DNA from: Frigoribacterium sp. VKM Ac-2836
GTDB lineage: Bacteria; Actinomycetota; Actinomycetes; Actinomycetales; Microbacteriaceae
Reading direction: 5' to 3'
Length of the DNA: 64,000 bases
Assembly (NCBI RefSeq): GCF_013248995.1
Contig: NZ_JABRPK010000006.1
Location: 62,001-126,000 of the forward strand
The position numbers and the translations under genes are program-made. Each line of letters starts with the position of its first letter. The stretch's first letter is position 1. Positions 1 to 64,000 of this stretch are shown piece by piece. The notes under the pieces are model-generated. The model saw only the letters and a program-made list of their open reading frames with translations, searched no databases and was not told the DNA's origin.

Positions 1-748
1 CCTCGGCCGAGACGCCCTCGGCGGCGGCGATCTCGGCGGCCTGCAGCAGCACGCTGACCATGGCGCCGTGCCCGAGCAGAGTGACCTCGGTGCCCGTCCG
101 GACGACCCGGCTGGCGTGCAGCGGGGCCTGGGGATCGCTCAGGTCGACCTCGCCCTTGGGCCAGTACCGGCTCTTGGGTTCGAAGAACATGACGGGGTCG
201 TTCGACGCGATCGCCTCTTGGATCATCCAGTAGGCGTCGTGCGGGGTGCTCGGGCTGACGACGCGCAGACCCGCCGTGTGGGCGAAGTACGCCTCGGGGC
301 TCTCCTGGTGGTGCTCGACCGCGCCGATGTGCCCGCCGTAGGGCACCCGGATCACGACGGGCATGGTGACGGCTCCCTCGTGTCGGTTCGTCATCTTGGC
401 GAGTTGCGACGTGATCTGGTCGAAGCCGGGGTAGATGAAGCCGTCGAACTGGATCTCGCAGACCGGGCGGAACCCGCCCATCGCAAGTCCGATCGCGGTG
501 CCCACGATTCCCGACTCGGCGAGCGGCGTGTCGATGACGCGCTTCTCACCGAATTCGGCCTGCAGGCCCTCGGTCACGCGGAAGACGCCGCCGAGCGTGC
601 CGATGTCCTCGCCCATCAGCAGCACGCGGGGGTCGTCGGCCATGGCCTGGCGTAGCCCGGCGTTGATGGCCTTGCCGAGCGGCATGGTCTGGACGGAGGC
701 TCGGGTCGGCTCGATCGTGCCGGTCGGGTCCTCGACGGTGTCGGTCAT
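1..748 (-). CDS. 2-oxoacid dehydrogenase E1 component, beta subunit (partial)
   Basis: This is the beta half of the thiamin-diphosphate E1 enzyme of a branched-chain 2-oxoacid or pyruvate dehydrogenase complex, which decarboxylates the oxoacid before acyl transfer to E2. ATG at 748 reads MTDTVEDPTG. Family hallmarks follow: LMGEDIG, a GGVFRVTEGL stretch, DTPLAESGIVG, and the GGHIGAVEHHQE region of the beta fold. The frame stays open to base 1, so about 249 residues are visible and the C-terminus lies outside the window. Its ATG overlaps the stop of the alpha-subunit gene by 4 bp (ATGA), so the two are translationally coupled. An E2 gene would be expected next, outside the window. Substrate (branched-chain or pyruvate) cannot be told from this part. 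Confidence 0.93.
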   Translation of the reverse strand, partial: MTDTVEDPTGTIEPTRASVQTMPLGKAINAGLRQAMADDPRVLLMGEDIGTLGGVFRVTEGLQAEFGEKRVIDTPLAESGIVGTAIGLAMGGFRPVCEIQFDGFIYPGFDQITSQLAKMTNRHEGAVTMPVVIRVPYGGHIGAVEHHQESPEAYFAHTAGLRVVSPSTPHDAYWMIQEAIASNDPVMFFEPKSRYWPKGEVDLSDPQAPLHASRVVRTGTEVTLLGHGAMVSVLLQAAEIAAAEGVSAE

Positions 749-1902
749 GATGCCCCCTCGTCGGTGGTCACGGTGTCGCCCGCGCCGAAGCTCTGCTCGT
801 AGGTCGCCAGCCACTGTTTCTGCTCGGTCATGAGCGGGTGCGGCTCGGAGTACACGTGGTCGAAGATGAGACCGCGGTCGGGGTTCGGCAGCGTGACCGT
901 CCGCCGTCGGACGTCGGCGCCGAGATCGTCGCACTCGGTCTCGAGGTCGGCGAAGAACGCGTCACCCTCGCCGCGGCCGCGGAGGAACGCCTCGAACCGT
1001 GTGATCGGGTCACGAGCGATCCACGACTGCAGCTCGTCGTCGGTGCGGTACTTGGTGGGGTCGTCGGACGACGTGTGCGCCCCGACCCGATAGGTCAAGG
1101 CCTCGATGAAGCGGGGGCCGCCACCGGCGCGGGCGGCCTCGAGGTCGCGACGGCTGACGGCATAGCTCGCGAGCACGTCGTTGCCGTCCACCTGCGTGCC
1201 GGGGATGCCGAAGCCGCCCGCGCGGGCGACGAGGGGCGTGCGCGACTGACGGGAGACGGGCACGCTGATCGCCCACTGGTTGTTCTGCAGGAAGAACAGC
1301 TCGGGTGTCTGGAAGCTCGCGGCGAAGACCAGCGCCTCGCTGACGTCGCCCTGGCTCGTGGCGCCGTCGCCGAAGAAGGTCACCACGGCCTGGTCGACCT
1401 CGGGGTCGCCCGTGCCGCTCTTGCCGTCGAGCCCGAGGCCCATGGCGAAACCGGTCGCGTGCAACGTCTGCGAGCCGATGACGAGCGTGTAGACGTGGAA
1501 GTTCTGGTGCTCTGCCGGGTTCCAGCCGCCGTGCGTGTGTCCGCGCAGCAGACGCAGGATGTCGACCGGATCGACCCCGCGGGACAGGGCCACGGCGTGC
1601 TCGCGGTACGACGGGAAGAGGTGGTCCTGAGGGCGGGTGGCATGGGCCAGGCCGACCTGCGCGCCCTCTTGCCCGTGGCTGGGGACCCAGAGGGCGAGCT
1701 GGCCCTGACGGGCGAGTGCGGCGGCTTCGCGGTCGAAGCGGCGCGTGAGCACCATGTCGCGGTGCAGGGCGCGGAGACCGTCGTCGCCCAGGGCGTCGAC
1801 GTACGGGCGGAACTCGTCGGCCGCGGCGGACTCGACCACCTCGCCCGACGGCGACAGGAGCTGGACGGGCGGCGGCGCGTCGGTCGCTTCGGAGGAAGAC
1901 AT
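745..1902 (-). CDS. 2-oxoacid dehydrogenase E1 component, alpha subunit
   Basis: This is the thiamin-diphosphate-binding alpha subunit that pairs with the beta subunit encoded just downstream. The TPP motif starts at GDGATSQGD (about residues 178-186) and ends at FFLQNNQWAIS. YREHAVALSRGVDP and YRVGAHTSSDDPTKYR match the BkdA/AcoA-type alpha chain, and the YRVGAHTSSDD phrase favours the branched-chain type. I place the start at ATG 1902, not at the in-frame ATG at 1926, because a TAGATT -10 box sits 7 nt upstream of 1902 and gives a leaderless mRNA; the product is then 385 residues. The gene follows hisC by 30 bp but has its own promoter. The exact substrate is not proven. Confidence 0.93.
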   Translation of the reverse strand: MSSSEATDAPPPVQLLSPSGEVVESAAADEFRPYVDALGDDGLRALHRDMVLTRRFDREAAALARQGQLALWVPSHGQEGAQVGLAHATRPQDHLFPSYREHAVALSRGVDPVDILRLLRGHTHGGWNPAEHQNFHVYTLVIGSQTLHATGFAMGLGLDGKSGTGDPEVDQAVVTFFGDGATSQGDVSEALVFAASFQTPELFFLQNNQWAISVPVSRQSRTPLVARAGGFGIPGTQVDGNDVLASYAVSRRDLEAARAGGGPRFIEALTYRVGAHTSSDDPTKYRTDDELQSWIARDPITRFEAFLRGRGEGDAFFADLETECDDLGADVRRRTVTLPNPDRGLIFDHVYSEPHPLMTEQKQWLATYEQSFGAGDTVTTDEGAS

Positions 1903-1909
1903 GGCGTCC

Positions 1910-1915
1910 AATCTA
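1910..1915 (-). promoter_or_regulatory. Leaderless -10 box of the E1 alpha gene
   Basis: TAGATT on the minus strand, 7 nt before ATG 1902. This spacing puts the transcription start on or next to the A of ATG. No convincing -35 element is seen. Confidence 0.6.
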
Positions 1916-1932
1916 TTCCGCGGCATATGCCG

Positions 1933-3003
1933 TCACCGGGATGTGAGGTCGACGATCTGTTGGGCGGCGTGCAGCAGCTTGTCGACCGAGGACGGTTCGC
2001 CGATCGTGACCCGGACGCCCTCGCCCGCGAAGGGTCGCACGACGACCCCGTGGTCGGCGAACACCTGGGCGGCGGCGGCCGTGTGCTCGCCCGTGGCGAG
2101 CCAGACGAAGTTGCCCTGGGCCTCGGGGACCGACCAGCCCTGGTCGATCAGGGCGCGTCGCACCTGGTCGCGCAGCAGGACGATGCGATCGACCCGGCCG
2201 AGCAGCTCGTCGGCGTGGTCGAGCGAGGCGAGTGCCGCGGCGGCTCCCTGCTCGGTGACGGCGAGGGGGATGGCCGTGGCTCGCGCGGCGTCGAGCAGGT
2301 AGGAGGCGCCGATCGCGTAACCCACGCGCAGTGCGGCCAACCCGTACGCCTTCGAGAACGTGCGCAGCAAAACGAGGTTCGGGTGCAGTTCGGTGAGCGT
2401 CTCGCCGTCGACCGCGGTGCTGTCGGTGACGAACTCGGCGTAGGCCTCGTCGAGCAGCACGAGCACGTCGCCCGGCACCGCGGCCATGAACGTCTCGAAC
2501 TCGCCCGCCGACACCGTGGTGCCCGTCGGGTTGTTGGGGGAGCACACGATGACGACCCGGGTGCGGTCGGTGACGGCTGCGGCCATGGCCGGGAGGTCGT
2601 GGCCGCCGTCGGCCCGCAGTGGCACCTGGACGCTCGTCGCGCCGGCCACCGTGACGAGCCCCGGATACGCCTCGAACGAGCGCCACGCGTAGACGACCTC
2701 GTCGCCGACCGACGCCGCCGCGAGCACGAACTGGGCGAGCAACGAGACCGACCCCGCGCCGACGTGCACCTCGTCGACGGTGACGCCGAAACGCGTGGCC
2801 AGGGCCGTCCGCAGGGCAGCGGCCGAGGCGTCGGGGTAGCGGTTGAGCGAGACCGCGCCGCGGACGGCCTCGACGACCGACGGGAGGGGCTCGAACGGGT
2901 TCTCGTTCGACGACAGCTTGAAGGCGTCGGGGGACGCCTGCTTGCCTTGGCGGTAGGGCGGCAGGGCGGCGATCTCGGGACGGAGTCGGACGGGAGTGGT
3001 CAC
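1933..3003 (-). CDS. hisC: Histidinol-phosphate aminotransferase
   Basis: A class I/II PLP aminotransferase of 356 residues that converts imidazole acetol phosphate plus glutamate to histidinol phosphate in histidine synthesis. Visible family features are [10 protein letters not shown] near the N-terminus, [22 protein letters not shown], and [16 protein letters not shown], in which Lys218 is the Schiff-base lysine. Length is normal for HisC. The start is GTG 3003, fixed by a TAGGCT -10 box 6 nt upstream. No other his gene is nearby. Related aromatic aminotransferases (Pat) have the same fold, so that role is the main alternative. Confidence 0.9.
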
Positions 3004-3009
3004 GCGGCC

Positions 3010-3015
3010 AGCCTA
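3010..3015 (-). promoter_or_regulatory. Leaderless -10 box of hisC
   Basis: TAGGCT on the minus strand, 6 nt before GTG 3003. Confidence 0.55.
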
Positions 3016-3099
3016 TGGGCCTCGGCCCGGGTCGCGTCAGGGCACCGCGCCTCCTCGGGGGATCCGGTCGGGCACTACCGCCCGTGGACGAGAGGTCGG

Positions 3100-3105
3100 C
3101 ATGAT
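3100..3105 (+). promoter_or_regulatory. Probable leaderless -10 box of the 3112 gene
   Basis: CATGAT, 6 nt before ATG 3112. The first base deviates from TANNNT, so this is weaker than the other examples. Confidence 0.4.
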
Positions 3106-3111
3106 GGGGGC

Positions 3112-3519
3112 ATGACCCGTTTCGTCGTCAGGCTGCTCATCAACGCGGTGGCCCTGTGGCTCACCACGCTGCTCGTGTCGGGGGTGTCGGTGACGCCCTA
3201 CGGCGCAGGGGGCACCCTCGAGACGATCGTGACCTTCTTGTTGCTCGCCCTGGTGTTCGGTGTGGTCAACGGCGTCGTCGGCACGGCGATCCGCGTGGTG
3301 GCGTTCCCCTTGTACATCTTGACCCTCGGCTTGATCGCGCTCGTCGTGAACGGCCTGCTGCTGCTGATCGTGGCCTGGATCTCCGGCCTCTTCGGATTCG
3401 GGTTGACCATCGACGGCTTCTGGTGGGGCGTGCTCGGTGCCATCGTCCTCGCCGTGTTCGCCTGGGCCATCGGAGTCGTCGTCCGCCCCGTGGTCGGGCG
3501 GGGTGACCGGGCACGGTGA
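3112..3519 (+). CDS. Four-helix membrane protein, phage holin family 4 type (PF04020-like)
   Basis: A 135-residue integral membrane protein with four hydrophobic segments: residues about 5-25, 32-55, 58-88 and 100-128. The pattern LPLYILTLGL-like (here FPLYILTLGL) followed by a long hydrophobic run is typical of the PF04020 family found widely in bacteria. Despite the family name, the setting is chromosomal, not phage. The stop overlaps the next GTG by 4 bp (GTGA), so the gene is coupled to the phosphatase and purB. Function is unknown. Confidence 0.75.
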   Translation: MTRFVVRLLINAVALWLTTLLVSGVSVTPYGAGGTLETIVTFLLLALVFGVVNGVVGTAIRVVAFPLYILTLGLIALVVNGLLLLIVAWISGLFGFGLTIDGFWWGVLGAIVLAVFAWAIGVVVRPVVGRGDRAR

Positions 3520-4022
3520 ACCGGTTCCGCATCTGCTTCGTCTGCACGGGCAACATCTGCCGCTCGCCGATGGCCGAGTCCGTGCTGCTCTCGCTCGCCG
3601 CCGACGCCGGTCTCGCGGACAGGGTCGAGGTCACGAGCGCGGGCACGGGCGACTGGCACGTCGGCGAGGGAGCCGATCCTCGCACCGTCCAGGCCCTGGA
3701 GCGCCGCGGCTACGATGGTTCGCGGCACCGGGCGAAGCAGTTCGAGGCCGACGACTTCGCGCACCACGACCTCGTGGTGGCGTTCGATCGCGGCCACGAG
3801 AGGATTCTCCGGGCCTGGGCAGGCGACGACGCCGACCGCTCGAAGGTGCAGCTGCTGCTCACGTTCGCTCCCGACGCCGCGTCGGCGGGTGGCGGTCTCG
3901 ACGTCCCCGACCCGTATTACTCCGACGCAGGACTCTTCGACGAGGTGCTCGACATGGTCGAGCACGCCTGCTCGGCCCTCTTCCGCCAGATCGAACCCGC
4001 ACTCCGCAAGGGACAGTCATGA
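3516..4022 (+). CDS. Low-molecular-weight protein-tyrosine phosphatase
   Basis: A 168-residue LMW-PTP. The catalytic P-loop CTGNICRS begins at Cys10, with Arg16 of the CX5R motif. The general-acid loop is seen as VPDPYYSD near residue 130. This is the usual length for the family. Such enzymes dephosphorylate tyrosine in bacterial proteins, often those of exopolysaccharide export. The start is GTG 3516, overlapping the membrane-protein stop, and the stop overlaps the purB ATG. The link to purB looks like operon packing, not shared pathway. Confidence 0.9.
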   Translation: MNRFRICFVCTGNICRSPMAESVLLSLAADAGLADRVEVTSAGTGDWHVGEGADPRTVQALERRGYDGSRHRAKQFEADDFAHHDLVVAFDRGHERILRAWAGDDADRSKVQLLLTFAPDAASAGGGLDVPDPYYSDAGLFDEVLDMVEHACSALFRQIEPALRKGQS

Positions 4023-5401
4023 CGTTGCCTCCTCAGCCCCTCAGCCCGCTCGACGGCCGCTACCGCTCGTCGGTCGGCGCGTTGGGCGACCACCTCAGCG
4101 AGGCGGGGCTGAACCGGGCCCGCGTGCACGTCGAGGTCGAGTGGCTGATCGCCCAGACCGATCGGGGCGCCTTCGGCTCGACCCCCCTCGACGACGACCA
4201 GAAGCGCGCGGTGCGGGCCGTCGTCACGGACTTCGGCCAGCCCGAGATCGACGAGCTCGCCGGTCTCGAGGCGACCACCCGCCACGACGTCAAGGCGGTC
4301 GAGTACTTCGTGCGGGCCCGTCTGGCCGAGCTCGGGCTCGACGGCATCGCCGAGCTCACCCACTTCGCCTGCACGAGCGAGGACATCAACAACCTCTCGT
4401 ACGCGGTGACGGTGAAGGCGGCCCTGTTCGACGTCTGGTTGCCGGCCTTCGACGCCGTCCTCGCCGCCCTGACGACCTGGGCGACCGATGCCCGTGACGT
4501 GCCGATGCTGGCCCACACCCACGGTCAGCCGGCCACACCGACGACCGTCGGCAAGGAGTTCGCCGTCTTCGCCCACCGCCTCCAGCGCCTCCGGAAGCAG
4601 ATCGTGGGCACGGAGTTCCTCGGCAAGTTCAGCGGGGCCACCGGCACGTTCTCCGCGCACGTCGTCGCCGATCCAGAGCTCGACTGGCCCGAGACCGCCC
4701 GGGCCTTCGTCGAGGACTCCCTGGGGCTGACCGTCAACCCGTTGACGACCCAGATCGAGTCGCACGACTGGCAGGCCGAGCTGTACTCGCGCGTCTCTCA
4801 CGCCAACCGCGTGCTGCACAACCTCGCCACCGACGTGTGGTCCTACATCTCGATGGGCTACTTCACGCAGATCCCGCAGGCGGGTGCGACCGGGTCGTCC
4901 ACCATGCCCCACAAGATCAACCCGATCCGCTTCGAGAACGCCGAGGCGAATCTCGAGATCTCGTCGGCGCTCTTCGACTCGCTGGCGTCGACCCTGGTCA
5001 CGAGCCGTCAGCAACGCGACCTCACCGACTCGTCCGCCCAGCGCAACATCGGCGTCGCCTTCGGCCACTCGATGCTCGCCCTCGACAACCTCCGTCGCGG
5101 TCTCGGCGAGATCGCCGTCGGTTCGGTGGCGCTCGAGGCCGATCTCGACAGCAACTGGGAGGTCCTCGCCGAGGCCATCCAGACCGTGATCCGCGCCGAG
5201 GTCGTCGCCGGGCGGTCGTCCATCGACGACCCCTACGCGATGCTGAAAGAGCTCACTCGCGGCAAGCGCGTCGGCCAGGCCGAGCTGGTCGCCTTCGTCG
5301 AGGGTCTCGACGTGTCCGAGGGGGCCAAGCAGCGCCTCGTGGCGTTGACCCCGGCGACCTATACGGGCATCGCCTCGCAGCTGGTCGACCGCCTGGCCTG
5401 A
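4019..5401 (+). CDS. purB: Adenylosuccinate lyase
   Basis: A 460-residue member of the fumarase/aspartase superfamily that cleaves SAICAR and adenylosuccinate in purine synthesis. It opens with LSPLDGRYRSS, as in the E. coli-type PurB. The family signature GSSTMPHKINP lies near residue 292, and THGQPATPTTVGKE, with the catalytic-site histidine, near residue 165. The ATG at 4019 overlaps the phosphatase stop (ATGA). A hairpin follows the stop. Confidence 0.95.
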   Translation: MTLPPQPLSPLDGRYRSSVGALGDHLSEAGLNRARVHVEVEWLIAQTDRGAFGSTPLDDDQKRAVRAVVTDFGQPEIDELAGLEATTRHDVKAVEYFVRARLAELGLDGIAELTHFACTSEDINNLSYAVTVKAALFDVWLPAFDAVLAALTTWATDARDVPMLAHTHGQPATPTTVGKEFAVFAHRLQRLRKQIVGTEFLGKFSGATGTFSAHVVADPELDWPETARAFVEDSLGLTVNPLTTQIESHDWQAELYSRVSHANRVLHNLATDVWSYISMGYFTQIPQAGATGSSTMPHKINPIRFENAEANLEISSALFDSLASTLVTSRQQRDLTDSSAQRNIGVAFGHSMLALDNLRRGLGEIAVGSVALEADLDSNWEVLAEAIQTVIRAEVVAGRSSIDDPYAMLKELTRGKRVGQAELVAFVEGLDVSEGAKQRLVALTPATYTGIASQLVDRLA

Positions 5402-5412
5402 GCCGAGGAGGC

Positions 5413-5439
5413 GCGGGTCGGCCGACGAGGACGACCCGC
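5413..5439 (+). terminator. Hairpin after purB
   Basis: Perfect 8-bp stem GCGGGTCG / CGACCCGC with an 11-nt loop, in the gap between convergent genes. The left arm grows out of an AGGAGGCGCG word at 5406. There is no U-tract, so termination is inferred from position. Confidence 0.5.
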
Positions 5440-5485
5440 CTCACCGGCGCGCCCTCGAGCAGGCGCTGGGCGGATCGTGCCGGTG

Positions 5486-5731
5486 TCAGTGGCCGCGGGG
5501 CTTGTCGGCGTCGTCGATCTCGTGTCGCTCGTCGTCGTTCGGCTTGGCCGCGAGGGCGAGCATGGCGATGACGACGAGCGCGACGATGAAGCCGATGCAG
5601 AGGAAGATCAGCGCCAGCTGCAGGTCGCGGGTCGTCATCAGGACGACGAGTCCGACGAACACGGCGAAGATCGCCGACAGCCCGAGGAACTCGGCGGGGC
5701 GGAACCGGTCGCGCCAGGTGGGGTGGGTCAT
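5486..5731 (-). CDS. Small two-helix membrane protein, function unknown
   Basis: An 81-residue protein with two hydrophobic segments (about residues 16-34 and 38-62) and a charged C-terminal tail rich in Asp, Glu and Lys. The ATG overlaps the stop of the 5728-6426 gene by 4 bp (ATGA), so the two form an operon. I recognise no family. Confidence 0.65.
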   Translation of the reverse strand: MTHPTWRDRFRPAEFLGLSAIFAVFVGLVVLMTTRDLQLALIFLCIGFIVALVVIAMLALAAKPNDDERHEIDDADKPRGH

Positions 5732-6426
5732 GACGTGTGTGCCTTGTCGTCAGGGGTGTCGGCATCGGCCGGATGCCCGGTCTGCCATTTGAGCGAGAGG
5801 CCGGCGATCACGAGGAAGACGCCGACCAGGGCGCCGTAGGCGCCCAGGATGCCGACGAGCACGGTCGAGGACGTCAGTTCGCCCTCGATCTGCTCGATGC
5901 CGCCGAGCTGCTGGCTGTAGTCGGGCGGGACGACGAGGAAGACGACGGCCAGGGCCAGGGTCAGCACGCCGACGGTCGTCCAGTCGCGGGCGAGCGGGGA
6001 GCGACGCCGACGACGCAGCCCGGCCAGCAGTTCGAGGACGCCCGTCAGCACGGCCCAGGCCGTCACGAACGCGACGAGCACGGGCAGGTCTCCGTGCGAG
6101 AAGACGAGGCAGAGGGCGCCGATCACGGCCCCGACGACGCCCTGCAGGACGGCGATGGTGCGGCTCGAACGATCGGTGAGTCGCAGGGTGGACCCCACCG
6201 CGAGGACGGCGCCTCCGACCACAGCCGCCGCCCCGAAGGTCAGCAGGCCCACCTGGGGCGAATGGTCGGGGTTGAACGTGATGGCCGCGGCGGCCGCGAG
6301 GGCCGGAACGGCACGCAGCACCGGGACGGGCCAGTACGCGAAGAGCGACGGGTCGACGCCCCGGTTCGAGGGGTCGGACGACGCCACGGGGGCGGTCGCG
6401 CCGGAGTCGTGGTGCGCAGGCGACAC
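5728..6426 (-). CDS. Multi-pass membrane protein, DUF308/HdeD-like
   Basis: A 232-residue protein with about six hydrophobic segments, starting near residue 28. The helix pattern and the AWAVLTGVLELLAGLRRRR loop recall the DUF308 (HdeD-like) family, but I call this only as a resemblance. The start is GTG 6426, chosen because AAAGAGG lies about 6 nt upstream; a much longer open frame exists upstream but has no such support. It is translationally coupled to the small membrane protein that follows. Confidence 0.6.
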   Translation of the reverse strand: MSPAHHDSGATAPVASSDPSNRGVDPSLFAYWPVPVLRAVPALAAAAAITFNPDHSPQVGLLTFGAAAVVGGAVLAVGSTLRLTDRSSRTIAVLQGVVGAVIGALCLVFSHGDLPVLVAFVTAWAVLTGVLELLAGLRRRRRSPLARDWTTVGVLTLALAVVFLVVPPDYSQQLGGIEQIEGELTSSTVLVGILGAYGALVGVFLVIAGLSLKWQTGHPADADTPDDKAHTS

Positions 6427-6615
6427 GAGACCTCTTTCACGGGTGGGGGACCCGCAGAGTTTACCGCGCGCTCCTGAACGCCAGGCGGCGGCGGACCCAG
6501 CCGGGACCGGCGGTCTCCCGACACCTTCCCAGCCCACGCCGTTACGTTCGCACCATCTGCGGGCCACGACCGGTCCCTCCATCCGGCTGAGAAGTCGACC
6601 AGCCGCGGGAGCCCG

Positions 6616-7758
6616 ATGACCGCCACCGTCCCCACGACCACTCGAACCGCCCACCCCCGCATCGTCCATGCGCCGGCAGGTGCGGCACCCGCCGGGTTCC
6701 GTCCCACCGTCGCCGGCCAGGTGGGCAAGCCGACCAGCACCTACTCGAGCCTGCTCAAGTCCGTGCGCGAGGCGGGTCTGCTCAAGCGTCGCACCGGCTT
6801 CTACGTCACGGTCTTCGTCGTGCTCGTGGCCTGCCTCGGTGGGGCCGCCACCGGCTTCGTCCTGCTGGGCTCGAGCTGGTTCCAGCTGTTGATCGCCGGG
6901 GCCCTGGGCATCATCCTCACGCAGTTCGCCTTCCTCACGCACGAGGCGGCGCACCGCCAGGTGTTCGAGTCGGGCACGCGCAACGACAAGGTCGGCCGCG
7001 TGCTCGCCGCCGGGGTCGTGGGCATCAGCTACGCGTGGTGGATGACGAAGCACAGCCGTCACCACGCCAACCCGAACACCAAGGGCAAAGACCCCGACAT
7101 CGCGTTCGACACGATCTCGTTCCTCGAAGAGGACGCGGCGAAGCAGCGCGGAGTGCTCGGCTTCATCACGCGCCGCCAGGGGTACTTCTTCTTCCCGCTG
7201 CTGCTCGGCGAGGGCGTCAACCTGCACGTGACGTCGTTCCGCACGCTGCTCGGTCGCGACAAGATCGAGGGCCGGGCGCTCGAGATCACGCTGATCGCCG
7301 TGCGACTCGTCGCCTACTTCGGCGTCGTCTTCTGGTTCCTCCCGCTCGGGATGGCCTTCGCCTTCATCGGCGTGCAGATGGCCGTCTTCGGTCTCTACAT
7401 GGGGTCGTCGTTCGCCCCCAACCACAAGGGCATGCCGATCATCCCCGAGGGTGCCAAGGTCGACTTCCTCAGCAAGCAGGTGCTCACCTCGCGCAACATC
7501 ACGGGCCGGCACTCGACCGCGTTCATGGGCGGGTTGAACTACCAGATCGAGCACCACCTCTTCCCGAGCATGGCGCGACCGAACCTGCGCGCGGCCAGCG
7601 CCCTGGTGAAGGCGCACTGCGCCGAGCACGGCATCCCCTACACCGAGACGACGATCGGCAAGTCGTACGCGATCGTCATCAGGTACCTGAACCGCGTCGG
7701 GCTCTCGGCCCGCGACCCGTTCGACTGCCCGGCGGCGTACGCCCTGCGTCCGCGCTAG
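6616..7758 (+). CDS. Acyl-lipid / acyl-CoA fatty acid desaturase
   Basis: A 380-residue membrane di-iron desaturase. All three histidine boxes are present: HEAAH at 109-113, HSRHH at 146-150 and QIEHH at 310-314. The last box has Gln replacing the first His, as in front-end desaturases (delta-5/delta-6 and linoleoyl-CoA type). Hydrophobic helices flank the boxes at about 62-105 and 200-250. GGGAG precedes the ATG by 5 nt. The gene is divergent from the DUF308-like operon. The enzyme inserts a double bond into membrane fatty acids; the position is not readable from sequence. Confidence 0.9.
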   Translation: MTATVPTTTRTAHPRIVHAPAGAAPAGFRPTVAGQVGKPTSTYSSLLKSVREAGLLKRRTGFYVTVFVVLVACLGGAATGFVLLGSSWFQLLIAGALGIILTQFAFLTHEAAHRQVFESGTRNDKVGRVLAAGVVGISYAWWMTKHSRHHANPNTKGKDPDIAFDTISFLEEDAAKQRGVLGFITRRQGYFFFPLLLGEGVNLHVTSFRTLLGRDKIEGRALEITLIAVRLVAYFGVVFWFLPLGMAFAFIGVQMAVFGLYMGSSFAPNHKGMPIIPEGAKVDFLSKQVLTSRNITGRHSTAFMGGLNYQIEHHLFPSMARPNLRAASALVKAHCAEHGIPYTETTIGKSYAIVIRYLNRVGLSARDPFDCPAAYALRPR

Positions 7759-7788
7759 GCGCCGACGAACACGAGCACGAGCGCAGGA

Positions 7789-7822
7789 GGCGCGGGCCGG
7801 GTCAGGCTGACCGGCTCGCGCC
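7789..7822 (+). terminator. Hairpin after the desaturase
   Basis: Stem GGCGCGGGCCGG / CCGGCTCGCGCC (11 of 12 pairs, counting one mismatch) with a 10-nt loop, between convergent genes. The left arm overlaps an AGGAGGCGCG word at 7785. No U-tract. Confidence 0.5.
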
Positions 7823-7878
7823 TTCGTCGTCCTCGAAGGCGTGTCGGCGGGGCGAGCCAGGGCTCGACCTCACGCGGC

Positions 7879-8448
7879 TCACGTGGGCCAGGCGGCCAGC
7901 TGCCAGCCCAACCAGGGCGAGAAGGCGAAGGGGGCGGCCGCGACGGCGTCGCGGAGCTCGCCGGGCTCGACCCACGCCCACTCGGCGACCTCGTCGGGTG
8001 AGGGATCGGGCAGGCCGACGGCGCGGGCCGTGAACACCGGGCAGATCTCGTTCTCGACCACGCCCGAGGCGTCGGTGGCCAGGTAGCGGAACTCGGGCAG
8101 GATCACCTCGACGTCACGCACCTCCATGCCGAGCTCTTGGTGGGCGCGCCGCATCAGCGCCTCGGCCGGAGTCTCGCCGGGGGCGGGGTGGCCGCAGAAC
8201 GAGTTCGTCCAGACGCCGGGCCAGGTCTTCTTGCTCAGCGCGCGGCGGGTGACGAGGACGCGGCCGAGGTCGTCGGTGACGTGGCAGCTGAAGGCCAGAT
8301 GCAACGGCGTCGTGGCGGTGTGCACCGTCGCCTTCGCCGTGGTGCCGACGGGCGTGCCCTGGTCGTCGAGCAGCACCACGAGCTCGTCGTGCGTGCCCGC
8401 CCGGTCACCGGGCGTCGGCTGGGGATGCGTCGGGGTCTCTCGGGTCAT
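7879..8448 (-). CDS. idi: Isopentenyl-diphosphate delta-isomerase, type I
   Basis: A 189-residue Nudix-fold isomerase that converts IPP to DMAPP, supplying crtE. The catalytic cysteine lies in TNSFCGHPAPGE. The metal-binding glutamates are in the Nudix-like stretch EALMRRAHQELGM and in VVENEICPVF. Length is normal for type I Idi. ATG 8448 is fixed by a CAGACT -10 box 7 nt upstream, which overlaps the crtE -10 box on the other strand. It is divergent from the carotenoid operon and must be co-regulated with it at least sterically. Confidence 0.93.
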   Translation of the reverse strand: MTRETPTHPQPTPGDRAGTHDELVVLLDDQGTPVGTTAKATVHTATTPLHLAFSCHVTDDLGRVLVTRRALSKKTWPGVWTNSFCGHPAPGETPAEALMRRAHQELGMEVRDVEVILPEFRYLATDASGVVENEICPVFTARAVGLPDPSPDEVAEWAWVEPGELRDAVAAAPFAFSPWLGWQLAAWPT

Positions 8449-8454
8449 GAGAGG

Positions 8455-8461
8455 TAGTCTG
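8455..8461. promoter_or_regulatory. Overlapping divergent -10 boxes for idi and crtE
   Basis: Plus strand TAGTCT (8455-8460) is 6 nt before crtE GTG 8467. Minus strand CAGACT (8456-8461) is 7 nt before idi ATG 8448. Both transcripts would be leaderless, and only 18 bp separate the two start codons, so polymerase cannot sit on both promoters at once. Neither side has a good -35 element. Confidence 0.55.
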
Positions 8462-8466
8462 CCCTG

Positions 8467-9537
8467 GTGGACAGTGATCACCTGCACGCAGGCACGCGGG
8501 CGAGACACGATCGTGTCGACGCCGTCCTCGACGACTTCTTCGCGATGGCCAAGCGCCGCGCCGAATCGGTGGGCTGGCGTTACGTCGACCTCTGGTCGGT
8601 TCTCGAGCGGAACAGCGCCGGCGGAAAACGGTTCCGGCCCCGCATGGTCTTCACGGTCTACGACGCCCTCGGGGGTGCCGACGACGAGGCGGTCGCCCGT
8701 GTCGGCGCGGCCTTCGAGCTGCTGCACACCGCCTTGATCGTCCACGACGACGTGATCGACCGCGACTTCTCGAGACGCGGAATCCCCAACGTGTCGGGCA
8801 GTTACCGCGACACGGCGACGACGGCGGGCATCCCGACCCCCGCGGCCGAACACCGGGGCATGTCGGCCGCCGTCATCGCCGGCGACCTGGCCCTGACCGG
8901 TGCCAGCCGCATGCTGCTCGGCATCGGCTGCGCCCATCACGTCCGCACCCGCCTGCTCGATCTGCTCGACGAGGCGATCTTCGTCAGCGCGGGCGGCGAG
9001 ATGGTCGACGTCGAGTTCTCGTTGGCCGCCGAACTCCCGACGGTGGACGAGATCCTCGAGATGGAGCGTGCCAAGACGGCCGTCTACTCCTTCGAGGCGC
9101 CGCTGCAGGCGGGCGCCGTCCTGGCGGAGGCGAGCGAGGCCGTCGTCACGGCCGTCGGCGACTTCGGTCGCGAGGTCGGCGTCGCCTACCAGGTGGTCGA
9201 CGACCTGCTCGGGGTCTTCGGCACCGAAGAGGCCACCGGCAAGACCACGAGGGGCGACCTGCGCGAGGGCAAGCGCACGGTGCTCGTCGCCCACGCCGCG
9301 ACCACCGACGAGTGGTTCTCGATCCAGCCCTTCATCGGCAAGGCCGACCTCAGCGAGGCCGAGGCCGAACACGTCCGCGGACGTCTCGAGGCCAGCGGTG
9401 CCCGTGCCTTCGCCGAGGGACTCGTCGAAGAGCACGCCCGCCGGGCGCTGGACGTGCTCGACCGCGACGAGGTGCCCGAGGCCCTGCGAGAGGCGCTGAC
9501 GCCGGTCGTGCAGGACGTCCTCGAGAGGGTGCGATGA
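8467..9537 (+). CDS. crtE: Geranylgeranyl diphosphate synthase
   Basis: A 356-residue trans-polyprenyl synthase that makes the C20 precursor of the carotenoids. The first aspartate-rich motif is DDVIDRD (near residue 95). The second region, [12 protein letters not shown], has a DDLLG form often seen in actinobacterial Crt[10 protein letters not shown] near residue 55 binds the diphosphate. The GTG start at 8467 is set by the leaderless promoter. It heads the operon crtE-crtB-crtI-crtYe-crtYf-crtEb, in which every junction overlaps by 1 or 4 bp. Confidence 0.93.
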
Positions 9538-10415
9538 CTGGTCTGTCGCTGTACGACTCCGTGGCGGACGCGACCGCGGGCGGCGTGATCCGCCACTATT
9601 CGACGTCGTTCGGCCTGGCCTCGCGCCTCCTCGGCGGTGGGGTGCGCCAGCACGTCGAGAACGTCTACGCGCTCGTGCGCGTCGCCGACGAGATCGTCGA
9701 CGGCCCCGCGACCGAGGCCGGTCTGGGTGCCGAGGCGGCGGGCCGGCTGCTCGACGGCTTCGAGGCCGAGACCGAGCGAGCCCTGGTCGAGGGGTTCAGC
9801 CCCAACCTCGTCGTGCACGCGTTCGCCCGCACGGCCCGCTCCACCGGTTTCGGCGCCGAGCTCACCGCCCCCTTCTTCGCCTCGATGCGGGCCGATCTGC
9901 GTGCCCGCGAGCACGACCAGGCCTCGTTCGACGCGTACGTGTACGGCTCGGCCGAGGTCGTCGGCCTGATGTGCCTGAAGGCGTTCCTGCAGGGGCACGC
10001 CTTCCCGCCGAGCACGGTCGCCGAGCTCGAAGAGGGTGCCCGGCGCCTGGGCGCGGCGTTCCAGAAGGTGAACTTCCTGAGAGACCTGGCAGCCGACTTC
10101 GAGCAGCTCGGCCGCAGCTACTTCCCCGGGGTCGACGTGACCACGTTCGACGAGCAGACCAAGACGAGACTGGTGCGAGACATCGACGACGACCTCCGCG
10201 TGAGCGGCGAGATCATCCCCGTGCTGCCGACGAGTTCCCGTCGGGCGGTGGCGCTGGCCCACGGCCTGTTCGCCGAGCTGAACCGACGTCTCGAGGCGAC
10301 CCCCGCCTCCTCGCTGGTCCGGGCGCGCGTGCGCGTACCGAACCCGGTCAAGTTGCGCATCGCGGCGGGTGCCGCCGCCGGTCGCGTCACGCGACTGCCC
10401 GAGGCCCGCGCATGA
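9534..10415 (+). CDS. crtB: Phytoene synthase
   Basis: A 293-residue squalene/phytoene synthase that joins two GGPP molecules head to head. The two aspartate-rich motifs are RVADEIVDG (near residue 49) and [19 protein letters not shown] (near residue 181). The length is family-typical. ATG 9534 overlaps the crtE stop (ATGA) and the stop overlaps the crtI ATG in the same way. Confidence 0.93.
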
Positions 10416-12145
10416 GCGGCGCATCGGCCGGTCGGGGTGCCACCGGTGCCGGCACGGGCGCGTCCGACACGTCGCACGGTCTGAGCGTCACCCGGCACGG
10501 CCGCCGCGTCGTCGTGATCGGTGGCGGCATCAGCGGCCTGGCATCGGCCGCACTGCTCGCCCGAGAGGGGCACGAGGTCACGCTCCTCGAGAAGAACGAC
10601 GAGGTGGGTGGCCGCGCCGGCTCCTGGAGCCACGAGGGTTTCCGCTTCGACCTCGGTCCGAGCTGGTACCTCATGCCCGAGGTCTTCGACCACTTCTTCC
10701 GGCTGATGGGCACGTCGGCGGCCGAGCGCCTCGACCTCGTCGAGCTCGACCCGGGTTACCGGGTGCTCTTCGAGCCGACGCCCGACGACCCCGCGGCCAG
10801 CGCGCCGATCGACGTGCCGCGCGGGCTCGAGCAGAACGTCGAACTCTTCGACCGGGTAGAGCCCGGCAGCGGCGAACGCATGCGCCGGTACCTGCGGTCG
10901 GCCCGCGACACCTACGAGATCGCCAAGCGGCGGTTCCTCTACACGAGCTTCGGCAGCCTCACGCCGCTGCTGAGGGGTGACGTGCTGGTGCGCCTGCCCA
11001 AGCTGGCGCGGCTCTTGCTGACGAGCCTCGACTCGTACGCGTCCCGCACGGTCACCGACCCGCGCCTCCGTCAGATCCTCGGGTATCCCGCCGTGTTCCT
11101 CGGTTCGTCCCCCTTCGACACCCCGAGCATGTACCACTTGATGAGCACGCTCGACCTCGACGACGGGGTCCTCTACCCGCAGGGCGGGCTGATCTCGGTG
11201 ATCGAGGCGATCCGCGACGTGGCCGTCGAGGCCGGGGTGACCATCGTGACGGGTGCCACCGTGACGCGCATCGTCACCCAGCCCCTCGGAGCCGAGGGAG
11301 CCGCCCTGCCTCGGGGGTCGAAGGCGACCGCCGAAGCGACCGGGGTCGACTGGGCGGATGCCGCGGGTGACGAGCACCGCGCCGACGCCGACCTCGTGGT
11401 GAGCGCCGCCGACCTGCACCACACCGAGACGCGACTGCTGCCCCGCGAGCTGCGGACGTACGACGAGACGTACTGGGCGAAGAAGAACCCCGGGCCGAGC
11501 GCCCTGCTGATGTACCTGGGCGTCGAAGGAGAGATCCCCGAGCTCGAGCACCACACCCTGCTCTTCGCCCGGGACTGGCACGAGAACTTCGAGCGGATCT
11601 TCGGTGCCGACAAGCGCATCCCCGACCCGCCGTCGCTCTACGTCTGCAAGCCGAGCACGGTCGACCCCTCGACGGCTCCGGCCGGTCACACGAACCTCTT
11701 CGTCCTGGTGCCGCTGCCCGCCGACCCGGCGCTCGGCTCCGGCGACCTCGACGGGGACGGCGATCCGATGATCGAGCGTCTCGCCGACGGTGTCATCGCC
11801 CAGATCGCCGAGTGGGCGAAGGTGCCCGACCTCGCCTCGCGGGTGGTGGTCCGACGCACCCGCGGCCCTCGTGACTTCGTCGACGACGTCAACGCCTGGA
11901 GCGGCAGCATGCTCGGCCCCGCGCACACGCTCGCCCAGAGCGCCCTGTTCCGCACGGGCAACGTCTCGACGCGCGTCGATTCGCTGTTCTACGCGGGCGG
12001 TTCGGTCCGCCCGGGCATCGGTCTGCCGATGTGCCTGATCAGCGCCGAAGTGCTGCTGAAGAACCTGCGAGGCGACACGAGCACCGAGCCGCTGCCCGAG
12101 CCGTCGACGACCGAACCGTCGCCCGCCGAGTCCGCCGCCGACTGA
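10412..12145 (+). CDS. crtI: Phytoene desaturase
   Basis: A 577-residue FAD-dependent CrtI desaturase that converts phytoene to lycopene. The dinucleotide-binding fold is [20 protein letters not shown], near residue 32. The family C-terminal signature is [17 protein letters not shown], near residue 528. A short Gly/Ser/Ala-rich N-terminal tail of about 30 residues precedes the flavin fold and is longer than usual. A Pro/Glu/Ser-rich tail ends the protein. It sits third in the C50-carotenoid operon. Confidence 0.93.
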
Positions 12146-12504
12146 TGGGCTTCGTCTACCTCGCGGCGTTGCTCGTGTCGCTCCTCGGCATGGTCGTCCT
12201 CGACCGGCGGTTCACTCTCTTCTTCTGGCGCGACGTGCCCCGGGCAGCGGTGACGCTGCTGGTCGGCGTCGGCTTCTTCTTGATCTGGGACATCGTCGGC
12301 ATCGACCTCGGCATCTTCTTCCGGGGCGAGACCTCGTTCATGACCGGAGTCCTCGTGGCGCCCGAGCTGCCGCTCGAAGAGGTCTTCTTCCTGACCCTGC
12401 TGTGCTACCTGACCATGAACCTGCTGGCCGGGACCCGCATCCTCGCGGCGACGGTGCTCGACCGTCGCGCCCCAGGGGTCCCGGCGGACGGTGCACGGTC
12501 GTGA
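12145..12504 (+). CDS. crtYe: C50 carotenoid cyclase, subunit e
   Basis: A 119-residue membrane protein with three hydrophobic helices and the lycopene-cyclase-domain phrases DIVGIDLGIFFRG and PELPLEEVFFLTLLCY. In Corynebacterium and relatives, CrtYe and CrtYf form a heterodimer that closes the ends of the C50 chain. ATG 12145 shares one base with the crtI stop (TGATG). The e versus f assignment rests on gene order and on the LEEVFF motif. Confidence 0.88.
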   Translation: MGFVYLAALLVSLLGMVVLDRRFTLFFWRDVPRAAVTLLVGVGFFLIWDIVGIDLGIFFRGETSFMTGVLVAPELPLEEVFFLTLLCYLTMNLLAGTRILAATVLDRRAPGVPADGARS

Positions 12505-12908
12505 CCTACTGGGCCGTCAACGCGGTCTTCCTGGCGATCGTCGCCGTGGTCGGCCTGCTGGCGCTGGTGACCGCAGCGGTGCGCGGGCGAGCCGTACGCG
12601 CCTCCTCGTCCCCGGCCCTGACGTCGCGGCGGCGTCGCGAGCGTCTGCTGGGGGCCGGTCTCGCGACCGGGGTGCTGCTCGTGATGACCGCGGTGTTCGA
12701 CAACGTCATGATCGGCATCGGACTGGTCGGGTACGACGCCACCCGGATCAGCGGCGTCTTCGTCGGCATCGCCCCGCTCGAGGACTTCGCCTACGCCGTC
12801 GCGGCGCTCGTGCTGCTGCCGTCGGTGTGGGTGCTGCTCGGCGGTCCGAAGACGCCCCGGGTGCCCGTGACTCGGGCGGCCGCGACAGCCGAGGAGGCGC
12901 GCTCGTGA
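12501..12908 (+). CDS. crtYf: C50 carotenoid cyclase, subunit f
   Basis: A 135-residue partner of CrtYe with hydrophobic segments near residues 5-25, 50-68 and 95-112 and the conserved stretch YDATRISGVFVGIAPLEDFAY. The cytoplasmic loop RAVRASSSPALTSRRRRER and the C-terminal AEEARS tail are both encoded over AGGAGGCGCG words (12597 and 12892). GTG 12501 overlaps the crtYe stop. Together with CrtEb it would give a decaprenoxanthin- or sarcinaxanthin-like bicyclic pigment. Confidence 0.87.
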   Translation: MTYWAVNAVFLAIVAVVGLLALVTAAVRGRAVRASSSPALTSRRRRERLLGAGLATGVLLVMTAVFDNVMIGIGLVGYDATRISGVFVGIAPLEDFAYAVAALVLLPSVWVLLGGPKTPRVPVTRAAATAEEARS

Positions 12909-13789
12909 CCACGGTCAAGGCCCTGTTCGTCTCGTCCCGGCCCCTGAGCTGGATCAACACGGCGTTCCCGTTCGCCGCGGCGTACGTGCTGACGTCGCTG
13001 CTCGGCGGCGGCGGTGGCGTGGACTGGACCGTCCTCGTCGTCGGCGCCCTGTACTTCCTCGTCCCGTACAACCTCGCGATGTACGGCATCAACGACGTCT
13101 TCGACTACGAGAGCGACCTGCACAACCCGCGCAAGGGCGGCGTCGAGGGGGCGCTGCTCGACCGGAGCCTGCACCGCACGACGTTGCGTGCCGCGGTGAT
13201 CACGAACCTGCCCTTCCTGGTGTTCCTCGTGATGGTCGGAGGCCCCGCCAGTTGGCTCGTCCTGGCCGTCAGCGTCTTCGCCGTCATCGCCTACTCGGCC
13301 CCCGGGCTGCGCTTCAAGGAGCGCCCGTTCGTCGACTCCGTCACCTCGAGCACCCACTTCGTCAGCCCGGCCGTCTACGGGCTCGTGTTGGCCGGGGCGG
13401 CGTTCACACCCGAACTGTGGGCGCTGCTCGGCGCGTTCTTCCTCTGGGGCGTCGCGAGTCACGCGTTCGGCGCCGTGCAGGACGTGCTGGCCGACCGCGA
13501 GGGCGGCATCTCGTCGATCGCGACCGGGATCGGTGCCCGCGCCACGGTGCGCCTCTCGGTGGTCGCGTACCTGCTGGCCGGCGTGCTGCTGACCTTCACC
13601 GAATGGCCGGGCCCCCTCGCGGCCCTCTTGACGTTGCCCTACGCGATCAGCTGCGCACCGTGGTGGAACGTGACCGACGACCGGGCAGAAGAGGTCAACC
13701 GCGGTTGGCGTCGCTTCCTGGCGCTCAACTTCGTCAGTGGGTTCGTCGTGACGATGCTGATGATCTGGTGGGTGTTCCTGCGGGGCTGA
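12905..13789 (+). CDS. crtEb: Lycopene elongase (UbiA-type prenyltransferase)
   Basis: A 294-residue UbiA-family membrane prenyltransferase. In C50 pathways CrtEb adds two dimethylallyl units to lycopene to give flavuxanthin-type C50 chains. The first Asp-rich motif is NDVFDYESD (near residue 62) and the second DVLADREGG (near residue 195). There are about eight or nine hydrophobic segments. GTG 12905 overlaps the crtYf stop. It is the last gene of the operon and is followed by a hairpin. Confidence 0.92.
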   Translation: MTTVKALFVSSRPLSWINTAFPFAAAYVLTSLLGGGGGVDWTVLVVGALYFLVPYNLAMYGINDVFDYESDLHNPRKGGVEGALLDRSLHRTTLRAAVITNLPFLVFLVMVGGPASWLVLAVSVFAVIAYSAPGLRFKERPFVDSVTSSTHFVSPAVYGLVLAGAAFTPELWALLGAFFLWGVASHAFGAVQDVLADREGGISSIATGIGARATVRLSVVAYLLAGVLLTFTEWPGPLAALLTLPYAISCAPWWNVTDDRAEEVNRGWRRFLALNFVSGFVVTMLMIWWVFLRG

Positions 13790-13800
13790 TGCCGCGCCTC

Positions 13801-13822
13801 CTGCGGTCGTCGCACGCCGCAG
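13801..13822 (+). terminator. Hairpin after the crt operon
   Basis: Stem CTGCGG / CCGCAG with a 10-nt loop, between crtEb and the convergent MarR gene. An AGGAGGCGCG word (minus strand) lies directly before it. No U-tract. Confidence 0.4.
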
Positions 13823-13840
13823 CCGGGTGCGGTACGAGGC

Positions 13841-14410
13841 TCAGAGCCCGTCGGCCCGGTCGGCCCGGTCCGTCGGGTCGGGTCGCCAGCCGAGGTTGAC
13901 CGCCACCGTGCGGAGGAACCGCACGGTGGTCGCGTGGGCACCCGGCTCGGCCCCCTGGACGGCCTCGTCACGGATGCCCTCGACGACGTCGACCAGCTTG
14001 TGGTGTGCGAGGCCTCCGCGCTCGGTGAGGGTGTAGCGGCCACCACCGACTCCGTCGGTCGCGAGGCTCACCCAGCCGCTCTCGACCAGTTCGGCCAGGT
14101 GGTCGGCGCTCGACTCGCCCGTGCTCGGGTCGAGGAAGGGCGCGACGGCACCGTCGAGGGCGGCGCGCGTCGCCGGGCCGCGGTCGAGCAGGGCGAGCAG
14201 CTGCCACTGGCGGCGGGTGACCCCGTGCTCGTCGAGCACCTCGTCGAAGCGCCGGTCGATCAACCCGTCGACGAGCGTCAGCCAGAAGCCGATCGGGCGT
14301 CCCCGGCCCACGGCCAGGTCGTCGTCGACGCTGCCGAGGTCGAAGGGTGCGGGTGTGTCGTCGGCCGGCGGGGTGACCTCGCCTCCGTCTGCGGAACGTC
14401 GTCGGTCCAT
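13841..14410 (-). CDS. MarR-family transcriptional regulator (CrtR-like candidate)
   Basis: A 189-residue protein with a winged helix-turn-helix region at about residues 60-130 (VTRRQWQLLALLDRGPATRA, then the wing GVGGGRYTLTERG). This layout fits MarR-type repressors. In Corynebacterium a MarR-type CrtR represses the crt operon; here the gene lies at the opposite, convergent end of the crt operon, so a role in pigment control is an inference from position. Start ATG 14410 is fixed by a TACGGT -10 box 7 nt upstream. Confidence 0.75.
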   Translation of the reverse strand: MDRRRSADGGEVTPPADDTPAPFDLGSVDDDLAVGRGRPIGFWLTLVDGLIDRRFDEVLDEHGVTRRQWQLLALLDRGPATRAALDGAVAPFLDPSTGESSADHLAELVESGWVSLATDGVGGGRYTLTERGGLAHHKLVDVVEGIRDEAVQGAEPGAHATTVRFLRTVAVNLGWRPDPTDRADRADGL

Positions 14411-14417
14411 GGACGGC

Positions 14418-14423
14418 ACCGTA
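14418..14423 (-). promoter_or_regulatory. Leaderless -10 box of the MarR gene
   Basis: TACGGT on the minus strand, 7 nt before ATG 14410. Confidence 0.5.
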
Positions 14424-14501
14424 CACCGCGCGGACCTCCGCCTCGAGAGGGATCTTCCGATGGATTCACCTGCCCGAAAGCCAACGGCAAGGCCGCGGCC
14501 T

Positions 14502-14507
14502 TACATT
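14502..14507 (+). promoter_or_regulatory. Leaderless -10 box of the membrane glycosyltransferase
   Basis: TACATT, 6 nt before GTG 14514. Confidence 0.55.
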
Positions 14508-14513
14508 CGAGCC

Positions 14514-15902
14514 GTGACCACCTCGAGCGCCGTCGCGCCTGCTCCACTCGCCACGCGGCTGCACCGCCGTCGAGCACGCGTGCAGGCGCATCCGCGTGGC
14601 CTGCTCTACGGCTTCGTCGCCGTCCACGCCGCCGTCTTCCTGGTGTTGACGCCACTGATGATCGGCGGCGGGGTCAGCGGCGACCTCCCCCTCTACCGCC
14701 TCTGGGCGACCGGGGCCCTGAGTGACGGCGTCTGGCCGGTCCTCGACTTCTCCTGGGTCTACCCGGCCGGGGCGATCGTGCCGATCGTGCTGCCGAACGT
14801 CTTCGGCGAGCAGCACTATCAGTTCGTCTGGCTGGCACTGTTGACCACCCTCGACGCCGTCGCGCTCTGGCTGCTGACCGACCGCGGTCGGTGGACGGTC
14901 GACAACGAGGCCGCCTGGTGGTGGCTGCTCGTGACGCTCCTGCTCGCCCCGGTGGCGTTCCTGCGGCTCGAAGGCTTCAGCGCGCCCTTGGTCGTCGCCG
15001 CCCTGATGCTGCTGTCGAGGCGTCCCCGTGTGGCCGGCCTGTTGCTGGCCGTGGCGACCTGGATCAAGGTCTGGCCGGCGGCCGTCGTCGCGGCCGTCGT
15101 CGTCGGTTCGAGACACCGCGTGGTCGTGGTGCGCGCCGGTGTGCTGGTCACCATGGTCGTCGTGTCGTGCGTCCTGCTCGGCCGTGGAACGGACGACATC
15201 ACGAGCTTCGTCACGATGCAGTCGGGGCGGGCCCTCCAGCTCGAGTCGACGCTCGCGACGCCGTGGCTCTGGATGGCGATGCTGCGCGTCCCCGGCGCCT
15301 CCGTCTACCAGAACGTCGCCCTCGCCACCCGCGAGGTGATGGGACCGGGCGACACCTGGATGATCAACGACAGCACCCAGGTCATGCTCGCCGTCCTGAT
15401 GCTGCTGGCCGGTGTCCTGGCCGTGGCCACCTTCGGCCTGCCCGTGTCGGGTGGGTTCCGGAGGCGCGGGCCGGCGGCGTCCGCCGGTCCCGTGACCGTC
15501 GTCGTGGCTCGTGACCGCGGCGGCGAGTTCGGCACGGTGCTGCTCGGCGCCCTGACCCTCACGCTCGCCTTCGTCGTGTTCAACAAGGTGGGCTCACCGC
15601 AGTACCTGCTCTGGATCGTGCCGATCGTCGCCGTCGGCTACTCCGCGCGCCCCGAGGCGTTCCGCACGCCGGCCGTGTTGACCGCCTGGGCCTCGGGGCT
15701 CACGACGCTCGTCTTCCCGATCCTCTACCGGCCTCTCATCGAGCTCAACCCGCTGGCGGTGCTGGTGCTCGGCGCCCGCAACAGCCTGCTCGTCGTCCTG
15801 TTCTGCTGGTGCACGGCGCGACTCGTGCGGCTGGCGGTCGTCATGGTGCGCAGCGAGGCGTTCGAGGTGCGGGTCCCCCTGGTGGCGACCAGCGCCTCCT
15901 GA
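14514..15902 (+). CDS. GT-C type membrane glycosyltransferase (DUF2029/GT87-like)
   Basis: A 462-residue polytopic membrane protein with about ten hydrophobic segments. Near the N-terminus the GDLPLYRLWATGALSDGVWPV loop carries acidic residues after the first helix, as in GT-C polyprenyl-phosphate-sugar-dependent transferases. FNKVGSPQYLLWIVP is typical of GT87-like proteins. In actinobacteria such enzymes add mannose or other sugars outside the membrane. A cytoplasmic loop near residue 315 (RRRGPAASAG) is encoded over a GGAGGCGC word. Start GTG 14514 is set by a leaderless promoter. The stop lies at the head of a 13-bp tandem repeat. Confidence 0.7.
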   Translation: MTTSSAVAPAPLATRLHRRRARVQAHPRGLLYGFVAVHAAVFLVLTPLMIGGGVSGDLPLYRLWATGALSDGVWPVLDFSWVYPAGAIVPIVLPNVFGEQHYQFVWLALLTTLDAVALWLLTDRGRWTVDNEAAWWWLLVTLLLAPVAFLRLEGFSAPLVVAALMLLSRRPRVAGLLLAVATWIKVWPAAVVAAVVVGSRHRVVVVRAGVLVTMVVVSCVLLGRGTDDITSFVTMQSGRALQLESTLATPWLWMAMLRVPGASVYQNVALATREVMGPGDTWMINDSTQVMLAVLMLLAGVLAVATFGLPVSGGFRRRGPAASAGPVTVVVARDRGGEFGTVLLGALTLTLAFVVFNKVGSPQYLLWIVPIVAVGYSARPEAFRTPAVLTAWASGLTTLVFPILYRPLIELNPLAVLVLGARNSLLVVLFCWCTARLVRLAVVMVRSEAFEVRVPLVATSAS

Positions 15903-15972
15903 CGGCTGTGCCTGACGGCTGTGCCTGACCGCTGTGCCTGACCGCTGTGCCTGACCGCTGTGCCTGACGGCT
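15900..15972. repeat. 13-bp tandem repeat carrying stops in all three frames
   Basis: Five units of GAC(G/C)GCTGTGCCT from 15901 to 15965, plus a partial sixth to 15972. Each unit boundary makes a TGA (15900, 15913, 15926, 15939, 15952, 15965). Because 13 is not a multiple of 3, the stops cover every plus-strand frame twice. The first TGA is the stop codon of the glycosyltransferase. Confidence 0.9.
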
Positions 15973-16089
15973 CGTCCCCGGGTGTCGGGCAGGCGGTGTC
16001 GTCCCCCGGTGGCTCGCCAATCTGGGCCGTGTGCTCCGTCTCGTGCCAGCGTGGAGGGCCTACCTGCCACCACGAGCCAAGGAGCACTC

Positions 16090-16500
16090 ATGAAAGGCAA
16101 GATCCTCTTCGTCGCAGGAGCGGCCGTCGGGTACGTCCTCGGAGCCCGCGCGGGCCGCGGCGCCTACGTCAAGATCAAGGACCAGGCCGAGAGCCTGTGG
16201 GAGAACCCGACCGTCCAGAAGGGCGTGCAGCAGGCCGAGGGCTTCGTGAAGGAGAACGCTCCGGTCGTCGCCAAGAAGGCCCAGGACGTCGCGAACGACG
16301 CCGCCCACGCGGTCGGTGCCAAGGCGAAGTCCGTCTCGGGCAAGGGCTCGGACGCCACCGACAAGGCCGCCGCCAAGGCGACCGAGGCGGCGCGCAAGGC
16401 CGCCGACAAGGTGAACGAGAAGGCCGACGACGTCACGAAGCAGACCTCGGGCACCAGCCCCGACGACGACAAGCTGCCGGGGGTGACGGTCGGTGAGTGA
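16090..16500 (+). CDS. YtxH-like membrane-anchored helical protein
   Basis: A 136-residue protein. It opens with MKGKILFVAGAAVGYVLGAR, the glycine-rich N-terminal membrane helix typical of YtxH-type proteins. The rest is a long Ala/Lys/Asp-rich amphipathic helix (about residues 35-125) resembling apolipophorin or LEA-type repeats. AAGGAG lies 6 nt before ATG. It heads a four-gene operon with a holin-like protein, a DUF3618 protein and a BrkB-like protein. A role in envelope stress or cell-envelope scaffolding is inferred. Confidence 0.75.
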   Translation: MKGKILFVAGAAVGYVLGARAGRGAYVKIKDQAESLWENPTVQKGVQQAEGFVKENAPVVAKKAQDVANDAAHAVGAKAKSVSGKGSDATDKAAAKATEAARKAADKVNEKADDVTKQTSGTSPDDDKLPGVTVGE

Positions 16501-16921
16501 CCTGAAAGCACCCGAACAGAGCACCAAGCGGTCACTCGGCTCGTTGATCGGCAGCCTGCCTGAGCTGATCTCGCGCCTGATCCGCGGCGAGATCGCGCTC
16601 GCCAAGACCGAGCTCGCGACCAAGGCCAAAGAAGCCGGGGTGGGTGTCGGGCTGTTGGTCGGTGCCGCGTTGTTCGGTTTCTTCCTGCTCGCCGTCCTCA
16701 TCACGGCCGGCGTCCTGGGTCTGTCGACCGTCGTCGCCCCGTGGCTCGCGGCGCTGATCGTGGCCGCCGTCCTGCTCGTGATCACCGCGGTGTTGGCGCT
16801 GCTCGGCGTCAAGGCCCTCAAGAAGGGCGTGCCGCCGACCCCCGAGAAGGCCGTCGCCAGCGTGAAGGCCGACGTCAGCGCGTTGAAAGGGCAGGGCAGC
16901 CATGACCCCGAGAAACACTGA
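16493..16921 (+). CDS. Holin-superfamily III membrane protein (DUF1469-like)
   Basis: A 142-residue protein with an N-terminal amphipathic segment (SLPELISRLIRGEIALAKTE), then two closely spaced hydrophobic helices at about 50-75 and 82-105. This matches the actinobacterial phage-holin-3-6 type (PF07332-like), which is chromosomal and of unknown function. The GTG start overlaps the previous gene by 8 bp, and its end overlaps the next start by 20 bp, so the operon is tight. Confidence 0.75.
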   Translation: MSDLKAPEQSTKRSLGSLIGSLPELISRLIRGEIALAKTELATKAKEAGVGVGLLVGAALFGFFLLAVLITAGVLGLSTVVAPWLAALIVAAVLLVITAVLALLGVKALKKGVPPTPEKAVASVKADVSALKGQGSHDPEKH

Positions 16922-17303
16922 CGCCGGCGGTGGGGACGCGCACGGCAAGGGCGACCGGCCCGACCCCCGTGCCGAGCTCGCCGAGGCCCGCGCGGCCGAG
17001 GAGCGCGCCGACGCCCACGGCAGCACGTCGCCCGACAAGGACGCCGAGAACGCCACCGGGCCCCGCCCCGGCGCGAGCATTCCCGAGATCGAGCTCGACC
17101 TCGCCCGCACCCGTGAAGAGTTCGCGGCCACGCTCGACGCCATCGAAGACAAGTTGAGCGTCCCCGCGCACGCCCGTCGACTGAAGGCGAGTGTCAAGCG
17201 GCGGCTCGACAGCGACCCGAAGCCCGTCGTGGCAGCTGCTGCCGCAGGCACCGTGGGCGTCGTGGCTCTCGTCGCCGGCATCGTCAAGACGATCAGGCGC
17301 TGA
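16902..17303 (+). CDS. DUF3618-family protein
   Basis: A 133-residue protein. A disordered, charged N-terminal half is followed by IPEIELDLARTREEFAATLD near residue 60, the DUF3618 signature, and by a single hydrophobic segment near the C-terminus (about residues 110-130) ending in KTIRR. This topology suggests a tail-anchored membrane protein. In actinobacteria DUF3618 genes usually sit next to holin-3-6 and YtxH-like genes, as here. Molecular role unknown. Confidence 0.8.
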   Translation: MTPRNTDAGGGDAHGKGDRPDPRAELAEARAAEERADAHGSTSPDKDAENATGPRPGASIPEIELDLARTREEFAATLDAIEDKLSVPAHARRLKASVKRRLDSDPKPVVAAAAAGTVGVVALVAGIVKTIRR

Positions 17304-17306
17304 CCG

Positions 17307-18494
17307 GTGGCCCAGAAGAGCACCGAACGCGAGCAACAGTCGCCCGACGAGGAGGACTCGCGCAAGCCGCAGGACCTCACCGACATCTCGAAACCGTCGT
17401 GGGGCTACCTGTTGGGCAAGACCTTCCGTGAATTCACGCGAGACCAGTGCACCGACCTCGCCGCCGCGCTCACGTACTACGCCGTGCTCGCGATCTTCCC
17501 GGCGCTGCTGGCGATCGTCTCGTTGCTCGGCGTGGTGGGGCAAGCGGATTCGACCGCCAAGACCCTGCTCGACCTCGTCTCGCAGTTCGGCTCGCCGCAG
17601 GTAGCAGACCTGCTCCGCGACCCGATCATGCAGCTCACCGGTTCGCCGGCCGCCGGGGTCGCCCTCGTCGTCGGTGTGCTCGGCGCGCTCTGGTCGGCGT
17701 CCGGTTACGTCGGGGCGTTCGGGCGGGCGATGAACCGCGTCTACGGCATCGACGAGGGGCGACCGATCTGGAAGCTCCGTCCGACCATGCTCGGCGTCAC
17801 GGCGTTCACGGTCGTGCTGATCGTGGTCGCCGCGCTCATCCTGGTCATCAGCGGCCCCGTGGCCAGGACGGTCGGCGACCTCGTCGGGCTGGGCAGCACC
17901 GCGGTCTTCGTGTGGGACATCGCGAAGCTCCCGATCCTCGCGATGATCGCCATCGTGATCGTCGCGGTGCTCTATTACTGGGCGCCGAACGTCAAGCAGC
18001 CGAAGTTCAAGTGGATGAGCCTCGGGTCGCTCGTGGCGCTGGTCATCTGGACGGTCGCATCCGTGGGATTCGCGTTCTACATCGCGAACTTCTCGAACTA
18101 CAACAAGACCTACGGCTCGCTCGGCGCGGTCATCGTCTTCCTGCTGTGGCTCTGGATCACCAACAACGCCCTGCTCTTCGGGGCCGAGTTCGACGCCGAG
18201 CTCGAGCGCGGTCGCGAGTTGCAGGCCGGCCTCCGGGCCGAGCGCGACATCCTGCTGCCGCCCCGCGACACCGCCCAGAGCGAGAAGAAGGCCGCGGCCC
18301 TCGCCAAGGACGAGCTCGCCGGCATGCGTCTGCGCCAGGCCGCCGCGGCGACGATCGAACGGAACGGCGACGAGGTGCCCGAGCCGGACGGCGAAGGCGG
18401 CTCCGAGGCGTCCGAGTCGGACCGCAAGAAAGACGAGCGCGCCGAAGACGAGCGCTCGAAACGCGACCGTTCGAAGGGCGACCGCGACGACTAG
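17307..18494 (+). CDS. YihY/BrkB-family membrane protein
   Basis: A 395-residue protein. Six hydrophobic segments span about residues 55-310. Family phrases are DQCTDLAAALTYYAVLAIFP near residue 48, GALWSASGYVGAFGRAMNRV near residue 130 and NNALLFGAEFDAELER near residue 288. The C-terminal 80 residues are a highly charged, disordered tail (Asp/Glu/Lys/Arg). The family was once called ribonuclease BN or virulence factor BrkB; neither activity can be assumed. GTG 17307 follows the DUF3618 stop by 3 bp. Confidence 0.85.
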   Translation: MAQKSTEREQQSPDEEDSRKPQDLTDISKPSWGYLLGKTFREFTRDQCTDLAAALTYYAVLAIFPALLAIVSLLGVVGQADSTAKTLLDLVSQFGSPQVADLLRDPIMQLTGSPAAGVALVVGVLGALWSASGYVGAFGRAMNRVYGIDEGRPIWKLRPTMLGVTAFTVVLIVVAALILVISGPVARTVGDLVGLGSTAVFVWDIAKLPILAMIAIVIVAVLYYWAPNVKQPKFKWMSLGSLVALVIWTVASVGFAFYIANFSNYNKTYGSLGAVIVFLLWLWITNNALLFGAEFDAELERGRELQAGLRAERDILLPPRDTAQSEKKAAALAKDELAGMRLRQAAAATIERNGDEVPEPDGEGGSEASESDRKKDERAEDERSKRDRSKGDRDD

Positions 18495-18513
18495 GTGACC
18501 TCCGCGCAGGACG

Positions 18514-18559
18514 CGACCCGCGCCTCCTCGGCTCTCATGAGCTCAGGAGGCGCGGGTCG
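18514..18559 (+). terminator. Perfect 15-bp inverted repeat after the BrkB gene
   Basis: Arms at 18514-18528 and 18545-18559 pair perfectly (CGACCCGCGCCTCCT with its complement) around a 16-nt loop. Each arm contains one copy of the AGGAGGCGCG word in opposite orientation. It lies about 20 bp after the stop. No U-tract follows. Confidence 0.6.
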
Positions 18560-18624
18560 TCTCTCGTGCGGCGGCATCGGTCACCCGGCTGGCACCGGTC
18601 ACCGCCTGGCGAACGTCGTAGCCG

Positions 18625-18706
18625 GCGTGCCGAACCCGAACCGCGCGTGTGTGTCTAGCGTGCCGAACCCGACCTGCGCGTGTGCGTCGAGCGTGCCGAA
18701 CCCGAC
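18625..18706. repeat. 33-bp tandem repeat, 2.5 copies
   Basis: Units start at 18625, 18658 and 18691 (the third is partial, 16 bp). Each begins GCGTGCCGAACCCGA. There are no spacers between units, so it is a minisatellite, not CRISPR. Confidence 0.85.
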
Positions 18707-18716
18707 CATGCGGCGG

Positions 18717-18754
18717 CGACACGCCGCCCGTCAGGTTCTTCGGACGGCGTGTCG
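18717..18754 (-). terminator. Hairpin downstream of the PEP-mutase-like gene
   Basis: Arms 18717-18730 and 18741-18754 pair at 13 of 14 positions (CGACACGCCG core) around a 10-nt loop. It lies about 60 bp past the stop of the minus-strand gene. Confidence 0.5.
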
Positions 18755-18813
18755 TTCTCGGATGGTCGCGAATTGCACACCGGGGTGGAGGTGCCGTGCG
18801 TCGGAGGGGTGGG

Positions 18814-19611
18814 TCAGAACGAGAAGCCGAGCTCGGCGGGGTAGTCGCCTCGGGCGGTGAGGGTGGTGGCGGCGTCGCGCAGGTGCGAGAGCGTCAGGCC
18901 CATCGTGGTCGGACCGAAGCTGACCCGTGAGACACCGAGTTCGGCCAGGCGGGCGAGCGGAACGGAGGACGGGTTCGAGATGACGCTGACCTTGCCGTGG
19001 ATCTGGTCGAGGGCGGCCATCACGAGGTCTTCGGTGCCCAGGCCGAGGACGAACGCGCAGTCGGCCCCGGCGTCCAGGTAGGCGTTGGCTCGGGTGATCG
19101 CGTCGTCGAACGAGTCGGGGTCACCTGCCAGGGCGTCGACCCGGGCGTTGATCACGATCGGCACACCGGCGCGGTCACCGGCCCGGCGGGCGGCGGCGAT
19201 CTTCGAGACCTGGGTGTCGATGTCGTAGAGCGGCGCCTTGGCCTGGCCGATGCTGTCCTCGATGTTGAGGCCGGCGGCGCCTTCTTCGATGAGGCGGAAG
19301 ACGTTGTCGAGCGTGCCGGCGGCATCGGTCGCGTAGGCCTTCTCGAAGTCGACCGAGACGGGAAGGTCGACCGACCGGATCACGATGCGCGCGGCGGCCA
19401 GCATGTCGTCGACGTCGAGACCCTCGCCGTCCTCGACGCCGTGCGCCTCGCTGATCGAGTGGGAGGCGGTGGCCAGTGCCTTGACGCCCGGCGCACTCGC
19501 GACGATGCGCGCGGTGATGCTGTCCCAGACGTTCGTGACGATCAGCGGGTCACCGGGGACGTGCAAGGAACGGAGGAGTTCGGCCTTCTCGGCCGTGCTG
19601 GAGATCGACAT
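18814..19611 (-). CDS. Isocitrate lyase / PEP mutase superfamily protein
   Basis: A 265-residue TIM-barrel protein of the PEP mutase/isocitrate lyase superfamily. Visible active-site elements are NVWDSITARIV near residue 28, PVSVDFEKAYATDAAGT near residue 87, and GLNIEDSIG near residue 116, the usual place of the metal-binding Glu-Asp pair. The IEDS form, with no KKCGH motif, argues against true isocitrate lyase and for a C-C bond lyase such as oxaloacetate decarboxylase or a methylisocitrate-type enzyme. The ATG at 19611 has a G-rich Shine-Dalgarno region (CTGGGGG). Substrate is unknown. Confidence 0.82.
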   Translation of the reverse strand: MSISSTAEKAELLRSLHVPGDPLIVTNVWDSITARIVASAPGVKALATASHSISEAHGVEDGEGLDVDDMLAAARIVIRSVDLPVSVDFEKAYATDAAGTLDNVFRLIEEGAAGLNIEDSIGQAKAPLYDIDTQVSKIAAARRAGDRAGVPIVINARVDALAGDPDSFDDAITRANAYLDAGADCAFVLGLGTEDLVMAALDQIHGKVSVISNPSSVPLARLAELGVSRVSFGPTTMGLTLSHLRDAATTLTARGDYPAELGFSF

Positions 19612-19663
19612 GCCCCCAGCCAACCAGCCCGGGCTGTCCGGCACCAGCCCGGGCACGCTCCCT

Positions 19664-19721
19664 CGAGATGTCACGACGTGCCGCTCACCTCTGAACCTGA
19701 GCGGCACGTCCTGACACCTCG
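19664..19721. repeat. Long palindromic element, copy 1
   Basis: Arms of 24 bp (19664-19687 and 19698-19721) pair with two mismatches around a 10-nt loop. The arm begins CGAGATGTCACGACGTGC. This copy lies between two divergent genes, unlike the others. Confidence 0.85.
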
Positions 19722-19811
19722 CGTCTCCTCCCCACCTCTCCTCGTGCAGGGAGAACTCACAGGCGCGGTTGGCCTCCACCGGCATGCGTCGGGGGCGGCC
19801 ACGCTCGAGGG

Positions 19812-20780
19812 GTGCCGCTCGACCTTCCTTCCCCGCTGGTGGACCGGGCGTTCGCCGTCGCCGAGGCCCGGGCGCTGGGTGTGGGTCCGGACCGACTGCG
19901 CCGGGCCGACCTCAGGGCACCCCATCACGGTGTGCGCACCCGCCGGACGGCCGTCGGCCTGGCGGATCGCTGCCGAGACCTCGTCCCCGTGCTTCCGCCG
20001 GGGACGGTCTTCAGCCACACCACGGCGTTGGCCTTGTGGCAGCTACCCCTGCCCCGGGGACTCGACGTCGAGGGAGGGCCGCTGCACGTCGAGTCGACGG
20101 GCGGCGGTCGGGTCCGCCGGGCCGGGGTGATCGGGCACATCGGGCGCGTCGACACGGTGGGCAGGTCCGAGTACCGGGTACGGGGTCTGCCGGTCGTCGA
20201 CCCGCTGACGGCCTGGGCCCAGTCGGCCGTGGGTCTCCCTCTCGAAGACCTCGTGACCGTCGCGGACGCCCTGGCGGGACGGTGGTCGCCGTTCGCCCCG
20301 GCCCGGGGAATTCCCTTCGGGCAGCTGTCCGACCGCGTGACGGCCTGGGGATCTCGCCGGAACGCGTCCGTGCTGCGTGGCGCGTTGGCGCTGGCGCGCC
20401 CCGGGGTGTGGTCGCCGCAAGAGACCCGGATGCGCCTGCTGTTGGAACGAGCGGGTGTGACCGGCCTGGTGCCGAACCACCCGGTGGACGACGAGCACGA
20501 CCGGCTCGTCGGCATAGCGGATCTCGCCGACGTCTCCGCCCGAGTGGCCATCGAGTACCAGGGCGACCACCACCGCACCGATCGAGACACGTACCGCAGT
20601 GACCTGCAGCGACGCGAGGACTTCGAGGACGCGGGTTGGCGGCAGGTGCAGGCCTCGGATGACGACCTCGGCCCGCGCTCGGCGGTGTTCGTGGCCCGGG
20701 TGCAGCGGCTCGTCATCGGGCGGGGCGGGAGCCCTGCAGGGGACGAGATGTCACGACGTGCCGCTCACGATCAAAGGTGA
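19812..20780 (+). CDS. AbiEi/DUF559-like protein with PD-(D/E)XK-type C-terminus
   Basis: A 322-residue protein of a type common in Actinobacteria. The N-terminal part (about 1-75) resembles a winged-helix AbiEi-like region. The C-terminal part carries RVAIEYQGDHHRTDRDTYRS followed by RREDFEDAGW, matching the DUF559/Vsr-like endonuclease fold with E-x-Q and paired histidines. Enzymatic activity is not shown. The last codons and the stop (TGA 20778-20780) lie inside palindromic element copy 2, so the final dozen residues are encoded by the repeat. Start taken as GTG 19812, with weak support. Confidence 0.6.
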   Translation: MPLDLPSPLVDRAFAVAEARALGVGPDRLRRADLRAPHHGVRTRRTAVGLADRCRDLVPVLPPGTVFSHTTALALWQLPLPRGLDVEGGPLHVESTGGGRVRRAGVIGHIGRVDTVGRSEYRVRGLPVVDPLTAWAQSAVGLPLEDLVTVADALAGRWSPFAPARGIPFGQLSDRVTAWGSRRNASVLRGALALARPGVWSPQETRMRLLLERAGVTGLVPNHPVDDEHDRLVGIADLADVSARVAIEYQGDHHRTDRDTYRSDLQRREDFEDAGWRQVQASDDDLGPRSAVFVARVQRLVIGRGGSPAGDEMSRRAAHDQR

Positions 20781-20801
20781 GCGGCACGTCGTGACATCTC
20801 G
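20744..20801. repeat. Long palindromic element, copy 2 (perfect)
   Basis: Arms of 25 bp (20744-20768 and 20777-20801) pair without mismatch around an 8-nt loop. It sits between convergent genes and overlaps the 3' end of the DUF559-like gene. Confidence 0.95.
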
Positions 20802-20831
20802 CGGAATGCCGCGGCGCGCGGCCAGGAACTG

Positions 20832-21437
20832 CTAGTCGCGGCGCAGGACGAGCTCGCTGAGGGGCAGGCGCTCGCGGGGGGCGGTCTCGCGCTCGGCGAG
20901 GGCCTCGATCAGCTTGTCGGCCTCGTCGACGACGCCGACGGCCGTGACGGTGACGGGCTTCAGGTTGTCGGTCAGGCCGAACGCGGCGACGATCTCGTCC
21001 CATTCGACGCCGGCCATCTGGTGCGTGTGGAAGCCCTCGGCGTGGGCCTGGACGCTCAGGTGGGCGATGGCCTGGCCGAGGTCGTACTCGGCCCACTGAC
21101 GCACCTCGCCGTCGACGGTCGAGGTCTCGGCGACGGCGACGACGAGCGCCGACGCGTTGCCCGCCCAGGCGGCGTTGAATCCCATGAGGGCCTTGACGAT
21201 GGTGTCGAACGTGGCCGTGCCGCGGCGGCCGACGACGAAGCGGCGAGGCTGCGTGTTCGCGGCGGACGGTGCCCAGCGTGCGGCCTCGAGCAGGGCGTCG
21301 AGCTGACGGTCCGAGATCTCGGCGGTCGGGTCGAACGAGCGGGGGCTCCAGCGCTCATCGAGCAGCGGCACGAGCGGCGCGCTCGTCTCGGCGGTGCGGA
21401 GGGTGGTCGGGGCGGCGGTGGTCTCGGAGATCGACAT
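20832..21437 (-). CDS. Nitroreductase-family FMN oxidoreductase
   Basis: A 201-residue member of the NfsA/FRP-like nitroreductase superfamily, which uses FMN and NAD(P)H. The N-terminal FMN-binding signature is RWSPRSFDP near residue 29, followed by EAARWAPSAANTQPRRFVV near residue 51. A central conserved part, WAEYDLGQAIAHLSVQAHAEG, is followed by HQMAGV. Natural substrate is unknown. A purine-rich GAAGAAAG tract lies about 7 nt before the ATG. Confidence 0.88.
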   Translation of the reverse strand: MSISETTAAPTTLRTAETSAPLVPLLDERWSPRSFDPTAEISDRQLDALLEAARWAPSAANTQPRRFVVGRRGTATFDTIVKALMGFNAAWAGNASALVVAVAETSTVDGEVRQWAEYDLGQAIAHLSVQAHAEGFHTHQMAGVEWDEIVAAFGLTDNLKPVTVTAVGVVDEADKLIEALAERETAPRERLPLSELVLRRD

Positions 21438-21545
21438 GGCGACGCTTTCTTCTCGGAACGGTGTGAGGGGTCGAGGCGCGTCATCGAGCCACGGTCAGCA
21501 CAACTCCGTGTGCGCACGCATGATTCCCGTGGGGGTGACAGATCG

Positions 21546-23603
21546 TCAGGAGGCGCGGGTCGCCTCGGCGAGGACGGCCGCCACCCGGCCGGGCACGGTC
21601 TCGTCCTGCAGGCTCGTCGTGTCGCCGAGCGGGCGGCCGTCGACGATGTCGGCCAGCAGCCGCCGCATGATCTTGCCCGAGCGGGTCTTGGGCAGGTCGG
21701 GCACGACGAGCACGGTGGCGGGCTTCGCGATCGGCCCGATCTGGTCGGCCACGTGGGCACGCAGCGCGGGGGAGAGCGACCCCGAGAGCGGAGCCCACAC
21801 CGCCGGCTCGGCGGCGTCCCCGGCGTCTCGCACCGCGCCTCCTTCCGGTCGCGCGGACGGCACCACGAAGGCGGCGATCGCCTGACCGGTGCGCGCGTCG
21901 GCCACGCCGACCACGGCCGCCTCGGCGACGGCCGGGTGCGCGACGAGGGACGACTCGATCTCGATGGTCGACAGACGGTGACCCGACACGTTGATCACGT
22001 CGTCGACCCGGCCCAGCAGCCAGATGTCGCCGTCCGCGTCGTACTTCGCGCCGTCGCCCGAGAAGAACCAGCCCTGCCGCCAGTACGTGGCCCAGTAGCT
22101 GTCGCGGTAGCGCTCGGGGTCACCCCACACGGTGCGGGCCAGCGCTGGCCCGGTCTGCTGCACGACGAGGTAGCCGCCGCTGCCGTTCGGCACGCGCTCG
22201 CCGGCGTCGTCGACCACCGCGGTCGACAGCCCGGGCAGGGCCCGCAGCGACGAGCCCGGCTTGAGGGTGTCGGCGCCGGGCAGCGGGGCCATGACGGCGG
22301 CCCCCGTCTCGGACTGCCACCAGGTGTCGACGATCGGGCAGCGGCCGCGGCCGAACTGCTCGTGGAACCACACCCACGCCTCGGGGTTGATGGCCTCGCC
22401 CACCGTGCCGAGCAGGCGGAGCGACGACAGGTCGTAGCGGTCGGGCAGCCCCTCGGGGAACCAGGACGACAGCGTCCGCACCAGCGTGGGCGCCGTGTAG
22501 TAGGTGGTGACGCCGTAGCGCTCGATGATCTCGAGGTGTCGGGCGGGGTGCGGGGTGTCGGGCGTGCCCTCGTAGATGACCTGGGTCAGGCCGTTCGACA
22601 GCGGGCCGTAGATCTCGTAGGTGTGCGCCGTGACCCAGGCGAGGTCGGCCGTGCACCAGTGCACGTCGTCGGGTTTGGCGTCGAAGACGGCCCAGTGGGT
22701 CCAGTTCGCCTGCGTCAGGTAACCGCCGCTCGTGTGCACGAGCCCTTTGGGCTTGCCCGTCGTACCGCTCGTGTACATGATGAACAGCGGCGTCTCGGCG
22801 TCGAAGAACTCGGGCTCGTCGGTGTCGGGCTGTGGGTCGACGACGTCGTGCCACCAGAGGTCGCGGCCCTCGGTCCAGGGCACGTCGGGCGTCCGGTCAC
22901 CGGTCCGTCGGACGACGAGCACGTGCTCGATCTCGTTGTCACCGCTGACGGCGTGGTCGGCGTTCGCCTTGACCGGAACGGCGGCCCCGCGACGGAACTG
23001 CCCGTCGGTCGTCACCAGCAGCTTGGCGCGGGTGTCTTCGACCCGGAACTTCAGGGCCTCGCCCGAGAAGCCGCCGAACACGAGCGAGTGGATCGCCCCG
23101 AGCCGCGCGATCGCCAGCGTCACGACGATCGTCTCGGCGATGACCGGCAGGTAGACCACCACCCGGTCGCCCCTGCCGACGCCCAGCGACCGCAGGCCGT
23201 TCGCCGCCTTGACGACCTCGCGCTGCAGCTGCGCGTAGGTGATGTCGCGGCGGTCGCCGGGCTCGCCCTCGACGTGCAGGGCGACCTTGTCGCCGAGGCC
23301 TGCATCGACGTGGCGGTCGACGCAGTTCACGGCGACGTTGAGTGTTCCGTCGGCGAACCAGGTGGCCTCGGGCACCGTGAGCTCGCCGTCCGGCCCCTCG
23401 GAGACGGGTTTCCAGGTGTGGGCGACCGTCCACGGCGTGTGCCAGTCGAGCCGCTGCGACGCCTCGGCCCAGAACGCGACCGGGTCGGCGGCGGCTCGCG
23501 CGTGCTCGGCGGACGTGACGTTGGCCCCCTCGACGAGTGCAGGAGGCGCGGTGAAGGTCCGTCGCTCGTCGAGCAGGTTCGAGATGGTGTCGCTGGTGGC
23601 CAT
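21546..23603 (-). CDS. acs: Acetyl-CoA synthetase (AMP-forming)
   Basis: A 685-residue ANL-superfamily ligase making acetyl-CoA from acetate, ATP and CoA. The P-loop is YTSGTTGKPKG (near residue 255), the substrate-pocket segment is DTWWQSETGAAVMAP, the hinge is GRVDDVINVSGHRLSTIEIE, and the catalytic lysine lies in KTRSGKIMRR near the C-terminus. Near residue 590 a linker of about 22 extra residues relative to the E. coli enzyme contains EGGAVRDAGD, encoded over an AGGAGGCGCG word. Two more copies lie near the N-terminus and at the extreme C-terminus. ATG 23603 is set by a leaderless TAGCGT box. Confidence 0.93.
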   Translation of the reverse strand: MATSDTISNLLDERRTFTAPPALVEGANVTSAEHARAAADPVAFWAEASQRLDWHTPWTVAHTWKPVSEGPDGELTVPEATWFADGTLNVAVNCVDRHVDAGLGDKVALHVEGEPGDRRDITYAQLQREVVKAANGLRSLGVGRGDRVVVYLPVIAETIVVTLAIARLGAIHSLVFGGFSGEALKFRVEDTRAKLLVTTDGQFRRGAAVPVKANADHAVSGDNEIEHVLVVRRTGDRTPDVPWTEGRDLWWHDVVDPQPDTDEPEFFDAETPLFIMYTSGTTGKPKGLVHTSGGYLTQANWTHWAVFDAKPDDVHWCTADLAWVTAHTYEIYGPLSNGLTQVIYEGTPDTPHPARHLEIIERYGVTTYYTAPTLVRTLSSWFPEGLPDRYDLSSLRLLGTVGEAINPEAWVWFHEQFGRGRCPIVDTWWQSETGAAVMAPLPGADTLKPGSSLRALPGLSTAVVDDAGERVPNGSGGYLVVQQTGPALARTVWGDPERYRDSYWATYWRQGWFFSGDGAKYDADGDIWLLGRVDDVINVSGHRLSTIEIESSLVAHPAVAEAAVVGVADARTGQAIAAFVVPSARPEGGAVRDAGDAAEPAVWAPLSGSLSPALRAHVADQIGPIAKPATVLVVPDLPKTRSGKIMRRLLADIVDGRPLGDTTSLQDETVPGRVAAVLAEATRAS

Positions 23604-23610
23604 GGGTTCC

Positions 23611-23616
23611 ACGCTA
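23611..23616 (-). promoter_or_regulatory. Leaderless -10 box of acs
   Basis: TAGCGT on the minus strand, 7 nt before ATG 23603. Confidence 0.55.
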
Positions 23617-23768
23617 CGGGCGGCACGGCGGCGGCGGCTGCCTCGCGGCAACGCTGCGTAACGCGCGCACGATCGGGAGGGTGGGGACGAGGCGCCGCGG
23701 GTCGGCCCCGGGCACCGGCCGACCTAGGATGGTCCGCGACCCGCCGCCGCCCGCCTGGAGGACCACTC

Positions 23769-24938
23769 GTGACCAAGGCCCCCACCGTGTACGACGTGGC
23801 CGCTCACGCCGGCGTGTCGATCGCCACGGTGTCGAGGGTGCTGCGCCGTCCCGACGACGTGCGCCCCGAGACCCGCGGACGGGTGCTCGAGTCGGTGCGG
23901 GCGCTCGGTTACGTGCCGAGCGGCGCGGCCCGCGGTCTCGCCGGTCGACGGACGGGCGTGCTCGGGCTCTTCCTGCCGGGCCACGACGGCATCGACGGCC
24001 CGGAGCCCGACTGGGCGCGGGTGGCCGACGCGACCCGCATCCCGCTGATCGACGACCGTGAGGGAGCGGGGGCGTCCCACCCCACGCAGGCGCGTCCCGG
24101 TGTGACGACCCACGCCGCGCCTCCAGGGCCGGACCACGGCTCGAACCCGGCGAACCTCTATTTCGACGAGGTGCTCCGCGGCGCCGAGGTCGAGGCCTGG
24201 CGGCGTGGTTTCGCCCTGATGGTGGCCGCCGGCCGCGGGTCGAGCCGTGAGGTGATGGTGAACGACATCGCAGGCCGCGTCGACGGGCTCGCCGTGTTGG
24301 CCCAGACCGTGCCGGGCGACCTGCTCGCGCACGTGTCGCGGCGCATCCCCGTCGTGGTGTTGGCCGATTCCCGCCCGGGCGACGAGCTCGACCACGTCGG
24401 CGTCGACAACGTCGCCGGCATGCACGCCCTGACCGACTTCGTCCTCGGCACGCACGGGGCACGAGACGTGGCCTACGTCGCCGGCCCGTCCGACTCGCCC
24501 GACGAGCTCGACCGTCACGCCGGTTTCGACCGGGCCCTCGCGGCCCATCGGGAGTCGGGCGCGCGCGTCGCCGCCCGGGTCGAACCGGGCGAGTTCTCCC
24601 GCGCCGGTGGTCGCCGGGCGGCGGCGGCCCTGCTGGCGGCCGGAGAGCTGCCGCGGGCCGTCCTCTGCGCGAACGACCAATCGGCCCTCGGCGTCCTCGA
24701 CGTCTTCGTCGAGCAGGGCGTCGACGTCCCCGGCCGCGTGCTCGTGACGGGTTTCGACGGTATCGACGCCGGCCGGTTCTCCCGACCCCGCCTGACCACG
24801 GTGCGTCAGCCGATGGGTGAGCTCGGCCGTCTGGCCGTGCGGGCGGTCGTGCAGCGCCTCACCGACCCCGGCGCGCCCCCGCAGCGAATCACGCTGCCGG
24901 TCGAGGTGTTGCTGCGCGAGAGCTGTCCCGCGCTCTGA
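23769..24938 (+). CDS. LacI-family transcriptional regulator
   Basis: A 389-residue LacI/GalR protein. The DNA-binding helix-turn-helix TVYDVAAHAGVSIATVSRVL is at residues 6-25, with the hinge near 50-60. The C-terminal sugar-binding domain ends in VTGFDGIDAGRFSRPRLTTV. An insertion of about 55 residues (about 73-128) separates the first strand of the effector domain from NLYFDEVLRGAE; most relatives have only a few residues there, and its middle is encoded over a GCGCCTCC word. GGAGG lies 7 nt before GTG 23769. It may control the ABC transporter/beta-glucosidase operon at 26.6 kb, whose promoter carries a LacI-type palindrome; acs next door is another possible target. Confidence 0.9.
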   Translation: MTKAPTVYDVAAHAGVSIATVSRVLRRPDDVRPETRGRVLESVRALGYVPSGAARGLAGRRTGVLGLFLPGHDGIDGPEPDWARVADATRIPLIDDREGAGASHPTQARPGVTTHAAPPGPDHGSNPANLYFDEVLRGAEVEAWRRGFALMVAAGRGSSREVMVNDIAGRVDGLAVLAQTVPGDLLAHVSRRIPVVVLADSRPGDELDHVGVDNVAGMHALTDFVLGTHGARDVAYVAGPSDSPDELDRHAGFDRALAAHRESGARVAARVEPGEFSRAGGRRAAAALLAAGELPRAVLCANDQSALGVLDVFVEQGVDVPGRVLVTGFDGIDAGRFSRPRLTTVRQPMGELGRLAVRAVVQRLTDPGAPPQRITLPVEVLLRESCPAL

Positions 24939-24980
24939 GTGACGCCCGCCCGCGGTCGCCGCGCCGCGCCTCCTGCCTGG

Positions 24981-25038
24981 CGAGATGTCACGACGCGCCG
25001 CTCACGTCTGGAGGTGAACGGCACGTCGTGACAGCTCG
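24981..25038. repeat. Long palindromic element, copy 3
   Basis: Arms of 25 bp (24981-25005 and 25014-25038) with three mismatches and an 8-nt loop, between the convergent LacI and flavohemoglobin genes. Confidence 0.88.
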
Positions 25039-25044
25039 GCAGCC

Positions 25045-26409
25045 CTACCGGAGCCCGCCCTGCCCGGTGTCGGCCCCGGTGACGCTGCCGTCGTCGGGCC
25101 CGAAGACGAAATAGTGCACACGGTCGGCGTCGACCCCGTGGCCGATCAGGGCCGCGCGGGCGATCGCCATGAACGGCAACGGCCCGCACAGGAACACCCG
25201 GTGCGACGCGGTCAGGTCGACCCGGGCGAGGTCGATCGGGTCGAGGTAGACGCCCGGCCCGTCGATGGAGGCCGCGGCCAGCGCGCTGAGTGCCGAGAGC
25301 GCCCCCTGTGTGTAACTGACCCGCAGCGTCGCGTTCGGCATCGACGCGACCAGCGCCTCGAGCTCGACCCGGTGGGCGTGCCGCTCGGGTGTGCGCTCGA
25401 AGTGCAGGGCCGTCACGACGCGGTCCGGCTCGGTGCGGGCCAGGTGGTCGAGCATGCCGAGCACGGGGGTGCAGCCGATGCCGGCCGAGACGAAGAGCAG
25501 CGGGGCGTCGTCGAGGTCGTCGATCGTCAGTGAGCCGATCGGGGGCGAGACGCTCACCACGTCGCCCACCCGCAGCTCGTGCATGAGGTGCGACGAGACC
25601 TCGCCGTCGGGCGCGGGCGGTTCGCCGGCCAGCAGCCGGGCGCTGATGCGCCACTGCTCGTCGTGCCCGCCGCGCAGGCTGTACTGCCGGATCTGACGCG
25701 CACCGTCGGCCAGCCGCACCTGCACCGACGCGAACTGGCCGGCACGGTACCGCGGCAGCGCCTCGCTGTCGGCCGAGACGAGGGTGAGCGCGACGACGTC
25801 CTCGGCCTCGACTCGGTGCTCGGTGACGAGGGCCTCGCGCCACTCGTCGCCGGGCTCGAGGTCGGACTGCCGGTAGATCGCCTCGACCGTCGTCGCCATC
25901 TCGTCGCGGGCCTGGTGGTACACGGCCGCCCAGGCGTCGGCCACCTCGGGCGTCAGGTCCGGGCCGAGAGCCTGCGCGAACGCCTCGCCGAGATGCCGCT
26001 CGAACAGGTCGTACTCGTCGCGCGTCACGCCGAGCGCCGCGTGTCGCTGTGCCAGCCGCGAGACGATCTCGCCGGGTGTCGCGGGAGCCAGGGTCGGCGC
26101 ACCGGCCTGGCGGGCGGTGTCGACGCCGGACGGCCGGCCACCCGAGGAGGCGCGGTGCCGGTCGGTGCCCGCCTCGCGCCCCGACCCCGGGGCCGCGTCG
26201 AGCACGGCCTCGGCCAGGGCCACGATCGTCCGGGCGAGTTCGCGTTGCTGCCTGCCCTGCGCGAGGTCGCCCCGGTTGAATCGGTCGCGCAACAGGTCGG
26301 GTCGTGAGGCGAACAGGCGGCGGTAGAAGTCGTCGGCGATGTCGTGCGCCCGCTCGGCGACCGCGGGCACGGAGGCGCGCAGCGCTCGCAGCTGGGTCGT
26401 GCTGGCCAT
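25045..26409 (-). CDS. hmp: Flavohemoglobin (nitric oxide dioxygenase)
   Basis: A 454-residue globin plus ferredoxin-reductase fusion that oxidises NO to nitrate. The globin domain has its proximal histidine at His123 (QRHAALGV), where typical Hmp has it near residue 85; the shift comes from an insertion of about 36 residues (about 74-110) rich in Gly, Arg and Ser. The FAD site is RQYSLRGG near residue 245, the NAD site GIGCTPVLG near 315, and FLCGPLPFM near 415. The insertion is encoded over an AGGAGGCGCG word at 26145. GGAGGG lies before ATG 26409. The insertion falls between the E and F helices and could alter heme-pocket dynamics. Confidence 0.9.
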   Translation of the reverse strand: MASTTQLRALRASVPAVAERAHDIADDFYRRLFASRPDLLRDRFNRGDLAQGRQQRELARTIVALAEAVLDAAPGSGREAGTDRHRASSGGRPSGVDTARQAGAPTLAPATPGEIVSRLAQRHAALGVTRDEYDLFERHLGEAFAQALGPDLTPEVADAWAAVYHQARDEMATTVEAIYRQSDLEPGDEWREALVTEHRVEAEDVVALTLVSADSEALPRYRAGQFASVQVRLADGARQIRQYSLRGGHDEQWRISARLLAGEPPAPDGEVSSHLMHELRVGDVVSVSPPIGSLTIDDLDDAPLLFVSAGIGCTPVLGMLDHLARTEPDRVVTALHFERTPERHAHRVELEALVASMPNATLRVSYTQGALSALSALAAASIDGPGVYLDPIDLARVDLTASHRVFLCGPLPFMAIARAALIGHGVDADRVHYFVFGPDDGSVTGADTGQGGLR

Positions 26410-26538
26410 GCGGGTCCCTCCGGTCGGCCGCGGCACCGCGACCGGTGCCCGACGCCGATTCTGGCGTGCGGGCCCTGGCATCCCCTGACGGTTGGCTCGG
26501 CGTCGAACGATCTCGCGCCTCCTCGTCCGGCCTTCTGC

Positions 26539-26568
26539 TTGCGCAGCGGTTATGTATGCGCTTACAGT
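26539..26568 (+). promoter_or_regulatory. Promoter and LacI-type operator of the ABC transporter operon
   Basis: -35 TTGCGC (26539-26544), an 18-bp spacer and -10 TACAGT (26563-26568). Overlapping the spacer and -10 is TGTATGCGCTTACA (26553-26566), a palindrome matching at 12 of 14 positions with the central GCGC core usual for LacI/GalR operators. Binding there would block RNA polymerase. Confidence 0.6.
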
Positions 26569-26602
26569 GGGCCCAGCTCACCTCGACGACGAATGAGAGA
26601 AC

Positions 26603-28297
26603 GTGGCGATGACGCACGCGAAACCCCCTCGGCGACACCCGCGCCGACGCCTCCGCACCCTCGGGGCCCTGGCAGCCGCCACGGCCGCCGTGCTCGTGGC
26701 CACCGGCTGCAGCATCCAGATCCGCAGCCAGCCCGACCCCAGCATCGGGGCCGACACCATGCTGATCAACGCCGACAAGGGCAACCCGCAGTTCGAGCGC
26801 AACTTCAACCCGTTCCTCACGAACAAGCGCACGGCCTCGACCTGGATCTACGAGCCCCTGCTCGAGATCAACCCGCTCGACGGCGAGATCACGCCCTGGC
26901 TCGCCAGCGAGACCGTCCTGCCCGACGCACGCACGATCGACATGACGATCCGCGACGGCGTCGAGTGGTCCGACGGCACGCCGATGACCCCGGCCGACGT
27001 CGTCTACACCTTCGACCTGATCAAGGCCGACCCGACGCTCGACCTCAAGGGTGCCTGGCAGCACATCGACACGATCGAGCAGCAGGGCGAGCACGTGGTC
27101 TTCCACCTGCAGACCGACGACGTCCCGGCGATGGAGATCATCGGCCAGACGACGATCGTCCCCGAGCACCTGTGGAAGGACGTCGACGACCCCACGACCT
27201 TCCGCAACCCCGACCCGGTCGGTACCGGACCGTTCACACTCGGCAACTACTCGCCGCAGCAGTACTCGATGGACAAGAACCCGACCTACTGGCAGGCCGA
27301 CGAGATCGAGATCGGGCATCTGATCCTGCCCGCGACGAACAATCAGCTCGACACCGTCACCCGCGGTTACGACTGGTCGTACTCGTTCATCAGCGACGTC
27401 GAGGGGACCTGGGGTGCCGCCAGCCCCGACAACCAGTTCTGGTTCCCGCCGGGCGGCGTGATCGGGCTCGTGCCCAACCTCACCAAGGCGCCCTTCGACG
27501 ACGTCAACCTGCGTCGCGGCATCGCGCTGGCCCTCGACCGGGGCCCCATCGCCGAGTCCGCCACCGAGGGTTACCTCGAGCCGGCCGGTCAGACCGGGCT
27601 CATCCTGCCGAACCAGCAGGACGACCTCGACCCGTCGATCCCGAACGCCGGCGTGATCGAACAGGACGTCGACGGTGCCCTCGCGGCGTTCGCCGAGTCG
27701 GGTTACACGCAGCAGGGCGACCGGCTCGTCGGCCCCGACGGGCAGCAGCTGAAGATCACCATCTTGACCGCCAACGGGTACACCGACTGGCTGCGAGCCG
27801 TCCAGGAGGTGCGGAGCCAGTTGGGTGCGATCGGCATCGACGTGCAGATCCAGGCTCCTCAACCTGCCGGTTACCAGTCCGCCATCGCGAACGGTGAGTT
27901 CGACATGGCGATGGGCGGCATGGGCAACGGCAACGTCTACCAGGCGTACAACAACCTGCTCAACAGCCAGTTCGCGACCCCGGTCGGCGAGACCACGGCG
28001 GCCAACTTCGAGCGGTTCAGCGACCCGGCGGTCGACCGGTTGCTCGACGACTGGAAGGCCACGACCGACCCCGAGCAGCAGAAGCAGTACGCGTACCAGC
28101 TGCAGAACGTCGTCTACGACCAGCTGCCCGTGATCGGCCTGTACTACGGCGGTCTCTGGGGCCTGTTCAACGACTCGAAGTTCACCGGCTGGCCCTCCGC
28201 CGAGAACCCGTACATGGCCCCGCAGAACTACGACCAGGCCCCGCTGCTGATCTTCACGAAGCTCAAGCGCGTCTCGACCGAAGGGGACGACAAGTGA
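26603..28297 (+). CDS. ABC transporter substrate-binding lipoprotein (peptide/opine family 5)
   Basis: A 564-residue extracellular solute-binding protein. A basic start (PPRRHPRRRLR) and a hydrophobic signal lead to the lipobox VATGC, with lipidated Cys36. The family-5 pattern includes YEPLLEINPLDGEITPWLA, IRDGVEWSDGTPMTPADVVY and GTGPFTLGNY. Members bind peptides, but many actinobacterial ones bind oligosaccharides. The GH1 gene at the operon's end favours a beta-glucoside or cello-oligosaccharide ligand. I take GTG 26603; ATG 26609 is an alternative. Confidence 0.85.
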   Translation: MAMTHAKPPRRHPRRRLRTLGALAAATAAVLVATGCSIQIRSQPDPSIGADTMLINADKGNPQFERNFNPFLTNKRTASTWIYEPLLEINPLDGEITPWLASETVLPDARTIDMTIRDGVEWSDGTPMTPADVVYTFDLIKADPTLDLKGAWQHIDTIEQQGEHVVFHLQTDDVPAMEIIGQTTIVPEHLWKDVDDPTTFRNPDPVGTGPFTLGNYSPQQYSMDKNPTYWQADEIEIGHLILPATNNQLDTVTRGYDWSYSFISDVEGTWGAASPDNQFWFPPGGVIGLVPNLTKAPFDDVNLRRGIALALDRGPIAESATEGYLEPAGQTGLILPNQQDDLDPSIPNAGVIEQDVDGALAAFAESGYTQQGDRLVGPDGQQLKITILTANGYTDWLRAVQEVRSQLGAIGIDVQIQAPQPAGYQSAIANGEFDMAMGGMGNGNVYQAYNNLLNSQFATPVGETTAANFERFSDPAVDRLLDDWKATTDPEQQKQYAYQLQNVVYDQLPVIGLYYGGLWGLFNDSKFTGWPSAENPYMAPQNYDQAPLLIFTKLKRVSTEGDDK

Positions 28298-29274
28298 AGT
28301 ACGCAGCCCAGAAGCTCGGCCTCTTCGTCCTCACCCTGTGGGCGGCGGTCACGCTGAACTTCATCCTGCCGCGGCTGATGCCCGGGAGCCCGACCGACGC
28401 CGCCATCGCCAAACTGTCGCAGAACGGTCCCGTCAGCGACGCGACCCGCGCAGCGATCGAGGCCCAGCTCGGGGTGCCGAGCGGCAACGTGCTGCAGCAG
28501 TACGTCAGCTACCTCGGTCAGGTCGTGCGTCTCGACTTCGGCACGAGCTACACGTTCTTCCCCGAGACCGTCGGCCACCTGGTCGGCCAGGCCCTGCCGT
28601 TCACGCTGATCCTGGTGGGGGTCTGCACGATCATCGCGTTCGTGCTCGGCACCCTGATCGGCGTCGCGGCGGCCTGGAAGCGCGGCACCTGGCTCGACTC
28701 CCTGCCGACCCTGTCGGGCAGTTTCATGAGCACCTTCCCGTACTTCTGGACGGCCCTGCTGTTGCTCTTCTTCCTGGGCTACGTCCTGCACTGGTTCCCG
28801 ACGACGGGCGCCTACGGCGCGACGACCACGCCCGGCTTCACACCCGCCTTCGTCGGCGACGCGCTGCAGCACGCGGTGCTGCCGGCCATCACGATCCTGC
28901 TGACGAGCCTCGGCGGCTGGATCCTCGGCATGCGCAACGCGATGATCTCGACCCTCGGCGACGACTACGTCACCTTCGCCGAGGCCAACGGTCTGAAGGG
29001 CCGCACGGTCGCCGTCCGCTACGCCGCGCGCAACGCGATCCTGCCGAACCTGACCGGCTTCGGCCTCGCCCTCGGTGGCGTGGTCGGCGGTTCGATCCTC
29101 GTCGAGCAGGTGTTCGGCTACCCCGGCATCGGCTACCTGCTGTTCAACGCCGTCATCGGCCAGGACTACCCCCTGATGCAGGCCCTCTTCCTGATGATCA
29201 CGGTCAGCGTGCTCGTCGCCAACTTCCTCGTCGACATCTTGTACGGCGTGCTCGACCCAAGGACCCGCCGATGA
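28294..29274 (+). CDS. ABC transporter permease, DppB/OppB type
   Basis: A 326-residue inner-membrane permease of the peptide/opine/nickel class. About six helices are visible. The N-terminal TLWAAVTLNFILPRLMPGSP is the usual OppB-like opening, and the EAA loop (EANGLKGRTVAVRYAARNAI) lies near residue 230, contacting the ATPase. The GTG start overlaps the previous stop (GTGA). It pairs with the DppC-type permease encoded next. Confidence 0.9.
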   Translation: MKYAAQKLGLFVLTLWAAVTLNFILPRLMPGSPTDAAIAKLSQNGPVSDATRAAIEAQLGVPSGNVLQQYVSYLGQVVRLDFGTSYTFFPETVGHLVGQALPFTLILVGVCTIIAFVLGTLIGVAAAWKRGTWLDSLPTLSGSFMSTFPYFWTALLLLFFLGYVLHWFPTTGAYGATTTPGFTPAFVGDALQHAVLPAITILLTSLGGWILGMRNAMISTLGDDYVTFAEANGLKGRTVAVRYAARNAILPNLTGFGLALGGVVGGSILVEQVFGYPGIGYLLFNAVIGQDYPLMQALFLMITVSVLVANFLVDILYGVLDPRTRR

Positions 29275-30224
29275 CCTCCACCGTGTCCGTCCACCTGCCA
29301 GAGGGCGCGCCCCCCACCGGCCCCGCCGAGCAGAAGGCGCCCAGCCGTTGGCTCACCATGGGCCGCATGGCCGCGACCATCTGGTCGAACCCCAAGGCGA
29401 AGATCGGCGTCGTCATCTTCGGCCTGTTCGTCCTGGTCGCGATCTTCGCCCCGCTGTTGGCCCCCTACGGCGGCAGCGAGAACGGCTTCGAGCGCAACGC
29501 CGACGCGAGCTGGGCCCATTGGATGGGCACGACCGCGGCCGGTGAGGACGTCCTGAGCCAACTGATCTACGGCGCCCGCATCAGTGTCTTCGTCGGCGTC
29601 GTGGCCGGTGTGCTGTCGACCCTCGTCGCCGTCGCGATCGGACTGAGCTGGGGCTACATGAAGGGCTTCGGCGGTGACGTCGTCGGGTTCGTCGTGAACC
29701 TGTTCCTGGTGATCCCGGGGCTGCCCCTGATGATCGTCATCGCGGCCTACCTGCAGAACGGCGGCATCGCGGTCATCCTCGCGGTGATCGTCATCACCGG
29801 CTGGGCCTGGGGTGCGCGCGTCCTGCGCAGTCAGACGCAGTCACTGCGCTCACGTGACTTCGTCACCGCGGCGCGGTTCTCGGGCGAGAGCTCGGGGCGC
29901 ATCGTCTTCCGCGAGATCCTGCCCAACATGACTTCGCTCATCACCGGGTCGTTCTTCGGCGCGGCGACCAGCGCGATCCTCGCCGAGGCCGGCCTCGAGT
30001 TCTTGGGGCTGGGCGACTCGTCCATCGTGAGCTGGGGCACGATCCTCTACTGGGCGCAGAACTCGAACGCCCTGCTGACCGGCCAGTGGATACTCCTCTT
30101 CGCACCGGGCCTCTGCATCGCCCTGCTCGCGATGAGCCTGACCTTGATCAACTTCGGCGTCGACGCCGTCGGCAACCCCCGACTTCGTGAAGGCGCGAAG
30201 CAGAAGAAGGAGGCGCGCAAGTGA
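29271..30224 (+). CDS. ABC transporter permease, DppC/OppC type
   Basis: A 317-residue second permease. NPKAKIGVVIFGLFVLVAIF is the first helix, and WMGTTAAGEDVLSQLIYGAR is the characteristic OppC motif near residue 85. The EAA loop (TAARFSGESSGRIVFREILP) lies near residue 203. The gene ends in a Lys/Glu-rich tail encoded over an AGGAGGCGCG word (30208), which also overlaps the Shine-Dalgarno region of the next gene. ATG 29271 overlaps the previous stop. Confidence 0.9.
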   Translation: MTSTVSVHLPEGAPPTGPAEQKAPSRWLTMGRMAATIWSNPKAKIGVVIFGLFVLVAIFAPLLAPYGGSENGFERNADASWAHWMGTTAAGEDVLSQLIYGARISVFVGVVAGVLSTLVAVAIGLSWGYMKGFGGDVVGFVVNLFLVIPGLPLMIVIAAYLQNGGIAVILAVIVITGWAWGARVLRSQTQSLRSRDFVTAARFSGESSGRIVFREILPNMTSLITGSFFGAATSAILAEAGLEFLGLGDSSIVSWGTILYWAQNSNALLTGQWILLFAPGLCIALLAMSLTLINFGVDAVGNPRLREGAKQKKEARK

Positions 30225-31978
30225 CCGCCACGGACCTCACCGACCAGCCCACCGCCTCCTCGGCCTCGTCCTCCGCCGGCGACGTGCTGCTGGACGTCCG
30301 CGACCTCAGCGTCGTCTACGAGAGCGCCGGCGCCACGCCGGTGCAGGCGGTCGACCACGTGTCGTTCCAGCTGAAGCGCGGCGAGTTCGTCGGCCTGGTC
30401 GGCGAGTCCGGCTCGGGCAAGTCGACGCTCGGCTACGCGCTGACCCGGCTGCAGAAGCCTCCGGCACGCACCAACGGCGGCAGCATCTGGTTCGACGGCG
30501 CCGACGTGCGCGACCTGGGCGCCGAGGCCCTGCGTCAGCAGCGGCAGGGCGGTTTCGCGATGGTGCTGCAGTCGGGCATGAACGCGCTGAACCCGGTGCG
30601 CACCATCCGCAACCACTTCGTCGACGTCTTCAAGGCCCACGGCCACGTGCCTCGCGATCGCTGGCACAGCCGCGCCGCCGAGCTGGTCGCGAAGGTCGAG
30701 CTCGACCCGGGCGTCCTCGCGCGGTTCCCCGGCGAGCTGTCCGGCGGCATGCGTCAGCGCGTCTCGATCGCCCTCGCCTTGTCGCTCGAGCCGCAGCTGA
30801 TGGTCTTCGACGAGCCGACCACCGCCCTCGACGTGCTCGTGCAGCACGCCGTGATGGACACGATCATCTCGCTGCAGCAGAGCGAGGGCTTCACGGCCGT
30901 GCTGATCAGCCACGACCTCGGCATCGTGCTCGAGTCGGCACAGCGCGTGCTCGTGATGCACGAGGGGCGCATCGTCGAGGACGGTCGCTCGGCCGACGTG
31001 CTCGCCGACCCGCAGGACGACTACACGCGCATGCTGCTGTCGCACTACGCCGACCCGCGCGCCGAGGTCGTCTCGCTGCCCGGCTTCGAGGACCGCTCGG
31101 TCCGTCGGGCCCGGGGTGACCGCCGCGTCGACACGACGACCTCGGTGCCGACCGTCGCCACGCGTGGCCGGCGCACGGCGCAGCACGCGATCACCGTGAG
31201 CGGCGTGACCAAGACCTACGCGCCTCCTCGTCGGGGGGACGACCCCGTGCGAGCCGTCCGCGACGTGTCGTTCACGCTCGAATCGGGTCAGTCGCTCGCC
31301 CTCGTCGGGCAGAGCGGGTCGGGCAAGAGCACGATCGCGAAGCTCGTCACCGGCGTCGAGAAGCCGACCAGCGGCAGCGTCACGTTCGGCGACACCGACG
31401 TGACCCGCCTGCGCGGCCGCGCCCTGCGCAGCTTCCGCAGCGACGTGCAGATGGTCTTCCAAGACCCCTACGCCGCGCTCAACCCGCTGCACACGGTCGA
31501 GTACACACTGACCCGACCGGTCGTGAACTACACGGGCCTCGAGGGTCAGGAGGCGCGGCGCCGGGTGCTCGAGCTGCTCGAGACGGTCGGTCTGACGCCG
31601 GTCGAGCAGTTCGCGGCCAAGCTGCCGCACCAGCTCTCGGGTGGGCAGCGGCAGCGTGTCGTGATCGCCCGGGCGCTCGCGAGCGACCCGCAGGTGATCA
31701 TCGCCGACGAGCCGGTGTCGATGCTCGACGTCTCGCTGCGGGCCGGTGTGCTCGCGTTGCTCGAGGACCTGCGCGAGCAGTGGGGCGTCTCGATGCTCTA
31801 CATCACGCACGACCTGCTGAGTGCGCGCCTGATCACCGACGACATCATGGTGCTGAACCAGGGCGCCGTGGTGGAGCGGGGGCACACAGCCGAGGTGCTG
31901 CAGCGGCCGACCGACCCCTACACGGTGAGGCTGCTCGACGCCGTGCCGAACCCGCGCCGCTCGCACCGCGCCTCCTGA
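30221..31978 (+). CDS. ABC transporter ATP-binding protein with two fused nucleotide-binding domains
   Basis: A 585-residue fusion of the DppD- and DppF-type ATPases. Domain 1 (about 20-270) has Walker A GESGSGKST, signature LSGGM and Walker B LMVFDEP. Domain 2 (about 320-575) has Walker A GQSGSGKST, signature LSGGQ and Walker B VIIADEP. The linker and the KTYAPPRRGDD loop are encoded near AGGAGGCGCG words at 31219 and 31548, and the last residues (RSHRAS) over a third at 31967. GTG 30221 overlaps the permease stop. Confidence 0.92.
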   Translation: MTATDLTDQPTASSASSSAGDVLLDVRDLSVVYESAGATPVQAVDHVSFQLKRGEFVGLVGESGSGKSTLGYALTRLQKPPARTNGGSIWFDGADVRDLGAEALRQQRQGGFAMVLQSGMNALNPVRTIRNHFVDVFKAHGHVPRDRWHSRAAELVAKVELDPGVLARFPGELSGGMRQRVSIALALSLEPQLMVFDEPTTALDVLVQHAVMDTIISLQQSEGFTAVLISHDLGIVLESAQRVLVMHEGRIVEDGRSADVLADPQDDYTRMLLSHYADPRAEVVSLPGFEDRSVRRARGDRRVDTTTSVPTVATRGRRTAQHAITVSGVTKTYAPPRRGDDPVRAVRDVSFTLESGQSLALVGQSGSGKSTIAKLVTGVEKPTSGSVTFGDTDVTRLRGRALRSFRSDVQMVFQDPYAALNPLHTVEYTLTRPVVNYTGLEGQEARRRVLELLETVGLTPVEQFAAKLPHQLSGGQRQRVVIARALASDPQVIIADEPVSMLDVSLRAGVLALLEDLREQWGVSMLYITHDLLSARLITDDIMVLNQGAVVERGHTAEVLQRPTDPYTVRLLDAVPNPRRSHRAS

Positions 31979-32013
31979 CACCCCCTCTCGCTCCATCCGA
32001 AAGGAACCATCCT

Positions 32014-33195
32014 GTGCTGACCTTCCCCGACGGCTTCCTGTGGGGTGCCGCGACCGCGGCGCACCAGATCGAGGGCAACAACGTCAACAGCAACTGGTGG
32101 GTGCACGAGCACACGCCGGGCACGACCATCGTCGAGCCGAGCGGTGACGCCGCCGACAGCTACAACCGCTTTCGCGACGACATCCGGTTGCTCGCCGAGC
32201 TGGGGCTGAACAGCTACCGGTTCAGCATCGAATGGGCCCGCATCGAACCGGAGCGCGGTGTCGTGAGCAAGGCGCAGATCGCGCACTACCGCCGCATGGT
32301 CGAGACCTGTCACGAGTTCGGCATCGAGCCGATCGTCACGCTGATGCACTTCACCGTGCCGCGCTGGTTCGAGCGCGACGGCTTCTGGCGGGCACCCGAC
32401 GCCGCCGACCTGTTCGCGCGCTACACCGAGCTCGCCCTGCCGGTCGTCGCAGAAGGCGTCGAGTACGTCTGCACGATCAACGAGCCGAACATCGCCGCGA
32501 TGCTGGCCGGCGGTGAGGACGCCTCGAACCTGGTCGCCTACGGGCTGCCGAACCCTGACCTCGAGGTCGCCGATGCTCTGCTCGCGTCGCACAAGCGCAG
32601 CCGTGAGGTGCTGTCACAGCTGCCGCGAATCAAGTCGGGTTGGACCGTCGCGACCCAGGCGTTCAAGGCCGTCGACGAGCCCGGTGCCGCCGAGAGGACG
32701 CGCGAGTACGGCTACGTGCGCGACGACTGGTACAGCGAGATGGCGGCGGGCGACGACTTCGTCGGCGTGCAGGCCTACACGCAGACCTTCGTCGGGCCCG
32801 AGGGTCCGCGGCCGGTCGCCGAGGGGCTCGAGACGACGCTGACCGGCTGGGAGTTCTACCCGCCGGCCGCCGCCGAGGGCATCCGCAGCGCGTGGGAGCT
32901 CTCGGGCCACGTGCCCGTGATGGTCACCGAGAACGGCATCGCCACGGCCGACGACACCCGCCGTATCGCTTACACGCAGGGTGCCCTCGAGCACGTCCAC
33001 GACACCATCGACGAGGGCATCGAGGTGCTGGGGTACCAGCACTGGAGCGCCCTCGACAACTACGAGTGGGCCAGTGGGTTCCGCCCGACCTTCGGCCTGA
33101 TCGGCTGGGACCGCGAGACCTTCGAGCGCACCCCGAAGCCGAGCGCGCACTGGTACGGCGGGGTCGCCCGGGCGAACGGACTCGAGCGGGCCTGA
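32014..33195 (+). CDS. Glycoside hydrolase family 1 beta-glucosidase
   Basis: A 393-residue GH1 (beta/alpha)8-barrel enzyme. The acid/base glutamate is Glu157 in TINEPN and the nucleophile is Glu306 in VTENGI, so both catalytic residues are present. The opening FPDGFLWGAATAAHQIEGN is the GH1 N-terminal signature. It is shorter than many GH1 enzymes (about 440-480). No signal peptide is seen, so it should act on imported glycosides, matching the upstream transporter. AAAGGA lies about 9 nt before GTG 32014. Beta-galactosidase or 6-phospho activity is less likely in this setting. Confidence 0.9.
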   Translation: MLTFPDGFLWGAATAAHQIEGNNVNSNWWVHEHTPGTTIVEPSGDAADSYNRFRDDIRLLAELGLNSYRFSIEWARIEPERGVVSKAQIAHYRRMVETCHEFGIEPIVTLMHFTVPRWFERDGFWRAPDAADLFARYTELALPVVAEGVEYVCTINEPNIAAMLAGGEDASNLVAYGLPNPDLEVADALLASHKRSREVLSQLPRIKSGWTVATQAFKAVDEPGAAERTREYGYVRDDWYSEMAAGDDFVGVQAYTQTFVGPEGPRPVAEGLETTLTGWEFYPPAAAEGIRSAWELSGHVPVMVTENGIATADDTRRIAYTQGALEHVHDTIDEGIEVLGYQHWSALDNYEWASGFRPTFGLIGWDRETFERTPKPSAHWYGGVARANGLERA

Positions 33196-33204
33196 GCCTG
33201 CTGC

Positions 33205-33262
33205 CGAGATGTCACGACGTGCCGCTCAACGGTGAAGGTGAGCGGCACGTCGTGACGTTTCG
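33205..33262. repeat. Long palindromic element, copy 4
   Basis: Arms of 24 bp (33205-33228 and 33239-33262) with two mismatches around a 10-nt loop, between the convergent beta-glucosidase and acetyltransferase genes. Confidence 0.88.
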
Positions 33263-33276
33263 GCGGGGTGCGCGTC

Positions 33277-34605
33277 CTAGAAGTAGGTGATGCCGTGCAG
33301 CGGGCGATCGGGCAGCAACATGGCTCGGAGCTTCTGCACGGCGCCCTTGCGCCGCTCGCGCACGAGGCCCGCGGCGGCCAGCGTGACCGGGTCGAACCCG
33401 CCGAGCCAGAGCGAACCGAGCGTCGCGACGTCGAGCTCGAGGTCGGCCCGGCGCACGGCCGCCTTCTTGACGGTGGCGTCGCCGCCCTCGCTCGTCACCC
33501 GATAGGTGCCGGACGCATGGCCGAGCGCGTCGCCGATGGCGATCGTGACGACGCCGTCGGCCGCCCAGGGACGTGCCTGCAGGGCGGCCACCGGGTCGAG
33601 GACGCGGAACCACAGGTGGTCCTCGTCGTGGCTGATCGTCAGGGCTCGACCGTCGACCAGGGCGTGGGACAGCGGGTCGTGTTGCGGGGCGTTCGAGTAC
33701 CGGACGACCTGGACCAGGTCGACCGCGAGCAGCAGCTGCCAGAGGCCGAGGTAGGCGTCGTCGGTTGCGGCCACGAGGTCGACGACGACGAGGACCTGTG
33801 TGCCCGGGGCACCCGGCCCCCCGCCCGCCGACTCGACCCGGTAGGTGACGTAGCCGTCGACGGTGCCGGTCGCGTCGCGGTGCACGGCGGCCCGGACGCC
33901 GGGGTCGGGGGTGCCGTCGGCGCGCGCCCGACCGAGCGCGTGGTCCCAGGCGCCTTCGTGGCGGTCGATCGAGCCGGGGTTGCGGACGTGGAACCGGGCG
34001 AAGACCTCGGGTGCCACGTCGGCCAGTGACGCGAGGGTGACGAGGTCGGTGCTGCCCTCGGGCTCGCTGAGCAATCCGCCGGCACGCCGCACGTCGACCT
34101 CGATCGTGCGTTCGCGGACCCCCACGCCGAAGCCGAAGCGACGGTAGATCGACGCCTCGCTCGCGGTGAGGGCGGCGACCGGGGTGCCGGCGGCCTTGGC
34201 GCGGGCGAGGTCGTCGGTCATCATGCGGCGGAGGATGCCCTTGCGCCGGTGGGTCGGCTGGACGGTGACGCCGGCGACCAGGTCGGCCTCGACCAGGCGG
34301 CCGCCACCGACGTGCAGGGTCTTGTCGAACGAGGCGAAGGTGGCCACGGGGCGACCTTCGGCGTCGAGCGAGCCGGGCTGGGCCTCGCGACGGTACACGC
34401 CCGTGAGGCGTCGGCCGTCGGCGTCGAGTCGGCGGGCGGCACGGCCGAGGGCGGCCTCGTCGGAGGACGCCTCGTGGAAGCCCATCGACTCGGCGGCGAG
34501 CCAGCCGGCGGTGTCGCCGTCGGCACGGGGCGCCTCGGCAGACGCCTCGGGGTCGAGCGCGGCCGCGAACGTGCGGAGGTCGTAGTCGTCGTCGAGGGTG
34601 GTCAC
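33277..34605 (-). CDS. Eis-like GNAT N-acetyltransferase
   Basis: A 442-residue protein with the Eis architecture: an N-terminal GNAT domain with acetyl-CoA site VTVQPTHRRKGILRRMM near residue 115, a second GNAT-like domain, and a C-terminal SCP2-like region. It ends in ITYF, and Eis proteins use the terminal carboxylate near the active site. Mycobacterial Eis acetylates aminoglycosides and proteins; here the substrate is unknown. GTG 34605 is fixed by a TAGGCT -10 box 6 nt upstream. Confidence 0.85.
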   Translation of the reverse strand: MTTLDDDYDLRTFAAALDPEASAEAPRADGDTAGWLAAESMGFHEASSDEAALGRAARRLDADGRRLTGVYRREAQPGSLDAEGRPVATFASFDKTLHVGGGRLVEADLVAGVTVQPTHRRKGILRRMMTDDLARAKAAGTPVAALTASEASIYRRFGFGVGVRERTIEVDVRRAGGLLSEPEGSTDLVTLASLADVAPEVFARFHVRNPGSIDRHEGAWDHALGRARADGTPDPGVRAAVHRDATGTVDGYVTYRVESAGGGPGAPGTQVLVVVDLVAATDDAYLGLWQLLLAVDLVQVVRYSNAPQHDPLSHALVDGRALTISHDEDHLWFRVLDPVAALQARPWAADGVVTIAIGDALGHASGTYRVTSEGGDATVKKAAVRRADLELDVATLGSLWLGGFDPVTLAAAGLVRERRKGAVQKLRAMLLPDRPLHGITYF

Positions 34606-34611
34606 CCGATC

Positions 34612-34617
34612 AGCCTA
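34612..34617 (-). promoter_or_regulatory. Leaderless -10 box of the Eis-like gene
   Basis: TAGGCT on the minus strand, 6 nt before GTG 34605; it is identical to the hisC box. Confidence 0.55.
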
Positions 34618-34673
34618 CGGAGGACCGCCGACCTTGTCGTCGTCCGCAGGGCGGAGACGTGACGGCCCGGTCG

Positions 34674-36056
34674 TCAGTCGATCGCGCGCTGGACGGCCTT
34701 GACGGGCAGCATGAGCACGAGCCCGGCGAGCAGCACGAGCGCGATGCCGACGATCCCGAACCGGGTGTCGCCCGTGGCGCTGACGAACAGGGTGAAGAGT
34801 CCCGGTGCCAGGAAGCTCACCGCTCGCCCGGTCGTGGCGTAGAGCCCGAAGATCTCGCCCTCGCGGCCCGGCGGCGTGATGCGGGCGAGGAACGACCGGC
34901 TGGCCGACTGGATCGGTCCGACGAACAGGGCCAGGGCCAGGCCGAACACCCAGAAGAGGTTCGTCGCCGTGCCGATGGCGAGCACGGCGAAGGCGGCGGC
35001 GACGAGACCGAACAACGACCCGACGATGATCGCCTTCGCCCCCAGCCGGTCGTCGAGCCAGCCGCCGACGAACGTGCCGACCCCCGCCACCAGGTTGGCC
35101 CCGACGGCGAAGTAGATGACCATGCTCGGCGAGAAGCCGAACACCTGCGCGGCGATGATCGCGCCGAAGGTGAACACGGCGGCGAGGCCGTCGCGGAACA
35201 CCGCGCTCGCGACGAGGAACAGCAGCACCTGACGGTTGGTGCGCCACAGCCTCGCGATGGTGGAGCCGAGGAGGCGGTACGAGCGCCACAGTCCCACCCG
35301 CGCGCGTGCGGCGGTGGCGGGCAGCTCGGGCACCGACAGCAGGACCGGCACGGCGAACACGGCGAACCACACCGCGGCGACGACGATCGCGAGGCGGACG
35401 TCCCACGCGCCTCCCGCCGTTCCCGTCGGGACGCCGAACACGCCCCCACGCCCGGCGACCCCGAAGCTCTGCAGGAACGCGACGAGCAGCAATAGCAACA
35501 GCACGATGCCGCCGACGTAGCCGAGACCCCATCCGAAGCCCGACACCTTGCCGATCGTCTTCGGGGTCGAGACCTGCACGAGCATGGCGTTGTAGTTGAC
35601 GCTCGCGAACTCGAAGAAAAGGTTGCCGACGGCGAGCAGGGCGGCGCCGAAGACGAGGAGGTCGGGCACCGGTGCGACGAACACCATCGCGACCATGGCG
35701 AGCACGACCAGGCCGGTGTTGACGGCGAGCCAGAGCTTGCGTCGGCCCGACCCGTCGCTGCGCTGGCCGAGCACGGGGGCGAGCAGGGCGATCAGCACGC
35801 CCGCGATCGTGAGGGCCGTCGAGATGACGGTCGCGTTGTCCGCCTTCGCGAGCACGAGCGCGGGGTTGCGGGCGTCGTCGCCGGCGGCTGCCACGACGGC
35901 CGGGTCGACGAACGCGCCGCTCGCCAGGTAGGTGCTGAAGACGAACGAGGTGACGACGGCGTTGAAGGCTGCCGAGCCCCAGTCCCAGAGGGCCCACGAG
36001 ACCACGCGGCGGCGCGGGATCGGGTCGGTGTCGGCGAGCGTCTGCGCTGCGGTCAT
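34674..36056 (-). CDS. MFS transporter, UMF1/Atg22-like
   Basis: A 460-residue major-facilitator protein with about 12 hydrophobic segments. The opening RRRVVSWALWDWGSAAFNAV is characteristic of the UMF1 (Atg22-like) family. The cytoplasmic motif GQRSDGSGRRK lies between helices 2 and 3. A longer loop around GGVFGVPTGTAGGAWD is encoded over a GCGCCTCC word. Substrate unknown; efflux of amino acids or small molecules is suggested by the family. I start at ATG 36056, 7 nt after a TAAGTT box, not at the in-frame start 9 nt upstream. Confidence 0.85.
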   Translation of the reverse strand: MTAAQTLADTDPIPRRRVVSWALWDWGSAAFNAVVTSFVFSTYLASGAFVDPAVVAAAGDDARNPALVLAKADNATVISTALTIAGVLIALLAPVLGQRSDGSGRRKLWLAVNTGLVVLAMVAMVFVAPVPDLLVFGAALLAVGNLFFEFASVNYNAMLVQVSTPKTIGKVSGFGWGLGYVGGIVLLLLLLVAFLQSFGVAGRGGVFGVPTGTAGGAWDVRLAIVVAAVWFAVFAVPVLLSVPELPATAARARVGLWRSYRLLGSTIARLWRTNRQVLLFLVASAVFRDGLAAVFTFGAIIAAQVFGFSPSMVIYFAVGANLVAGVGTFVGGWLDDRLGAKAIIVGSLFGLVAAAFAVLAIGTATNLFWVFGLALALFVGPIQSASRSFLARITPPGREGEIFGLYATTGRAVSFLAPGLFTLFVSATGDTRFGIVGIALVLLAGLVLMLPVKAVQRAID

Positions 36057-36063
36057 GGGGGTC

Positions 36064-36069
36064 AACTTA
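36064..36069 (-). promoter_or_regulatory. Leaderless -10 box of the MFS gene
   Basis: TAAGTT on the minus strand, 7 nt before ATG 36056. Confidence 0.55.
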
Positions 36070-36137
36070 GTGGGCGTCCGTGACGGATCGGCGCCGCGCC
36101 TCCTTCGCGGGCCCGGTGCTGCACCCCCCGTCCGGGA

Positions 36138-36158
36138 CTTGAGTCATTCTGGCTCAAC
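36138..36158. promoter_or_regulatory. HAIR box 1 (HspR operator) upstream of dnaK
   Basis: CTTGAGT, a 7-nt spacer, then GCTCAAC. This fits the HspR-associated inverted repeat CTTGAGT-N7-ACTCAAG with two changes. It lies 16 bp upstream of the dnaK -35 element. Confidence 0.8.
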
Positions 36159-36173
36159 TTTCAGCTTCACAGC

Positions 36174-36201
36174 TTGACCTCTGCGTGCTGGTGAGTAAAG
36201 T
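36174..36201 (+). promoter_or_regulatory. dnaK operon promoter
   Basis: -35 TTGACC (36174-36179), a 16-bp spacer and -10 TAAAGT (36196-36201). The -10 runs into HAIR box 2, giving a direct route for HspR repression. Confidence 0.7.
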
Positions 36202-36220
36202 TGAGCCAGGCCGACTCAAG
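36200..36220. promoter_or_regulatory. HAIR box 2 (HspR operator) at the dnaK promoter
   Basis: GTTGAGC, a 7-nt spacer, then ACTCAAG. It overlaps the end of the -10 and the likely transcription start. Confidence 0.82.
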
Positions 36221-36270
36221 GCCGGCCCCCAAGGCTTTCGTCACACCGCACCACGAAGGAGAAATCGCAC

Positions 36271-38151
<1,881 letters not shown>

Positions 38152-38162
38152 AGGCGGTCGGC

Positions 38163-38822
38163 ATGACTGACGAGAACAAGAAGCCCGACGACGAGCCGCG
38201 TCCCGCGACTCCGTCCGAGGACGGTGGCACGGCCGACGTCGTCGACCCCGACGAGCTCATCGACGCCGAGGCACCCGATGTCGAGACCCCGGCCGACGCC
38301 GAGGCCCCGGCCGGGGCCAAGGCCGCGGCAGACGAGATGGCCGATGCACCCCAGGGCACCGAGACGCTCAGCGCCGACGACGAGGCCATCCTCGACGCGG
38401 CGAGTGCCGATCTCGTCGCCGACATGCGTCAAGACATGCTGCGTGCCCAGGCCGAGCTGGTGAACTTCCGGAGGCGCGTCGAGCGTGACCGCGAGGCCAA
38501 CCGCGAGGCCGTGGTCGCCGAGGTCGTCCGCTCGCTCCTGCCGGCGCTCGACGACCTGGCCCGTGCCGAACAGCACGGCGACCTCGCCGAGGGCCCGATG
38601 ACCGTCATCGCGCAGAAGATCCGAGGGGGGCTCGACAAGTTCGGCCTGACGCAGATCGGTGCCAAGGGCGACGTCTTCGACCCCAGCAAGCACGACGCAC
38701 TGGTCCAGCTGCCGAGCGCCGACGTCACGGTCAACACCGTCGCCGACGTCATCGAGCCGGGCTACACGATCGGCGACCGGGTCATCCGGGCCGCCAAGGT
38801 CGCGGTGCACACCCCTCAGTGA
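38163..38822 (+). CDS. grpE: Nucleotide exchange factor GrpE
   Basis: A 219-residue protein. An acidic, disordered N-terminal half (about 1-85) is followed by the coiled-coil core, with the family phrase ELVNFRRRVERDREANRE near residue 98, and by the beta-wing (VFDPSKHDALVQLPS then IEPGYTIGDRVIRAAKV). It releases ADP from DnaK. It follows dnaK by 11 bp. The FRRR codons contain a GGAGGCGC word, here explained by the conserved protein motif. Confidence 0.95.
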   Translation: MTDENKKPDDEPRPATPSEDGGTADVVDPDELIDAEAPDVETPADAEAPAGAKAAADEMADAPQGTETLSADDEAILDAASADLVADMRQDMLRAQAELVNFRRRVERDREANREAVVAEVVRSLLPALDDLARAEQHGDLAEGPMTVIAQKIRGGLDKFGLTQIGAKGDVFDPSKHDALVQLPSADVTVNTVADVIEPGYTIGDRVIRAAKVAVHTPQ

Positions 38823-38883
38823 CACCCCGGTGACGGGCGGCCCACGGTCGCTCGTCACCGCCCCCGCGACGTGAGTCGCGACC

Positions 38884-38916
38884 GGCGGTGGGCTCCTCGA
38901 CGAGGTGCCCACCGCC
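38884..38916 (+). other. Long hairpin between grpE and dnaJ
   Basis: GGCGGTGGGC (38884-38893) pairs perfectly with GCCCACCGCC (38907-38916). The loop itself contains CCTCG / CGAGG pairing, so nearly the whole 33 nt can fold. It lies inside the operon, about 60 nt before the dnaJ start, so it may be a processing or attenuation site and not the operon terminator. Confidence 0.55.
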
Positions 38917-38977
38917 TCCCCCGTTCTCTTCCGGTCGCTGCCAGGCAGCGACCTCCAGTCAAGGAAGGAGGTGCCGC

Positions 38978-39970
38978 ATGGCGAGTCAGGACTGGTTCGA
39001 CAAGGACTTCTACGCCGTCCTCGGTGTCTCCAAAGACGTCACGCCCGCCGAGCTCAAGAAGGTCTACCGCAAGCTCGCCCGCAAGTACCATCCCGACTCC
39101 AACCCGGGCGACGCGGCCAGCGAGGCCCGGTTCAAAGAGATCAGCGAGGCCAACTCGGTGCTCTCCGACCCCGAGCAGCGTCGCGAGTACGACCAGGTGC
39201 GGGCCATGGGAAACGGCGCGCGGTTCACGGCCGGCAGCGGCGGTGCCGGTGCGGGCGGCGGCTTCGAGGACGTCTTCGGCGGCATGTTCAACCAGGGTGG
39301 CCAGCGCACGCAGTTCCGGCAGGGCGGTGGCGGTGGCTTCGACGACATCTTCGGCGGCATGTTCGGTGGTGGCGGCTTCGGTCAGACCAGCGGCGGGTAC
39401 CGCGGCTTCGGTGGGCCTCAGAAGGGCCGTGACATGACGGCGACCACGACCCTCGACTTCCAGACCGCGATCGTCGGCGAGACGATCTCGCTGCAGTCCT
39501 CGAACGGCAAACCGATGAAGGTCCGCATCCCCGCGGGGGTGCACGACGGCCAGAAGATCAAGCTGCGCGGCCGGGGCGAGAAGAGCCCCGACGGCGGCGA
39601 AGCCGGCGACATGGTGCTGACCGTCGCCGTCCGCAAGCACCCCGTGTTCGAACTGGACGGCAAGAACCTTCGGCTCGACGTGCCCGTCACGTTCGCCGAG
39701 GCGACCCTCGGCGCGACCATCGAGGTGCCGACGCTCGGAGGCGACCCGGTGCGACTGCGCGTCGCACCGGGCACCCCCTCGGGACGCGTGCTGCGCGTCA
39801 AGGGGCGCGGCGTGCACGCGAAGGACGGCGTGGGTGACCTGCTCGCCACCGTCCAGGTCGCTGTGCCCGCCCACCTCAACGAGAAGGCGCGCGAGGCCGT
39901 CGAGGCGCTGGCCGCCGCATTGCCGTCCGAGAACCCCCGCGACGACCTGATCGCCCGGGCGCGGGCCTGA
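38978..39970 (+). CDS. dnaJ: DnaJ-family co-chaperone without zinc fingers (type II)
   Basis: A 330-residue J-protein. The J domain (about 8-75) has the HPD tripeptide in KYHPDSNPG. It is followed by a Gly/Phe-rich region (about 85-150) and two C-terminal substrate-binding domains (VRIPAGVHDGQKIKLRGRGE, then VRLRVAPGTPSGRVLRVKG). No CxxCxGxG zinc-finger repeats occur, so this is a CbpA/DnaJ1-like type II protein, common in HspR operons. AAGGAGGTG stands 6 nt before ATG, one of the best ribosome sites in the window. Confidence 0.93.
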   Translation: MASQDWFDKDFYAVLGVSKDVTPAELKKVYRKLARKYHPDSNPGDAASEARFKEISEANSVLSDPEQRREYDQVRAMGNGARFTAGSGGAGAGGGFEDVFGGMFNQGGQRTQFRQGGGGGFDDIFGGMFGGGGFGQTSGGYRGFGGPQKGRDMTATTTLDFQTAIVGETISLQSSNGKPMKVRIPAGVHDGQKIKLRGRGEKSPDGGEAGDMVLTVAVRKHPVFELDGKNLRLDVPVTFAEATLGATIEVPTLGGDPVRLRVAPGTPSGRVLRVKGRGVHAKDGVGDLLATVQVAVPAHLNEKAREAVEALAAALPSENPRDDLIARARA

Positions 39971-40032
39971 CGAGACCGACCCGACCAGCGCCTCCCCGGC
40001 GGCAGGTCACGAGCGACGAGACAGGAGACGAG

Positions 40033-40470
40033 ATGGACCGACCGGACCCCACCCAGTGGCCGATGGACGAGCACTCGCCCCTCTTCGCCATCGCGACGGC
40101 CGCCGAGCTCTCGGGCCTGCACGCGCAGACCCTGCGGCAGTACGACCGGCTCGGCCTGGTCGTACCGCAGCGGACGGCGGGCAAGTCGCGCCGGTACTCG
40201 ATGCGTGACGTCGTGCAGTTGCGCGAGATCGCACGGCTCGGTGGTGAGGGCATCTCGCTCGAGGGCATCAAGCGCATCCTCGAGCTCGAGAACCAGGTCA
40301 CCGCGCTGCAGTCCCGCGTGCGTGAACTCGAACGGGCTCTGGCCGACGAGATGGTCAACCGTCCCGGCGCCCGGATCTTCGCCGCCGGTGAGAGCGGCGT
40401 CGTCCCGCTGCGCCACGGCACCCGTCCGTCCCGTCAGACCTCGGTCGTCGTCTGGCGTCCCCTCCGCTGA
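40033..40470 (+). CDS. hspR: Heat-shock repressor HspR (MerR family)
   Basis: A 145-residue MerR-type regulator. The helix-turn-helix reads FAIATAAELSGLHAQTLRQY, followed by DRLGLVVPQRTAGKSRRYS, the HspR wing. The C-terminal half has a coiled coil (LELENQVTALQSRVRELERA). HspR with DnaK as co-repressor binds HAIR sites, three of which lie in this window. CAGGAG lies about 7 nt before ATG 40033; the internal ATG at residue 11 is a possible alternative start. Confidence 0.95.
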   Translation: MDRPDPTQWPMDEHSPLFAIATAAELSGLHAQTLRQYDRLGLVVPQRTAGKSRRYSMRDVVQLREIARLGGEGISLEGIKRILELENQVTALQSRVRELERALADEMVNRPGARIFAAGESGVVPLRHGTRPSRQTSVVVWRPLR

Positions 40471-40498
40471 CGCGAACGGCCGGCCCCGAGACGTGTCT

Positions 40499-40536
40499 CG
40501 ACGTGCCGCTCACCGTCGGCGGTGGGCGGCACGTCG
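40499..40536. repeat. Palindromic element, degenerate copy 5
   Basis: Arms CGACGTGCCGCTCACC (40499-40514) and GGTGGGCGGCACGTCG (40521-40536) pair with one mismatch around a 6-nt loop. The inner core is shared with copies 1-4, but the outer part has decayed. It lies after hspR. Confidence 0.7.
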
Positions 40537-40557
40537 TGGCTCGTCCCGTCGCCCGGC

Positions 40558-40563
40558 TAGCGT
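40558..40563 (+). promoter_or_regulatory. Leaderless -10 box of the methyltransferase gene
   Basis: TAGCGT, 6 nt before ATG 40570; the same hexamer precedes acs and xthA. Confidence 0.55.
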
Positions 40564-40569
40564 TGCCGG

Positions 40570-41682
40570 ATGATCGACTTCGAGCAGCTGCGCCGGTGGC
40601 CCGACATCGAGGCCCCCGAACTCGTCGCGCACGACGCCACCGACCGTCTGCTGCTCGACACCGCGGACGAGGCGCTCCCCGCCCACCCCGATGCCGTCAC
40701 CGTGATCGGTGACCGCTACGGCGCCCTGACTCTCGGGGTCGCGACCCTGCTGCCCGGTGCGCGCATTCGAGTGCACCAGGACGCCCTCTCGGGCGAACTC
40801 GCGCTCGACGCCAACGCCGAGCGCCTCGGGGTGGTCCCGACGTGGTCGCACCACGGGCTCGACGCGGCCCTGCTCGAGGGCGCCCGGACGGTGCTGCTGC
40901 AGTTGCCCCGAGGGCTCGACGCCCTCGACGAGATCGCCGGCCTCCTCGCCCGACACGCGCACCCCGACGTGCGCGTCTATGCCGGGGGACGCGTCAAGCA
41001 CATGACGCTCACGATGAACGACGTCCTCTCGCGCCATCTCGGCGAGGTGTCCGCCGGCCGAGCCCGCCAGAAGTCGCGGATTCTCACCGCGACGCACCCC
41101 ACACGAGGAGGCGCGCTCGGCTGGCCGCGCACGTCGCGTCACGGCGACGTGGTCGTCGTCGCACACGGTGCGGCGTTCGCGGGCACCTCGATCGACGTCG
41201 GCACCCGAGCGCTGCTGGCCGTCCTCGATCGTGCGGCACATGCGGCTCGCGACGTCGTCGACCTGGGGTGCGGCACGGGAGTGCTCGCCGCTTCTTTCGC
41301 ACTCGCGCGACCGGGGGTGCGGGTGGTCGCGACCGACCAGTCCTGGGCAGCGGTCGAGTCCGCGCAAGCCACGATGCGGGCCACCGGCGTAGCCGATCGT
41401 GTGACGGTGTCGCGCGACGACGCCGGTTCGTCGCTGCCCGAGGCCTCGGCCGACGTCGTGCTGTTGAACCCGCCGTTCCATGTCGGGGCCACGGTGCACA
41501 CGGCGATCTCCCGCAAGCTCTTCGAGGCGGCAGCTCGCCTGCTGCGCCCGGGTGGTGAGCTGTGGTGCGTGTGGAACTCACCGCTCGGTCATCGACCGGT
41601 GCTCGAGCGCGTGGTGGGGGCGACCACCCAGATCGCTCGTGACCCGAGGTTCACGGTCACACGGTCGATCCGTCGGGGCTGA
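40570..41682 (+). CDS. Class I SAM-dependent methyltransferase, RsmC/RlmG-like
   Basis: A 370-residue two-domain methyltransferase. The N-terminal half resembles a degenerate methyltransferase fold (TVIGDRYGALTLG), as in RsmC and RlmG. The C-terminal catalytic half has motif I VVDLGCGTGVLAASFAL (near residue 228) and motif IV LLNPPFH (near residue 300), the NPPF form used by N2-guanine rRNA and N6-adenine enzymes. The linker ATHPTRGGALGWPRTS is encoded over an AGGAGGCGCG word. rRNA guanine-N2 methylation is the most likely role. Start set by a leaderless promoter. Confidence 0.85.
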   Translation: MIDFEQLRRWPDIEAPELVAHDATDRLLLDTADEALPAHPDAVTVIGDRYGALTLGVATLLPGARIRVHQDALSGELALDANAERLGVVPTWSHHGLDAALLEGARTVLLQLPRGLDALDEIAGLLARHAHPDVRVYAGGRVKHMTLTMNDVLSRHLGEVSAGRARQKSRILTATHPTRGGALGWPRTSRHGDVVVVAHGAAFAGTSIDVGTRALLAVLDRAAHAARDVVDLGCGTGVLAASFALARPGVRVVATDQSWAAVESAQATMRATGVADRVTVSRDDAGSSLPEASADVVLLNPPFHVGATVHTAISRKLFEAAARLLRPGGELWCVWNSPLGHRPVLERVVGATTQIARDPRFTVTRSIRRG

Positions 41683-41697
41683 CGAGGCCCCGGCTCG

Positions 41698-42150
41698 TCA
41701 GGGGGCGTCGGCCTCGTCGAGGCGCAGGGAGGCGTCGATGTAGGCGAGCAGCGCCTGCGCGTAGGCGTCTTCGGCGCCGGAGGCGCGGTGCCGGTGGTCC
41801 ATGTCGGCCCCCGTGGGCCGGGTGACCACCTCGTAGACGGTTCCGCCTCCGTCGTCGTCGACGTGTCGGATGAGCCCACGGAACACCGGGCCGAGCAGGT
41901 CGCGCAGCTGATCCTCTCGGGGCAGCCAGAGGCTGTCGTCGGCGGCGACCGAGTCGAGCGCCCACTCGGTGGTGCCGTTGAAGCCGAGCACGGTGCCGGT
42001 GGGGTACTCGTGGGCTTCGATGGTCATCTCGCTGAGCGTGAAGACATCGCCATCGAATCCGGGGGTCTCGATGACGAAGCGGTCGCCGGTGCGGGGTCGC
42101 CAGCGCAATCCGGCGTCGCGCAGGCGGCGGGCGAGGACGTGGTCGAGCAT
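41698..42150 (-). CDS. Conserved actinobacterial hypothetical protein
   Basis: A 150-residue protein with LRDAGLRWRPRTGDRFVIETP at the start, GFNGTTEWALDSVA near residue 58 and WLPREDQLRDLLG near residue 75. I know this pattern from Microbacteriaceae genomes, where it is sometimes labelled pilus assembly protein CpaE; the sequence has no Walker motif, so that name is not supported. ATG 42150 lies 6 nt after CATCAT, a weak leaderless match; GTG 42165 is an alternative start. Convergent with the methyltransferase. Confidence 0.65.
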   Translation of the reverse strand: MLDHVLARRLRDAGLRWRPRTGDRFVIETPGFDGDVFTLSEMTIEAHEYPTGTVLGFNGTTEWALDSVAADDSLWLPREDQLRDLLGPVFRGLIRHVDDDGGGTVYEVVTRPTGADMDHRHRASGAEDAYAQALLAYIDASLRLDEADAP

Positions 42151-42171
42151 CGGCCCATGATGCACCGTCGA

Positions 42172-42203
42172 GGTGGGAACGGCCGTCGTGCGGCCGTCCC
42201 ACC
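42172..42203 (-). terminator. Hairpin after the DUF3060-like pair
   Basis: GGTGGGAACGGCCG (42172-42185) pairs with CGGCCGTCCCACC (42191-42203), with one bulged A and a 5-nt loop, just past the stop at 42211. Confidence 0.6.
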
Positions 42204-42210
42204 CGACGGG

Positions 42211-42660
42211 TCACTCCGCGGCGGGTTCTGCCGCCGCGGTGACGGTGTTGTCCTGGCCTTGATCGTCCACGGTCGGGGCCGGGCCGGCATGAGTGACGGT
42301 GTCGTGGTCGCCGGCAAGTTGCACGCTCTCGACGTCCCGGACCGAGACGGTCACGTCGGTGCCCTCGATGACGAGCGTGCCGACCTCGTCGAGCACGACG
42401 GTTCCGGATGTCCCGACGATCGAGACGAGGTCGCAACTGCTCGTGTCGAGCGGGGGAGCGGCGTCGTCGGTGCTGCCGAGGTCGATCAGCATGAATCCGT
42501 CGTCGCAGGTGCCCACGGTGGCGGCGTCGACGGTGTCGCTGGCCGTCGGGCTGGGCGTCCGATCGGTCTCGGTCGAGGAGCAAGCCGACATCAAGAAGAT
42601 GGCCGCGACGGCGGAGAGGGCTGCGGGGGTCGTACCGCGTCGGAGGAGAACGCTGACCAT
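42211..42660 (-). CDS. Secreted lipoprotein, DUF3060-like (second of pair)
   Basis: A 149-residue lipoprotein. A signal peptide ends in the lipobox FLMSAC, with the lipidated Cys near residue 26. A Ser/Thr/Asp-rich linker leads to a repetitive beta-rich domain (SGTVVLDEVGTLVIEGTDVTVSVRD) ending HDTVTHAGPAPTVDDQGQDN. The pattern of short turns with D-N-TV resembles DUF3060. ATG 42660 shares one base with the stop of the upstream paralogue (TGATG). Function unknown. Confidence 0.7.
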   Translation of the reverse strand: MVSVLLRRGTTPAALSAVAAIFLMSACSSTETDRTPSPTASDTVDAATVGTCDDGFMLIDLGSTDDAAPPLDTSSCDLVSIVGTSGTVVLDEVGTLVIEGTDVTVSVRDVESVQLAGDHDTVTHAGPAPTVDDQGQDNTVTAAAEPAAE

Positions 42661-43100
42661 CAGCGGGCCGTGACGGTGTTGTCGGCGGTTCCGTTGTCGT
42701 TGACGACCGGTTCGGCACCGGTGTGGCTGACGGTGTTGCCGTCGCCGGCGAAGTCGACGGTGCCGACGCTGCCGGCCGTGACGGTGATGCCGGTGCCCTC
42801 GACGACGAGATGGTTGACGTCGGTGAGGGTGACGGTGCCGCCGCTGCCGATGACGTCCACGCTGTCGCACGCCTCGCTGAAGGTGACGTCGGTGGTCTTC
42901 TCGTCGAGGACGACGGAGGCGTTGCCGTCGATGCAGGTCTCGGTGACGAAGGGGCTGGTCGTCGACTCGGCGAGCGGGGTGCTCGAGTCGGACGCGTCGG
43001 GCGTCGTGTCGGAGTTGCTCGTGCAGCCGGCGACGCCGGAGGCGAGGGTTGCGCCGACCAGGGCGGCGAGAGCGGCGGCGCGGAGGCGAGGCGCGTGCAT
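42660..43100 (-). CDS. Secreted lipoprotein, DUF3060-like (first of pair)
   Basis: A 146-residue lipoprotein with lipobox SGVAGC (Cys26) and a Ser/Thr/Asp linker. Its beta-rich domain (GTVTLTDVNHLVVEGTGITV, then GDGNTVSHTGAEPVVND) is plainly homologous to the following protein. The two are tandem paralogues and translationally coupled. They lie directly downstream of the Ig-repeat genes on the same strand, separated by a strong hairpin, so they may form a surface-protein locus. Confidence 0.75.
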   Translation of the reverse strand: MHAPRLRAAALAALVGATLASGVAGCTSNSDTTPDASDSSTPLAESTTSPFVTETCIDGNASVVLDEKTTDVTFSEACDSVDVIGSGGTVTLTDVNHLVVEGTGITVTAGSVGTVDFAGDGNTVSHTGAEPVVNDNGTADNTVTAR

Positions 43101-43130
43101 GGGGAGCCTTTCGGATTGGGGGCGGGGTGG

Positions 43131-43176
43131 GCCGCCGAGCCCGGGTGGGCTGTGTGGTCGTCCCGGGCTCGGCGGC
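43131..43176 (-). terminator. Strong hairpin after Ig-repeat gene 1
   Basis: Perfect 15-bp stem GCCGCCGAGCCCGGG / CCCGGGCTCGGCGGC with a 16-nt loop, 12 bp past the stop. A nearly identical hairpin follows the paralogue at 46025-46066. Confidence 0.75.
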
Positions 43177-43188
43177 GTGGTGGTGGTG

Positions 43189-44860
43189 TTAGTTGCCGCT
43201 GCTGTTCCAGGAGAAGCCGGTGATGGGGGTGCCGGTCTGGCCGTCGAGGGCTTTCTGGGTGATGTTCAGCGAGTAGTGGTGGTTCGGACCCCAGGTGCGG
43301 GTGAAGGACCAGTTGCCCTGGGCGTCGGCTTCGACCGTGCGGTAGACGGTCGTGCTCTTGGCGGAGCTGACGGTCACCCGCGCGTAGGGGGTGGCGGTGC
43401 CGGTGAAGGTGGCCGCTACTCCGTTGTCGTAGGTGTCACCGATCGCGGGGCTCGTCAGGACGAGGGGGGCGAAGACGGGTGCCATGACGGTGACCGTGGT
43501 GGTGCTGGTGGTCTTGTCGGGGTTGGTCTGGGTGACCTTGATGGCGTAGTCGTTCGAGGGCCCCCAGTTGCGGGCGGGGAGCGCCCAGGTGCCGTCGGCC
43601 GTGACCTTCGTCTGCCCCATGGGGACGTTCCAGTTGTTCTTCGCGTTCACGGCCTTGATGGTGGCGCCGGGGGTGCCGGTGCCGGTGAGGATGTTCTTGC
43701 CGGGACGGTAGGTGGCGCCGTCGCTGTGGCTGGTGACGGCGACCGGGACGTTGACGACGGCAGGCTTCAGGTGGACCGTCGTCCGCTGGGTCTGGGTGCC
43801 CTTGGTGGCGACGAAGGTGATGTCGTAGCCGGCGCCCGTGGGCCCGAGGTAGCGGTCGAAGGACCAGGTCGTGCCGAGACCGGTCTCGGCGCGACCCATC
43901 GGGGTGCCCCACTGGTTCGTGGCGGTGATGGTGGTGCCGGGGGCTGCGGTGCCGGTGAACGTGGTGGTGCCGACGGCGTAGGTGCTGTTGTTCTTGGGGC
44001 TCGACACCTGGAAGGCGAGGGTGCCGGCGTAGACGAGCTTCAGCGACACCGTCTGCGGGGCGCCGGTCGGGGGCGTGGCGACGAAGGTCAGGTCGTAGCC
44101 GGTCGTGGTGGGGCCGAGGTTGCGGTTGAAGGACCAGGTGCCGTCGGTCGCGGTCGTGGCGCCCATGACGGTGCCCCACTGGTTCGTGGCGCGGATCGTG
44201 GAGCCGACGGGGGCGGTGCCGCGGAACGTGGTCAGGCCCGGGGCGTAGGTCTGCCCGTTGACGTGGCTGGTGACGCTCAGGGGCTGCTCCACCGCGACCC
44301 GGGTGATCGTGTGGGTCACGGTCTGGACGTCGTCGCCGGCGGTCTGGGTGACGACGAGGGTGCTGACGCCCATTCCGAGGCCGCGGGTCGGGGTGATGGT
44401 CCATGTGCCGTCCTTGACGACGCCGGTCCCGATGACTTTCTTCGCGTTGTAGCCGATGGTGACGGTGGCGCCCTCTTGGCCGGTACCGCTGAAGGTGGGG
44501 CGGCTCGTGGTGACGGTGCTGCCGGCCGCAGGGCTCACGACCGTCGGTGCGACGATCACCGGGAGCTTTTCGTTGTCGGGGTTGAGGGTCACCGTGGAGC
44601 GGGTGGTGTTGTTGCCCTTGCCGCTCTGAGTCACTTCGAGGACGCGCTTGCGGTTGTTGACGTTCGTGGTCTTCAGGGTCCAGGCGCCGTTGGTGGGAAC
44701 GGTCGTGGCGCCGAGGATCGTCTCGGTGCCCTGCTCGCGGACGGTCACGGTCGCGCCGGCCTCGCCCGTGCCGGTCATCGTGACGGGACCGGTGTCGTGT
44801 GCGGCGCCGTCGACGGGGGACGTGATCGACACGGCCGGGCCGTAGGCGACGGCCAGGCTG
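43189..44860 (-). repeat. Duplicated block, copy 1 (C-terminal half of Ig-repeat gene 1)
   Basis: Aligns without gaps to 46124-47795 at a constant offset of 2935 bp. About 240 bp near 43795-44035 look identical by eye. Confidence 0.85.
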
Positions 44861-45897
44861 ATCTCACCGGCGGCCGTGCCGTCGATCTCTTGCTGGATCG
44901 TGACGGGGTGGTCCCCACCCGCGTTCGGGGCGGGGATCTCAGCCGTCCACGTGCTGTCGCCGCTCGCCGATGCTTCGGTGCGAGCGATCTCGGTGCCGGC
45001 CGCGTCACGAACCACGATCGTCGCCCCCGGTTCTGCCGTGCCGGACACGACGGCGTTCTGGGTGTGATCGGCGGGGAACGACACCGATGCCATGAGAGAG
45101 GCGACATCGAGCTTCGCATCGACGTAGATCGGTTCGGTCGTGGTGCCGTCTTTCCGCGCCTCGACCCGGAACAAGTTCGATCCGGGCTCGAGGCCGGTCA
45201 CTTTCGCCGACCAGTACCCCGTATCGTCGGCATACCCCGACGGCAAGTAGTTGACCAGGATGGTCGAGCCGGGCACGGCGTGTCCAGAGATGACAGCGCT
45301 GCGGGTCGAGGAGTCAACGGATTCGACATGAGCCGAGAAGGGAGCGGCGAGGGCAGTGATATTGAGTGCCCCTTGTGCAACGAAGCCGCCGCCGAATTCT
45401 GGTGCGCGACGAACCGTCAGCTGACCCCCGGTCAGTTTCGTTCCCGGCACGACCGTGGAGGCGACGCGAAGCCTGAACGCGAGGTAATAGCCCTCTGTGC
45501 CCCAATGCAAGTTGTCACCCGATGCGCTCGTTCCCCATGCCTGCAAGGACTTCTTGTCCGAGGCGATCCGGATGCGGCTCGTCCTCGCTTCATCGCGTGC
45601 GCCGGTCGAGCTGTCTCGGATCTCGGCATCTTCGATCGTGGTGCCGACGGGTGCCGTCAAGTAGCCGATCCCGTGCACGTCCGTCCCGCGGAACTTCATG
45701 GCGATCCAGGTGGAAACGGTGCCGACATAGACATTTGTCGGCGATGCCGCGCCCGGGGCTTGGGGCACGGTGATCGCGTTGGTACCATCGGCGGCTGGCG
45801 GGGTCGCAGCTGTCGCGGCTGGGCCGAAGGCGAGGCCCGTCACGATGGTGGCTGCGGCGAGCCCGAAGGCTCCAGTGGTCTTGAGGGTCTTCTTCAT
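43189..45897 (-). CDS. Large secreted Ig-like repeat protein 1
   Basis: A 902-residue protein. I start at ATG 45897: a signal peptide follows (MKKTLKTTGAF, a hydrophobic core, AATAA) and AAGGA lies about 10 nt upstream. Next is an N-terminal domain (about 35-190; STWIAMKFRG, then LTAPVGTTIEDAEIR), then Ig-like repeats of about 85-100 residues. Repeats share GTAxPGxTI, N-x-W-G-x-x-MG, DGTWSF and LGP. The end SWNSSGN has no LPXTG or membrane helix, so the protein is probably released or held non-covalently. Its C-terminal 560 residues nearly match the neighbouring paralogue. Adhesion or matrix function is inferred only. Confidence 0.8.
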   Translation of the reverse strand: MKKTLKTTGAFGLAAATIVTGLAFGPAATAATPPAADGTNAITVPQAPGAASPTNVYVGTVSTWIAMKFRGTDVHGIGYLTAPVGTTIEDAEIRDSSTGARDEARTSRIRIASDKKSLQAWGTSASGDNLHWGTEGYYLAFRLRVASTVVPGTKLTGGQLTVRRAPEFGGGFVAQGALNITALAAPFSAHVESVDSSTRSAVISGHAVPGSTILVNYLPSGYADDTGYWSAKVTGLEPGSNLFRVEARKDGTTTEPIYVDAKLDVASLMASVSFPADHTQNAVVSGTAEPGATIVVRDAAGTEIARTEASASGDSTWTAEIPAPNAGGDHPVTIQQEIDGTAAGEISLAVAYGPAVSITSPVDGAAHDTGPVTMTGTGEAGATVTVREQGTETILGATTVPTNGAWTLKTTNVNNRKRVLEVTQSGKGNNTTRSTVTLNPDNEKLPVIVAPTVVSPAAGSTVTTSRPTFSGTGQEGATVTIGYNAKKVIGTGVVKDGTWTITPTRGLGMGVSTLVVTQTAGDDVQTVTHTITRVAVEQPLSVTSHVNGQTYAPGLTTFRGTAPVGSTIRATNQWGTVMGATTATDGTWSFNRNLGPTTTGYDLTFVATPPTGAPQTVSLKLVYAGTLAFQVSSPKNNSTYAVGTTTFTGTAAPGTTITATNQWGTPMGRAETGLGTTWSFDRYLGPTGAGYDITFVATKGTQTQRTTVHLKPAVVNVPVAVTSHSDGATYRPGKNILTGTGTPGATIKAVNAKNNWNVPMGQTKVTADGTWALPARNWGPSNDYAIKVTQTNPDKTTSTTTVTVMAPVFAPLVLTSPAIGDTYDNGVAATFTGTATPYARVTVSSAKSTTVYRTVEADAQGNWSFTRTWGPNHHYSLNITQKALDGQTGTPITGFSWNSSGN

Positions 45898-46024
45898 GAA
45901 GTGATTGGTCCTTACAGGTGGGGCATGTGTCACGATGTTCATGCTCTGTGAAATACAATACATGAAATGTAGACGACACGGCCTGTGACTGCATCTCGCG
46001 CTGCCGCACCGTGTGTCGCTGGGT

Positions 46025-46066
46025 CGCCGAGCCCGGGCGTGCTGTGTGGTCGTCCCGGGCTCGGCG
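46025..46066 (-). terminator. Strong hairpin after Ig-repeat gene 2
   Basis: Perfect 13-bp stem CGCCGAGCCCGGG / CCCGGGCTCGGCG with a 16-nt loop, 57 bp past the stop. Its sequence matches the hairpin at 43131-43176. Confidence 0.7.
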
Positions 46067-46123
46067 GCGTTGTGATGGTGCGAGGCGTGACGTGACCGTG
46101 CTCGTCTCGACCGCCGGGTGGTG

Positions 46124-47795
46124 TCAGTTGCCGCTGCTGTTCCAGGCGAAGCCGGTGATGGGGGTGCCGGTCTGGCCGTCGAGCGCTTTCTGGGTGATGG
46201 TCAGCAGGTAGTCGTGGTCGGGGCCCCAGGTGCGGGTGAAGGACCAGTTGCCTTGGGCGTCTGCTTCGACCGTGCGGAAGGTGGTGTCGCTCGTGGCAGA
46301 GCTGACGGCTACGGTCGCGAAGGGGGTGGCGGTGCCGGTGAAGGTCGCCGCCACGTCGTTGTCGTAGGTGTCACCGACTGCGGGGCTCGTCAGGACGAGG
46401 GGAGCGAAGACGGGTGCTGTGACGTTGACCGTGGTGGTGCTCGTGGTCTTGTCGGGGTTGGTCTGGGTGACCTTGATGGCGTAGTCGTTCGACGGGCCCC
46501 AGTTGCGCTCGGGGAGCGCCCAGGTGCCGTCGGCGTCGACCTTCGTCTGCCCCATGGGGACGTTCCAGTTGTTCTTCGCGTTCACGGCCTTGACGGTGGC
46601 GCCGGGGGTGCCGGTGCCGGTGAGGATGTTCTTGCCGGGGCGGTAGGTGGCGCCGTCGGCGTGGCTGGTGACGGCGACCGGGACGTTGGTGAGGGCGGAG
46701 TTCAGGTGCAGCGTCGTCCGCTGGGTCTGGGTGCCCTTGGTGGCGACGAAGGTGATGTCGTAGCCGGCGCCCGTGGGCCCGAGGTAGCGGTCGAAGGACC
46801 AGGTCGTGCCGAGACCGGTCTCGGCGCGACCCATCGGGGTGCCCCACTGGTTCGTGGCGGTGATGGTGGTGCCGGGGGCTGCGGTGCCGGTGAACGTGGT
46901 GGTGCCGACGGCGTAGGTGCTGTTGTTCTTGGGGCTCGACACCTGGAAGGCGAGGGTGCCGGCGTAGATGAGCTTCAGCGACACCGTCTGCGGGGCGCCG
47001 GTCGGGGGCGTGGCGACGAAGGTGATGTCGTAACCGGTCGTGGTCGGGCCGAGGTTGCGGACGAAGGACCAGGTGCCGTCGGTCGCGGTCGTGGCGCCCA
47101 TGACGGTGCCCCATTGGTTCGTGGCGCGGATCGTGGAGCCGACGGGGGCGGTGCCGCGGAACGTGGTCTTGCCGGGGATGTAGGTCTGCTCGCTGGCGTG
47201 GCTGGTGACGCGCAGGGGCTGCTCGGCGGCGACCCGGGTGATCGTGTGGGTCACGGTCTGGACGTCGTCGCCGGCGGTCTGGGTGACGACGAGGGTGCTG
47301 ACGCCCATGCCGAGGCCGCGGGTCGGGGCGATGGTCCATTTCCCGTCCTCGACGACACCGGTTCCGATGATGCTCTTCGCGTTGTAGCCGATCGTGACGA
47401 CGGCGCCCTCTTGGCCGGTACCGCTGAACGTGGGGCGGCTCGTGGTGACGGTGCTGCCGGCCGCAGGGCTCACGACCGTCGGTGCGACGATCACCGGGAG
47501 CTTTTCGTTGTCGGGGTTCAGGGTCACCGTGGAGCGGGTGGTGTTGTTGCCCTTGCCGCTCTGAGTCACTTCGAGGACGTGCTTGTAGTCGTCGAGGGTC
47601 GTGGTCTTCAGCGTCCAGGTGCCACCTGCCGAGGCGGTCGTGGCACCGAGGATCGCCTCGGTGCCCTGCTCGCGGACGGTCACGGTCGCGCCGGCCTCGC
47701 CCGTGCCACTCATCGTGACGAGACCGCCGTCGTGGGCGGCACCGTCGACGGGGGACGTGATCGACACGGCCGGGCCGTAGGCGACGGTCAGGCTG
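46124..47795 (-). repeat. Duplicated block, copy 2 (C-terminal half of Ig-repeat gene 2)
   Basis: Partner of 43189-44860, with the same length and no net gap between the copies. Confidence 0.85.
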
Positions 47796-48997
47796 AGGTT
47801 GCCGTTCGGCTCGCCGTCGACTTCCTGGTGGGCAGTCAGGGTGTACTTGCCGCCGACACCGGGCGCGGTGACGGGGGTCGACCACGTGCCGTCCGTGGCG
47901 GTTGTGGTCCGGGCGACCTCGTGGCCCGAGGTATTCGTGAGGACGACTTGCGAACCCGCCTGGGCGGTGCCCGACGCGATGACCTCCGCGTCGATCTCAG
48001 CGGGCATCGAAACCGTACCGCCGAGAGGCGCGACACGGAGGTCGACGTTGATCACGGCCGAGTCGGTCTTGAGGCCGTTCGCGAACTGCTCGACGGTCAC
48101 CGGGTTCGAGCCCAGGGTGAGGCCGCCGACGGTCGCCGTCCAGACGCCGTCGTCGCCGACCAGGGTCTCCGTCTTGCCGTTGAGCACGATCAACGAACCG
48201 GGGTCTCCCTGGCCGGTCAGTTGCGACGAACGGCCGGGGATGTCGATGGTGGTCGGGGTGGCGGACATGCCGGCCGTGAAGACGGGGACGTCGGTACGGT
48301 CCTGCGTGATCCCGAGAACTCCGACGATGGTCAGGTCGCCGCCGCTCAGTTCGGACTGAGGCGGTGCCGTCGGCGAGACGCGCAGTTTCACCTTCAGGTA
48401 GAGCCCGTTCGATCCCCAGAAGAGAGACGTGGGGGCGAGCCACTCCCGCGATTTGATCGTGGCGGTCCTGCCGTTGTTCGCGATGCGGACGGAGTCCTCG
48501 AGGACGTCGTTCTTGTTCCAGCGCGCTTCGATGGCTTCGATGGTCGTGCCCTCTGGCGCGGTGAACGATCCGTAGCCAAGCAGGGTGGGATACGTCAACT
48601 TGACGTCGATCCAGTCGGAGACGTCACCCGGGCGGGTCGGGCTCCCGGTGATGGCCGCACTGTTCGTGTACGTCGTCGTGGCAGCTCTCGAGTTCGGGGC
48701 CGTCGGTGTGAGAGGCGCCTCGGCAGGCGCAGGCGCAGTCGCAGGTGTCGGCGAGGCGGGTGCCTCGGAGGGGTCGCGCTCGTCGGAATCGTCGTCGGCC
48801 CTCTGCTCGGCCGGGGCCTCTTCGAGGGGGCCTCGCTCGGTGGTGTCGTCGGCGGGGGTCGGTGTGGCGGGTGCCTCGGTGGACACGGATGCCGGGGCGG
48901 GTGCGGCCATGCTGGGGGAGCTGGTGGCCACGGTGCCGAGCGCTGCCGCTGCGGCGATGACGCCGAACGCGGATGCGCGGAACGAAGTGTTCTTCAC
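46124..48997 (-). CDS. Large secreted Ig-like repeat protein 2
   Basis: A 957-residue paralogue of the neighbouring protein. GTG 48997 has AAGGA 6 nt upstream and opens a signal peptide (basic start, Ala-rich core, ending SPSMAA). A Pro/Ala/Thr/Glu-rich linker (about 35-105) is unique to this copy. The N-terminal domain (DWIDVKLTYP, FTAPEGTTIEAIEAR) is a diverged relative of that in copy 1, while the C-terminal 560 residues are nearly the same. It ends AWNSSGN with no sorting signal. Divergent from clpB. Function unknown; surface exposure is inferred. Confidence 0.8.
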   Translation of the reverse strand: MKNTSFRASAFGVIAAAAALGTVATSSPSMAAPAPASVSTEAPATPTPADDTTERGPLEEAPAEQRADDDSDERDPSEAPASPTPATAPAPAEAPLTPTAPNSRAATTTYTNSAAITGSPTRPGDVSDWIDVKLTYPTLLGYGSFTAPEGTTIEAIEARWNKNDVLEDSVRIANNGRTATIKSREWLAPTSLFWGSNGLYLKVKLRVSPTAPPQSELSGGDLTIVGVLGITQDRTDVPVFTAGMSATPTTIDIPGRSSQLTGQGDPGSLIVLNGKTETLVGDDGVWTATVGGLTLGSNPVTVEQFANGLKTDSAVINVDLRVAPLGGTVSMPAEIDAEVIASGTAQAGSQVVLTNTSGHEVARTTTATDGTWSTPVTAPGVGGKYTLTAHQEVDGEPNGNLSLTVAYGPAVSITSPVDGAAHDGGLVTMSGTGEAGATVTVREQGTEAILGATTASAGGTWTLKTTTLDDYKHVLEVTQSGKGNNTTRSTVTLNPDNEKLPVIVAPTVVSPAAGSTVTTSRPTFSGTGQEGAVVTIGYNAKSIIGTGVVEDGKWTIAPTRGLGMGVSTLVVTQTAGDDVQTVTHTITRVAAEQPLRVTSHASEQTYIPGKTTFRGTAPVGSTIRATNQWGTVMGATTATDGTWSFVRNLGPTTTGYDITFVATPPTGAPQTVSLKLIYAGTLAFQVSSPKNNSTYAVGTTTFTGTAAPGTTITATNQWGTPMGRAETGLGTTWSFDRYLGPTGAGYDITFVATKGTQTQRTTLHLNSALTNVPVAVTSHADGATYRPGKNILTGTGTPGATVKAVNAKNNWNVPMGQTKVDADGTWALPERNWGPSNDYAIKVTQTNPDKTTSTTTVNVTAPVFAPLVLTSPAVGDTYDNDVAATFTGTATPFATVAVSSATSDTTFRTVEADAQGNWSFTRTWGPDHDYLLTITQKALDGQTGTPITGFAWNSSGN

Positions 48998-49161
48998 GGG
49001 GTTCCTTACTGACTGGATGACGGTGGTGTGACGGGCTGGCGAGAACACGCGGCCCTGTGCTCCTCGGTTAGGAGTGCACTCAATATACTAACGTTCCAGA
49101 TGTCGGCTGCACGGTTGTTTCGTGATGCCGGGCCGGACGAGCTTGACGGCGCCGCGTTCTC

Positions 49162-49189
49162 TTGCGCTGCAGGGCTCTCGGGCTAAACT
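49162..49189 (+). promoter_or_regulatory. clpB promoter
   Basis: -35 TTGCGC (49162-49167), a 16-bp spacer and -10 TAAACT (49184-49189), with a HAIR box starting at 49188. Confidence 0.55.
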
Positions 49190-49208
49190 TGAGTCAGCTC
49201 CACTCAGG
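49188..49208. promoter_or_regulatory. HAIR box 3 (HspR operator) at clpB
   Basis: CTTGAGT, a 7-nt spacer, then ACTCAGG, one base from the HAIR consensus. It overlaps the -10, so clpB should belong to the HspR regulon. Confidence 0.85.
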
Positions 49209-49227
49209 TTTCGAGAAAGGCACATCC

Positions 49228-51420
49228 ATGGCGAACATGCAGGGCGCACCCGCCTCCACCGAGAAGCAGAAGAGTGCGCTCGAGAAGTACGGCGTCGACC
49301 TGACCGCCATCGCCCGCAGTGGCAAGCTCGACCCCGTGATCGGCCGCGATGCCGAGATCCGTCGCATCAGCCAGGTGCTCACCCGCCGCACCAAGAACAA
49401 TCCCGTCCTGATCGGCGAACCGGGCGTCGGCAAGACCGCCGTCGTCGAAGGTCTGGCCCAGCGCATCGTCGAGGGCGACGTCGCCGACAGCCTGAAGGAC
49501 AAGCGGCTGATCAGCCTCGACCTAGCCGCCCTCGTCGCCGGCGCGAAGTACCGTGGCGAGTTCGAGGAGCGTCTCAAGGACGTCCTCGGAGAGATCACCA
49601 AGAGCGACGGCCAGGTGATCACCTTCATCGACGAGTTGCACACCTTGATGGGTGCTGGTGGCGGTGAGGGCTCGGTGGCCGCGTCGAACATGCTCAAACC
49701 CATGCTCGCTCGCGGCGAGCTCCGTCTGATCGGTGCCACCACCCTGGACGAGTACCGCCAGTACATCGAGAAGGACGCCGCCCTCGAGCGCCGCTTCCAG
49801 CAGGTCTACGTCGGTGAGCCCACCGTCGAGGACACCGTCGCCATCCTCCGTGGGCTCAAAGAGCGGTACGAGGCGCACCACGGCGTCACCATCACCGACG
49901 GCGCTCTCGTGGCGGCCGCGTCGTTGTCCAACCGATACATCCCCAGCCGTCAATTGCCCGACAAGGCCATCGACCTCGTCGACGAGGCGGGCTCACGCCT
50001 CAAGATGGAGATCGACTCCTCACCCGTCGAACTCGATCAGCTCTACCGAGGCCTCGTCCGCCTGCAGATCGAAGAACTCGCTCTCAAGAAAGAGAAGGAC
50101 GACGCGTCGCAGGCCCGCCTCGCCACCCTGCGCGAGGCCATCGCCCAGCAACAGGCCGCGTACGACGACCTGAACGCCCGCTGGCAAGCCGAGAAGGCTG
50201 CGTTGCAGGGTGTCGGCACGCTCCGCAGCGACCTCAACGAGGCCCGCATCGATGCCGACCGCGCCCTCCGCGAGGGGCGCTACGAGGACGCCGCCCGCAT
50301 CAGCTACGAACGCATCCCCGACATCGAGAAGCGCCTCGCCGATGCCGAGTCCTTCGAGAAATCGGGTGACCGGCTGGTGAGTGACGCCGTCACCGACGGT
50401 GACATCGCCGAGGTCGTCGCCGCCTGGACCGGCATCCCCGTCGGCCGCCTGCTCAGCGGCGAGACCGAGAAGCTGCTGCATCTCGAGAGCGAACTAGGGA
50501 GGCGCCTCATCGGTCAGAAGGCGGCCGTCCAGGCCGTCAGTGAAGCGGTCCGACGCACCCGCGCCGGCATCAGCGATCCCGATCGGCCCACCGGCTCGTT
50601 CCTCTTCCTCGGGCCCACCGGAGTCGGCAAGACCGAGCTCGCCAAGGCCCTCGCCGACTTCCTCTTCGACGACGAGAAGGCCCTCGTCCGCATCGACATG
50701 AGCGAGTACGGCGAAAAGCACAGCGTGTCCCGGCTCGTGGGCGCGCCTCCTGGCTACGTCGGCTACGAGGCCGGCGGCCAGCTGACCGAGGCCGTTCGCC
50801 GTCGCCCCTACAGCGTGGTGCTCATGGACGAGGTCGAGAAGGCCCATCCCGAGGTCTTCGACGTGCTGCTCCAGGTGCTCGACGACGGGCGACTGACCGA
50901 CGGCCAGGGGCGCACCGTCGACTTCCGCAACACGATCCTCGTGCTGACCTCGAACCTCGGCTCGCAGGTCATCACCGATCCGGGCCTGAGCGACCCCGAG
51001 AAAGAAGAGCTCGTGCAGGGGCTCGTGCGCCAGGCGTTCAAGCCCGAGTTCGTCAATCGGCTCGACGACATCGTGGTTTTCTCGACCCTGAGCACCGACG
51101 ACCTCGGTCAGATCGTGTCGCTCTACGTCGACCGCCTCGGCCGTCGTCTGACCGATCGCCGTCTCGCCCTCGCCGTCACCCCCGACGCCCGCGCCTGGCT
51201 CGCCGAGCGGGGCTACGATCCGATCTACGGCGCCCGACCGCTTCGCCGCCTCATGCAGCGGCAGATCGACGACAAGCTCGCCATGGCCCTCCTCGGCGGC
51301 GACATCGTCGACGGGGACACCGTGCGGGTCGACGTGGCCGACGGCGGCGAGGGCCTGAGCGTCGCGAAGTACGAGGTGGCCGACCCCACGCGGGACGACC
51401 TCGACGACCTGCCCGCGTAG
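49228..51420 (+). CDS. clpB: ClpB-type AAA+ disaggregase lacking the N-domain
   Basis: A 730-residue protein with both AAA+ modules. Walker A motifs are GEPGVGKT (63-70) and GPTGVGKT (462-469); Walker B is in TFIDELH and VLMDEVE. The middle coiled-coil region (about 320-430) is present ([20 protein letters not shown]) but seems short. Usual ClpB has about 850 residues; the missing part is the N-terminal Clp_N domain. It opens [20 protein letters not shown] and goes straight into AAA-1. The HAIR box and promoter sit just upstream, so the N-domain was not overlooked. No ClpP-binding loop is evident. Confidence 0.92.
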
Positions 51421-51502
51421 GGGCCGTGCGATCCACCGTCGAGAAACGCCGCGTGACGACTCTCGGGTCGTCCGGGATGCGCCCTGCGGGCAGACTGGGG
51501 CC

Positions 51503-52126
51503 ATGCGCACCTGGGTGAAGATCTGCGGCCTGTCCACGCCCGAGACCGTCGACGCGGCCGTCGAGGCCGGGGCCGACGCCGTGGGGTTCGTCTTCGCCCT
51601 GGGCAGTCCGCGGACGATCGACCCCGCGACCGCACGCGAGCTGGCAGCCCGCGTGCCGGAGGGCATCGAGACCGTCGGCGTGTTCCGCGGCCAGGGCATC
51701 GGGACGGTGCTCGAGCTGGCCCGCGCCTCCTCGCTGTCGGCCGTGCAGCTGCACGGCGACGAGACCCCTGCCGACGTGGCCACCGCCCATGCGGCGGGCT
51801 TCCGGGTCATCCGCGCCGTGAGCGCCGCCGCCTACGCGGCCGAACCCGAGGAGGCGCGTGTCGCCTACCGCGAGGACGCCCTGCTCCTCGATGCGGTCGA
51901 CCCGGGTGCCGGTGCCGTCTTCGACGCCGGGCCGCTGTACGCCAGGCCACCGAGCCGGCAGTGGTTGCTTGCCGGGGGGCTCACGCCCGACACCGTGGCC
52001 GGCTTGCTCGAGGGGTTGAAGACGATCGGCGCGGTGGGAGTCGACGTCAGCTCGGGAGTCGAGTCGAGCCGCGGCGTGAAGAGCGTCGACCTGATCCGTG
52101 CGTTCGTCGAGGCCGCCCGAGGCTGA
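51503..52126 (+). CDS. trpF: Phosphoribosylanthranilate isomerase
   Basis: A 207-residue TIM-barrel enzyme of tryptophan synthesis. It opens WVKICGLSTPETVDAAVEAG, the TrpF signature with catalytic Cys, and continues ADAVGFVFALGSPRTI, VQLHGDE, LLAGGLTPDTVAGLLE and GVDVSSGVESSRGVKS. The acid Asp is in LLLDAVDPG. It is not in a trp operon here. ATG 51503 lies 6 nt after CAGACT, a probable leaderless start. Two AGGAGGCGCG words lie inside the gene. Confidence 0.95.
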   Translation: MRTWVKICGLSTPETVDAAVEAGADAVGFVFALGSPRTIDPATARELAARVPEGIETVGVFRGQGIGTVLELARASSLSAVQLHGDETPADVATAHAAGFRVIRAVSAAAYAAEPEEARVAYREDALLLDAVDPGAGAVFDAGPLYARPPSRQWLLAGGLTPDTVAGLLEGLKTIGAVGVDVSSGVESSRGVKSVDLIRAFVEAARG

Positions 52127-52138
52127 GCGAACCGGACC

Positions 52139-53185
52139 TCAGCCGATCAGTGCCCCGGCGTCCGCGATGAACCGGTCGACGTGCTGCTCGGTCGTGTCGA
52201 ACGAACACATGAGGCGCACTTCACCCGTCGCGCGGTTCCAGTCGTAGAAGTGATGGGTTGCGCGGAGCGGCTCGACGGCGTGTCGGGGCAAGACGACGAA
52301 GAGGGCGTTGGCATCGACTCGCTGCGTGACGGTGACCCCCGGTAGCGCGGACAGCCCGGTGGCCAGGCGCGTGGCCATGGCGTTCGCCCGTGTCGCCGAC
52401 CGCAACCAGAGGTCACCGTCGAGCATCGCCAGGAACTGCGCCGAGACGAAGCGCATCTTCGAGGCCAGCTGTGCGTCCATCTTGCGCAGGTACACCAGCC
52501 CGGCCCGCGCCTCCTCGGTGAAGGTGACGACCGACTCACCCAGCACCAGACCGTTCTTGGTGCCACCGAACGAGACCGAGTCGACTCCGGCATCGCGGGT
52601 GATCGCCCGCAAGGGCACGCCGAGCGAGGCGGCCGCGTTCGCGAGACGGGCGCCGTCGAGGTGCACGCGCATGCCGAGAGTGTGCGCGTGGTCGGTGACG
52701 GCGCGGATCTCGTCGGGCGTGTAGACCGTGCCCAGCTCGGTGCTCTGCGTGATCGTCACGGCCAGCGGCTGTGGCCTCTGCTGGTCACCCCAGCCGTAGG
52801 CCTGCCGGTCGATCAGGTCGGGCGTCAGCTTGCCGTCGGAGGTCGGTACCGTCAGCAGCTTGATGCCGCCCAGGCGCTCGGGTGCCCCGCCCTCGTCGGT
52901 GTAGACGTGAGCGGTCGTGGCGCAGACCACGGCCGCCCACCGGGGTGTCAACGCTTGCAGTGCGGCAACGTTCGCACCGGTGCCGGTCAGGACGGGGTCG
53001 ATCGCGGCCCCTTCGCCGAACGTCTCGACGACGACCTCGGACAGGCGCCGTGTGTAGGGATCGGCGCCGTACGAACCGACGTGGCCGCCGTTGGCGTCGA
53101 CGATCGCCTGCAGCACCTCGGGGTGGGCCCCGGCGTAGTTGTCGCTGGCGAACGAGTGGACCGAGGGATCGTGGAGGCGCGTCAC
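52139..53185 (-). CDS. Low-specificity threonine aldolase / beta-eliminating lyase
   Basis: A 348-residue fold-type I PLP enzyme. It opens HSFASDNYAGAHPEVLQAIVDAN. The PLP lysine is in SFGGTKNGLV near residue 200, and HLDGARLANAAASLG is the conserved Asp-Arg region. It should cleave threonine to glycine and acetaldehyde. GTG 53185 is 6 nt after CAGAAT, a probable leaderless box. Convergent with trpF, with only 12 bp between stops. Confidence 0.9.
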   Translation of the reverse strand: MTRLHDPSVHSFASDNYAGAHPEVLQAIVDANGGHVGSYGADPYTRRLSEVVVETFGEGAAIDPVLTGTGANVAALQALTPRWAAVVCATTAHVYTDEGGAPERLGGIKLLTVPTSDGKLTPDLIDRQAYGWGDQQRPQPLAVTITQSTELGTVYTPDEIRAVTDHAHTLGMRVHLDGARLANAAASLGVPLRAITRDAGVDSVSFGGTKNGLVLGESVVTFTEEARAGLVYLRKMDAQLASKMRFVSAQFLAMLDGDLWLRSATRANAMATRLATGLSALPGVTVTQRVDANALFVVLPRHAVEPLRATHHFYDWNRATGEVRLMCSFDTTEQHVDRFIADAGALIG

Positions 53186-53295
53186 CCGTCGATTCTGCCC
53201 GACCGCCGACCCCTCGAGGCCTCAGGAGGTGCGGATCATCCGACGACGGAGCCTCCGGGGCGAGCCGAGCGCCCGAAGGCCGGGGCCGCCCCGGC

Positions 53296-53324
53296 TTGTG
53301 CAATTCAAATACCACACGTAGAGT
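53296..53324 (+). promoter_or_regulatory. Promoter of the 53404 gene
   Basis: -35 TTGTGC (53296-53301), a 17-bp AT-rich spacer and -10 TAGAGT (53319-53324). This predicts a 5' leader of about 73 nt. Confidence 0.55.
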
Positions 53325-53403
53325 TGCATGTGACACTTCGTCGACTTGACGCCTCGCCCGGTCGAACCCGCCGGGCGATCCTTCCACCCCGAGAGGCCCC
53401 GTC

Positions 53404-53868
53404 ATGCTGTTCGCCCACGCCCCGAAGCTCGTCTTGGCCGGTCCGTACCCGATGATCCGTCCCGTCGCCGATCGGGCGGCAGCGCTCGACGCCGAGGTCG
53501 TCGTGCTCTCGTCCGAGCTGACCACCCCGATCGACGACATCGTCGGGTTCGACTGGGCAGTGGTGGCGATCGACGCCGCCACCCCCACGGCGGTGCAGCT
53601 CGACCGCGCGGTCCACAGCCTTGCGAGCGGCCTGCGACGCGGCGCCTTGGTCGTCGTCGCCTCGGATCGTCCGGTCACGCAGGCGGCGAAGCGCTTCGCC
53701 GACGACCTCGCCGAGGCCAGCGGGCTCGCGACCGGCGAGTCGTTCGCCGTGGCCGCCTACGAGGTCGGTGTCGTCGCCTGGGCCGCCGACGCCCAGGCCG
53801 AGGACGAGGCGGCTCATCTGCTCCAGCGCATCGGAGCTCCGGTGGGGGGTGGGGTGCCCGCTGCCTGA
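53404..53868 (+). CDS. Hypothetical protein with Rossmann-like pattern
   Basis: A 154-residue protein. Alternating hydrophobic strands and helices (KLVLAGPYPMIRPVADRAA, AEVVVLSSEL, WAVVAIDAATPTAVQLDRAV, GALVVVASDRPVTQAAKRF) suggest an alpha/beta fold of Rossmann type. No nucleotide-binding or catalytic motif is clear. It has its own promoter and a 73-nt leader, unlike many genes here. I do not recognise a family. Confidence 0.55.
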   Translation: MLFAHAPKLVLAGPYPMIRPVADRAAALDAEVVVLSSELTTPIDDIVGFDWAVVAIDAATPTAVQLDRAVHSLASGLRRGALVVVASDRPVTQAAKRFADDLAEASGLATGESFAVAAYEVGVVAWAADAQAEDEAAHLLQRIGAPVGGGVPAA

Positions 53869-53913
53869 CCCCGTCGTCCGGCCGGCCCTTCGGGTGTGCG
53901 ACAGGATGGACCC

Positions 53914-54834
53914 ATGGGTGGAGTGCTGATCGGGTTCGCGATCATCGGTGTGGTGATCGCGACGGGCTACGTCGTCGGACGCGTCGACCTGCTCGGGGCG
54001 TCCGGCCACCGGGTGCTCTCGCGCCTGGTGTTCTTCGTCCTGACGCCCTGCCTGCTGTTCTCCACGATCTCCCAGGCCGACGTCCACGTGTTGTTCTCCC
54101 GATTGCTCGTCGTGTCGGCCCTCGCCTCGCTGATAGCCGCGGTCCTGTCCGTCCTCGTGCTGAAGGTCGTACTCCACCGCAGCACCGCCGACACGACAAT
54201 CGGCACGATGGGGGGCGCCTACGTCAACGCGAACAACATCGGTCTGCCGGTGGCCACCTACGTGCTGGGTAGCGCCACGTTCGTCGCGCCGGTCCTGCTC
54301 TACCAGCTGCTCGTGCTCACACCGATCGTGCTGGCCGTCATGGACACCGTGACGAATCGCGGCAGCAGCATCGGGCGCACCATCGCGCGCCCGTTCACGA
54401 ACCCCCTGCTGATCGGGTCCGTGCTCGGCGTGCTCGTCGCGGTCACCGGTCTCGAGATTCCCCAGGCCGTCCGCGAGCCCTTCGACTTGGTGGGCGGGGC
54501 CGCGGTGCCGGTCGTCCTGCTGTCCTTCGGCATGTCGCTGCACGGGTCGAAGCCGTTCCAGGCAGGCCAGGGGCGGTCCGACATCGTCGTGGCCGTCGTG
54601 TTGAAGCTGGTCGTGATGCCGGTCACGGCCTGGCTGCTCGGGGCGTTCGTGTTCGACTTCGATCGAGACGAGCTGTTCGTGGCGGTCGTGCTCGCAGGGC
54701 TGCCGTCGGCTCAGAACGTGTTCAACTACGCCCAGCGCTACCGGACCGGGGTCGTCGTCGCACGGGACACCGTCCTGGCGACGACGATCTTGTCGGTGCC
54801 CGTGCTGGTGCTGGTCGCGGCGCTGCTCGCCTGA
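53914..54834 (+). CDS. AEC-family transporter
   Basis: A 306-residue auxin-efflux-carrier-like permease with about ten hydrophobic segments arranged in two inverted halves. GGAYVNANNIGLPVATYVL near residue 100 is the family's asparagine-containing motif, and GLPSAQNVFNYAQRY near residue 265 is the second crossover. Family members export organic anions such as malate. ATG 53914 lies 6 nt after CAGGAT, a probable leaderless box; the in-frame start 18 nt upstream lacks this. Confidence 0.87.
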   Translation: MGGVLIGFAIIGVVIATGYVVGRVDLLGASGHRVLSRLVFFVLTPCLLFSTISQADVHVLFSRLLVVSALASLIAAVLSVLVLKVVLHRSTADTTIGTMGGAYVNANNIGLPVATYVLGSATFVAPVLLYQLLVLTPIVLAVMDTVTNRGSSIGRTIARPFTNPLLIGSVLGVLVAVTGLEIPQAVREPFDLVGGAAVPVVLLSFGMSLHGSKPFQAGQGRSDIVVAVVLKLVVMPVTAWLLGAFVFDFDRDELFVAVVLAGLPSAQNVFNYAQRYRTGVVVARDTVLATTILSVPVLVLVAALLA

Positions 54835-54880
54835 CCCGCGCCTCCTGGCGTCGAGCGCCGCAGGCGAGCGGTGCCGGGAC

Positions 54881-55717
54881 TCAGAAGATCATCGGTCGGT
54901 CGTCGTCGAGCTCGGTCTCGAGATCGAGGTCGACGACCACCGGTACGTGATCGCTCGGGGCGTCGCCCTTGCGCTCGTCACGGTGGATCGCCACCGAGGT
55001 GACGAGGTCGTCGAACGGCTTCGAGCCCAGGATGAAGTCGATACGCATGCCCTCGTTCTTCGGGAAGCGCAGTTGCTTGTAGTCCCAGTACGTGTAGCCC
55101 TCGGGGAGGCGCGACCGCACGACGTCGGTCAGGCCGACCTCCTCGAAGCGGAAGAACGCGTCGCGTTCGGGCTGGCTCACGTGGGTGTGGCCCTCGAAGA
55201 CCGACATGTCCCACACGTCGGTGTCGAGCGGAGCCACGTTCCAGTCGCCCATCAGGGCCAGTGGCCGATCGGGTCGCTCGGCGAGCCAGGTCTCGGTCTC
55301 GGCGGCGAGCTTGGCGAGCCAGTCGAGCTTGTAGGCGTAGTGCGGATCGGCGAGCTCGCGCCCGTTCGGGACGTAGAGACTCCAGAGGCGGATGCCCTCG
55401 ACGGTGACGCCGATCGCGCGCGCCTCCTTGGGCTGATCGGGGCCTTCGAGGCCCTTGGCGAAGCCGGGCTGCGTGGGGAAGGTGATCTCTACGTCCTCCA
55501 TCGGCAGACGGCTGACGAACGCGACGCCGTTCCACTGGCTGAGACCGTGCAGCTCGACCTCGTAACCGGCCTCGCGGAAGGCGTCGTAGGGGAACTGCTC
55601 GGGCTTGCACTTGATCTCTTGCAACCCCGCGACGTCGACGTCTTCTCGGACGAGCCAGTCGACGACCCGACCGACTCGAGCCCGGACGGAGTTGACGTTG
55701 TAGGTCGCGACGCGCAT
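54881..55717 (-). CDS. xthA: Exodeoxyribonuclease III
   Basis: A 278-residue AP-endonuclease/exonuclease III. It opens RVATYNVNSVRARVGRVVDW. The metal and catalytic residues are seen in GLQEIKC (near residue 34), WSLYVPNG, MGDWNVAPLDTDVWD (near residue 157) and DHVPVVVDLDL near the end. It repairs abasic sites and 3' blocks. ATG 55717 lies 6 nt after a TAGCGT box. Confidence 0.94.
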   Translation of the reverse strand: MRVATYNVNSVRARVGRVVDWLVREDVDVAGLQEIKCKPEQFPYDAFREAGYEVELHGLSQWNGVAFVSRLPMEDVEITFPTQPGFAKGLEGPDQPKEARAIGVTVEGIRLWSLYVPNGRELADPHYAYKLDWLAKLAAETETWLAERPDRPLALMGDWNVAPLDTDVWDMSVFEGHTHVSQPERDAFFRFEEVGLTDVVRSRLPEGYTYWDYKQLRFPKNEGMRIDFILGSKPFDDLVTSVAIHRDERKGDAPSDHVPVVVDLDLETELDDDRPMIF

Positions 55718-55723
55718 GAAGCC

Positions 55724-55729
55724 ACGCTA
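55724..55729 (-). promoter_or_regulatory. Leaderless -10 box of xthA
   Basis: TAGCGT on the minus strand, 6 nt before ATG 55717. Confidence 0.55.
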
Positions 55730-55906
55730 TCAACGGGGGCCCTGTGTGAATCGGCCCTCGACGTGCTGCACCTCGCGGTCGCCGAGCGGCTGGACGGGAC
55801 ACGCGGTGGCGAAGCCGGGCGGGGTGCGAGGGGGAGCTCGGTGGTTCGTTGCCCATAGGGCATTGAGGCCGTTCACTTGTGTCACCGACTAGAGTAGAAA
55901 CGAGAC

Positions 55907-56161
55907 ATGTCTCATGATTCACGCAGGGGGGCGGCCGGAGCCCCGCAGGGCAGCCACTACGAGCGGGCACGCGGCGTCGCCCCCGTCCGCATCGAGACGT
56001 ACCCGAAGCGTCACCAGGTCTCCGTGGACGTGCGGTTGGCCCGGCTCGCCCGCTCGGCGGTCGTGCGCTACGAGGACTTCTTCCTGCCGTCCGCCACAGG
56101 GGCGGACCTGCACCGACTGACCACACGATCGATCGAGCGGTCGTCCCGAGACGGCCGTTGA
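55907..56161 (+). CDS. Small basic protein, function unknown
   Basis: An 84-residue protein rich in Arg, Ser and His, with no hydrophobic segment. A -10 TAGAGT lies at 55890-55895, giving a short leader before ATG 55907. The central VRIETYPKRHQVSVDVRLAR could form a two-stranded sheet, and the charged C-terminus could be helical. A nucleic-acid-binding role is possible from charge alone. I recognise no family and it may be narrow in distribution. Confidence 0.45.
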   Translation: MSHDSRRGAAGAPQGSHYERARGVAPVRIETYPKRHQVSVDVRLARLARSAVVRYEDFFLPSATGADLHRLTTRSIERSSRDGR

Positions 56162-56210
56162 GCCGGGCCGCCCCGACGTTCCCGGGCCGCCTGCTCTACC
56201 ATGGGTCACC

Positions 56211-56758
56211 GTGACCGACGCACGCACGCAGCTCATCGACTACATCGGCTCCGAGGCCGTCTTCCACGGCGACTTCACGCTGACCAGCGGCAAGAAGGCG
56301 ACGTACTACATCGACCTCCGCAAGGTCAGCCTCGATCACCGTGTCGCACCCTTGATCGGCCGGGTCATGGTCGACCTGATCGACGAGGTCCCGGACGTGT
56401 TCGCGGTCGGGGGCTTGACGATGGGCGCCGACCCGATCGCGGCCGCCGTGCTGCACCAAGGCGTGGCGCTCGGCAAGGACTACGACGCCTTCGTCGTCCG
56501 CAAAGAGCCCAAGGACCACGGCCGAGGCAAGCAGGTCGAGGGCCCCGACCTCGAGGGCAAGCGGGTCGTCGTGCTCGAAGACACCTCGACGACCGGCGGT
56601 TCGCCCCTCGCCGCCGCCAGGGCTCTCGAGGCCGTCGGAGCCGAGATCGCCGCGGTCGCCGTCGTCGTCGACCGCAGCACCGGAGCCCGCGAGGTGATCG
56701 AGGCGGCGGGCTACCCCTACTACGCCGCCATCGGGCTGGAAGACCTCGGGCTGAAACC

Positions 56759-56762
<4 letters not shown>
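56211..56762 (+). CDS. pyrE: Orotate phosphoribosyltransferase
   Basis: A 183-residue type I phosphoribosyltransferase that makes OMP from orotate and PRPP. The PRPP-binding loop is [20 protein letters not shown] near residue 118. [13 protein letters not shown] and [14 protein letters not shown] are typical of actinobacterial PyrE. GTG 56211 lies 8 nt after TACCAT, compatible with a leaderless start. It overlaps the septum-formation-like gene by 4 bp (GTGA). Confidence 0.93.
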
Positions 56763-58780
<2,018 letters not shown>

Positions 58781-58817
58781 TCGATCGACTCGCCCGCGCC
58801 TCCACGACCCCGGAGGG

Positions 58818-59630
58818 TCAGGCCTCGGACGGGACCACGTCGGACTCGACCGGTTCGTTGCGCACGAGTTCGTGCACCCCGGCCAGGATCTCGTTGGGCC
58901 GGAACGGGTAGCGGTCGATCTCGGCCTGGTCGCTGATGCCCGTCATCACGAGGATCGTGTGCAGACCGGCCTCGATGCCCGCCATGATGTCGGTGTCCAT
59001 CCGGTCGCCGATCATCGCGGTGTTCTCGCTGTGGGCGCCGATGCGGTTCATGGCCGAGCGGAACATCATCGGGTTCGGCTTGCCGACCACGTAGGGCTCC
59101 TTGTTCGTCGCCTTCGAGATCATCGCGGCGATCGCGCCCGTGGCGGGCAGCACGCCGTCGGCGCTGGGCCCCGTCGCATCGGGGTTGGTCACGATGAACC
59201 GTGCCCCGCCGAGGATCAGGCGCACGGCCTTGGTGATCGAGTCGAACGAGTAGTTACGGGTCTCGCCCACGACGACGTAGTCGGGATTCGTCTCGGTCAT
59301 GATGAACCCGGCCTCGTGCAGGGCCGTCGTCATGCCCGCCTCGCCGATCACGAACGCCGAACCGCCGGGCATCTGCGAGCGGCAGAAGTCGGCCGTGGCG
59401 AGGGCGCTCGTCCAGATGCGCTCCTCGGGCACGTGCAACCCTGACGCGCGCAGTCGGGCGGCGAGGTCGCGTGGGGTGAAGATCGAGTTGTTGGTGAGCA
59501 CGAGGTAGGGGGTGCCCTCGTCCTGCCACTGCTGGATCAGCTCGGCGGCCCCGGGCAGTGCGTGGTTCTCGTGGACGAGGACGCCGTCCATGTCGGTCAG
59601 CCAGCATTCGACGTCTTCGCGTGCACCCAT
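58818..59630 (-). CDS. HAD-IIA family phosphatase (NagD-like)
   Basis: A 270-residue HAD hydrolase of the NagD/AraL class. Motif I is CWLTDMDGVLVHEN (nucleophile Asp near residue 13), motif II is LTNNS, motif III uses the Lys in VVGKPNPMMF, and motif IV is IGDRMDTDIMAG. The insert between motifs II and III is the type IIA cap. Such enzymes hydrolyse nucleotide or sugar phosphates. ATG 59630 lies 6 nt after TAAGGT. Divergent from the SpoU gene. Confidence 0.92.
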   Translation of the reverse strand: MGAREDVECWLTDMDGVLVHENHALPGAAELIQQWQDEGTPYLVLTNNSIFTPRDLAARLRASGLHVPEERIWTSALATADFCRSQMPGGSAFVIGEAGMTTALHEAGFIMTETNPDYVVVGETRNYSFDSITKAVRLILGGARFIVTNPDATGPSADGVLPATGAIAAMISKATNKEPYVVGKPNPMMFRSAMNRIGAHSENTAMIGDRMDTDIMAGIEAGLHTILVMTGISDQAEIDRYPFRPNEILAGVHELVRNEPVESDVVPSEA

Positions 59631-59636
59631 GCGGTC

Positions 59637-59642
59637 ACCTTA
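59637..59642 (-). promoter_or_regulatory. Leaderless -10 box of the HAD gene
   Basis: TAAGGT on the minus strand, 6 nt before ATG 59630. Confidence 0.55.
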
Positions 59643-59660
59643 GCGAGGTGCCCTGACGAC

Positions 59661-59683
59661 GAGGAGGCGCGAGCCGCCTCCTC
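59661..59683. repeat. AGGAGGCGCG-based hairpin between divergent promoters
   Basis: GAGGAGGCG (59661-59669) pairs perfectly with CGCCTCCTC (59675-59683) around a 5-nt loop. It lies between the -10 boxes of two divergent genes, so it is not a terminator for either. Confidence 0.8.
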
Positions 59684-59691
59684 TCACCGCC

Positions 59692-59697
59692 TACCCT
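59692..59697 (+). promoter_or_regulatory. Leaderless -10 box of the SpoU-type gene
   Basis: TACCCT, 6 nt before ATG 59704. Confidence 0.5.
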
Positions 59698-59703
59698 GGT
59701 CGG

Positions 59704-60369
59704 ATGCCCCAGGACGAGTCCCCGACGCCGCCGAACGACGAGCTGACGCACGGGGTGGGGCCCTGGCCGGGAGGCGAGGCAGCCTGGCCGGAGGGGGACC
59801 ACTTCGACCCCGAGCTGCTCCGCGAGGGCGACCGGCGGAACGTCGTCGACCGTTACCGGTACTGGACGATGGAAGCCGTGGTCGCCGACATCGACGCCCA
59901 CCGGCACGGCTTCCACGTGGCGGTCGAGAACTGGCAGCACGACATGAACATCGGCTCGATCGTGCGGAGTGCCAACGCCTTCGCGGCCGACACGGTCCAC
60001 ATCATCGGACGCCGTCGGTGGAACAAGCGCGGCGCGATGGTGACCGACCGGTATCAGCACGTGGTGCACCATCCCGACGTCGAGACGTTCCTGGCGTGGG
60101 CGCGCGAGCAGCGCCTCCCCGTCCTCGCCGTCGACAACGTCGAGGGTTCGGTGCCGATCGAGACGTTCGACCTGCCCGAACGGTGCGTCCTCGTCTTCGG
60201 GCAAGAGGGACCGGGGTTGTCGCCGGAGGCGCTCGCGGCGGCCGAGGCCGTGCTCGAGATCTCTCAGTTCGGCTCGACGCGCAGCATCAACGCGGCGGCA
60301 GCCGCTGCCGTGGTGATGCACGCCTGGGTCGTGCGCCATCGCTTCTCGGCCCCTGCGGGCACACGTTGA
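59704..60369 (+). CDS. TrmH/SpoU-family RNA 2'-O-methyltransferase
   Basis: A 221-residue SPOUT methyltransferase. Motif 1 is NIGSIVRSANAF near residue 82, motif 2 is VFGQEGPGLSPE near residue 164 and motif 3 is ISQFGSTRSINAAAAAA near residue 182, which together form the trefoil-knot SAM site. The first 45 residues are Pro/Asp/Glu-rich and non-conserved. It should methylate tRNA or rRNA ribose; which one is unknown. Start fixed by the leaderless box. Confidence 0.9.
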   Translation: MPQDESPTPPNDELTHGVGPWPGGEAAWPEGDHFDPELLREGDRRNVVDRYRYWTMEAVVADIDAHRHGFHVAVENWQHDMNIGSIVRSANAFAADTVHIIGRRRWNKRGAMVTDRYQHVVHHPDVETFLAWAREQRLPVLAVDNVEGSVPIETFDLPERCVLVFGQEGPGLSPEALAAAEAVLEISQFGSTRSINAAAAAAVVMHAWVVRHRFSAPAGTR

Positions 60370-60395
60370 CCTGACTCATATTTCACACCTATACT
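60366..60395 (+). promoter_or_regulatory. Promoter of the glycosyltransferase cluster
   Basis: -35 TTGACC (60366-60371), an 18-bp spacer and -10 TATACT (60390-60395), the best consensus promoter in the window. The start should fall near 60402, which rules out the in-frame TTG at 60397 and ATG at 60400. Confidence 0.75.
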
Positions 60396-60456
60396 CTTGA
60401 TGATCGGCCTGAGGGTCGTTCACTTCCTGTCTCCCGAGCAGAAGCGAGAGTGCCCC

Positions 60457-61569
60457 GTGCCGTCGTCCACCTCGTCCGCCGCCCCCGACGGATCCCGATC
60501 CGTCCCTCGGGTCCTGTTCATCGCGGCACCGTTGATGGCCCGCAGCGGTGTCTACCGGTCGACCCACGACCTGGTCGCCGAGGCCCGGGCACGGGGGCTC
60601 GACTGGCGGGCCGTCCTGGGGCTGCGTCCGACGGCTCGTGGCACCGTCGCGAACACCCCGGGGGTCCGCGAGGTCACGGTGCGCGCCCACGGTCGTGCGG
60701 TTCTCGACGAGGTCGCGGATCTCGTGTCGAGCGCTCCCGAGGCCCATGCAGCCGACGTGGTCGTCACCCTCGTCACCCAGAGCGACGTCGCCCTCGCCCG
60801 GTCTCGTGGTCGCGGGTCCACGCCCTGGGTGGCGTGGGTACGCGGACTGCCCTGGCCCGCTCCCGGTGAGCAGGGGCACCTTCGCCGGGTCGCCCTCCGT
60901 CTCGTCGAGGGTCGGGCCCTGCGCGAGGCCGACGACGTCTGGGCGACGACGCCCGTGCTCGCCGACGAGGTGGCGCGGGCCCGCCGTCCCCACCTCGTCC
61001 CAGCCGGCATCCGCCTCTCCGCCCGGAGATCCTGGGGTGAAGCCGCCTCGCCTCTCGTCTGGGCGGCCCGGTTCGACGTCGACAAGCGACCCGCCGCGTT
61101 CGTCGAACTCGCTGCCCGGGCCGGTGTGCCCGGTCGCCTGCACGGGCAGGGTCCGCTCGAGGCTCGGCTGCGCGCCTCCCTGCCCGAGGGCGTGACCATG
61201 CCCGGGTGGGTCGACCCTGCGAGGCTCTGGGACGATGCCGGGCTCTTCGTCGGAACGGCCTCGCGCGAGGCCTTCGGCCGGAGCGCCGTCGAGGCGGCCG
61301 CCGCAGGCGTGCCCATTCTGCTGGGCGACAGCTACGGTGCCGCGCCCCTCCTCGTGACCGACCCCGACCTGCGACGACGCCTCGTCCTGCCCGTCGGCGA
61401 ACCCGACCGGTGGCTCGCGGCCGTCCGCGACCTGACCGGCGACGCCGAGCTTCGTCGGGCGGTCTCGGACCACGTCGCCGGCAACGCTTCGCTCCTGTCC
61501 GTCGCTGCCTCGGTCGACGCCGTGGTCGACCGTCTGTCCGAGCTCGGCGTCACGGCGGCCGCCCGATGA
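60457..61569 (+). CDS. GT4-like glycosyltransferase, first in polysaccharide cluster
   Basis: A 370-residue GT-B fold enzyme. The N-terminal half starts RVLFIAAPLMARSGVYRSTH and is glycine-poor. The C-terminal nucleotide-sugar half has ARFDVDKRPAAFVELAARAG near residue 208 and the GT4 E-x7-E element TASREAFGRSAVEAAAAGVP near residue 270. I start at GTG 60457, because the promoter would begin the mRNA near 60402. It overlaps the next gene by 4 bp. Role in exopolysaccharide is inferred from the neighbours. Confidence 0.8.
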   Translation: MPSSTSSAAPDGSRSVPRVLFIAAPLMARSGVYRSTHDLVAEARARGLDWRAVLGLRPTARGTVANTPGVREVTVRAHGRAVLDEVADLVSSAPEAHAADVVVTLVTQSDVALARSRGRGSTPWVAWVRGLPWPAPGEQGHLRRVALRLVEGRALREADDVWATTPVLADEVARARRPHLVPAGIRLSARRSWGEAASPLVWAARFDVDKRPAAFVELAARAGVPGRLHGQGPLEARLRASLPEGVTMPGWVDPARLWDDAGLFVGTASREAFGRSAVEAAAAGVPILLGDSYGAAPLLVTDPDLRRRLVLPVGEPDRWLAAVRDLTGDAELRRAVSDHVAGNASLLSVAASVDAVVDRLSELGVTAAAR

Positions 61570-62698
61570 GTCGCTCGACCCGCCGCGGGGCAGGCGTCCC
61601 TCGCCCGGGCACCGGTCCGCTCCGCGTGCTCCAGTACGGGGTGCACGACACGGGCTACCCCCGAAACGTCCGCGTGCGGGCCCATCTCGAACGGCAGCTC
61701 GGGGCATCGGTCGTCATCGCACCGCGGTCGCGGGCCGCCCGCCGGTCGCTCCGCGCGATCGATGACGTCCGCGCGCTCCTCCGGGGCGCGCGTCATGCCG
61801 ACGTCGTCCTGCTCTCCGAGTTCCGGCTCGGCCACGCGCCGCTCGCTTGGCTCGTCGCCCGGCTGCACGGAGCCGTCCTCGTCGTCGACGGGTTCGTGGG
61901 GCTGTACGAGACCGTGGTGGACGACTGGCGTCGGGTCTCTCCGGCATCCCCCGCGGCCCTCCGGTTCCGTGTGCTCGACGCCGCCGCCGTGAGGTTCGCG
62001 GACGTCTACCTCGTCGACACCGAGCCCCGGGCCGCCGAGATCGTCCGGCGGCACGCCCCCTCGGCGCCGGTCCTCGCGCTCGCGGTCGGCGCGCCGGCCT
62101 GGGCCACCTGGCAGCCGCCCGCTCCGCCTCACGACGCCCTCCGGGTGCTCTACTACGGGGGATACATCCCCCTGCACGGCGTCGACCTCGTCATCGACGC
62201 CCTCGCTCTGGTCGGGGCACGTCGTCGAGTCGAGGTCGTCCTCGTCGGCGACGGTCCCGCCCGCCGGTCCGTCGAGGCGCGCGTGGCTCGAGCGGGCCTC
62301 GCCGACCGGTGCGCCTTCGTCGACGCGGTGGCCGAGAGCGAGCTCGTCGACCACATCGCCCGGGCCGACGTGGTCCTCGGAGTCTTCGGCTCCTCGACCA
62401 AGGCCCGCGGTGTCGTGGCGAACAAGGTCTGGCAGGGGCTCGCATGCGGTCGGACCGTGATCACCCAACGATCGAGCGCCCTCGACGACGTCCGACGCGA
62501 GGTGGGGGGCCTGCTCGTCCAGACCGAGCCGGCCAGCGCCTCCTCGATCGCGGACGCCCTGGTCGCGGCCCGGCCCGCCGATCAGGCGCCGGCGCCCCGC
62601 GACGTGGCCGCGCGCCTCGAGGCGACCGTCCAGCGATCGTACGACCGGTTCTCCGACCACCTGGCGGCGCTCGGCCTCGGCCTGGGCCCGGTCCGCTC

Positions 62699-62702
<4 letters not shown>
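61566..62702 (+). CDS. GT4-like glycosyltransferase, second in cluster
   Basis: A 378-residue GT-B enzyme. RVLQYGVHDTGYPRNVRVRA opens the first Rossmann domain. The second contains RVLYYGGYIPLHGVDLVIDA near residue 194, VVLVGDGPARRSVE near residue 224, and FGSSTKARGVVANKVWQGLA near residue 275, where the acceptor-side Lys and the donor site usually lie. ATG 61566 overlaps the first glycosyltransferase stop and its own stop overlaps the flippase start. Confidence 0.82.

Positions 62703-64000
<1,298 letters not shown>

Follow-up and report, generated by a model that had tools for sequence, protein, structure and literature searches.

The divergent idi–crtE junction of Frigoribacterium as a probable bidirectional promoter of two leaderless or near-leaderless messages

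The founding paper of the bidirectional promoter class is said to be that of Warman et al. 2021. Bidirectional promoters have been recognized recently and are called "hardly studied" in the available part of PMC12825309. In Escherichia coli and Salmonella, according to the accessible text of two papers, these two-way promoters share a −10 element whose −11A and −7T are reciprocally paired, have an optimal distance of 18 bp between transcription start sites (10 and 23 bp being also common), and often lie between divergent genes of linked function (PMC12825309, PMC10268837). A divergent carotenoid promoter region has likewise been described for crtR–crtE of Corynebacterium glutamicum; the available portions of three papers report a crtE −10 element that fits TANNNT, a leaderless crtR, one regulator over both −10 regions, and a 52-bp CrtR footprint with a TTAA-centered CrtR site (PMC5401885, PMC6739363, PMC7432914). 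In the same excerpts, the CrtR motif spans 15–19 bp (PMC7432914; the TTAA center also in PMC5401885). The lysG/lysE pair of Mycobacterium tuberculosis is another divergent actinobacterial pair with overlapping promoters and, in the excerpted source, one transcript called leaderless (P2-lysE), but its gap is 108 bp and carries the regulator's inverted repeat in the middle (PMC5648196). A literature search that covered few subscription papers returned none on the junction described here or on back-to-back leaderless bidirectional promoters in actinobacteria.

We analyzed the gap between the divergent genes idi and crtE in a window of Frigoribacterium sp. VKM Ac-2836, the window being the whole 64,000-nucleotide stretch of DNA under study (Table 1). 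By layout, this junction is best read as belonging with the bidirectional promoters of the Warman/Grainger class. A8456 and T8460 occupy −11 and −7 for both directions, the predicted transcription starts (8448 and 8467) would lie 19 apart, where the class has divergent starts 7–25 bp apart, and the flanking genes are linked in function. The word "leaderless" is absent from the available text of PMC12825309 and PMC10268837, whereas the idi and crtE start codons lie at the predicted transcription starts; the E. coli and Salmonella promoters are two-way, whereas two-way activity of idi/crtE is a prediction. Unlike the longer C. glutamicum region, where crtR faces crtE, the gap here has idi opposite crtE, contains no TTAA-centered CrtR site, and leaves the MarR-like gene at the other end of the operon. 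To the known class, the junction would add a pair of products that are both predicted to be leaderless, a span of only 24 bp for the start codons of both genes and the promoter core, and the occurrence of one gene pair in shared and separate forms across the family.

Table 1. Features of the idi–crtE junction and the surrounding carotenoid cluster (window coordinates)
Feature	Position	Strand	Basis
idi, isopentenyl-diphosphate delta-isomerase	7880..8448	−	NCBIfam NF002995 259.7 bits (cut-off 127), TIGR02150 151.7 bits (cut-off 105.8), Pfam NUDIX
idi start codon ATG	8446..8448	−	direct reading; A8448 = predicted transcription start, from box 7 nt away
Shared pseudo-symmetric core GGTAGTCTGCC (11 bp)	8453–8463		present in 9/9 Frigoribacterium loci compared
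crtE −10 box TAGTCT	8455–8460	+	direct reading; TANNNT near crtE starts in relatives
idi −10 box CAGACT	8461–8456	−	direct reading; inside GGCAGACT 8463–8456
crtE start codon GTG	8467..8469	+	direct reading; G8467 = predicted transcription start, from box 6 nt away
crtE, polyprenyl (GGPP-type) diphosphate synthase, first crt operon gene	8467..9537	+	Pfam PF00348 169.2 bits
Remaining crt operon: crtB, crtI, two lycopene cyclase-domain genes, UbiA-type elongase	9534..13789	+	Pfam / NCBIfam
MarR-like gene, far end of cluster	13841..14410	−	Pfam MarR_2 E 0.007, under cut-off

The assignment of idi is firm, with both NCBIfam models above their cut-offs. The name crtE comes from operon context, as no NCBIfam equivalog cut-off was reached; the protein is 97% identical to CrtE of Frigoribacterium sp. 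PhB24 (Microbacteriaceae). Similarly, crtB was named by Pfam SQS_PSY, with scores under the NCBIfam cut-offs. The MarR-like gene also matched another Pfam family at 0.0011, again under the cut-off, and gave no NCBIfam match and no convincing solved-structure relative (best E 0.52). At a gap of 7 nt from its ATG at 14410, this gene has its own leaderless-type box, TACGGT (window 14408–14430), which is kept in L001–L004 and nearly so in L153 (TACGAT).

The start codons are separated by GAGAGGTAGTCTGCCCTG (8449–8466), the 18 bp claimed by an earlier sequence-only reading of this DNA; from first base to first base the distance is 19. That reading had also placed overlapping −10 boxes here, and direct inspection confirms TAGTCT rightwards and CAGACT leftwards within 8455–8461. 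Its figure of 7 bp shared holds for the union of the two hexamers and not for their overlap, which is 5 bp (8456–8460). Regarding the −35 regions, which had been called weak, a sigma-70 scan of 8000–9000 found none and is little informative because chance expectation there is also none. Among 55 compact relatives (delimited below), genus-weighted conservation stays under 0.6 in every column between −57 and −15 on either side. We consider it probable that the 18-bp gap is one bidirectional promoter, with a shared pseudo-symmetric −10 element and two leaderless or near-leaderless mRNAs.

Leaderless starts were assessed in 228 genes from 264 kb of the host genome (the window plus 200 kb), delineated with a simple home-made caller. 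TANNNT occurred 17 times at 6 nt and 13 times at 7 nt before candidate starts, as against 0–3 times at every other gap from 0 to 20. [CG]ANNNT, the form that the idi box CAGACT resembles, also peaked at 6 and 7 nt (21 and 19), more weakly (1–16 at other gaps), and the mirrored control TNNNAT peaked at no gap. Given the enrichment of TANNNT at 6–7 nt with no peak in the control, the host genome appears to use leaderless starts. Both junction boxes sit at this spacing, 6 nt from crtE and 7 nt from idi. No Shine–Dalgarno (SD) site lies upstream of idi in the host sequence, and crtE has only a GAGAGG 12 nt from its start, which is not conserved in Frondihabitans (L010–L012). The earlier proposals of a shared −10 element and of leaderless starts are supported by comparative sequence evidence.

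The idea that the host genome holds a whole class of such junctions was rejected, as only 1 of 38 sampled divergent pairs had both boxes with starts 10–30 bp apart. In the 3.27-Mb genome there are two copies of the exact layout (CAT-N6-TANNNT-N6-RTG), the second having a 56-codon frame on one side. Matches for N5, N6, and N8, the spacings searched, numbered five, of which only idi/crtE resembles a real gene pair; L176 and L177, in which both frames are long, were set aside by eye. Backwards controls gave 0, 1, and 1 matches for N6, N8, and N5, respectively. When both frames had to be open for more than 100 codons, the architecture pattern matched once, and because its mirror control also matched once, the layout pattern alone is not evidence. 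A strongly symmetric sequence elsewhere in the host genome, CATGGGGGTATATTCCCCCGATG (L178, C3:120803–120825), has the exact 18-bp layout and a 12-codon frame on one side.

Conservation was examined in 110 family genomes (L021–L130) chosen among the best matches listed for the 256 that had a crtE match out of 398 searched. The choice took the top 30 and then 80 roughly by score, with some listed ones skipped and less similar ones left out. We counted 107 of these, excluding L101 and L128 (no idi found in the stretch) and L111 (no box found). Idi starts were placed by hand in L075, L086, L088, L125, and L130 (in L086 also the crtE start) and are ambiguous in L074 and L048. A first set, L001–L019 (L020 was dropped), partly overlaps L021–L050 and belongs to the 127 junction loci but not to the 107. 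With crtE starts chosen for such a box, TANNNT lies 5–8 nt before the candidate start in 124 of the 127 junction loci; under the same choice, 106 of the 107 resolved relatives have a gap of 6 or 7 nt.

The distance from idi to crtE, first base to first base, falls into discrete classes. It is 16 in one relative and 18–23 in 55 (19 genera), the latter centering on one TANNNT; a middle class spans 35–55 (28 relatives, 8 genera) and a wide class 73–162 (23 relatives, 5 genera), making 51 at 35 or more, and no relative among the 107 falls at 24–34 or 56–72. Within the compact class, genus g82 has exactly 18, Frondihabitans (g5) has 20, and other genera reach 23, with the spacing from core to idi start drifting between 5 and 10 nt. 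Among 56 compact junctions, a single one (L048, with its doubtful start) has an SD core 4–11 nt before idi; the core was found in 16 of 28 middle junctions and in 2 of 23 wide ones, a class in which idi is partly leaderless from its own box. A midpoint-rooted Idi tree with 107 rows accounts for the compact label with three changes. Of the 51 non-compact rows, 50 fall in one 51-row group together with a single compact row, L074 (ambiguous start), and the remaining one, L069, falls among compact rows. The compact arrangement is therefore old within the family, be it an acquired or an ancestral state.

Taken as a bidirectional promoter, the junction would have two A:T pairs that act as −11 and −7 for polymerases of either orientation, through TAGTCT rightwards and CAGACT leftwards. 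Each polymerase would start at, or within about one base of, a start codon, leaving both mRNAs leaderless. If crtE transcription begins at 8467, C8449 would be its canonical partner at a distance of 18 bp, and the neighboring A8448 would be 19 bp away; in compact relatives (18–23), idi mRNAs initiated at the canonical point would have a leader of about 0–5 nt. The empty 24–34 range would correspond to idi leaders of about 6–16 nt, presumably too short for a good SD site, and the 35–38 class to leaders of 17–20 nt, with an SD site in part. A common core of melted DNA and one state of accessibility may co-ordinate the supply of DMAPP (Idi) and GGPP (CrtE). Because no −35 element is conserved on either side, the promoter is expected to be weak, which makes parallel co-expression likelier than a seesaw. 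As one polymerase would fit at a time, competition would arise only if the site became busy. We therefore favor parallel expression from the shared site, in which activation could bring about competition.

Alternatively, only crtE may use the box, CAGACT being a by-product of TANNNT symmetry and idi being transcribed by read-through or, with a leader, from a promoter located within crtE. TANNNTN always reads NANNNTA on the opposite strand, and the crtE −10 element thereby gives idi its A at −11 and T at −7 for free. The same symmetry underlies the described bidirectional promoters, as the available parts of PMC10268837 and PMC12825309 explain. Because it makes a second box partly automatic, separate evidence for that box was needed. 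Moreover, the idi box has C instead of T at −12, and the idi start is a predicted one. Against a crtE-only box, a separate idi box ([TCG]ANNNT, 6 nt before the ATG) is present in 12 of 23 wide junctions, comprising 8/8 of g77, 3/3 of g3, and the one of g43. This box is GGCANNNT in five of the eight g77 loci, for example GGCAGACT in L073, identical to the shared-box string. It is absent from the other 11 wide junctions (nine g45 and two g8), a point in favor of use by crtE only, and present in 7 of 28 middle junctions (2 genera). With no SD core in 55 of 56 compact junctions, a leadered idi message would lack the usual ribosome site. A further argument comes from the GC directly after the crtE hexamer (idi −12 and −13), which occurs in 40 of 55 compact junctions (14/19 genera) and in none of the 28 middle or 23 wide ones, although many genera owe their GCC to common descent, which makes the genus counts interdependent; the 23-bp compact junctions of g84 and g76 lack it. 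In host [CG]ANNNT leaderless boxes, C is favored at −12 (30/40 vs 57/128 at other gaps, p 0.001) and G at −14 (25/40 vs 51/128, p 0.017), with G at −13 not clearly favored (17/40 vs 34/128, p 0.08). The idea that GCC at −6 to −4 of crtE is purely idi-specific was weakened because C at −4 is frequent in host TANNNT leaderless genes anyway (16/30 vs 1/11 in the control); the rare C at −5 (2/30 TANNNT genes including crtE; 1/11 control) is suggestive only. Finally, the 20 idi loci from genomes without a crtE match count on both sides: only five of them (L162, L163, L166, L170, and L172) have a box at 6–7 nt from a plausible start, but the TAGTCTGCC core of L170 has outlasted the crtE start codon, none being left where that gene began. 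Exclusive use of the box by crtE is accordingly unlikely in our estimation.

A second alternative, in line with the earlier reading, is an antagonistic promoter, at which use by one gene would repress the other and polymerase competition would balance IPP isomerisation against GGPP synthesis. That the two polymerase sites cannot be occupied together, as proposed earlier, follows from geometry and is stated for the class; in the accessible text of the same paper, activating one direction of E. coli bidirectional promoters tended to repress the other, competition appearing at that point, but at basal activity transcription of all five tested promoters was too low for competition (PMC12825309). 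The lack of a conserved −35 column on either side of idi/crtE also speaks against antagonism. Idi and GGPP synthase act in one pathway, for which co-expression is expected and not a seesaw. We find antagonism improbable, and the earlier claim that competition links the two genes holds as a possibility upon activation, not as the default. It is less probable still that the 11-bp core serves mainly as an operator for a MarR-type or other repressor of the shared promoter. The core is near-palindromic, a MarR-like gene lies within 10 kb of the listed crtE in at least 17 of the 35 genomes that have one, and Corynebacterium CrtR sits over the −10 region of each divergent gene (PMC6739363, excerpt). 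The conserved stretch, however, is shorter than the 16–20 bp usual for a MarR site in that excerpt (PMC6739363), and TTAA, the center of the CrtR motif, is absent from 8350–8560. Palindromic covariation around the core was not clearly seen, the complementarity of paired columns −10/−8, −13/−5, and −14/−4 being 0.73, 0.56, and 0.56 versus 0.74, 0.43, and 0.60 in shuffles. Furthermore, the same 18 junction bases occur in L005, where no marR-like gene was found.

Relatives of the MarR-like gene were found in 35 of 150 genomes, and its proximity to crtE in at least 17 of these makes a role in the cluster plausible. Among L001–L019, it was found in four loci (L001–L004) and not in L005–L019, nor at 1e-8 in genomes G035 and G004. 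The earlier suggestion of MarR regulation thus retains its linkage to the cluster but has no site at the junction. A palindrome at the crtE start of relatives, GGTGATCACC, was rejected as an operator: it is common in the window (13 occurrences with at most one mismatch vs 2.8 expected, perhaps a codon-usage effect of GTG ATC ACC) and is not kept in L006–L009.

A conserved near-palindrome between idi and crtE, AGTCAGCCGACTGACT-like in g77 (L065, L068, L073, L076, L079, L080, L092, and L119) and CTCAGCCGGCTTA-like in g45 (L041, L056, L059–L063, L066, and L067), occurs in all 17 wide junctions of these two genera. The pattern is seen in 0/6 other wide, 0/56 compact, and 1/28 middle junctions. It is a candidate operator, for which the compact form would have no room. 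In two genomes, G127 (C1:584438–585400) and G044 (C86:24940–25993), a MarR-like gene lies directly upstream of idi in the same direction, with no crtE match there. In L160, L165, L169, and L172, inspection by eye showed a short remnant frame after the shared promoter, followed by a crtB-like frame, with the box and close idi start retained. These four loci look like cases of crtE loss from within the operon, and their genomes would need another GGPP synthase if carotenoids are still made.

At the idi–crtE junction, leaderless translation and a shared −10 element would come together within a very short divergent gap. Across relatives, the same gene pair provides dozens of natural variants with shared or separate promoters, which could be used to test, within one pathway, how sharing affects the level, ratio, and noise of expression. 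A practical use may lie in balancing Idi against GGPP synthase in carotenoid production. Tentatively, we suggest that this may be an old, selected two-way promoter in Microbacteriaceae, in which one symmetric −10 element sets both the transcription and the leaderless translation starts, and that evolution may shift among three states: a core shared by starts 18–23 bp apart, a shared core at 35 bp or more whose idi leader bears an SD site, and one promoter for each gene, with space left for an operator. If this possibility is true, the family would offer a natural series for learning when genes gain by sharing one polymerase site.
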